Positions 1 through 31,483 of a stretch of 31,483 nucleotides of DNA are shown here, piece after piece; within the stretch, counting starts at the first letter, position 1, and the number at the start of each line of letters is the position of its first letter. Below the pieces are notes generated by a model, which ran no database searches, was not told the origin of the DNA, and saw only the letters and a program-made list of their open reading frames with translations. This DNA comes from a virus: positions 1 through 31,483 of IMG/VR virus record IMGVR_UViG_3300035698_007795; one strand, 5' to 3'. A program made the translations under genes and the position numbers.

Positions 1-114
1 GGGTATAGGCTCTACATCATCATTTATAATAACAACAGCTTTTGTAACCGACACATTAGGAATAATAAAAAACACTATAATAATAACTATGAACGAAATT
101 AAATAACTTTTCAT
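1..114 (-). CDS. Partial secreted or membrane small protein, cut by the window edge
   Basis: A leftward reading frame starts at an ATG at 114 and stays open to base 1, so only the first 38 residues are visible. They begin MKSYLISFIVIIIVFF and continue with small and polar residues, the layout of a signal peptide or N-terminal membrane anchor. The start lies in an A/T-rich leader with no Shine-Dalgarno sequence, as elsewhere in this genome. The family cannot be recognised from this fragment. If the contig were circular and base 1 joined base 31483, the frame would close after about 18 more residues, giving a protein of about 56 residues. That junction is not demonstrated. Confidence 0.5.
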   Translation of the reverse strand, partial: MKSYLISFIVIIIVFFIIPNVSVTKAVVIINDDVEPIP

Positions 115-194
115 ATACTATAATGGTAGCAGATTTATACACATATGCACATAATTATCCCCAACTTATTAACATTATTTTCTTGACTTTTAAT

Positions 195-219
195 AAAAAA
201 ACCACCTTAGAAAAGGGGT
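195..219 (-). terminator. Intrinsic terminator, leftward
   Basis: Read leftward, ACCCCTT and AAGG(T)GGT pair around the loop TTCT, with one bulged base, followed by seven T. It is a second terminator behind the one at 281-306 and separates the gene at 334-639 from the partial gene at the edge. Confidence 0.6.
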
Positions 220-280
220 CTTATTCGTGATAAAAGTCAATTAAACAAAATAATATTACCACTACAGTATTATAGCATAT

Positions 281-306
281 AAAAAGAAAAGTCCATAACT
301 GGACTT
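281..306 (-). terminator. Intrinsic terminator after the gene at 334-639
   Basis: Read leftward, AAGTCC and GGACTT form a 6-bp stem around AGTTAT, followed by TTCTTTTTAT. It lies about 30 bases past the stop codon of the small gene and should end its transcript. Confidence 0.65.
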
Positions 307-316
307 AACTTAACTT

Positions 317-665
317 ATGTGGTGGATGTTTTATTAATTTTGTCTGTACATTAACTTACTTACTTGATGTGCTTTTTCATGGAAAGAATTTCTAACAACA
401 TCTTTTAATGCTTTTCTTTGAACCATATCTTGTGTACTTGCATCTACAATAGTTAATATCTTTCCTAATTGGTAACTTAGTATATTTTGTACAAATCTTT
501 CATCCCCTAAAATTGAATTAGATGGATTTCTAACTGTATTATCATTACCGTCTATTGTCTTTAGTCCAAAATTATAATTATTTTCAGTTTCTCCTGAATA
601 ATATTCTGTATAATTTTTAATTGTATTTTGTTTTAACATAACTTTACTTAACTTAACCACCACAT
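317..665. repeat. Inverted 9-mer pair bracketing the gene at 334-639
   Basis: ATGTGGTGG at 317-325 and its exact complement CCACCACAT at 657-665 flank the gene. Each copy lies beside a TAAGTTAAGT direct repeat. In the leftward transcript the first copy falls at or near the predicted 5' end and the other between the stop codon and the terminator, so the two ends of the message could pair. Confidence 0.5.
334..639 (-). CDS. Small hypothetical phage protein, independently transcribed
   Basis: The 101-residue protein begins MLKQNTIKNYTEYYSG. An upstream in-frame ATG at 690 would add 17 residues, but it lies upstream of the extended -10 promoter at 670-678 and close to the terminator at 689-713, so 639 is the better start. 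The C-terminal half (FVQNILSYQLGKILTIVDA, then QRKALKDVV) looks helical and well ordered. No membrane segment or catalytic motif is visible and the family is not recognised. The gene is a unit of its own: promoter, 5' leader, gene, 3' leader and terminator, lying beyond the lysis cluster and the structured RNA region. Confidence 0.7.
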   Translation of the reverse strand: MLKQNTIKNYTEYYSGETENNYNFGLKTIDGNDNTVRNPSNSILGDERFVQNILSYQLGKILTIVDASTQDMVQRKALKDVVRNSFHEKAHQVSKLMYRQN

Positions 666-669
666 ATTT

Positions 670-678
670 ATTATAACA
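670..678 (-). promoter_or_regulatory. Extended -10 promoter for the gene at 334-639
   Basis: Read leftward the sequence is TGTTATAAT, a perfect TGn extension joined to a consensus -10 hexamer. No good -35 is visible, which is normal for extended -10 promoters. Transcription would begin near 663, about 25 bases before the chosen start codon. Confidence 0.55.
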
Positions 679-688
679 TAAAGAAAGC

Positions 689-713
689 AAAAAGGACTCC
701 TTGCGAAGCCCTT
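689..713 (-). terminator. Intrinsic terminator ending the structured RNA region
   Basis: Read leftward, AAGGGCT pairs with AGTCCTT (one G-U) around TCGCAAGG and runs into TTT. No gene ends here, so the terminator implies a non-coding transcript arriving from the right. Confidence 0.55.
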
Positions 714-945
714 AAGCGATAGTGTTAATTTTATCAATACTTTTAACATTCAGGTTTGACATTCCCTATATGCAGTTAAAAGCACAGAAGTCTCGTTGTA
801 AACATATCGCCAAAAGGCATACGAGCTATTTCAGTTCAAGTTGCTTCTGACAGAGCTTGTTCCTAGTGAGCATTGTCAATCTCACAATTATAAACCCCTT
901 TTCTTTACGATAGGATCAAGAAAAGGATACTGTTATTGTATCATG
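689..945 (-). ncRNA. Candidate structured non-coding RNA, family unknown
   Basis: The gap between the lysin gene and the gene at 334-639 has no credible reading frame but many complementary pairs. Listed by + coordinates they are: 926-930/938-942 (GATAC/GTATC), 897-905/918-926 (nine perfect pairs), 866-870/881-885 (five pairs), 844-849/785-790 (CAGAAG/CTTCTG, enclosing), 803-811/816-823 (eight pairs with one bulge and a TTTT loop), and 740-747/775-782 (CTTTTAAC/GTTAAAAG). The region ends in an intrinsic terminator at 689-713. Hallmarks of tmRNA, RNase P RNA and SRP RNA were looked for and not found. No strong promoter is obvious, so it may be read from its own weak promoter or by read-through of the lysin terminator. 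The fold was found by eye and is not energy-tested. Confidence 0.45.
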
Positions 946-946
946 T

Positions 947-1000
947 TTATTTTTCACTTTCAAGTTCTTTTTGTAATTGTTTTTCGCTTTTTTTATTCAT
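947..1000 (-). CDS. Possible 17-residue charged micro-peptide
   Basis: A leftward ATG at 1000 opens a 17-codon frame (MNKKSEKQLQKELESEK) ending in TAA. Its leader, AATTAAACAAAAAAG then AAAA, resembles the start leaders used across this genome. The peptide is rich in K and E and would be helical. It sits between the lysin terminator and the structured RNA region and could be a leader peptide for it. The frame is so short that chance is a serious alternative. Confidence 0.2.
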   Translation of the reverse strand: MNKKSEKQLQKELESEK

Positions 1001-1054
1001 TTTTTCTTTTTTGTTTAATTTCTCCATATATATATAATATCACTTTTAAATTAT

Positions 1055-1079
1055 TAAAAAAGCACTTATACAGTGCTTT
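1055..1079 (-). terminator. Intrinsic terminator of the leftward operon
   Basis: Read leftward, AAAGCAC and GTGCTTT form a perfect 7-bp stem around TGTATAA, followed by TTTT. The stem overlaps the last codons and stop of the lysin gene, so it ends the long late operon. Confidence 0.75.
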
Positions 1080-2238
1080 GACTTATTTTCCCCCAATAAT
1101 TCCCTGAGTACCTAACACCTGTTTCATTAAATAAATAATTACTTAAAGCATCTCTCGTATAAGTACCAAAATAATTATTTGGAGTGTAATCAAAATATCT
1201 TTTTTCTTTTAAATATTCTTCTAATAATTTTACTTCATCAGAAGTTTGCCTTATCTGTAATGAAACTTTTTTAATGATACTAAAGTCAGAGTTAGTATCT
1301 ATCTGATCATCAATAGATACTACTTTGTAGGTTTCCCATGAAGTCAAAACAGTTCTTAATACTGATAATTTAACATAATGGATATTAACACTCCCTGTTG
1401 ATTCGTAGATAGCTACTGACTCATTCCCATTAAGCAAAAACAAGCCGACAGGGACTCCTGTCATAGAATGACCACCAACAGCACTACAACCTGTTAAATC
1501 TCTTATATAAGGTGTTTCTGTGAAAAACCAACTAACACAATATTTATTATCTTTCATCATGTTTTTAGTTGATATACGAAACATTGTATCTGGGTTATCA
1601 TATATTTCTTGAAATAATCCATCAGCAGTATAACCTTTTTTATCTAGCTTATAAGGTATATCTATTTTAAATCTATAAACATCTTCATCAATTTTATTTA
1701 CAACTTCTGAATAAGCTGTTTCTTTTGGAGTAGTTCTTTGTTCTGTTAAATTTATTGGTCTTCCATTTTTAACATAACTTTCATATTCTTGCAGTGGAGA
1801 AGCACCATTATCTTCCTTTGGCATATATTCTTTGATCCAATAAGCATGGTCTATATCTAAGAAAGGCTCTGTAAAAGCTGGTTTCAATCCTAATTTAATC
1901 AAAGATAATATTGTCAGAATATCCTCACTTTCTTTTGTACAAGTCCCGTCTGATTGCTTTCTTTCTCTAAAATATGGTATTTTATCTTTTGCTTCCTGTA
2001 AAGTTTGCTTTACATCTTCGTTGAAGACATTACCTGTAACAACATCATTTATTTGTTCTATAAAATCAAGCCCTGTATAAATAATAGGTTCTCTTAAAGC
2101 TTCTTCAATCCTTGTTCCTCCATGTTCTGAAACATAAGACTTTACATTCGTAACATCAGAAGTATATAAACCAACACCACTGATAAGTGATGCTAAGATT
2201 GCAAATAAGGCTATTATTGCTTTACTCATACTTTTCAT
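1066..2238 (-). CDS. Secreted lysin candidate: papain-like region plus peptidoglycan-binding domain
   Basis: The 390-residue protein is the last gene of the late operon. Residues 1-27 form a signal peptide or signal anchor (MSKAIIALFAILASLIS). Residues 328-390 match the repeat pattern of a peptidoglycan-binding domain: EVKLLEEYLKEKRYF, then YFGTYTRDAL, then a glycine-containing end. The middle has C100 (DGTC), C251 and H257 (GGHSMTGV) followed by YESTG. This order of Cys, then GGH, then a small-residue turn recalls papain-like peptidases, but catalytic assignment is inference. No lysozyme or amidase motif is seen. The position behind a holin and an XhlA-like protein supports a role in cutting host peptidoglycan. 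The ATG at 2238 overlaps the previous gene; M4 at 2229 is an alternative start. Confidence 0.6.
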   Translation of the reverse strand: MKSMSKAIIALFAILASLISGVGLYTSDVTNVKSYVSEHGGTRIEEALREPIIYTGLDFIEQINDVVTGNVFNEDVKQTLQEAKDKIPYFRERKQSDGTCTKESEDILTILSLIKLGLKPAFTEPFLDIDHAYWIKEYMPKEDNGASPLQEYESYVKNGRPINLTEQRTTPKETAYSEVVNKIDEDVYRFKIDIPYKLDKKGYTADGLFQEIYDNPDTMFRISTKNMMKDNKYCVSWFFTETPYIRDLTGCSAVGGHSMTGVPVGLFLLNGNESVAIYESTGSVNIHYVKLSVLRTVLTSWETYKVVSIDDQIDTNSDFSIIKKVSLQIRQTSDEVKLLEEYLKEKRYFDYTPNNYFGTYTRDALSNYLFNETGVRYSGNYWGKISQSTV

Positions 2239-2461
2239 TAATTGTTAATAATTTAGAAATATTTTTTTGAATTTTTAATTTTTCTTCCTCTACATCTTCT
2301 TTTTTTATATGAGGTGCATCACCACGTTCAAGGGCAGAGAGTTTTCTATCCTCTGACATTAATTTTCTCTTTATAAGGTTTCTCATCTCTATATTTTTTA
2401 CCACCACTTCTTCATCTAATTCTTCGTCTAATCCACTTTTTAATTGTTCAAATTTTTCCAT
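2222..2461 (-). CDS. Small charged coiled-coil protein in the lysis cluster
   Basis: This 79-residue protein is highly charged, with many E and K residues (DEELDEEVVVKN, later KKEDVEEEKLKIQ), and is probably one helical coiled coil. It has no signal peptide and no membrane segment. It starts one base past the holin stop and overlaps the lysin start by 17 bases, so it is translated with them. A spanin or antiholin role cannot be read from the sequence. Family not recognised. Confidence 0.65.
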   Translation of the reverse strand: MEKFEQLKSGLDEELDEEVVVKNIEMRNLIKRKLMSEDRKLSALERGDAPHIKKEDVEEEKLKIQKNISKLLTINEKYE

Positions 2462-2462
2462 A

Positions 2463-2663
2463 TTATTTTTTTTTAAATCCTAATATATTAATACCACCAT
2501 TTTTATATCTTCCGTAGAAAACATAAGCGATTGAAACTACTCCCATGAATTTTGTTACTAAATCAGTAATAGTATTTTGGTCTATAATTTCAAAACCAAA
2601 CAATGGTAAAACGAATACTAATACTGTTACTATATTTGCTATAAATGTTTTTGAATATTTCAT
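2463..2663 (-). CDS. Holin-like membrane protein with two hydrophobic segments
   Basis: The 66-residue protein has two hydrophobic stretches, about residues 8-26 (ANIVTVLVFVLPLFGFEII) and 37-51 (VTKFMGVVSIAYVFY). They are joined by a short polar turn and followed by a basic tail (GRYKNGGINILGFKKK). Size, hairpin topology and the YGRYKNGG ending are typical of small phage holins that open the inner membrane at lysis. It lies three genes upstream of the peptidoglycan-binding lysin candidate. Another small membrane protein is possible, but holin is the best reading. Confidence 0.7.
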   Translation of the reverse strand: MKYSKTFIANIVTVLVFVLPLFGFEIIDQNTITDLVTKFMGVVSIAYVFYGRYKNGGINILGFKKK

Positions 2664-2673
2664 AATTTTATTA

Positions 2674-2808
2674 TTAAGCCAAGTATGTTTTTTTACCTGG
2701 GTACTTCTTTTTAATTTGTTTAGGTTTTTTTATTCTTCCAAAAATAGATTTCATTCCTTTTTCAGAAAGAGTAACCCCCTTTTTAAATTTTATTTTCATC
2801 TTATTCAT
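2674..2808 (-). CDS. Basic 44-residue micro-protein in the lysis cluster
   Basis: The ATG at 2808 overlaps the stop of the preceding micro-gene by eight bases (ATGAATAA), the coupling used elsewhere here. The product (MNKMKIKFKKGVTLSEKGM, then a lysine-rich stretch ending KKTYLA) is strongly basic and has no membrane segment. It fills what would otherwise be a non-coding gap between the XhlA-like gene and the holin. Function unknown; a membrane-active or nucleic-acid-binding peptide would fit the charge. Confidence 0.55.
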   Translation of the reverse strand: MNKMKIKFKKGVTLSEKGMKSIFGRIKKPKQIKKKYPGKKTYLA

Positions 2809-2917
2809 CTATTATAAAGTAACTAGATACTTCTTTTTCTACTGAAAAATTAATAAAGTATATATTACTCACTATTAATACTAACATAAATATTATATTT
2901 ATACTTAAATATTTCAT
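2801..2917 (-). CDS. 38-residue single-span membrane micro-protein
   Basis: The ATG lies one base past the stop of the XhlA-like gene (TAATATG). Residues 3-24 (YLSINIIFMLVLIVSNIYFI) are hydrophobic and the rest is a short acidic tail (SVEKEVSSYFIIDE). It overlaps the next micro-gene. A single-span protein beside a holin could be a holin partner, an antiholin or an inner-membrane spanin. The short tail argues against a full spanin. Assignment is by size and position only. Confidence 0.5.
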   Translation of the reverse strand: MKYLSINIIFMLVLIVSNIYFINFSVEKEVSSYFIIDE

Positions 2918-2918
2918 A

Positions 2919-3305
2919 TTATTCTATATTATGATAAGAGCTTAATTGTTTTATTATATCAGAATTTTTAAGATATTGTTCGAAAGAAGCATTAATTATA
3001 AATAATCCAATCCCACCACCACCAAAAATAATAGCAGCTAATACATAAAGAACCGTTTTTAAAGATTTAATATAACCAACTGATACCTTAATTTCCTCTA
3101 TATCTTTTTTCATTCCACCGTCACCATCATTCCCATAAAGAGTTATGTTATTAATTATTTCTTCTCTTTCAACTTTAGAGAGTCTTCCATTATGTACTTT
3201 AATGGTTTCGTTCATTGCTCCTATCTTCTCACCAACATTTTTTAAACCGTTATCGATTGAGTCTGTTAGTTTTTGTATATTTACTTCTATTTTAGTATCT
3301 GACAT
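2919..3305 (-). CDS. XhlA-like membrane-anchored coiled-coil protein
   Basis: The 128-residue protein starts with a long helical region (MSDTKIEVNIQKLTDSIDNG, then GEKIGAMNETIKVHNGRL) with heptad-like spacing. A hydrophobic segment follows at about residues 83-107 (VLYVLAAIIFGGGGIGLFII). A cytoplasmic helix followed by a C-terminal membrane span is the layout of XhlA/haemolysin-type phage lysis accessory proteins. It is the first leftward gene of the lysis cluster. The specific family is inferred from topology and position, since no diagnostic motif is visible. Confidence 0.55.
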   Translation of the reverse strand: MSDTKIEVNIQKLTDSIDNGLKNVGEKIGAMNETIKVHNGRLSKVEREEIINNITLYGNDGDGGMKKDIEEIKVSVGYIKSLKTVLYVLAAIIFGGGGIGLFIINASFEQYLKNSDIIKQLSSYHNIE

Positions 3306-3341
3306 GTTGATTTTTATTTATAATTTGTTATTATTTTATTT

Positions 3342-3500
3342 ATGAGTAAATATAGAATTTCAAATCCTAAGTTAGCCATTTTTGTAATTATTTTTATATG
3401 TGTTCTTTTAGCAGAATACGGAATTGTTGAAGGTGCTGCTATTTTATTCACTTGTTTTGCTGGGACGATAATATATAAAATATTTAACGACCAAATTTAG
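3342..3500 (+). CDS. 52-residue membrane protein on the opposite strand inside the late operon
   Basis: A rightward ATG at 3342, preceded by the A/T-rich leader TTATTATTTTATTT, opens a 52-codon frame ending in TAG. The product has two hydrophobic segments (LAIFVIIFICVLLA and GAAILFTCFAGTIIYKI) around a polar turn (EYGIVEG), a hairpin topology. It fills a 178-base gap between leftward genes, and its end overlaps the end of the transglycosylase gene by 17 bases. The leftward strand of the gap offers only a 21-residue frame. It would need its own promoter, none of which stands out. It may be a second holin-like protein, or a chance frame in AT-rich DNA. Confidence 0.4.
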   Translation: MSKYRISNPKLAIFVIIFICVLLAEYGIVEGAAILFTCFAGTIIYKIFNDQI

Positions 3501-5478
3501 GATTCTTTCGTGCTGAACCAATCACACTACCAGCATACGGTGCTATTTTTTTAGTTGGTTCATTTAATAATCCAGCTCCCTCTCTAACTCCTTGAATTAC
3601 AGCATTTACTGCCTTACTATTCTTTAACAATCCGTACTGCCTTAATAGTGGAATTGCTACTTTTGGAGAAGTCAGAATAGCTGAAACTATACCAAGGATA
3701 GGCCCACCACTAACAAAAGCAGTACCAGTTAGGGCTGCTCTTGGACTAATTCCAAACCTAGAGCCAAAACCACCAGCCTTTTGTATATTTTCAATAGCTT
3801 CTAATATTTCTATTTTCTTTGTTATTCCTGGTGATATTTCTTCTAGTTGTTTTACTAGATTTTGTTTTTTAACTGTCTTACTTTTTAATGATGTAGCAAT
3901 AATATCAGAGGCATTATCTTTTAATTGCCCTTTTTTTACTCCAGATTTATAAAATAAATTCTCTGATAATGCTTCTATTTCTAATCTTTGTGCTCTAGAT
4001 TTTTTATCTAATTGCTCAAGTCCTTTTATTTGAGACCTATATTCCTTATTAAATTTTGCTCTTATCTGCCCAGCAGATGTAGCAACCCCTTGTCTCTTCC
4101 CTATTTCCTTTTCAAATTTAGCCATTTTACCTAAATCAGTTCTGAAATTTAAAAACTCATCAGATTTTAAAATACCCTCTTTAAACTTACCATTCCAAAA
4201 ATCATAAGTTTCTTGGATAGCCCTTACATCTCCTTTATCTCTAATTTTAGAAGTTGTAGAAGCTTTTAATTTACCTTCTACTATTTTTAAGCCTGTAGTT
4301 TCTTTTATACTTTTATCTAGGAAATCTGGCTCTACTTTTACAGTAGATTTTTGTTTCCTTATAGGAGCATAAGCTTTTCCTGTTTCACTAAAAGCTTCTT
4401 TTTTTACATTAATCTTTGTTTCAATTTCTGCACCTAAACTCTCCCTATCACTAAACTTTTTCATTTGTTTTGGAGAAAATGCTTTGGGGTGTTTTATAGG
4501 TGCTTCAATAGTTGATTTAGGAACTCCTATAGCTTGACCTATAGTGCTTTTCGTTGTACTAGCTATACCTCCACCAATCTTTTTTGCTACATAACCAACT
4601 GGCTTTGTTACTAATTGACCAGTTTTAGCTATTCCTTTATCCACTGTTTTACCTAATTTGGTTTTACCTAATAATCCTCTACCAGCTAATACAAATGGTG
4701 CTATTTGACCTACTGGGTCTTCTGCTATTGTTTGCCTAGCTTGTTCAAATTCTCCTTTAAACGCCTGTTTAGCTGCCTTTGGTACTAATGTTTTATAAGC
4801 AGCAGATGGAATATCCTTTATTGATTCAGTTATTGCTGGTAAAACTCCTCCCTCAGCCTCAACTCTTCTTTTAAATGCTCCTGGTAAATTCCCTATATTT
4901 TTCCCAATTTCATAAGGCGATCTAGCAATTCCCTTAGCAAACTCAAAAGCAGATTTTGGAATATTACCAATAGTAGTTCCAGCATGTTCTAATATTGTTT
5001 GTCCTTCTTTAGCTTCAAAAGTTGGTTGGTATCCTTCTTTTTCTGGGGTTGGTTCAGCTGTTGGAGTAGGAGCTGGTGCTTGTTTTACTCCTGATAAATC
5101 TCTGTAATTTTTAGATACTTTTTTTACATATCCTGAAACATCAAAAGCAACACCTTGACTATTTACTCCTTGCAATCCATTTTTATAAGCATCTTTTTTC
5201 CCAGAGTTCCAATAAGAAGCAACCTGTGCTGGACTATATCCTGAATCTTTTAGTCTTTTTACTTCTGAATAAGCAATCTTATTTTGATTTTCCATTGTTG
5301 GTTGTGCGTTCTCATCTCCCAAATGTTGTCTAGCTAAATTCTTATAAGTAGTCGGCATAAATTGGTAAGCCCCAAACTCACCACTAGCCCCTTTTGTATT
5401 GTAGGGGTCTTTTTGTCCTCCAGTTTCTGTTTTTAAAATAGATTTTGTTAAAAATAATGCTTGTTTATCTAATGCCAT
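3484..5478 (-). CDS. Internal virion protein with N-terminal lytic transglycosylase domain
   Basis: Residues 1-130 of this 664-residue protein carry a lysozyme-like transglycosylase: candidate catalytic E18 in KTETGG, then SGEFGAYQFMPTTYK at 32-46, then AQVASYWNSGKKD near residue 85. The linker is proline-rich (PAPTPTAEPTPEKEG). The long remainder is basic and helical, with a Gly/Ala-rich hydrophobic patch (GTAFVSGGPILGIVSAILTS). In short-tailed phages such proteins are packaged in the head and ejected with the DNA, opening the cell wall locally during infection. The position beside another internal-protein candidate and next to the tail genes fits this. It is unlikely to be the main lysis enzyme. 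Confidence 0.75.
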   Translation of the reverse strand: MALDKQALFLTKSILKTETGGQKDPYNTKGASGEFGAYQFMPTTYKNLARQHLGDENAQPTMENQNKIAYSEVKRLKDSGYSPAQVASYWNSGKKDAYKNGLQGVNSQGVAFDVSGYVKKVSKNYRDLSGVKQAPAPTPTAEPTPEKEGYQPTFEAKEGQTILEHAGTTIGNIPKSAFEFAKGIARSPYEIGKNIGNLPGAFKRRVEAEGGVLPAITESIKDIPSAAYKTLVPKAAKQAFKGEFEQARQTIAEDPVGQIAPFVLAGRGLLGKTKLGKTVDKGIAKTGQLVTKPVGYVAKKIGGGIASTTKSTIGQAIGVPKSTIEAPIKHPKAFSPKQMKKFSDRESLGAEIETKINVKKEAFSETGKAYAPIRKQKSTVKVEPDFLDKSIKETTGLKIVEGKLKASTTSKIRDKGDVRAIQETYDFWNGKFKEGILKSDEFLNFRTDLGKMAKFEKEIGKRQGVATSAGQIRAKFNKEYRSQIKGLEQLDKKSRAQRLEIEALSENLFYKSGVKKGQLKDNASDIIATSLKSKTVKKQNLVKQLEEISPGITKKIEILEAIENIQKAGGFGSRFGISPRAALTGTAFVSGGPILGIVSAILTSPKVAIPLLRQYGLLKNSKAVNAVIQGVREGAGLLNEPTKKIAPYAGSVIGSARKNPKFGR

Positions 5479-5488
5479 AATATTTTAT

Positions 5489-6814
5489 TTATTCACTCCA
5501 GTTTTCTGCGAATCCATCATCTCCTCCAGTAGTATCTGCACCACGTGTTGCCATAGCTGCTTTCCAATTCGTTAAACTGTCTTGAATAATTCCTAACTGC
5601 TTAATAAATTCTTTTGGAGACTGTGACATTTCCAATGCTCCTAAAGCATTTTCAAATCTAGCTCCCTCTGCATCAGAAACTTGTCCAACTGCTCCCCCTG
5701 TTTTACTAGCATCTCTCATTGCAGTTAATTCATTCACAAATATTCCAGATTTTAGTGGGATAAGTTGTGCTTTAAAATCACGGAAAGCATCTGACCTTGC
5801 AAAATCAGGTAGTGGGAAAGCTGCTGTTCTTCCAAATATATCAGGATTTTCTTTAGCTTTTTTCAATAAACCTGCAACTGATGAAATTGCCCTATCAGTT
5901 CTTTCTACTTTATATTCTGATGGGGCTTGTTCTATTGTTTTACCAGATACAGCTTGTGCTACAAGACCTCTATAATCTGTTGGTACATTTTCAAGTTTCA
6001 TTCTACCACTTAAAAATTCTTGAGCATAAGCATCTACTGTAGGGTCTTGTCCTTCTATATAAACACTTTGTGCTGTTCCACCTATTGTTCCACCAGAAGC
6101 CCCAGGTTTCGCTGATTCTACAGCTTTATCAGCTCTTTGTAAAGCAAATTTACTTGCTTCTGCTCCAGCTAATCTTTTAGCTTGTAATCTTGACAACTTG
6201 CTTTCTAGTGGTTCAGCTAAATTCAAGGCTCTATTCTCTAATGACCTTTGTTGTCCAGTTATAAATCCCATAGGGATAGCTTTATCACTTATACCTTGAT
6301 AACCAGATTTAAAACTTTCACTCAAATTAGCTAATTGCTCTTGCGTTGCTGTTTCTTGTGGAGTTAGACCTAATGATTGCTTATATTGGTTTTCAGCTGT
6401 AGAAACAGCTGTTTCAAGTGGATTAGGAGTTGCTACTGGTGGAGTTGGTGGTACTACATTTTGATTTTGTAACCCCCCTGTTGCAACATTAATATTTTGT
6501 CCATCGGTTGTTTGTGTGGTCGGCCTTATTTGTGGTTTCTGTATTGTAGGAGTAGGAGTAGGAGTAGGAGTATAATGGTCTTTATATAAATTTTTATATG
6601 TATCTTGAAAAGTAGTCGGTGATACAGGTACAGCTTGTTGTTGTTGCTTAGGTTGCAAACTCTGTGTTCCATTTAATGGAGCAATTGGTGTAGTCTGAGC
6701 TTGTTTCAGGGAAGATTGTGAAAAATTACCAAACGCATTTTGAAAAGCACTCGGTTTTATATTATTCTTAGGGAGTATGTTCCTAAATGATAATGGTTGT
6801 TTTTTTGTTGCCAT
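5489..6814 (-). CDS. Probable internal virion (ejection) protein
   Basis: The 441-residue protein opens with a Gln/Pro/Thr-rich low-complexity region (about residues 1-130, including a TPTPTPTPT run encoded by a hexanucleotide repeat). It then becomes alanine- and glutamine-rich and helical. No catalytic motif, signal peptide or membrane span is seen. It lies between the head-tail adaptor gene and the transglycosylase-bearing ejection protein, with gaps of 1 and 10 bases. Disordered-plus-helical composition and this position suit a second internal core or ejection protein. The family is not recognised at sequence level. Confidence 0.55.
   Translation of the reverse strand: MATKKQPLSFRNILPKNNIKPSAFQNAFGNFSQSSLKQAQTTPIAPLNGTQSLQPKQQQQAVPVSPTTFQDTYKNLYKDHYTPTPTPTPTIQKPQIRPTTQTTDGQNINVATGGLQNQNVVPPTPPVATPNPLETAVSTAENQYKQSLGLTPQETATQEQLANLSESFKSGYQGISDKAIPMGFITGQQRSLENRALNLAEPLESKLSRLQAKRLAGAEASKFALQRADKAVESAKPGASGGTIGGTAQSVYIEGQDPTVDAYAQEFLSGRMKLENVPTDYRGLVAQAVSGKTIEQAPSEYKVERTDRAISSVAGLLKKAKENPDIFGRTAAFPLPDFARSDAFRDFKAQLIPLKSGIFVNELTAMRDASKTGGAVGQVSDAEGARFENALGALEMSQSPKEFIKQLGIIQDSLTNWKAAMATRGADTTGGDDGFAENWSE
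6546..6569. repeat. Hexanucleotide tandem repeat (GTAGGA x4)
   Basis: Four perfect copies of GTAGGA plus a partial fifth encode the alternating Thr-Pro run of the ejection-protein candidate. The six-base unit keeps the frame, so copy-number change would lengthen or shorten the linker without breaking the gene. Confidence 0.8.
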
Positions 6815-6815
6815 G

Positions 6816-7742
6816 TTATATATTAATAATTAAATTGGGGTTAATAATAGTGTCATCTTCTCCATCATCAAGAACATAACTTGTTGTATCTGACAATGAA
6901 GATTTTTCTAATTCTTGAACTTTCCCTGTTGATAGGTAAGAACCAGAACCAATAGTTCCATGTTGTGTAAATAAAGCCACTGCTCTGCTATCACTTTCTT
7001 TCTGCCAATAACAAGCAGAGGCATATATCCAAGGCATATCTTGGAAATTTTCAGGAAGTAAGGACATTTGTCCTATTATATAATCAGCTGAACCTGCTGT
7101 TATAGCAGTTCCTCCATAAGGTTTTACAAGTTCTAAAACTGTTGTACTTGTTACAGAGGATATTTCATACCATAGTCCATCACCCCCATTAGCTGATGAT
7201 GATGATGTTATTCTTATCCAACTTCCAACCATTGAGGCATTCCAACTTGTCCCAGAACCTGTTATTGTTTCATCACTATTGACAGTTGTTAATATATTTC
7301 CTGTTGTATAATCAGCAATACTTAAATCTTTAACTCTAGTTTTTTGAACTATGTTTATTGTATTTCCAGCAGTTGCTGGGGTTGGATATAAATATAATTT
7401 ATTATCAAAAACATACCACCATTCAGGAGTATCTGAACTAGATTCTACTTCTGTTAATTTATCCCAGAATTTTCTACTTGCTACTTCTTTAGGAGAAAAA
7501 ATTACATCATCAACATCAACAGAAACAGTACGAACTTTATCACAATCATAAGGAAGCTCTACACTAGCAGTATCTGCAATAGTATCTTTTGTTCTTAATC
7601 TTTCAAGCCAAGGCCAATCGTGCATTGCACATAATGAACGATAATCATCATTAGCCATTTGGTCTAAAAAACTCAAATTTGTTGTTGTTGTGTTTTTTGT
7701 TAGAACCCCTGCTAAATTTCTTCCTATTGTGTAACTTTTCAT
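6816..7742 (-). CDS. Head-tail adaptor protein (podovirus adaptor, SU10/P22 gp4-like)
   Basis: The 308-residue protein begins with a helical region (SFLDQMANDDYRSLCAMHDW, then PWLERLRTKDTI) typical of podovirus adaptors that sit under the portal. A beta-rich stretch with KLYLYPTPAT follows. Residues of about 145-225 look like an inserted module (SDETITGSGTSWNASMVGSW to YIIGQM), a glycine/threonine-rich beta domain seen in many phage adaptors. Helices return at the end (FQDMPWIYASACYWQKESDS). It is next to the nozzle and ejection genes. Adaptor is the best call; the exact phage lineage is uncertain. Confidence 0.65.
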   Translation of the reverse strand: MKSYTIGRNLAGVLTKNTTTTNLSFLDQMANDDYRSLCAMHDWPWLERLRTKDTIADTASVELPYDCDKVRTVSVDVDDVIFSPKEVASRKFWDKLTEVESSSDTPEWWYVFDNKLYLYPTPATAGNTINIVQKTRVKDLSIADYTTGNILTTVNSDETITGSGTSWNASMVGSWIRITSSSSANGGDGLWYEISSVTSTTVLELVKPYGGTAITAGSADYIIGQMSLLPENFQDMPWIYASACYWQKESDSRAVALFTQHGTIGSGSYLSTGKVQELEKSSLSDTTSYVLDDGEDDTIINPNLIINI

Positions 7743-7758
7743 ATTTATATTATAACAT

Positions 7759-8238
7759 TTATTTAATTATTAATTCAACTAAAACTGTAACATTCGAGAC
7801 ATCGGTTAATGTCCCTGTATCTTTTAGTGCTAATCTGTCTCCTTTTTTTAATGACCTATACGCTGATGTTAATGTTATCACACCATTTTGAACAATGTCA
7901 GCAGTTGTTTTTAATGAAAGGTCAGTTGATAAAATTTCATCACCAGACCCAACAGCTACAGTAGAAATTAATTTTTCAAGATTTAAGACAACTGCACCTG
8001 CATCACTTCCAGCAACTTGATGAACTTCATAAAATGCTGTAATCACACATGCACAAGGTGCTATCCAAAATACCCCATAATTTGTAGCAGTAGCAGAATT
8101 TAATCCTTGTATTGTATGTTCTATATATAATTTTTTATAATTTATATTTTTATATTCAACTTTTGTAGAATCAAAACCATTGTGAATGTGGTTGTTCATG
8201 TTAAATTCATTTGTGTTTTTATTGTTTTCTTTATTCAT
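7759..8238 (-). CDS. Small beta-rich virion protein
   Basis: After a polar Asn-rich start (MNKENNKNTNEFNMNNHIHN) the 159-residue protein carries HIHNGFDSTKV. This HxHxGxxS-type motif is common near the start of phage tail or decoration proteins. The rest is beta-rich and ends with a hydrophobic strand (VLVELIIK). It lies five bases past the nozzle gene and before the adaptor gene, so a structural role is likely. The fold may be jelly-roll-like, but that is inference. Confidence 0.5.
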   Translation of the reverse strand: MNKENNKNTNEFNMNNHIHNGFDSTKVEYKNINYKKLYIEHTIQGLNSATATNYGVFWIAPCACVITAFYEVHQVAGSDAGAVVLNLEKLISTVAVGSGDEILSTDLSLKTTADIVQNGVITLTSAYRSLKKGDRLALKDTGTLTDVSNVTVLVELIIK

Positions 8239-8242
8239 ATTT

Positions 8243-9979
8243 TTATGGGAATAATCTAACTTCTAGAATGGTGAATTTACCTGAACTAATTTCTAATTGT
8301 AATTGAATACTGTCTATATCTGTAAGACCTATATCTTCAATTCTAAATATCTGGTTTGTACTATCATCATTTACTGTTCCAATGTCTGTAAAACTACCAG
8401 ATATATTATTTCTATAACCTAAAGTTGCAGAACCTCCTGTTGGTATTCTATCTAAAACAATTTCAGCTTTTGAAAAAGCTCCTTTCTCTGTATTATTTGC
8501 TATTTGGTAAAGTGGTGATTGTACTACTGTTTCATCGTTTGTATATGAAACTAAATCACTAAAATTATCAGCTCCACCCTCATAACCAAAAATAAAAAAT
8601 ATACCATCACTAGAATATATAGAATATACATTCCCAGCTTCTGTAGATGGAATATTCTCTATTGTAATTCTTCCATTTTCTTTTATACGCCATATCCCTG
8701 AATTTTCTTCTGTTATGGGAAAGTAAGCACCAACAAGAATGTCCCCATTATTTATTGCAATACCTCCCCACTCTACAACATTTTTTAAAATAGTTGAACT
8801 ATTTTTTGTTAGATGCTCTGGTAGTTTAACATGTTCTAGCACATAAGAACCTTGTGTTTTGTATATCGTTCCTGACTTACCAGCTAAAATATATATAGTT
8901 GAACCTAGATTCTTTAATTTATATATTATATATTCTGGTACAAATATAGGATTATCAAATGAATCACTAATTCTATCCCAAGGATATATTTTATTAAACC
9001 TACCTCCTATTAAAAGATTCGTCCCTAATTCTTCAAGACAATAAGCTACTTCTTGATTTGGTAAATCTAATGCTTGATTATTATATGTATAAGTTGCACC
9101 TGTATCAGGATCAAAAGTGCTACCAACATTTTCAATTATAGACCCTATATATCTATCATCACAAAAATAAATAATATCATCTTGCCCTTTTATTGCTTCA
9201 TGGCTATTGGAAGAAGTAGAATTTGAATTTAAGTCTTCCCAACTATTAACCCAACCAAGAGCTTCTATTGCTAAATCATTATAGATATTAATTACATCTA
9301 TTTTACCACTTCTAAAAACGAATAAATAAGTATGACTTGTACTAGAAAATCTTGATATAACTAAACCATTACCTTTTGCACTACTAACACCTGTATCTGG
9401 AGTATCTAATGCAGTGTTTGCTAAAAGATAAGCACGACTGCTAGTTGGGGCAAACCAAACACGACCATTAGAGCAAAGCATATATTCATTTTCAGTCCCC
9501 ATATCTTGAACTATGTGTTTTATATCTCCAATAGCAACTTGTGTCATGGTATGAACTCCTGTACCTGTATCGGTTATATTAATAAATGTATCAGCTGCTG
9601 ACCCTACACTATTTTTATAACTTGTACAAACTTTAAATTCATCAGTTGTAGTTCCAACTCTAGAAATATAATATAAAGTATCAACAGCTAACCCTGTAGG
9701 AAGTGTATCTGTTGTTGTGAAATAAACAGCTGCACCTGTAAAGTTTGAAGCATTAGCTTCTATAGAATCTGATGCAGTACAAACATCAGTCGCTGCAACT
9801 GCTGTGAATGTTACAGTATTAATCTTATGAAAGTATGTAGCAGGTTTTTTGTTTGGTTTTACAGCTCCAGGGAAAGAATCAATATCTGCATTACGAAATA
9901 ATCCATGACCCTTGCTAGGATGTTCTGCAATCCCTGTATCAAAATTATTCCAAATTAAAGGTTTTTGTTTATTTGTCAT
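8243..9979 (-). CDS. Tail nozzle / hub protein (beta-propeller type)
   Basis: The 578-residue protein starts with IWNNFDTGIAEHPSKGHGLF followed by RNADIDSFPGAVKPN, an opening typical of podovirus tail nozzle or DNA-stabilisation proteins. Residues of about 53-148 are an inserted beta module (TFTAVAATDVCTAS to TGTGVHTMTQ) widespread as an add-on in phage structural proteins. The rest reads as propeller-like repeats (for example EYMLCSNGRVWFAP, TYLFVFRSGKIDVI, TIYILAGKSGTIYK) followed by a C-terminal beta domain. It should form the tube that extends the tail and holds packaged DNA. It lies between the propeller-repeat protein and the small protein that precedes the adaptor. Confidence 0.7.
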   Translation of the reverse strand: MTNKQKPLIWNNFDTGIAEHPSKGHGLFRNADIDSFPGAVKPNKKPATYFHKINTVTFTAVAATDVCTASDSIEANASNFTGAAVYFTTTDTLPTGLAVDTLYYISRVGTTTDEFKVCTSYKNSVGSAADTFINITDTGTGVHTMTQVAIGDIKHIVQDMGTENEYMLCSNGRVWFAPTSSRAYLLANTALDTPDTGVSSAKGNGLVISRFSSTSHTYLFVFRSGKIDVINIYNDLAIEALGWVNSWEDLNSNSTSSNSHEAIKGQDDIIYFCDDRYIGSIIENVGSTFDPDTGATYTYNNQALDLPNQEVAYCLEELGTNLLIGGRFNKIYPWDRISDSFDNPIFVPEYIIYKLKNLGSTIYILAGKSGTIYKTQGSYVLEHVKLPEHLTKNSSTILKNVVEWGGIAINNGDILVGAYFPITEENSGIWRIKENGRITIENIPSTEAGNVYSIYSSDGIFFIFGYEGGADNFSDLVSYTNDETVVQSPLYQIANNTEKGAFSKAEIVLDRIPTGGSATLGYRNNISGSFTDIGTVNDDSTNQIFRIEDIGLTDIDSIQLQLEISSGKFTILEVRLFP

Positions 9980-9988
9980 ATTATTTAT

Positions 9989-11101
9989 TTAAAAATTACA
10001 CATTGCTAAAGCGTTGTTTGCTAATAATGCCTCACTGATTAAGAAAGTTTTAATGAAACCATCGTTGTTCTCCCCTGTATAAGCCAATATCGCATGTGTG
10101 GCATCAACTTTAACTAAAGAATTATAAGAACCATTGACAATGTCATATTCTAAAATACCTGTTTGGGTTATATTTTCATAGCTACCATCAATGGAAAATG
10201 TTTTAATAAATCCGTCTCCATCCGTACCTCCATATGCTAGCATATAAAGTATGGAATCAATTTTAACTAAGGAATTGGAAGCAGCATCATCTGTATCATG
10301 CTCTAAACTATCTATTTGAGCTATATTATCAGCACTACCATCAATGGAAAAGGTTTTAACAAAACCATTAAGGTTAGTACCCCTATATGCTAACATATAG
10401 TGGGTAGCATCTATTTGTATTAAAGAATTACTTCTACCGTCACCTGTATCATGTTCTAAGATGTCTATCTGAGTAATATTATCATAACTACCGTCTATGG
10501 AAAAGGTTTTAACAAAACCATCTAAATCTGTACCAGAATAAGCTAGAATGAAGTGGGTAGCATCTACTTTAACTAGGGAATTTTCAGAACCTCTATCTGT
10601 ATCATGCTCTAATACATCTATTTGGGTAATGTTATCATAACTTCCATCTATAGAAAATGTTTTTACGAAACCATCAAAGTCAGGACCTCTATACGCTAAC
10701 ATAAAATGTGTATCGTCTATTTTAACAAGGGAATTGAAAAGACAATCAGTAGTCTCGTGTTCTAATACATCTATTTGGGTAATAACATAACTTCCATCTA
10801 TGGAAAATGTTTTAATATATCCATCTCCATCATCTCCCCTATAAGCTAACATAAAATGAGTAGAGTCTATCATTACTAGGGAATTGTATGTACCATTAAT
10901 AGTATCGTGTTCTAAACTATCTAATTCAGTGATTGTATCAGAACCAGCATCTACTGAAAAGGTTTTAATATATCCATTTGCATCTGTACCAGAATAAGCT
11001 AGAATATAATGAGTAGAGTCTATCTGTACCATAGAATTAAAAGTACTTTCACCTGTATCATGTTCTAAAGTATCTATATTCGCAATAGTATAATCAGTCA
11101 T
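9989..11101 (-). CDS. Seven-repeat beta-propeller tail protein, likely receptor-binding
   Basis: Nearly all of the 370-residue protein is seven consecutive repeats of about 50 residues. Each repeat follows the pattern I-x-LEHDT, then NSLVxIDxTH, then xMLAYxGxDxDG, then xxKTFSIDGS. Seven copies of this length match a seven-bladed beta-propeller. The copies are very similar to each other, which suggests recent internal amplification, and variation clusters just after LEHDT. It lies three bases past the stop of the fibre gene and before the nozzle. A receptor-binding or tail-tip role is inferred from position and fold. Propeller enzymes are less likely, as no catalytic residues stand out. Confidence 0.65.
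   Translation of the reverse strand: MTDYTIANIDTLEHDTGESTFNSMVQIDSTHYILAYSGTDANGYIKTFSVDAGSDTITELDSLEHDTINGTYNSLVMIDSTHFMLAYRGDDGDGYIKTFSIDGSYVITQIDVLEHETTDCLFNSLVKIDDTHFMLAYRGPDFDGFVKTFSIDGSYDNITQIDVLEHDTDRGSENSLVKVDATHFILAYSGTDLDGFVKTFSIDGSYDNITQIDILEHDTGDGRSNSLIQIDATHYMLAYRGTNLNGFVKTFSIDGSADNIAQIDSLEHDTDDAASNSLVKIDSILYMLAYGGTDGDGFIKTFSIDGSYENITQTGILEYDIVNGSYNSLVKVDATHAILAYTGENNDGFIKTFLISEALLANNALAMCNF
10036..11092. repeat. Seven tandem repeats of about 150 bases inside the propeller gene
   Basis: Coding repeats of about 150 bases each encode the propeller blades. On the + strand they show as recurring ATGTTCTAA/ATCATG and CCATCTATGGAAAA-type strings. They are diverged coding repeats, not a CRISPR array. 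Confidence 0.85.
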
Positions 11102-11103
11102 AA

Positions 11104-13344
11104 TTAAGAGAAGTTAAGTGAAGCTACTGCATAATAATTTGTCCCATCGAAACGGAAAGAAATTATATCATATCCTGTGGTTGCAGTAGTTGTTAATGTT
11201 GGTGCTACACCTCCTGCCCATTTTACTGTTGCTGGGAATGTAGCTGTTCTACTTCCTGTACCATCTTGTTTTAATGTCAATGTATAAACCCCTGACTTTG
11301 TTGGAGCTGTGAAAGTAAATGTTTCGTTCGCTGCCCCAAAAGTAAAGTCCATATGTTGCCCTAATTTCCAATCAATAGTTGTTGTTCCGTCCCCTGTAGC
11401 TGTTTGCATTGTAAAGCCTATTGAGTGAGCCCCTGAGTCTAATTCTCCTCCTAAAGTTGGAGTTGTGTCTTCTGAAAGATTAGATATGAATGTCGGTGTT
11501 TCACTAATCCAATCAGTTCCATTAGATGTCATTAACTTACCATCTGTACTAGGAGCAACACTTGGAACATTCTTACTATCCTTTATAGCTTTAGCTGATG
11601 CGTATTTAACATCATCTGTTCCTGTGTCCAATTCTGCCCCTGTTGCTACAACTTCATCTCCAGTATTTGTTCCTGAAATAGATGAAGCTCCAGCACCTAA
11701 TGTTAAGACAGAACTATTTGCTCCATTTCCTGTTAGTCCTACTGTTCCTGTATCAACTGTTAATGTTGTTGTAAGAGTTGCGTTTGTTACTGTATCAGCA
11801 TTACCAGTTAAAGCTCCATTAAATCCTACACTAGCTTGTAATACTCCATCGGATGGAGAATTAAGATATGTATAAGTTCCACCTGTATTACTTACTCCAT
11901 CAAGAGCAACTAAGTCATCATATTGACTAATTATAGTTACATCAGAATCAGCAAGTAAAAATGAGTAAGCTACTGCTCCACCACCTCCACCTGCAACTGC
12001 TTCAATGTGATTATACATAGTTCTATAAGTTAGAGCTATACCATCAGCATCAGCATTTATACCAATAGCAGAATGTCCACTACCAGTATTAGTAATGTGC
12101 ATACTATTGTAAGCTACTTCGTATGTACCTGAACCATCTATTGTGGCTAGTCCATAAGTTTTATCAGAACCATTATCTGTAACAGTTATATCACATTTAT
12201 CTACCAAAACTGTTCCAGCTAAATTATTTCTTATTGCACTCATTGAGGAACTTGTCCCACTTCCTGTAACAGTAAACTTAACATCATCAATAGTAAAGTT
12301 ACTAGCAGCTCCTACGAGAACTGCTTTTTTACCCCTAGCAGCTCTATCAGCTGTATTAGTATAAATAATAGAACCTTCTACAATCTTTAATGTTCCTGTT
12401 CCAGTATAACAAGTTGCACCATCTCCTGCTCCAATCGTTCCACTTGCTATACATTCAACATGACAGAACTTAAAATTACAACTTCCTGTTCCTGTAACAG
12501 TAGAATCTTGAGCACCTGCTGCTAATGTCATAACCATTTTAACATCTTTTACTACACAACCAGTAAAAGCACCAAAGTCGCATATTCCTGTAGCTTTAGT
12601 AACTAATACTGCTGATGGTTTAATATTGTGAGCTCCAACAACCCATTGGTTATTTGCTGTAAAGTTAATCGTATCATCTGTATAAGTTCCGGGATAAACA
12701 ATAAACATAACATCAGATTCAGGTGTACCTACACCACCACTATTATTTAAGGCATCTTGAATTGTAGTAAAATCTCCACCACTAGAAGAAACTGTATATG
12801 TTCTTGTTGGTGCATCTATATTATCTATCTGAGTTTGCAAAGAAGAAGTTGCTCCTTTAACATAGGATAGTTCTGTCAGACTAGGGTAAGTAGCAACTGC
12901 TAAAGATTGCAATGCTTTACTACCATCTGTTGCAACTATTTCTGAAGCTGTTAAAGAATCAATTATTGGTGCATTTGTAGTTTGTAAATCAGTAGTCCAT
13001 AATTTAGTTAATCTATCACCAGTATCCCCTATAGATTGTGGAGTAGATTGACTTGTGGTTACTCTTGCATTTAGTTGTGTTTGTATAGCAGAAGTAACTC
13101 CTTTTACATAAGAAATTTCTGTTAGTGATGGATATGTGGCAACTGCTAAAGAACTAACAGTGTCTGTATCTACCCAATAGGTTAATTCATTAGCTGTACC
13201 TGAACCATCAACTGTTCCTGCTGTATCAACAAGCAACCTATGTGTTACTGGGTCTACATACAATGTTACAGGTGTAACCCCATCTACATTTGACACCCCT
13301 AATAAAGTTGTTACATAATTATCATCTCTTTGTGCGTTTGTCAT
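11104..13344 (-). CDS. Tail fibre / tailspike with beta-helix domain
   Basis: The 746-residue protein is modular. Residues 6-40 carry a short module (RDDNYVTTLLGVSNVDGVTP followed by VTLYVDP) also found twice in the next-door 91-residue protein. Residues 65-92 and 147-174 are two copies of a fibre repeat (SLAVATYPSLTE, then SYVKG, TS, QTQ). From about 182 to 480 a right-handed beta-helix follows (TYTVSSSGGDFTTIQDALNN is the usual start of pectin-lyase-like folds). The C-terminus is a beta domain ending FRFDGTNYYAVASLNFS. Such proteins bind and sometimes cut surface polysaccharide. No enzyme residues can be assigned by eye. Confidence 0.75.
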   Translation of the reverse strand: MTNAQRDDNYVTTLLGVSNVDGVTPVTLYVDPVTHRLLVDTAGTVDGSGTANELTYWVDTDTVSSLAVATYPSLTEISYVKGVTSAIQTQLNARVTTSQSTPQSIGDTGDRLTKLWTTDLQTTNAPIIDSLTASEIVATDGSKALQSLAVATYPSLTELSYVKGATSSLQTQIDNIDAPTRTYTVSSSGGDFTTIQDALNNSGGVGTPESDVMFIVYPGTYTDDTINFTANNQWVVGAHNIKPSAVLVTKATGICDFGAFTGCVVKDVKMVMTLAAGAQDSTVTGTGSCNFKFCHVECIASGTIGAGDGATCYTGTGTLKIVEGSIIYTNTADRAARGKKAVLVGAASNFTIDDVKFTVTGSGTSSSMSAIRNNLAGTVLVDKCDITVTDNGSDKTYGLATIDGSGTYEVAYNSMHITNTGSGHSAIGINADADGIALTYRTMYNHIEAVAGGGGGAVAYSFLLADSDVTIISQYDDLVALDGVSNTGGTYTYLNSPSDGVLQASVGFNGALTGNADTVTNATLTTTLTVDTGTVGLTGNGANSSVLTLGAGASSISGTNTGDEVVATGAELDTGTDDVKYASAKAIKDSKNVPSVAPSTDGKLMTSNGTDWISETPTFISNLSEDTTPTLGGELDSGAHSIGFTMQTATGDGTTTIDWKLGQHMDFTFGAANETFTFTAPTKSGVYTLTLKQDGTGSRTATFPATVKWAGGVAPTLTTTATTGYDIISFRFDGTNYYAVASLNFS
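12823..13152. repeat. Two 84-base coding repeats in the tail fibre gene
   Basis: The copies at 13069-13152 and 12823-12906 encode the same 28-residue fibre motif with only a few substitutions, separated by about 160 bases. This is an in-frame internal duplication of the shaft region. Confidence 0.8.
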
Positions 13345-13353
13345 ATTATTTTT

Positions 13354-13629
13354 TTAACTTGATTTTATTAATAATTCTCCAGTTGTAGAATCGGCGTATA
13401 TTTGAACTGGCGTAATTCCATCTACACTTGACACACCCATTGCAACAGGTTCTCCATTATTATCCCTTGCGGCATTATCGCCTGAAAGGTCGCTTCCAGT
13501 ATCTCCATTTTTTACTTTAAGAAGATGTGTTGTTGGAACTACTTTAAATGGAATAGGGGTAGAACCATCAGTATTGCTAGTTCCTAATAAAGCTGGTATT
13601 TGATTATTGTCTTTTTTTGTATCAGTCAT
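13354..13629 (-). CDS. Small protein made of two copies of the fibre N-terminal module
   Basis: The 91 residues contain the module twice, at about 6-39 (KDNNQIPALLGTSNTDGSTP, then a strand) and 55-89 (ARDNNGEPVAMGVSSVDGIT, then PVQIYADSTTGELLI). The same module begins the tail fibre protein encoded 9 bases downstream. A shared module suggests that both proteins dock to the same virion site, or that one caps the other. It overlaps the end of the coiled-coil gene by eight bases (ATGACTGA), so translation is coupled. The role is inferred; the repeat is seen directly. Confidence 0.6.
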   Translation of the reverse strand: MTDTKKDNNQIPALLGTSNTDGSTPIPFKVVPTTHLLKVKNGDTGSDLSGDNAARDNNGEPVAMGVSSVDGITPVQIYADSTTGELLIKSS

Positions 13630-14332
13630 TTTTTAAACGATTAATTGTTCTTTGCAATGTGTTATATTTATCTCTAATAGCACGGTCTTTATTATTTAAG
13701 TCTATTGCCCTTTTTTCTTGGTCTTTTGTAACTATCTTATTAATTTTAGTTTGAGAATCTATAGCTTTTTTCTTATCATTTAAAATTTTCTCTTTTTGTA
13801 GCTTTTCTTTATTAAATTTTTCTCTTTCTAAATTAAGTATAGCTTTATTAGCACCTAATTCTTTCTCGTTTTCTTCTACTGTATCTTGTCTTTTATCAAG
13901 AATATTAGTTGTCTTTTCAATATCCTTTTCCATTACTTTCAATTCTTTCTTCCTTGTATTATTTTCTTTTTTAATATCAGATAAATCTTTTCTATCTTTT
14001 TTTATCTCTACCTCTTTAAGTTTTGCTCCCTCTAACATGCTATCGGCTTTTTTCATAACTTCTCTAATAGGTTTTAAAGCATCTTTTCTTCTATCTTCTA
14101 AAGCAATAACTTCTATACTAAGTTTTTTTACTGTAGTTTTGTGTTCTGATTTTAGTTTTTCTGATAGCAAAAATAATGCCTCCTTTTCATAGATAGCATT
14201 ACTTTTAGCAAGATTTAAAGATTTATTAACTCTATCTTCTTCTAAACTTAATTTTTTTACTCTCTCCTTAGCTTCCAAAATAGATTTTTGTTGCCTATTT
14301 TTTATATTTGTTGGTGAAAGTATTTGTGTCAT
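13622..14332 (-). CDS. Long coiled-coil structural protein
   Basis: The 236-residue protein is almost wholly charged and helical (for example ERVKKLSLEEDRVNKSLN and KEVEIKKDRKDLSDIKKE), with heptad-like spacing throughout. It lacks a membrane span, signal peptide or enzyme motif. It lies among virion genes between a small acidic-tailed protein and the module protein. A rod, fibre stalk or assembly chaperone for the following tail fibre would all fit. It is not recognised as a named family. Confidence 0.55.
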   Translation of the reverse strand: MTQILSPTNIKNRQQKSILEAKERVKKLSLEEDRVNKSLNLAKSNAIYEKEALFLLSEKLKSEHKTTVKKLSIEVIALEDRRKDALKPIREVMKKADSMLEGAKLKEVEIKKDRKDLSDIKKENNTRKKELKVMEKDIEKTTNILDKRQDTVEENEKELGANKAILNLEREKFNKEKLQKEKILNDKKKAIDSQTKINKIVTKDQEKRAIDLNNKDRAIRDKYNTLQRTINRLKND

Positions 14333-14334
14333 GA

Positions 14335-14724
14335 TTATTTGTTTAGTTTTTGAAATTCGTCAGTTTCTTCTTTATCTTCATCTTTTTCTTCTTTACCTTT
14401 AACTTTTTTTCCCTTTACTGGCTGTTTTTTATTAGCAAGTTCTGTAGCAACCTCTGTTTCATCTTTTTCTTCCTTATCTTCATTCTCAATAAAAGCTTGA
14501 TTGAAGTATTCCATAAATTGTGGTACTTCTTCTGGTTTTTTAGGAGATGTATAATTATCCATACCTTCATCTATTAATAATTTATTTGTTAGATGTTTCG
14601 CAAAATGTTTTGCAAGATAATCTTCCATATATAATTTTTCTCCTGCTTTTATTGTAGTTGATTTTCCATCCCAGAACCCTGTAAAGTCTTTTTTTGTAAA
14701 GTTGTAAAATAATGCTGTTTTCAT
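14335..14724 (-). CDS. Small protein with conserved-looking head and acidic/lysine-rich tail
   Basis: Residues 1-60 (ALFYNFTKKDFTGFWDGKST, then TIKAGEKLYMEDYLAKHFAK) look globular and recall small proteins found beside capsid genes in many phages. Residues of about 85-129 are a low-complexity tail of E, D and K (ENEDKEEKDETEV, KGKKVKGKEEKDED). It is preceded by a 113-base gap with hairpins and followed two bases later by the coiled-coil gene. A head-completion role is possible but not shown. Confidence 0.5.
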   Translation of the reverse strand: MKTALFYNFTKKDFTGFWDGKSTTIKAGEKLYMEDYLAKHFAKHLTNKLLIDEGMDNYTSPKKPEEVPQFMEYFNQAFIENEDKEEKDETEVATELANKKQPVKGKKVKGKEEKDEDKEETDEFQKLNK

Positions 14725-14837
14725 AGTTTGTTTAACTAGGTGGCGAAGCTAGTATTTGGTTACGCCAATTTTTAATTGCCTTGTGACCTTGTCTTCACCC
14801 CCATAAGGAGCAAAGCAAAGCCATAAGGACTTTATTT
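14725..14837 (-). promoter_or_regulatory. Hairpin-rich 5' region between structural genes
   Basis: This 113-base gap is unusual in an otherwise tightly packed operon. Read leftward it holds a duplicated TCCTTATGG, a small GTGA/TCAC hairpin, CAATT-AAA-AATTG, and GGCG/CGCC with an ACTAG/CTAGT hairpin just before the start leader of the gene at 14335-14724. There is no T-run, so it is not a standard terminator. A translational control element or RNA-processing site is possible. Confidence 0.3.
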
Positions 14838-15560
14838 CTACGGTAATCTTAAGCTTATTGTAGCGTATTCTGTATCAGTTGCTGCAATCATTGCTGTTCC
14901 AACTACTGATAGAATTTCTGCTGCACCGTCTGCTGTAATTTCTACTGCTCCATTTACATTGTCAGAAGCAACTACATCAGTACCTACTGTAACAGTTTGG
15001 TCTGCTAATACTGAAGCTGGGCCACGAACTTGTAGCCAACCATAATAATCAGCCGTCATAGCAAATGTTGCTACACCTACTGGTGAAGAAGTTGCAGTTG
15101 TCGGATTAATTATTACAGCGTCAAGAGGGTTCTTGATAACATCTATAGTTGTATCTGTAGTTAATGCCACTTGAATTTCATCATCCAAGTTTAATGTAAA
15201 TACTGCTGCTGTTGCTGCTGCATGTCCTGAAATTCTATAAATGTGTCCTTCTCCTGCATCATCTGCAATAGAAACAAATCCTCCAGCATATTGATTAGCT
15301 GTCACTGTAACAGTTCCTGTTGTTACGATTGAAGTAGCTCCTGCTGCTGTTGCAGCGATAGCTAAATTGTGGTCGCTTGTATCTTCTGCTGAAGATTGTT
15401 GTAAATTACCAGCTACAAGTGCTGTACCTCCAGCTCTACAATATCTGTATGCTCTACCATCGTTAGATTGAACTAAAGCACCTATAACATGTTGAGCTGT
15501 AGATTTTTCTTCAAAAATCCCTTGAGCTACTACTTGTACTGGTCCTGTTAAATTTTTCAT
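14838..15560 (-). CDS. Capsid decoration-like virion protein
   Basis: The 240-residue protein is rich in A, T, V and G and almost free of long helices, with repeated short strands (VTVTANQYAGGFVSIADDAG, then EGHIYRISGHAAATA). The start, MKNLTGPVQVVAQGIFEEKS, leads into QHVIGALVQSNDGRAYRYC, as often seen in small head proteins encoded just after the capsid gene. It has no signal peptide. It probably binds the outside of the shell as cement, but the fold and site are inferred. Confidence 0.55.
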   Translation of the reverse strand: MKNLTGPVQVVAQGIFEEKSTAQHVIGALVQSNDGRAYRYCRAGGTALVAGNLQQSSAEDTSDHNLAIAATAAGATSIVTTGTVTVTANQYAGGFVSIADDAGEGHIYRISGHAAATAAVFTLNLDDEIQVALTTDTTIDVIKNPLDAVIINPTTATSSPVGVATFAMTADYYGWLQVRGPASVLADQTVTVGTDVVASDNVNGAVEITADGAAEILSVVGTAMIAATDTEYATISLRLP

Positions 15561-15589
15561 AATTTATTTTTAATTATTGTTGATAATAT

Positions 15590-16558
15590 CTATGCACCAT
15601 CTGCATCTACTGCTGTTCCATCTCCACCCCAACAAGCAGCGACTCCTACTTCATCACAAGCTGCTGGAATTTCAATTTTTCCTGTAGATTTAGCAAGAAC
15701 AGCTGTTGAACCACCATTGAAAGTACAATTAGAAATTATACCAGTTGCTCCATCTATTACTGTAATAAATTTAGTAGCTTGGTCAAAATTACAATGATCT
15801 ACATTGAAATCTTTTGAGTTTTCCATAGACACATGAAGTGCTACTGAAGCTCCATTATTTGATTTGAAGTCACAGTATTTTACTGTCATACTGTTGTTTG
15901 AAAGTGTATTACAATCAAAGTTGATTGCAAGTGCATCAGTTCCTAAACCAAATGTACAGTTAAGTATTGTAGTTGCATAACCACCATATACACTAATAGC
16001 ACCATAAGTAGCTGAAGCATTTTTGAAGTAACAATTTTCAATTAATGCACCAACACTACCTGCTAATGTAGCATAACCTGATACTCCTTGTAATCTAATA
16101 CCATAAGTACCACTGTTTCTTGTACAATTAAATTGTAATCCTTTAATTTGAACACCTGGAGCATTAATAGTCAATAGTGCGACTGCTGTAGCATTCTTAA
16201 TTTTAGGACCACTAAATGGTTGTAGTATCCCTGTACCACTCATTCCGATTAATTTCAATCCCCATTTATCATAAGGAATAGTTAAATCTTCTTCATATGT
16301 TCCTGGTTCAGAAGCATCTGCATCAGGGTCTATTGCCCTAATGTAAATAGTATCTCTTGAACTAGAAGCAGTAATAGCTGCTTGAATTGTTGCAAATGCA
16401 GAATCAGGAGTTAATCCATTTTCAGAATCACTACCATTATCACCATCTACATATCTAACTGTAGTGAAATCATCTCCACCACTTAATACTTCAGAATCTA
16501 GAATCTTTGCCCCATATTTTAGAGCTGGATTATAATCTCTTAGTAATTTTGTATTCAT
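15590..16558 (-). CDS. Beta-helix (pectin-lyase-fold) protein encoded next to the capsid gene
   Basis: Residues 30-80 (FTTVRYVDGDNGSDSENG, then DSAFATIQAAITASSSRDTI) give the usual entry into a right-handed beta-helix. Residues of about 110-300 show its regular coils (for example GALIENCYFKNASATYGAIS, TTILNCTFGLG, GIISNCTFNGGS). This fold is typical of tailspikes. Here it is encoded directly after the major capsid protein and before a decoration-like protein, far from the tail genes, so a head fibre or head-surface spike is plausible. Catalytic residues cannot be assigned. The family is otherwise unnamed. Confidence 0.65.
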   Translation of the reverse strand: MNTKLLRDYNPALKYGAKILDSEVLSGGDDFTTVRYVDGDNGSDSENGLTPDSAFATIQAAITASSSRDTIYIRAIDPDADASEPGTYEEDLTIPYDKWGLKLIGMSGTGILQPFSGPKIKNATAVALLTINAPGVQIKGLQFNCTRNSGTYGIRLQGVSGYATLAGSVGALIENCYFKNASATYGAISVYGGYATTILNCTFGLGTDALAINFDCNTLSNNSMTVKYCDFKSNNGASVALHVSMENSKDFNVDHCNFDQATKFITVIDGATGIISNCTFNGGSTAVLAKSTGKIEIPAACDEVGVAACWGGDGTAVDADGA

Positions 16559-16620
16559 AATTTTTTTTCTTTTTAACCCTCTCTTGTAGTCTTAAAACTC
16601 AAGGTCAAGGGATTAGTAAT

Positions 16621-17640
16621 CTATACTCCTGTAATACCTGTAAGTTTCCCGTGTCTTTTTGGATTTGTAGTAATAAACTGTCCACCGAAGTAGATATGTC
16701 CAACTACTGATGCAGAGTTAGCTGGTCTAATCCAGTCACTCCATGAGAATCCAAGACCAACTGGTGCTGCATAATCATTTCCTTTAACTTGACTCTTGTA
16801 AGAAATTGGTTTTGATCCATAAGATGGAAGTGCATACCAATCTATAAAGTTTTCATTTACAGCAATCAATGCTCCTGATGTACATTTTTCATCAGCTAAT
16901 ACAGGCATACCATTGTAAGCCAAAGCTGTAAATCCTGTTCCACCTGAAAGACCTTTAATTGTCCCAACAGTCTTATTAATTCTCTCTTGAGGTCTTAAAA
17001 GTTGTCCATATAAATTGAAAACAGCTTCAGTTGTATAAGCAGCTGTAGGTTTTTGTGCCCCAGATGTTATAGCAGACCATAAAGTATCCATTTTAGCAAG
17101 AGATAGTGTCCCACCTGATGTAGTTACTGTACTTTGTAATGTATCATAAGTAGTTCTACTTAATCCACCAATAGATGCTACATCTGTACCATCATCAACT
17201 AATGCTCCTAATCCTAGAGGGTCTTTTCCTCCATTACCAGTACCATCAGCGTAGAAGATTGTACCAAGGTCATCAGCCATATCTTCTGTATCTGATTGGA
17301 TAGTTAATTTCATTAGGTCTAATACGCTACTTTCTGTATCTGCTACTGACATTTCATCGTTAGGTAACGCACAAGTTATTTGGTAAAAACTTGGTGTGTA
17401 TTCCATAACTACTCTGTTATCAGTTGCTGCTACTGAAAATGTATCAAATCCTCTAAAAGAACCACCTGTAGTATTTTTAGATACTTTTATTGGTACTCTT
17501 TTAGTTCTACCATTCCATTTCTTAGCTGCTCTAACTATTCTTTGGAACATTACATTTGAATTAAGAACAGTGTCCACTAAATACGGAAGGTATGAAGTTT
17601 GAACTGTTGATTGAATTCTTTGTCCATATAATTCACTCAT
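16621..17640 (-). CDS. Major capsid protein (HK97-fold type)
   Basis: The 339-residue protein follows the scaffold gene and has the features of phage coat proteins: an N-terminal arm (MSELYGQRIQSTVQTSYLPY, LVDTVLNSNVMFQRI), an extended strand region (TKRVPIKVSKNTTGGSFRGF), a helical spine (SSVLDLMKLTIQSDTEDMAD) and a C-terminal beta domain (GMPVLADEKCTSGALIAVNE). It should form the icosahedral shell around the scaffold. Order, size and composition make this the most likely coat gene, and no other candidate exists in the window. It may be a client of the phage GroEL/GroES. Confidence 0.8.
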   Translation of the reverse strand: MSELYGQRIQSTVQTSYLPYLVDTVLNSNVMFQRIVRAAKKWNGRTKRVPIKVSKNTTGGSFRGFDTFSVAATDNRVVMEYTPSFYQITCALPNDEMSVADTESSVLDLMKLTIQSDTEDMADDLGTIFYADGTGNGGKDPLGLGALVDDGTDVASIGGLSRTTYDTLQSTVTTSGGTLSLAKMDTLWSAITSGAQKPTAAYTTEAVFNLYGQLLRPQERINKTVGTIKGLSGGTGFTALAYNGMPVLADEKCTSGALIAVNENFIDWYALPSYGSKPISYKSQVKGNDYAAPVGLGFSWSDWIRPANSASVVGHIYFGGQFITTNPKRHGKLTGITGV

Positions 17641-17672
17641 ATTTTTTTAGTTATTAATTTTAATAATACCTA

Positions 17673-18455
17673 TTACCAAAGTTTGTCGTGTTCAAAATCC
17701 TCATTGGTTTTATAGGGTACTGCCTTTTTCTCAGCTTTTGAATCTGAGCCTAAAGCACTAGCAATAGCTTTTCTATCTTTATTAGTTGTATCAGCTTTTG
17801 GAACTTCATTTTTTAGAATCTTCCATGCAGCTTTATAATTCCATTTTCCATCAGTATCTACTAATTTATTGTCGAAAACTATTTTTAAAAGTTTGTTTTG
17901 GTCTACTTTAAGTTCATCTGGATTAAGATTTTCGTCTTTCTCAATAGAAGATATTTCTGATTTCATATAATCAGTGGCTTCTTGAGTAGCTTTTGTTTCA
18001 GATTCTTTTTCGTTCTTGATGTTCTCCATCGCTCTTTTTTCAGAATCTTTTACTCTCTCATTTAAATACTTATCAAATGATTTCCACATGTCCTTATCTT
18101 CAGACCCAAACCAATCTGGTATTTCAGTATCTTCAGCGTCTCCTTTATGGGATTTGCTAAATTCTTCTCTGATGCTCTTTAAATCATCCTGATGGCGAGT
18201 TTCTTGTTCATTAAATCTACCTGTCCAATCATCTTCTCTCTCTTTCCATCTTGGATGTTTATGAAATGGAATATCTTTGTCTGAATCCTCCTGTGTATTA
18301 TCAATCCCCTCAGGTGCTGGGTCTTCCACTGTTGTTTCTTTTACTGGTTCGTCTGTAGTTACCTCTGGTGATGAGGAAGAGTCTTCATTCTCTTTATCCA
18401 ACTCGAATGGATTCTCTCCTTCGTTTTGAATTGGCACCGCTATGTTATCTGGCAT
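17673..18455 (-). CDS. Capsid scaffolding protein
   Basis: The 260-residue protein is very acidic at the N-terminus (ENPFELDKENEDSSSSPEVT) and helical and charged in the middle (FNEQETRHQDDLKSIREEFS, KESETKATQEATDYMKSEIS). It ends with a basic, helical C-terminal part (KADTTNKDRKAIASALGS). Acidic, helix-rich proteins encoded immediately before the coat gene are typical scaffolds, with a C-terminal coat-binding segment. No protease motif is present, so it would leave the head by exit or be cut by another enzyme. The start at 18455 follows an A/T-rich leader. Confidence 0.7.
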   Translation of the reverse strand: MPDNIAVPIQNEGENPFELDKENEDSSSSPEVTTDEPVKETTVEDPAPEGIDNTQEDSDKDIPFHKHPRWKEREDDWTGRFNEQETRHQDDLKSIREEFSKSHKGDAEDTEIPDWFGSEDKDMWKSFDKYLNERVKDSEKRAMENIKNEKESETKATQEATDYMKSEISSIEKDENLNPDELKVDQNKLLKIVFDNKLVDTDGKWNYKAAWKILKNEVPKADTTNKDRKAIASALGSDSKAEKKAVPYKTNEDFEHDKLW

Positions 18456-18538
18456 TTTATTATTATTGTTTATACGGTTTAGTTATTTTGAGATGCTAAA
18501 AAGCAACATCTTTTTTTATTAAAATTGAAGAATTCTGT

Positions 18539-18567
18539 ATTATATACTCCGAAATAGCTGTGTTCAG
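18539..18567 (-). promoter_or_regulatory. Weak promoter candidate ahead of scaffold and capsid genes
   Basis: The 167-base gap at 18456-18622 is one of the few long gaps in the late operon. Read leftward it holds CTGAAC, 17 bases, then a perfect TATAAT. The -35 matches only partly. A promoter here would boost scaffold and coat protein expression. The gap also has an AGATG/CATCT hairpin near the scaffold start, without a clear T-run. Confidence 0.35.
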
Positions 18568-18622
18568 TAATCAGTATTACTTTCCTTATATCTATAATAA
18601 CAAATTATAAATATCTGTCAAA

Positions 18623-18928
18623 CTATAATTCCAATACTGTATATCTTGGAGTTGTCCCAGCAACACTTATAAGTCCTGTGAAAACCACTCCCTCTGTTTG
18701 TCCCCAAGTAACTCCTTTACCATCATCATTCCCAGTCCCTCCATCTAGTACCTTATGGAACACTGTTGATGATGCTCCAGAACCAAGTAAAACAAACAAG
18801 GCATTAGTTCCTAAATTTTGTATTTGCCACCCTCCTCTTGCTGTGTTAGCAGCTAAAGCTGTTGCTGTATCTAATATTTCAGGAGTATTGGCTGTGCTTT
18901 TTGGTGCGATTATTCCTCTTGTATCCAT
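18623..18928 (-). CDS. Small beta-rich virion protein between portal and scaffold
   Basis: The 101-residue protein (ARGGWQIQNLGTNALFVLLG, then a Gly/Thr-rich strand region ending TTPRYTVLEL) looks like a single small beta domain with no membrane span. It starts 12 bases past the portal stop. Small beta proteins at this site are often head or decoration components in podovirus-like genomes. It is not recognised as a specific family. Confidence 0.5.
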   Translation of the reverse strand: MDTRGIIAPKSTANTPEILDTATALAANTARGGWQIQNLGTNALFVLLGSGASSTVFHKVLDGGTGNDDGKGVTWGQTEGVVFTGLISVAGTTPRYTVLEL

Positions 18929-18940
18929 ATTATATTTTTA

Positions 18941-20869
18941 TTAAATGTCATTTTTTGACATAGGTTGAGCTTTTTGCTCTTGTATTTTTAATTCTTTTGC
19001 TTCTTCATGTGCTGCAATTCCCTCAGGATGTGATTCAATTCCTACCTTTTGTAAAATCTGTGCTTTAATATCAGGAGTAGTATCTTTATAGCTAATTGAA
19101 ATTGAAGGTGGTCTTTCTTCTGCTCCAGCTTGTGCTTGTTGTCTTGACTGAATTACTTGTGCAACTCTAGGATCTTGATACAAAGCTTCTGGTGCATTTA
19201 TCTCTAACCAAGCATTAGCAGCCAATTCTTCTGGGTTAGGTCTTTCTAAAGCTTTGTATAAATCTATTAATGACATCTTTCCAGCTGCTGCTAATTCCAT
19301 AGCTTGATTTGCTATTGTAGCACTATCTTTTGGAAGTAATGACCCCTCTTTAATTGTTATTCTTATTTTAGGTTTACCTTCCATTGTTGCATATTTATCA
19401 TCATAAACATATAGAAGTTGTACAATCCAATTATAAACATCATCAGCAAATTGCTCTAGGTATTCACTAACACCACCACCAATTCTATCAGTGTCTAATG
19501 CTCTGTTTTGGTATTTACCTCTTACAGTTTTTTCTTCTCCTAATCCTGCTGGTGTAGAACCTCTAACACCAAATATATCTGATAACCTATTTCTTGTATC
19601 TTGTCTATCATTATAAACATCTGCTGGTATCCCTGGGGAACTCATCCTATCAATAGCTTCTCTTGGAGAACCACTAGGAATAGCGACTGTTCCACCTTTC
19701 CTTAATGATTCTGTAACACCACTTGCTTGTTCTTTGTTTAATCCTGACCTTTCAAGCGAAACCACCATACCATTATTCATACTATCAACATTCTTGTCAA
19801 TCTGTCTATTTCTTTTATTAAGTCTATCTTGATTAGATAAGTTTTGACCTATTAATGAAGTTTCGTCAATAGGTTGTTTTCCTAGATTAAATACTGCAAG
19901 GAATACATAGGGCATTTTAGGAATAGGAAAATGATTTTGTCCTTCTACTTGTACATCTTCCCCTATAGTCTCTATTCCATATTCATCTACTTGTGTTTCA
20001 CCAGCCTCTGTCCTATCATAATTCCAATGAGGGTTTTTCTTTTTAAGTAAAACTTCTTTACCTAACACCCAACACATATATTCTTCTGTCCACCATTCAA
20101 TAAATCTTATCTCTGTTCCTAAATCATCTTTTACTAGCTTTTTAATAACTTTCTCTGCTCCTGTCTCTCCACCTGTTACTTCCAACACTGAAAGTATTTT
20201 CCCAGCTTCTAATTTTCTATATTCACCTATTCTATTTCCAGTATATCCATCTTCTCCTATTGTACTATCTGGGTCTAAAATTAATTTTTTAGCACGAGTA
20301 ATTTCAAATTTAGGAATGTCTTTGTTTGCATCCCAACTTACTTTTGCAGCCCCTAGCACATAAATAGCCCAATGTCTAGCTACTTTCTTTAGTTTCAATC
20401 TAAATTTTAAATCATCAGCAATATCCCCAAGAGTATTCTTCAAGTCTTTTACGAATTTATCGTACATTTCTTTTTCTTGTGGGTCTTCTGGTTCTGTACC
20501 TGTTACTAAAGAGACCATAGCCTCTGGGTTTCTCCTAGTTACTTGTGGTAAGTAAGTTTCTAATGCTTCAAATATAGCATTATCTACATCTGGTCTATTG
20601 TTATCTGCCTTTGATTGATAAAATTGTTTACCTAACCAGTATTTCTCATTCTCATCACAGTGTTCCTCCCATGTTGATTTTACTTCAGAGTCATCCCAAG
20701 ACTTCTTCCATTTAGTAGTAAGGTTTACTAAATCCTCATCGGACATTTCAAGTTCCAATTCAGGAAATTTATCAGAAACAACCCCTAACTCTGTATCGTC
20801 TGCTTTACCGCCATTCAGCTTATTAATATTCTTGCCTAAAGAAACAAAGGCATCTAATATCTGATTCAT
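18941..20869 (-). CDS. Portal protein
   Basis: The 642-residue protein follows the large terminase and has portal character: an acidic start, a helical wing (CDENEKYWLGKQFYQS, NAIFEALETYLPQVTRRNPE), the strand region with RAKKLILDPDSTIGEDG, and a long C-terminal helical part with DKNVDSMNNGMVVSLERSG and QNRALDTDRIGGGVSEYLEQ. A Gln/Ala-rich end (QSRQQAQAGAEERP) follows. It forms the 12-subunit ring at the head vertex through which DNA is packaged and ejected. Length suits the larger P22/SU10-like portals. The last codons run up to the next gene with a 12-base gap. Confidence 0.8.
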   Translation of the reverse strand: MNQILDAFVSLGKNINKLNGGKADDTELGVVSDKFPELELEMSDEDLVNLTTKWKKSWDDSEVKSTWEEHCDENEKYWLGKQFYQSKADNNRPDVDNAIFEALETYLPQVTRRNPEAMVSLVTGTEPEDPQEKEMYDKFVKDLKNTLGDIADDLKFRLKLKKVARHWAIYVLGAAKVSWDANKDIPKFEITRAKKLILDPDSTIGEDGYTGNRIGEYRKLEAGKILSVLEVTGGETGAEKVIKKLVKDDLGTEIRFIEWWTEEYMCWVLGKEVLLKKKNPHWNYDRTEAGETQVDEYGIETIGEDVQVEGQNHFPIPKMPYVFLAVFNLGKQPIDETSLIGQNLSNQDRLNKRNRQIDKNVDSMNNGMVVSLERSGLNKEQASGVTESLRKGGTVAIPSGSPREAIDRMSSPGIPADVYNDRQDTRNRLSDIFGVRGSTPAGLGEEKTVRGKYQNRALDTDRIGGGVSEYLEQFADDVYNWIVQLLYVYDDKYATMEGKPKIRITIKEGSLLPKDSATIANQAMELAAAGKMSLIDLYKALERPNPEELAANAWLEINAPEALYQDPRVAQVIQSRQQAQAGAEERPPSISISYKDTTPDIKAQILQKVGIESHPEGIAAHEEAKELKIQEQKAQPMSKNDI

Positions 20870-20908
20870 ATAATTATTTTAACATACTTATTATTAATAT
20901 CAATAGCA

Positions 20909-22603
20909 CTATACATTTCTCCAATCTTCCTCTTCATCATATCCCTTTAAATTAAACATGTCAATAGGGTCAAAATCAACAGTTGAATCTGGATTTAATA
21001 TATAGCTATCTTTTTCTATTTTTTGTACTGGGTTTTGTATAAAACCACTATCACCAAACTTATCTACCCCAATTCTCCAATATACTGTAGCATGAACCCA
21101 ATCATCTCTATCTGACCTGTGCCATGTATATTCTAAAACTCCCAATGTATTTTCTTCTACTTTTCTATATATATGAGACCAATGTAACCAATAATCATAC
21201 CAATCACTCTCATTACCATTATATAATCTAAACCTTTTTTCTGATGCTTCGTCAATAACCAACTGCATCATTCTATTTCTATCTGCAAGGACTGTACCAT
21301 ATTCATCTTTACTTCCCCACCTCATTAGTTGTTGTGTTTTTCTATCTCTTACATAACTACATAAAAATACTCTCCCTGGGTATTTCTTTTGAAGTTTTCT
21401 TGAACCTATAATATCCCCACCTTTATCCATTACCATTATTGAATGAGGCCATTTTATTAAAAAGTATTCTAATGTTTGATCTAATGGTAATTGATTAATG
21501 TCATCAGGTATATAATCAGTAACTTCTCCATAACCAAGTAATCCTAATTTGTTACCAATAACATACCTCAAGAAAACTCCTGTATCAACTCCTATTACTA
21601 TTCTCCCTGTGTCTTCATTTTCTTCATCAGAAATCATGTCCATAATTACATCTTTTGATACACTATTCCCACCACCTGTATATGCAAGACCAAGCCATTT
21701 ATTATAGAAGAAGTCCATTGTTTGCTTTCCTAATAAAACCTCATTGTATTTATCAACTATTGTCTCTGCAGAAATATAGGGAGCCATAAGAGTTGAAATA
21801 TGATACCCAGACCATTTCTTATCTTCATATCTTGCTATCCAACGACCATCTCTTCTATCATCATCACTTAATTCTTTTCCACAACCTTTACAAACAAAAA
21901 TCTTCTTTTCAATATCAATACTCATTCTTCTTTTATCTTCTGTATTCCATGAAAGCATTTGCTCTTTCCTACAATGATGACATTTTATAAACCATTCTTT
22001 CTGGTCTGATTTCATCCATTCTACATCTACTCCATTATTAGGAACACTAGGATGAGAGAATACATGAGTTTGTTTAAACTTTGAATGCTGTAGTCTAGCC
22101 TGATAATCTGCTATAACATCTTGCTTTGACGAGTCCTTTTCATCATGGGCTAATCTATCTGCTGTAACCATAATAGCAGCCTTTGCGTTCCAAGTACCCC
22201 TAAAGTATATCATTGACTGCCCCACTGCTTTCTGTTCTATTGTGTCCTTGTCTTTTGTATCTGCTAACATGCAGGGATTAGCTGCTATGATACGATTTAC
22301 CTTACCACCAACAAAGACTTGAACATCTGCTTGAGTTGGTAGAGTATAAATAATATCCATTTTATTATTCTTTGCATCATAGAAATTCTTTATTATCTCT
22401 AATGTAGATGCACCAACTTGTGCTGCCTTTGTAATAACTAAATTATCTGAATTATCTCTATATATATCATAAAGAAAAGCATGGTCGTAGAAGTTAATCA
22501 AGTCGCCCTTTTCATTCTTTATTTTATTGTTATATATCCATGCTATTATCGAATGCTTCTCTAATTGTTGGATATTAACTTGTTGAATTGATTTCTCATC
22601 CAT
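20909..22603 (-). CDS. terL: Terminase large subunit, GpA-like
   Basis: The 564-residue packaging motor has the GpA-family layout. Residues 56-68 hold a deviant Walker A (TKAAQVGASTLE, as in lambda GpA where the usual GKS is altered). IMVTADRLAHDE at 144-155 is the likely Walker B region. A four-cysteine zinc ribbon sits at 208-211 (CHHC) and 238-241 (CKGC). The nuclease domain begins near 335 with RIVIGVDTG and continues with IMVMDKGGD. It cuts and pumps DNA into the prohead with the small subunit encoded immediately before it. The stop is TAG. Assignment is strong. Confidence 0.88.
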   Translation of the reverse strand: MDEKSIQQVNIQQLEKHSIIAWIYNNKIKNEKGDLINFYDHAFLYDIYRDNSDNLVITKAAQVGASTLEIIKNFYDAKNNKMDIIYTLPTQADVQVFVGGKVNRIIAANPCMLADTKDKDTIEQKAVGQSMIYFRGTWNAKAAIMVTADRLAHDEKDSSKQDVIADYQARLQHSKFKQTHVFSHPSVPNNGVDVEWMKSDQKEWFIKCHHCRKEQMLSWNTEDKRRMSIDIEKKIFVCKGCGKELSDDDRRDGRWIARYEDKKWSGYHISTLMAPYISAETIVDKYNEVLLGKQTMDFFYNKWLGLAYTGGGNSVSKDVIMDMISDEENEDTGRIVIGVDTGVFLRYVIGNKLGLLGYGEVTDYIPDDINQLPLDQTLEYFLIKWPHSIMVMDKGGDIIGSRKLQKKYPGRVFLCSYVRDRKTQQLMRWGSKDEYGTVLADRNRMMQLVIDEASEKRFRLYNGNESDWYDYWLHWSHIYRKVEENTLGVLEYTWHRSDRDDWVHATVYWRIGVDKFGDSGFIQNPVQKIEKDSYILNPDSTVDFDPIDMFNLKGYDEEEDWRNV

Positions 22604-23086
22604 TTATTCTATTATTTCAGCCTCTTCAATCTGTGGCTGGTCTGGTCTCTTTGTTAATACTTTTCTCATTTCATCTTCAAATAAAAAAATAGCTTCCTTT
22701 ACTTCTGGTGTAACCTCTGTAACATTTGTTATTGTTTCATTATTTATTTGAACAGCTGTGGTTGGTCTAGGTCCAAACTCCTCATTCATTTTGTTAGTAG
22801 CCCACCATCTAGCCTGATTTAGATTACCTTTTATTGATTTTGCTAATTCTGTTTTAGCCGCCATATTGGGACTATTCTTCAACATCTTCTTTCTCTCACG
22901 AAATTCAGGATTCTTCTCTTCATATCTAAATAAAGCCATAGTAGATATACCAGCAGAAAAACAAGCCTCTTTATCTGTGAATGATTTCATGAAAGCTTCC
23001 TCTAGTTTAGTTATAACTTCATCAGTCATTTTAGTGGGTCTACCACTGTTTTCATATCTCTTTACATGGTTTGTTTTTCTTCCCAT
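22604..23086 (-). CDS. terS: Terminase small subunit
   Basis: The 160-residue protein has a basic start (MGRKTNHVKRYENSGRPTKM) and an N-terminal helix-turn-helix (VITKLEEAFMKSFTDKEACF, then AGISTMALFRYEEKNP). The middle holds NLNQARWWATNKMNEEFGPR, a pattern common in small terminases, and the tail is acidic. It recognises packaging sites and loads the large subunit, whose gene starts one base downstream. The start at 23086 follows AAATAAAAT with no Shine-Dalgarno sequence. Confidence 0.8.
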   Translation of the reverse strand: MGRKTNHVKRYENSGRPTKMTDEVITKLEEAFMKSFTDKEACFSAGISTMALFRYEEKNPEFRERKKMLKNSPNMAAKTELAKSIKGNLNQARWWATNKMNEEFGPRPTTAVQINNETITNVTEVTPEVKEAIFLFEDEMRKVLTKRPDQPQIEEAEIIE

Positions 23087-23100
23087 ATTTTATTTCATAG

Positions 23101-23358
23101 TTATTTCTCCATTCCTTCAGGTTCTTCTATCTTAACAGATATTCTCTTCTCACATGAGAAGCCTAATTGTCTAACTAATGTTCTTATTGCATTTGCATTT
23201 GCTCCTTGCTTTCCTATAAGTCTTCCCATATCTTCTTTATTCACTTTTACTGTCAATAATACTCCCATTTCATCTATTGATGATTTGATGATTACATCGT
23301 CGGGTTTTGTTACTATTGGTTGTATAATATTTAATAAGTATTTTTCTTCATTTTCCAT
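23101..23358 (-). CDS. KhpA-like KH-domain RNA-binding protein
   Basis: The 85 residues are essentially one KH domain. VLLTVKVNKEDMGRLIGKQG carries the GxxG loop at 49-52 (GKQG), followed by ANANAIRTLVRQLG and a final strand (RISVKIEE). This closely follows bacterial KhpA (COG1837, YlqC type), where IGKQGRTAxAIRTL is typical. KhpA proteins bind RNA, usually as dimers. A KhpA-type gene within a phage packaging operon, between GroEL and the small terminase, is unusual. It may act on phage or host RNA. The RNA target is unknown. Confidence 0.8.
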   Translation of the reverse strand: MENEEKYLLNIIQPIVTKPDDVIIKSSIDEMGVLLTVKVNKEDMGRLIGKQGANANAIRTLVRQLGFSCEKRISVKIEEPEGMEK

Positions 23359-23368
23359 AATTTTATAT

Positions 23369-24895
23369 TTAATTAATTTCAGGTGGATTTTCTACAATCA
23401 TTCCTTTTGAGGTTATTAATAGTGATGCAATACTTACTGCACTTTCTACTCCTGCTATTAGAACATTGACTGGGTCCATTACGCCCACTTTCATAAAGTC
23501 TCCTGTTTTCTCTGTTACTACATTGTATGCTTCGTTTTCTTTCAAGTCAAATCTCATTTCTGTACCGACATTGTTTGATAATTGTATATGTGGTTGTTTT
23601 AGAGCTTCATTAAGAATAAGGCTTGATGTCTTTAATCTTGATAGACCTAATCCTGCACCTGCTACTACTCCTCCCTTAAATGCTGAATGCACTGCGTTGA
23701 TAGCATCTTCTGCTTTATATCTTAAAGCTCTTTCTTCTTGTTCAGTGGATGCACCGACTTTAACAACTCCAATCTTATTTTGTAATCTTGCTAATCTTTC
23801 AATATATTTCTCTTTCTGATTCTTATTTTCAGTTGAATCGATAATAATTTTTAAGTCTTTAATTGCTTTATTAACTTCTCCTTTTTTAGCTTTTGGCTCA
23901 ATAATTACTGACTTATCACTAGAAGCAATAAATCTAGTTGCTCTTCCTAACTCTGATATTTCTACATTCTCAAGCTTATCCCCCTTATTTTGTGAGAATA
24001 AAATAGCGTTTGTCATTAATGCTATATCTTCTAGAAAGTTAGTCCTATCTACTCCATCTTCTGGTATATTTACTGCTACTATATTAAATTTACCTTCCAT
24101 TTTATTAGCTATTGCTGTAGCTAAAGCATTTTGTTCTATATTATCACAAACAAGAACCAAACTAAATATCTTTTCTTTAGCCATTTTCTCCATTATAGGA
24201 AGAATATCATTTACCTCTGTTAAACGATAATCAGTTAAAAGAATATATGGTTTCTCAACGATAGCCTCCATTCTTTGAGGGTTTGTAACCATATAAGGAC
24301 TAATGTATCCTCTTTTTATTTGTATTCCTTCAGTAATATCTACAAATGTCTTCATTGTTCCTGACCTATCAACTGTAAGAACACCATCTTTACCAAGCTT
24401 AAACCAAGCACTAGCAATTATTTTAGATACTTCTTCATCATCTATTGATATTCTAGCTACCTTTTCTAAATCTTTTAATGTTGTAGTTGGCTTAGCCATT
24501 CTAAGTAATTCTTTTTTTGCTTCCTCAAAACCTTTCTTAAGTTCTTTCTCAATCTTCCTAGTATCTTTATATTGTAATTTACCAACCTCATTTATTATAC
24601 CTTTTAACATAATCAATGCTCCTGTTGTTCCATCACCAACTAAATCATTAGTCTTTACTGCTGTTTCTATAACAACATTCAACACAGCGTTCTCTGCTGG
24701 ATCATTCAACTCTAAATCCTTAGCAATTTGAACACCATCATCTACTACTATCTTGTGCATCATTTTAGAAATAATAACCTTATTACCTGATGGACCATAA
24801 GTTGGCTTTATTAAATTTACTATTTTATTTACTGCACTTTCAATAACTTCAAAAGTATCTTTAGTTACTAATTTAATTTTTTTATATTCTGTCAT
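23369..24895 (-). CDS. groEL: Phage-encoded GroEL-type chaperonin
   Basis: The 508-residue protein aligns over its whole length with group I chaperonins: YGPSGN at 33-38 (ATP loop), DDG at 52-54, GDGTT at 87-91, the apical domain from GYISPYMVTNP onward, and AEDAINAVHSAFKGGVVAGA with the aspartate that drives ATP hydrolysis. It ends near DPVNVLIAGVESAVSIASLL and lacks the Gly-Gly-Met tail of E. coli GroEL. The usual APGFGDRRK apical segment is altered here to NIPEDGVDRTN. With GroES encoded just upstream it should form a complete folding machine, probably for virion proteins. Confidence 0.93.
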   Translation of the reverse strand: MTEYKKIKLVTKDTFEVIESAVNKIVNLIKPTYGPSGNKVIISKMMHKIVVDDGVQIAKDLELNDPAENAVLNVVIETAVKTNDLVGDGTTGALIMLKGIINEVGKLQYKDTRKIEKELKKGFEEAKKELLRMAKPTTTLKDLEKVARISIDDEEVSKIIASAWFKLGKDGVLTVDRSGTMKTFVDITEGIQIKRGYISPYMVTNPQRMEAIVEKPYILLTDYRLTEVNDILPIMEKMAKEKIFSLVLVCDNIEQNALATAIANKMEGKFNIVAVNIPEDGVDRTNFLEDIALMTNAILFSQNKGDKLENVEISELGRATRFIASSDKSVIIEPKAKKGEVNKAIKDLKIIIDSTENKNQKEKYIERLARLQNKIGVVKVGASTEQEERALRYKAEDAINAVHSAFKGGVVAGAGLGLSRLKTSSLILNEALKQPHIQLSNNVGTEMRFDLKENEAYNVVTEKTGDFMKVGVMDPVNVLIAGVESAVSIASLLITSKGMIVENPPEIN

Positions 24896-25149
24896 ATTTT
24901 AATTATACATTCATCTTTTTTATAAAGCTTTTTAAATACTCTTTTTGTTGGGCCTGTCTCTTGAGCGAATTGTCTAACATGGGCTTTTAAGTATTCTGCA
25001 TTATGTACTCTCCCTTTAACCCCTTTCTTCCACCTCTTTCTTACTTGACATATTTTACATTTTTCAATAGTTGCATATTGTGTGTCTGCTATTCTTTCAA
25101 AGTCATGTGGCTGTCCAAATCTACATCCATATCTTGTTCCATATCTCAT
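24892..25149 (-). CDS. Small basic CxxC protein between GroES and GroEL
   Basis: The 85-residue protein has one CxxC (KCKICQVRKRW at about 30-40) and an earlier Cys9 and His15 that could complete a metal site. The rest is basic, with EYLKAHVRQFAQETGPTKRV toward the end. It overlaps GroES and GroEL by four bases on each side (ATGA-type coupling). It resembles small phage proteins of unknown role seen near packaging genes. A metal-bound nucleic-acid or protein contact is possible. It is the only gene separating the chaperonin pair. Confidence 0.6.
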   Translation of the reverse strand: MRYGTRYGCRFGQPHDFERIADTQYATIEKCKICQVRKRWKKGVKGRVHNAEYLKAHVRQFAQETGPTKRVFKKLYKKDECIIKI

Positions 25150-25418
25150 TTTATAAAAGCTATTATATCTTCTTCATGCACAAGGTTATATATTTCCTTT
25201 GTCTTTTTATCTTCAATAACTTCTCCTGCAAAAGCACCATATATAACCTTATCTCCTTTTTTAATCTCTACATCTAAATCTTTACTCACAGCTTCAACAA
25301 TTCCTTGTGATTTTTGTTCTTCTTCATTTGTATCTGGTATAACCAAACCACTATCAGTTTTTTTACCTTCACTCTCTGGCTTAACTAATACATATTTGTT
25401 TCTCGGTATTATATTCAT
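25146..25418 (-). CDS. groES: Phage-encoded GroES-type co-chaperonin
   Basis: The 90-residue protein has the full GroES layout: IIPRNKYVLVKPE at the start, a mobile loop (SEGKKTDSGLVIPDT) that contacts GroEL, QSQGIVEAVSKD, a roof turn followed by KKGDKVIYGAFAGEVI, and the C-terminal strand YNLVHEEDIIAFI. It should cap the phage GroEL encoded 250 bases downstream. The mobile loop keeps the hydrophobic LVI needed to bind GroEL. Length is close to the roughly 95 residues typical of the family. Confidence 0.92.
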   Translation of the reverse strand: MNIIPRNKYVLVKPESEGKKTDSGLVIPDTNEEEQKSQGIVEAVSKDLDVEIKKGDKVIYGAFAGEVIEDKKTKEIYNLVHEEDIIAFIK

Positions 25419-25424
25419 ATTTTT

Positions 25425-25661
25425 TTATCTTAACTCATCAAAAGGTGTATCTAGTCCTAATTTATTATTCTCTTCTATCTTCTCTTTACGAATAATATCT
25501 TGTTCATCTTCTGGTTCAAAGATATATCCCTTCTCTTTTCTTTCTAATACTTGTTCTATAATATCTACTTTCTTATCTATCCCAGAACGAAAAAAAGCAA
25601 CCACAATAAAAAAGAGCGTTGCTATAATTAGTCCTATAATAATCCCAAAGTATAATTCCAT
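25425..25661 (-). CDS. Small membrane-anchored protein of the early late operon
   Basis: Residues 3-25 (YFGIIIGLIIATLFFIVVAF) form one membrane span. The remaining 50 residues are a charged cytoplasmic tail (VDIIEQVLERKEKGYIFEPE, then DEQDII). Short N-anchored proteins of this form often accompany phage packaging operons. No enzyme or holin feature is present. It lies between the first gene of the operon and GroES with short gaps. Function unknown. Confidence 0.6.
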   Translation of the reverse strand: MELYFGIIIGLIIATLFFIVVAFFRSGIDKKVDIIEQVLERKEKGYIFEPEDEQDIIRKEKIEENNKLGLDTPFDELR

Positions 25662-25662
25662 A

Positions 25663-25887
25663 TTATTCTTTGATTAATTCTGTTTTTTCTTCTTTAGCTT
25701 TTCTTGTGCTTATAATTTGTAAATCAGGCATAATATTATATACACCTCTTTCATCTCTTGCTAATCCTACATGTGGTCTAAAACCTACTTCGTATTTTTC
25801 AAGAATAGGGGTTAGTTCTTTATTAAAATCTTCTACTCTTTGATTAAAATCAGTCTCGTCTACCTCTACTTTTTTTTTGTCTGCCAT
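25663..25887 (-). CDS. First gene of the leftward operon, small hypothetical protein
   Basis: The 74-residue protein has a lysine-rich start (MADKKKVEVDETDFNQRVED), helix FNKELTPILEKYEVGF, then RPHVGLARDERGVYNIMPDL, ending with charged residues. It resembles small phage proteins with the FNKELxPxLxKY pattern but no role is known. It is directly behind the leftward promoter at 25917-25945 and is the first message translated from the operon. No DNA-binding motif is clear. Confidence 0.6.
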   Translation of the reverse strand: MADKKKVEVDETDFNQRVEDFNKELTPILEKYEVGFRPHVGLARDERGVYNIMPDLQIISTRKAKEEKTELIKE

Positions 25888-25916
25888 ATCTTTTTTATTT
25901 AATTAATAACATTAAA

Positions 25917-25945
25917 ATTGTAACCTTTTTTTACTAATAATGCAA
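25917..25945 (-). promoter_or_regulatory. Leftward operon promoter
   Basis: Read leftward: TTGCAT, 17 bases, TACAAT. Spacing is ideal and both hexamers are close to sigma-70 consensus. Transcription would begin near 25910, about 23 bases before the first start codon, and could serve all late genes. The same -35 (TTGCAT) occurs in the promoter at 30591-30618. Confidence 0.65.
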
Positions 25946-26137
25946 GAGGTTTATACCCTTATATATTACAACACAAAAAGACGACGACTGCAATGACAGC
26001 ATTATTTTGAATCGCAGTCTCCCAGTAGCGAGGGTGGGGGGTTGTACCCATATGTATATATATTATATATCTTTTTAAATAAATACTGTCATTGCTGTCG
26101 TACCCCCCCTAACCCCTTGAAAAATAAAGGCTAACCG

Positions 26138-26255
26138 ACGACACCATTTTTTTAACGAAAGTTACCCTTTTTTTTTCAATAACCCCACAGACCTTTACAC
26201 ACAACACTTCACAGCAATTACACCCACGACACCATTTTTTTAATAATGCTGTCGT
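26138..26255. repeat. Iteron pair with palindromic second unit
   Basis: ACGACACCATTTTTTTAA occurs exactly at 26138-26155 and 26226-26243. The second copy is followed at 26245-26255 by AATGCTGTCGT, the near-exact inverse of its first 11 bases, so that unit is an interrupted palindrome. Confidence 0.75.
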
Positions 26256-26262
26256 TTAACAC

Positions 26263-26271
26263 TTATCCACA
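26263..26271 (+). promoter_or_regulatory. DnaA box
   Basis: TTATCCACA is an exact match to the bacterial DnaA-binding consensus. It lies eight bases past the last iteron and just before the rightward promoter, so host DnaA may take part in initiation or control. Confidence 0.55.
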
Positions 26272-26278
26272 GGTAATA

Positions 26279-26307
26279 TTGATAATATTAGAATATTTTG
26301 ATAGAAT
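26279..26307 (+). promoter_or_regulatory. Rightward operon promoter
   Basis: TTGATA, 17 bases, TAGAAT: ideal spacing and good hexamers. Transcription would start near 26314, giving a leader of about 114 bases before the primase ATG, with an intrinsic terminator inside it. Confidence 0.65.
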
Positions 26308-26349
26308 AAATATTGAAAAGTGATTAAATTGTCCTGTAAAAAATAGACA

Positions 26350-26402
26350 ACTAATACCAGTAAGTTCACTTTTCAGGACAAGCTTACTGGTATTAGTTTT
26401 TT
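26350..26402 (+). terminator. Leader terminator (attenuator) before the primase gene
   Basis: ACTAATACCAGTAAG (26350-26364) pairs perfectly over 15 bases with CTTACTGGTATTAGT (26383-26397), followed by a T-run. It stands between promoter and start codon, so the operon is read only when it is bypassed. Its 18-base loop holds TCACTTTTCA (26366-26375) and CAGGACAA (26374-26381), exact complements of leader segments 26314-26323 and 26329-26336. The two pairings overlap and cannot both form fully. Confidence 0.75.
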
Positions 26403-26427
26403 ATTAACAATTAAATAAAGAAAAAAT

Positions 26428-27336
26428 ATGATTAAATATTTGAAAAATAAAGGTATTACCATAAAGGTATTAAAGAAATTTAATATATCTTTTAAAGATG
26501 ATACAGCATTTTTCCCAGTGTATGATAAAAACAATAATAAGTTATACACAAAATATAGAAGAATTGGAGAGCCAATAAAAAATCCCAAAGACTCACACAC
26601 ATCTTTATATGGAATTCAATTTTTAAAGGAAAATAAAAAAGTAATTTTAACAGAGGGGGAAACTGACACATTATCATGTCATACAATTAATTTACCAGCT
26701 ATCACATCAACCACAGGGGTTATGTCAAACTATACACCAGATATGGTAGAAAGTTTAAATGGTAAAGATATATATATATGCTTTGATAATGATATTGCAG
26801 GACATAAAGGAATGGCTAAGATATACAAAACATTCCCAGAAGCTAAGTTTGTATTTCTCACGGATGAGGAAACAGGAATTAATGGAGATCTTAATGATTT
26901 TATTCTTAATAATGATATTGAAATTGTGAGGAAGAAATTTAATGAAGCAACTAAAATTGTAGATGGTTTTAAATCACACCACGATATTAAATTTACTTTA
27001 AAAGAAAGTAATGCTTTAACTCCTTATAAAAGAGCATATTCATTAGAACAAGATGACGAATTAAGAAGATTAGAGGCTAAGGCAGTACCTTTTAGGTCAT
27101 TAATGGACTTTAATAGTAGTAATATGGCTATATGTCCATTTCATAACGATACAAACGCCTCACTGTCTTTAAAAGAAGACAAGAATTTCGTTAAATGTTT
27201 TGTATGTGATGAAACACATGATACGATAGGTTTCATTATGAAAAGAGATAATCTAATGTTTTATGAGGCAATAGCTTATCTTGTAGGTGCAAAATATCAA
27301 GAGGTTAGGGGGGTTAATTTATGTAATCATGACTAA
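26428..27336 (+). CDS. DNA primase with N-terminal Toprim and C-terminal zinc finger
   Basis: In this 302-residue protein the Toprim domain comes first: VILTEGETDTL near 72-82 with the conserved Glu76, then IYICFDNDIAG near 115-125 with the DxD pair, then LNDFIL. A CHC2-type zinc ribbon lies at the C-terminus: CPFHNDTNASLS at 236-247 and CFVC at 257-260, followed by the usual TIGFIMKRDNLMFYEAIAYL helix. In DnaG primases the zinc finger comes first and Toprim later, so the order is reversed, and the full DnaG catalytic core is not evident. It overlaps the helicase by eight bases. Priming with the helicase is the likely role. Confidence 0.75.
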   Translation: MIKYLKNKGITIKVLKKFNISFKDDTAFFPVYDKNNNKLYTKYRRIGEPIKNPKDSHTSLYGIQFLKENKKVILTEGETDTLSCHTINLPAITSTTGVMSNYTPDMVESLNGKDIYICFDNDIAGHKGMAKIYKTFPEAKFVFLTDEETGINGDLNDFILNNDIEIVRKKFNEATKIVDGFKSHHDIKFTLKESNALTPYKRAYSLEQDDELRRLEAKAVPFRSLMDFNSSNMAICPFHNDTNASLSLKEDKNFVKCFVCDETHDTIGFIMKRDNLMFYEAIAYLVGAKYQEVRGVNLCNHD

Positions 27337-28885
27337 GATAGAAAAGATACAAGACTTTAAAAAGAAGCAAGGCTTTGTTGATAGATTAGCTTTTAATTAT
27401 ATTGAATTCTTAAATAATAATAAAAGTGAAATTATCCTTGACATACAACAAAGGGAATTTTGGATTTATGATAACCTAAATAATAGGTGGTTTAAAAGAG
27501 TAGAAAATAAAATGAGTGATGGTATAAATCTTTATGACGAGATATATAATTACTTAACAGATAAAGATATATTTGAACCTATCTTGACAAGTCCTGGAAG
27601 AATAGGACAAGAGATAACAAAGATGGGTGCTATGCTTATTAGAAAAAATAAAATAAAACCAGAATTTGCAGATGATAAATATCACAACCTTATTAATGGT
27701 ATTTATGATTCAAAGAAAGATGAAGTAATAAAACATAGTTCAGATATATTCACTGATTATCAATACCCTTTTAAAGTAGATATTAAAAAGAAATTTGTTT
27801 TAGAAGAATACCCTTTATTAAATAAATTGTTTAAAGGGGCATTAATGGATGAAACAACTAAAAAAACAGATAAAGATTTGTTTTTAATGGTATCGCAATT
27901 ATTTGGGACAATGATTGCACCTATAAGATACCCAGTTATGTATATTCTTGTTGGAGAACAAGGGACAGCAAAATCAACATTTGGGGAATTGTTATCAGGT
28001 TTTGTTGGTAAAGGTAGGTGTGGTCGTTCTCCATTAGAAAACTTTTCAGGGAATAAGAAAAACAAATTTGGTAATCATAAAGCAGTGGTAGGTAATAAGC
28101 TTAATATATCAGAGGAAATATCAGAGGAAAAACTTAATGCTAATAATCTAAAGACACTTATCACAGAGAATGAAATTGAAACAGAAGCAAAAGGAAAAGG
28201 ACAAAGAGATACAACACATAATACAAGATTTTTTGGCACATCAAATAATGTTCTTTATTTTGATTCTGGTGTATCTGGTATTGATAGACGATTAAAATAT
28301 ATTCGTTTAAATAGAGAAATACCATCAAGCGAAATAGATCAAAATTTAGTCAAGAAAATTTTATCAGATAAAACAGAAATGGAGGGATTATTTCTATTAT
28401 CTATACAAGGTTATAAAACTTTATTAGAAAATAAAGATAAAGATACTGTGAATTGGAGAGAGGGATTTTTCCAAAGTGATGATTCTGTTAATGCTAAAGA
28501 AGAAGTTGAGTCAAAGTCAAGACCAGTATATCAATTCTTAAAAGATATAGAATTGACACCAGAGAATACAAATTATCAAATTAATATAGCTGGATTATTA
28601 GATGTTTATTCTAATTGGGCTACTGACAATGGACATGAACAATCAGCAGGAATGACACAAAACAATTTCAGTAGACAATTCAGTCAATATATTACACAGA
28701 AATATAGAATATCTAAAAAAGTACAAGAAAAAACAATGAAAAAAAGAGTAGAACATAATACAAAAACAGTATATACAGGGCTGAGTATTAATAAAGACAC
28801 TATAGGCATTCTTAATAGTGTAGGAAATGAAGTTATTATAGATAATAATGACATGGATGATATTGCTAATGAATTTAATAAATAA
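27329..28885 (+). CDS. SF3/D5-type replicative helicase
   Basis: Starting at the ATG at 27329, which overlaps the primase stop as ATGACTAA, the protein has 518 residues. An upstream ATG at 27287 would add 14 residues but lies deeper inside the primase gene. The N-terminal 190 residues look like a D5_N-type region. The ATPase core has Walker A GEQGTAKST (about 209-217), a likely Walker B/B' region around NKLNISEEISEE (about 256-267) and TRFFGTSNN (about 298-306). The C-terminal part looks like a helical winged region. It should unwind DNA at the adjacent origin together with the primase. Confidence 0.75.
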   Translation: MTKIEKIQDFKKKQGFVDRLAFNYIEFLNNNKSEIILDIQQREFWIYDNLNNRWFKRVENKMSDGINLYDEIYNYLTDKDIFEPILTSPGRIGQEITKMGAMLIRKNKIKPEFADDKYHNLINGIYDSKKDEVIKHSSDIFTDYQYPFKVDIKKKFVLEEYPLLNKLFKGALMDETTKKTDKDLFLMVSQLFGTMIAPIRYPVMYILVGEQGTAKSTFGELLSGFVGKGRCGRSPLENFSGNKKNKFGNHKAVVGNKLNISEEISEEKLNANNLKTLITENEIETEAKGKGQRDTTHNTRFFGTSNNVLYFDSGVSGIDRRLKYIRLNREIPSSEIDQNLVKKILSDKTEMEGLFLLSIQGYKTLLENKDKDTVNWREGFFQSDDSVNAKEEVESKSRPVYQFLKDIELTPENTNYQINIAGLLDVYSNWATDNGHEQSAGMTQNNFSRQFSQYITQKYRISKKVQEKTMKKRVEHNTKTVYTGLSINKDTIGILNSVGNEVIIDNNDMDDIANEFNK

Positions 28886-28887
28886 TT

Positions 28888-29295
28888 ATGGTTAAAAACG
28901 AAATAGACACAAAAAATATAAGAGACCTAGTTGATAGTGGTGGCTTTATAGATAGACATGACTATGATAGATGTGATGGAAGAGAATTATCAGAAAAGCA
29001 TATTAAAAAATCAAAAATATATATTAATTCAGAATTAACTAAAAGAAAATCATTTAATTATGATAATTCGTCTTATGGTATAAAACATATAGCTAGTAAT
29101 TTTCTAGAGAAAGAACACAGGGATTATCTTGACGAAACACATGATGATAGCTATATCACTAATGGGGAGTTTATTGTAGCAATGGTGGAGTGTGGATATA
29201 GAGTTAAGCAAATTAAGAATCCAGGCTCTGGGATAAATGCACTGTTTGACTGTTCAATTATTAAAAGAAGAAAAAAGAAATATAATAAATATTAA
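28888..29295 (+). CDS. Small phage protein of unknown function
   Basis: The 135-residue protein begins two bases past the helicase stop. Its central part (SSYGIKHIASNFLEKEHRDY, then ITNGEFIVAMVECGYRVK) has the SYGxKHxxE and NGEFIxAM pattern met in many phage early regions, usually without known role. The C-terminus is very basic (IIKRRKKKYNKY). No catalytic motif is seen. Co-expression with primase and helicase suggests a DNA-metabolism role, which is inference. Confidence 0.6.
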   Translation: MVKNEIDTKNIRDLVDSGGFIDRHDYDRCDGRELSEKHIKKSKIYINSELTKRKSFNYDNSSYGIKHIASNFLEKEHRDYLDETHDDSYITNGEFIVAMVECGYRVKQIKNPGSGINALFDCSIIKRRKKKYNKY

Positions 29296-29298
29296 CAT

Positions 29299-29493
29299 AT
29301 GAAAAACACAAAAGAAGCAATAAACTTATTAAGAGAACTTAAAGAATATTATGATAAAGATAATATTACAACCTTATTATATAAAGAAGAAAGTACAATT
29401 TTAAGGGAACAAGCAGATAGATTAGATTATAAAAAAGACCTAGATATTAGAATAAACAAATTCTTCTATACTATTGATAATAAAGATATATGA
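29299..29493 (+). CDS. Small helical protein of the early operon
   Basis: The 64-residue protein (MKNTKEAINLLRELKEYYDK and onward) is charged and helical, with no membrane span or metal site. The leader is AATATTAACAT. Its TGA stop overlaps the next ATG (ATGA), so it is a coupled real gene and TGA is a genuine stop here. Function unknown. Confidence 0.55.
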   Translation: MKNTKEAINLLRELKEYYDKDNITTLLYKEESTILREQADRLDYKKDLDIRINKFFYTIDNKDI

Positions 29494-29795
29494 ATTACAA
29501 ACTAGCAAAAAGATTAAAAGACGCAGGTTACCCTCAACCATGGGGAATGAAATATCTGAAGAGCCCGTCTGGTGAAATACTGCCCTATAAACCCACCCTC
29601 GAAGAACTCATAGAAGCATGTGGGGAAGAGTACAGAAACTTAGTATTACACACACAGTATCGAAAGAAATTAGATAAGCCTTATGAGGCAGTACCAAATA
29701 AAAAACTAAGACCAGAATGTAAGTCACAAAAAGGCAAAACCCCCACCGAAGCAGTAACATTATTATGGTTAGAATTAAATAATCATGCTCTCTAA
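29490..29795 (+). CDS. Small phage protein with less AT-rich base use
   Basis: The 101-residue protein opens NYKLAKRLKDAGYPQPWG and contains YKPTLEELIEACGEEYRNLV and KTPTEAVTLLWLELN. This LAKxLKDAGxPQ ... LxELIEACG ... GKTPxEAVxxLWL pattern is widespread in tailed-phage early regions with no assigned role. The gene is visibly richer in G and C than its neighbours. It overlaps the genes on both sides. It may have been acquired recently or be under stronger protein-level constraint. Confidence 0.6.
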   Translation: MNYKLAKRLKDAGYPQPWGMKYLKSPSGEILPYKPTLEELIEACGEEYRNLVLHTQYRKKLDKPYEAVPNKKLRPECKSQKGKTPTEAVTLLWLELNNHAL

Positions 29796-29982
29796 CAAAA
29801 TAACATTCGCTCGGCATGTAGTCCTCTGGTTTGAAAGCTACAGACCACATAATTACAATACATTAAAATACTACCCAACAAGTACCCAATTCAAATGCTT
29901 ACACAACAAGTACCCAGACCCAGAGGAATTTACAATAGCAGAGGCAGTATTAATAGACAGGGGGTTAATTAAGAAAGTATGA
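29785..29982 (+). CDS. Small hypothetical protein
   Basis: The 65-residue protein (MLSNKITFARHVVLWFESYR and onward, ending EFTIAEAVLIDRGLIKKV) overlaps the previous gene by 11 bases and the next by four (ATGA). Base use still resembles the less AT-rich gene before it. It is probably a single small globular domain. No motif is recognised. Confidence 0.5.
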   Translation: MLSNKITFARHVVLWFESYRPHNYNTLKYYPTSTQFKCLHNKYPDPEEFTIAEAVLIDRGLIKKV

Positions 29983-30173
29983 ATGAGATACAAAAAATAA
30001 TAGAGGATGGGGAAAAAGAATTTGACAAAAAGTTTGGGTTCGGTGTACTAAAAATAGAACTTCCTAATGGTAATATAGTTCAAGGTACTTATCAAACATT
30101 AATAAAAGCACATATCTATAAATTTCAGAAGAAAATAATAAATAAATATGAAAAACAGAAACTTAAAACATAA
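29979..30173 (+). CDS. Small charged hypothetical protein
   Basis: The 64-residue protein (MNEIQKIIEDGEKEFDKKFG, then GVLKIELPNGNIVQGTYQTL) reads as helix, hairpin, helix with a lysine-rich end. Its last 26 bases overlap the methyltransferase start. The overlap and the clear leader AAATAATAAATAAAT inside it fix the next gene's start at 30148. Function unknown. Confidence 0.5.
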   Translation: MNEIQKIIEDGEKEFDKKFGFGVLKIELPNGNIVQGTYQTLIKAHIYKFQKKIINKYEKQKLKT

Positions 30174-30564
30174 AGACGATTGGAAAACACCAGATGATTT
30201 TTATAATCATTTAGATGAACAATTTAACTTTGATTTTGATCCTTGTCCTTTTCAACATGATATGAGCTGGGATGGTTTAGAGGTTGAATGGGGGAAAAGT
30301 AATTTTATAAATCCACCATATAGCAGAAAGTTAAAAGATTCTTTTGTGAAGAAAGCTATTGAAGAAAGCAAGAAAGGAAAGTTATGTGTTTTATTATTGC
30401 CTGTTTCTACATCAACAGTTTTATTTCATGATTTTATAAAACCAAATGCAAAAGAAATTCGTTTTGTTAGGGGTAGATTAAAATTTGGAGGTTGGAATAC
30501 TGAGGGGAAATATGTAGATGATAAATGTGGTATGCACGATAGTATGGTAGTAGTTTTCAATTAA
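30148..30564 (+). CDS. Phage Dam-type DNA N6-adenine methyltransferase
   Basis: The 138-residue protein matches the phage N6-adenine methyltransferase family (Dam, PF05869 type): DDWKTPDDFYNHLDEQFNFD at the start, DPCPFQ at 31-36, the catalytic NPPY at 55-58 (INPPYSRK), then LCVLLLPVSTSTVLFHDF and IRFVRGRLKFGG. It should methylate adenine in phage DNA, probably to evade host restriction or mark replication. No restriction enzyme partner lies nearby. Length is near the short end for the family but all motifs are present. Confidence 0.85.
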   Translation: MKNRNLKHKDDWKTPDDFYNHLDEQFNFDFDPCPFQHDMSWDGLEVEWGKSNFINPPYSRKLKDSFVKKAIEESKKGKLCVLLLPVSTSTVLFHDFIKPNAKEIRFVRGRLKFGGWNTEGKYVDDKCGMHDSMVVVFN

Positions 30565-30590
30565 TTATCCCCACCCCCACAAATAATTCC

Positions 30591-30618
30591 TTGCATAACT
30601 GTTTGAAAGAGTTATAAT
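30591..30618 (+). promoter_or_regulatory. Promoter for the right-end micro-genes
   Basis: TTGCAT, 16 bases, perfect TATAAT. It lies in the 83-base gap after the methyltransferase gene, with a predicted start near 30625 and the next ATG at 30648. The -35 is the same as in the leftward promoter at 25917-25945. Confidence 0.65.
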
Positions 30619-30647
30619 AAGTATATTATTAATTAAACAAAAATAAT

Positions 30648-30896
30648 ATGTTTGGAATGTATGATATGTTCGGAAGAAACAGCATAGATAAGAGAAAGGG
30701 ATTTTATATAAGTTATAATCCAATTACAGATAAAGGACCAGAAACAGCAATAGTAAAAGATGAAAAATTTTATATACTTCTTGGAGATTGGAGACCAGAA
30801 TTAAAAGCAAAAGGATTCAAAGAATGTATAAAAGTATTTTTAAAAAATCAAGACAAAAGAAGTTTTTGGAGTAATGATTATAAAGAAATTAATTAA
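30648..30896 (+). CDS. Small hypothetical early protein
   Basis: The 82-residue protein (MFGMYDMFGRNSIDKRKGFY and onward) has aromatic and charged residues in a likely small mixed fold (YNPITDKGPETAIVKDEKFY, then ILLGDWRPELK). It follows its own promoter and the leader TTAAACAAAAATAAT. In-frame ATGs at codons 4 and 7 are alternative starts, but the leader favours 30648. Small proteins behind a strong promoter are often host-takeover factors; this is inference. Confidence 0.55.
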   Translation: MFGMYDMFGRNSIDKRKGFYISYNPITDKGPETAIVKDEKFYILLGDWRPELKAKGFKECIKVFLKNQDKRSFWSNDYKEIN

Positions 30897-30906
30897 ACAA
30901 AATAAT

Positions 30907-31035
30907 ATGACTGATAAGCAAAGAGAAGAATTTCAACAAGACATGACAGAAAGAGGAATACATCATGACTTCTGGTGTGATTATGAAGAGGATTGGTTAG
31001 AGGAAGTAATAAAAAAAAAATCATGTGCAGAGTAA
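30907..31035 (+). CDS. 42-residue acidic micro-protein ending in a poly-A tract
   Basis: The ATG follows the leader TTAAACAAAATAAT. The protein (MTDKQREEFQQDMTERGIHH, then DFWCDYEEDWLEEVI) is acidic and ends after a run of ten A (31011-31020) that encodes KKK. The next gene starts inside its last codons. A -1 slip on the A-run would join it to the next gene. Function unknown. Confidence 0.55.
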   Translation: MTDKQREEFQQDMTERGIHHDFWCDYEEDWLEEVIKKKSCAE

Positions 31036-31187
31036 AAGACATGCTCTTGAAAAAAAGAGATGAGATAAATAAAAGATTTGACCTTATTATTAATAAGAAG
31101 AAGGGATTTAAAAAAAATAAACCAAATTATAAAATAATACCAGAGTCTAACAAATGGAAATCTGGTAATGCGTGTGGGGTTAATTAA
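31023..31187 (+). CDS. Basic 54-residue micro-protein
   Basis: The frame is open from 30993, but the ATG at 31023, overlapping the previous stop by 13 bases, is the likely start (MCRVKDMLLKKRDEINKRFD). The product is strongly basic (KKKGFKKNKPNYK) with no membrane segment. It is the opposite in charge to the preceding acidic protein, so the two could pair. Function unknown. Confidence 0.5.
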   Translation: MCRVKDMLLKKRDEINKRFDLIINKKKGFKKNKPNYKIIPESNKWKSGNACGVN

Positions 31188-31193
31188 AATAAT

Positions 31194-31352
31194 ATGAATA
31201 AAATAGATGAAAAGATAGCAAAATATATTTCAAGGGCTAAAGACATTGACAGTATAAGTACAGCTAGTGTTAATGAAACAGATTTTGGAAGTTATATGAT
31301 TAGAATAATGGAGATAGCTAAAATGATACAAAAAGAAGAATTAATAAATTAA
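31194..31352 (+). CDS. 52-residue helical micro-protein
   Basis: The ATG follows TTAATTAAAATAAT six bases past the previous stop. The protein (MNKIDEKIAKYISRAKDIDS, then SVNETDFGSYMIRIMEIAKM) looks like two helices and has no membrane span. It is the last gene seen before the structured right end. Function unknown. Confidence 0.5.
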   Translation: MNKIDEKIAKYISRAKDIDSISTASVNETDFGSYMIRIMEIAKMIQKEELIN

Positions 31353-31359
31353 CCCCCCT

Positions 31360-31448
31360 CCCAGCCATCTTTCAGGACTAAAGGTAACAAATTACATTAG
31401 CGTTAAGTACAAGCGACTATAAGAATTTAGTCTTGTGAAATGGTTGGG
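31360..31448 (+). ncRNA. Candidate three-way-junction RNA at the right end
   Basis: CCCAGCCAT (31360-31368) pairs with ATGGTTGGG (31440-31448) with one G-U. Inside it AGGACTAAA (31374-31382) pairs with TTTAGTCTT (31426-31434), again with one G-U. Two small hairpins follow inside: GTAA-CAAA-TTAC at 31384-31395, and a TAG/CTA hairpin at about 31398-31419. There is no T-run on either side, so it is not an ordinary terminator. The final 35 bases past it hold no gene and may belong to a larger element cut by the window edge. Family not recognised and strand not certain. Confidence 0.35.
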
Positions 31449-31483
31449 AAGTACCTCCGAAAAGAGTTTAAACTAATTAGAAA

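Follow-up and report, generated by a model that had tools for sequence, protein, structure and literature searches.

To our knowledge, phage sRNAs with genes of their own are still few. PAK_P3 features two late phage RNAs, sRNA1 and sRNA2, which are approximately 100 nt long and are expressed from their own small intergenic genes (PMC4933390). In lambdoid phages, PreS and other sRNAs originate from intergenic loci (PMC12197685). The locus described here is part of the IMG/VR virus record IMGVR_UViG_3300035698_007795, the whole of which (31,483 bases) is the window of this analysis. It resembles PAK_P3 sRNA1/sRNA2 and lambda PreS in being a short, intergenic phage locus with no credible ORF, the transcript here being a predicted one. 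Unlike these RNAs, which have ∼90–100 nt, it would give rise to an RNA of ∼240 nt, and no sequence relation to them is known. Our best guess, a tentative one at a probability of roughly 0.45, is a phage sRNA gene of the accessory kind with transcription of its own, whose product may be regulatory by base pairing.

The late operon of this phage runs leftward and consists of the terminase, a gene at the portal position, the major head protein, and genes at tail positions. The early operon runs rightward and starts at 26428. The same phage also encodes GroEL, GroES, and a KH-domain protein. We know of no transcriptome for this phage group, which is uncultivated, encodes GroEL/GroES, and starts its genes without Shine–Dalgarno sequences. 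The elements of the locus, together with the KH-domain protein, are as follows:

334–639, minus strand: downstream gene of 101 aa without known family; no relative found
670–678, minus strand: extended −10 TGTTATAAT of gene 334–639, perfect, read from the sequence
688–928, minus strand: predicted leftward non-coding RNA of ∼240 nt, placed by the promoter and terminator positions
692–713, minus strand: intrinsic terminator of the candidate RNA, with a 9-bp stem, GCAA loop, and TTTTT (T-run 693–689)
716–812, minus strand: long-range helix GGCGATAtGTT/AACacTATCGCT, present in MFE and centroid, closing a predicted multi-helix domain
740–782, minus strand: hairpin with 8 perfect pairs, CTTTTAAC/GTTAAAAG, from helix count and fold
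897–926, minus strand: 5′ hairpin with 9 perfect pairs, CCTTTTCTT/AAGAAAAGG, and a 12-nt loop, from helix count and fold
935–963, minus strand: promoter of the candidate RNA, with −35 TTGAAA, a 17-base spacer, and the extended −10 TGaTACAAT (10/12 plus TG in the consensus scan)
1053–1077, minus strand: late-operon terminator, AGCACT-GTATA-AGTGCT then TTTTTT, read by eye
23101–23358, minus strand: KhpA-like KH-domain RNA-binding protein (NCBIfam PRK00468, E 5e-16, below the curated cut-off)

Transcription would proceed leftward from the extended promoter at 963–935 to the intrinsic terminator at 713–692, and the unit would be an accessory one, with the late-operon end on one side and gene 334–639 on the other. 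The preliminary description had already noted this terminator and a position between the late operon and an independently promoted gene, and both are borne out: the hairpin at 1077–1053 terminates the late operon, and the extended −10 at 678–670 sits just beyond the terminator of the candidate RNA. The hairpin at 1077–1053 overlaps the stop codon of gene 1066–2238, and the signal scan also contains a plus-strand reading of the same hairpin. Because the late operon and gene 334–639 have their own terminator and extended −10, respectively, the RNA unit appears to stand alone. An sRNA gene is expected to have a promoter and a terminator of its own flanking non-coding sequence, and both are found here, as consensus signals only. 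Strict criteria yield 8 promoters and 2 terminators in the whole window, and, with a pair defined as lying 60–400 bases apart, a single strong promoter–terminator pair, which is at this locus; 200 dinucleotide shuffles average 0.02 pairs, an optimistic expectation since the pair criteria were set with the locus already known. The G+C content is 0.38 at the locus versus 0.23–0.28 in the flanks. These signals are best read as a separate non-coding transcript, and they probably mark a non-coding transcription unit in its own right.

The chief rival, which we regard as unlikely, is an ordinary spacer, in which a terminator stops leftward read-through and a promoter match occurs by chance, with any transcript being a functionless by-product. 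It is favored by the number of promoter-like matches in the window, which is lower than in shuffles, by the lack of detectable conservation, and by the folding results given below. Against it speak the rarity of the promoter–terminator pair, the raised G+C content, and the late operon being already terminated upstream.

The region 689–945 had been described as carrying no credible gene, and this is confirmed: apart from the frame of the flanking gene, ORFs on the RNA strand reach at most 33 aa, and the longest frame inside the transcript has 19 codons with a GTG start (885–826). It had also been described as containing at least six stems, including perfect 8- and 9-bp pairs and a long-range pair. 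The named stems are indeed present, with arms at 926–918/905–897 for the 9-bp stem and at 782–775/747–740 for the 8-bp stem, and with the long-range 6-bp core at 810–805/721–716 belonging to an 11-bp MFE helix. An excess over chance is not found: 8 perfect helices of at least 6 bp are observed versus 7.9 in shuffles, and 2 helices of at least 8 bp versus 0.65, with 13% of the shuffles reaching 2. The folding energy of the predicted transcript is −60.5 kcal/mol, with z −2.40 (3/200 shuffles are as good), while the opposite strand of the locus has a fold z of −0.6. In a 240-nt folding scan of both strands (316 windows), the locus takes rank 37 by z, and folding energy is, hence, weak evidence in this genome. 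Both the chance-level stems and this rank fit an ordinary spacer. Of the structured non-coding RNA proposed in the preliminary description, the transcription unit stands by promoter, terminator, G+C content, and context, whereas an elaborate conserved fold is unproven.

Searches for relatives of the RNA were carried out in several collections. In Rfam, no family reaches the gathering score anywhere in the window (including RNase P, SRP, 6S, ROOL, and GOLLD), and ARAGORN finds no tRNA or tmRNA; the earlier remark that tmRNA, RNase P, and SRP are absent thus agrees with both programs. A tRNA-like reading of the candidate RNA was rejected, as ARAGORN with introns gives nothing at the locus at the normal threshold; calls that overlap it appear only at very low thresholds and are such as chance would produce. 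Phage records contain only matches of 29–36 bases in baseplate genes of giant phages and no homologue, and plasmid records contain one 29-base match only. Exact RNA seeds have 60, 8, and 0 matches in IMG/VR, none of which extends as a homologue, and a 20-base seed has 0 matches in GTDB genomes. The nhmmer matches in L095, L120, and L140 (10 bits) were discarded; they overlap an open frame of another phage at its end. The collections searched gave no homologue of the candidate RNA, and its helices are, hence, predicted ones.

The terminase relatives in IMG/VR share 36–72% identity, except for one fragment that is 100% identical (L002, identical over 6,093 bases). BLASTN against 29 terminase relatives and 16 tail-gene relatives gives nothing above chance; one virus may be in both sets (∼45 records), and several of the records are fragments or stop before the comparable place, so that absence there says little. 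Relatives of the flanking genes 1066–2238 and 334–639 were searched for and none was detected, and prophage relatives were looked for in GTDB genomes, again with none. Gene 334–639 has 21-nt direct repeats (90% alike) at both ends, at 294–314 and 637–657, as though recombination had brought it in as a cassette. In a survey of 20 related records, units of promoter, non-coding stretch, and terminator are few, and sequence comparison with the same 20 records gives nothing like the window RNA.

The relative G005 features an RNA candidate of its own (L051 1256–1461, minus strand) between the SSB gene and a replication gene. Its ends are tRNA-Leu-like (ATGGCGGAATCGTAAAGACGC … GTGAGGGTGGAAGTCC), with a long insert in place of the anticodon arm, and a promoter TTGCAG-17-TATAAT was read by eye upstream. 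Homology of the window RNA with this candidate (L051 1230–1470, minus strand) was proposed by eye, on the basis of a common ATCGTAAAGA and ATGnCAAnCC at similar spacing, and was rejected by shuffle tests. In strict local alignment, 224/500 shuffles equal the score; in a lenient alignment, which is one among ten such tests, 7/300 shuffles score as high. A tRNA gene at L074 19634–19744 (plus strand) is interrupted by a 40-base insert (ARAGORN with introns). Within this insert lies AACAGCAATTAAA, a motif that recurs nearby, beyond the tRNA.

The preferred reading as an sRNA gene draws on the promoter–terminator pair, the neighbors with signals of their own, the G+C content, the strand-specific fold z, and the missing ORF, and, in addition, on the known phage sRNAs with own intergenic genes and the KhpA-like protein of this phage. 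It is weakened by the missing homologue, the chance-level stem count, the ordinary folding energy, and the lack of an outstanding target. Unpaired stretches between the helices would, as a guess, pair with phage or host mRNA, and this pairing might change translation or decay of the target mRNA. Among the translation-start regions of the phage, none pairs better with the candidate RNA than with shuffled RNAs. A single 14-nt perfect complement connects RNA positions 851–838 with 14960–14973 in the coding part of gene 14838–15560; its length is reached by 114/2000 shuffled RNAs and is not significant.

KhpA/B binds sRNAs in S. pneumoniae (PMC7196914). The KhpA-like protein of this phage occurs in only 8/50,697 phage records and is absent from the 20 related records searched. 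It might perhaps assist the pairing, and, from this one genome, a partnership with the candidate RNA is possible but speculative. It is very improbable that the RNA founds an undescribed phage RNA class acting with a phage-encoded KhpA-like chaperone, in which case one phage would supply an sRNA as well as the protein that binds it. If the locus is transcribed, it offers a defined RNA whose partner and target could be looked for; the locus alone leaves the knowledge of phage RNAs unchanged.

A second rival, to which we give little credence, is a cis-acting leader, that is, an attenuator or riboswitch whose terminator would control gene 334–639 with alternative helices as the switch. The start of this gene lies ∼50 bases past the terminator of the candidate RNA, and competing helices can be drawn (GCGATA/TATCGC versus TATGCC/GGCgATA, and also GAAGC/GCTTC). 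The sole Rfam match at the locus up to E 10 is also a leader, Phe_leader, but with E 7.9 and 15 bits versus a cut-off of 55, it is far under threshold and meaningless. Moreover, gene 334–639 has its extended −10 at 678–670 past the terminator and could, hence, be transcribed without read-through.

The leader of the early operon (26314–26405, plus strand) is a separate case. It is preceded by an extended promoter (26279–26307) and contains an 18-bp terminator-like hairpin followed by TTTTTT. In truncated transcripts, the rival upstream pairings TTGTCCTG/CAGGACAA and GAAAAGTGA/TTCACTTTTC fold first, and the leader looks like a transcription attenuator as judged by its sequence. Since it folds with z −5.2, the preliminary ranking of the RNA locus as the strongest undescribed candidate in the window is not upheld. 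Next to this leader, a replication origin is probable at 25984–26271, where a perfect DnaA box (TTATCCACA) stands at 26263, accompanied by 22-nt direct repeats with a distance of 88 bases and by a 28-nt inverted repeat. An origin of replication at the RNA locus was rejected, the DnaA box and long repeats being at 25984–26271 instead.

A structural or counter-defence RNA, i.e., a protein scaffold, a decoy, or an RNA-only assembly like ROOL/GOLLD, has a slightly smaller chance than the cis-acting leader. Such RNAs are carried by phages (PMC12286853), and the relative L148 has a much more structured candidate of ∼390 nt in the same place, just past its late operon (15660–16030, plus strand). This candidate features z −4.8, a long closing helix, several hairpins, and an upstream promoter TTGACT-17-TATGTT. 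However, the L148 RNA shows no likeness to the window RNA, homology between the two being rejected as not significant in alignment versus shuffles; in addition, the window RNA has no Rfam match, and 240 nt is far below the length of ROOL or GOLLD. An mRNA for a very short peptide of 19 codons (885–826) is the least probable reading, as AAAAGGGG stands 9 bases before its GTG but carries little weight because all 35 listed gene starts are ATG with an A/T-rich leader and no Shine–Dalgarno sequence—which hints at a host group initiating without them—and no homologue of the RNA was found.

Compared with ROOL and GOLLD, the candidate would likewise be a phage-encoded non-coding RNA with many helices, which are predicted here (PMC12286853); unlike these, it is much shorter, matches no Rfam family, and is not part of a tRNA island. 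The manA RNA (RF01745) is weakly resembled by the L148 candidate, at 19 bits and, hence, below the cut-off of 55.2, and has no match to the window RNA. The locus does not amount to a demonstrated new RNA class. Judged by its signals, it is most fittingly classed as a candidate “phage sRNA gene,” an established functional class, without assignment to a family, and its product is probably one more accessory phage RNA.
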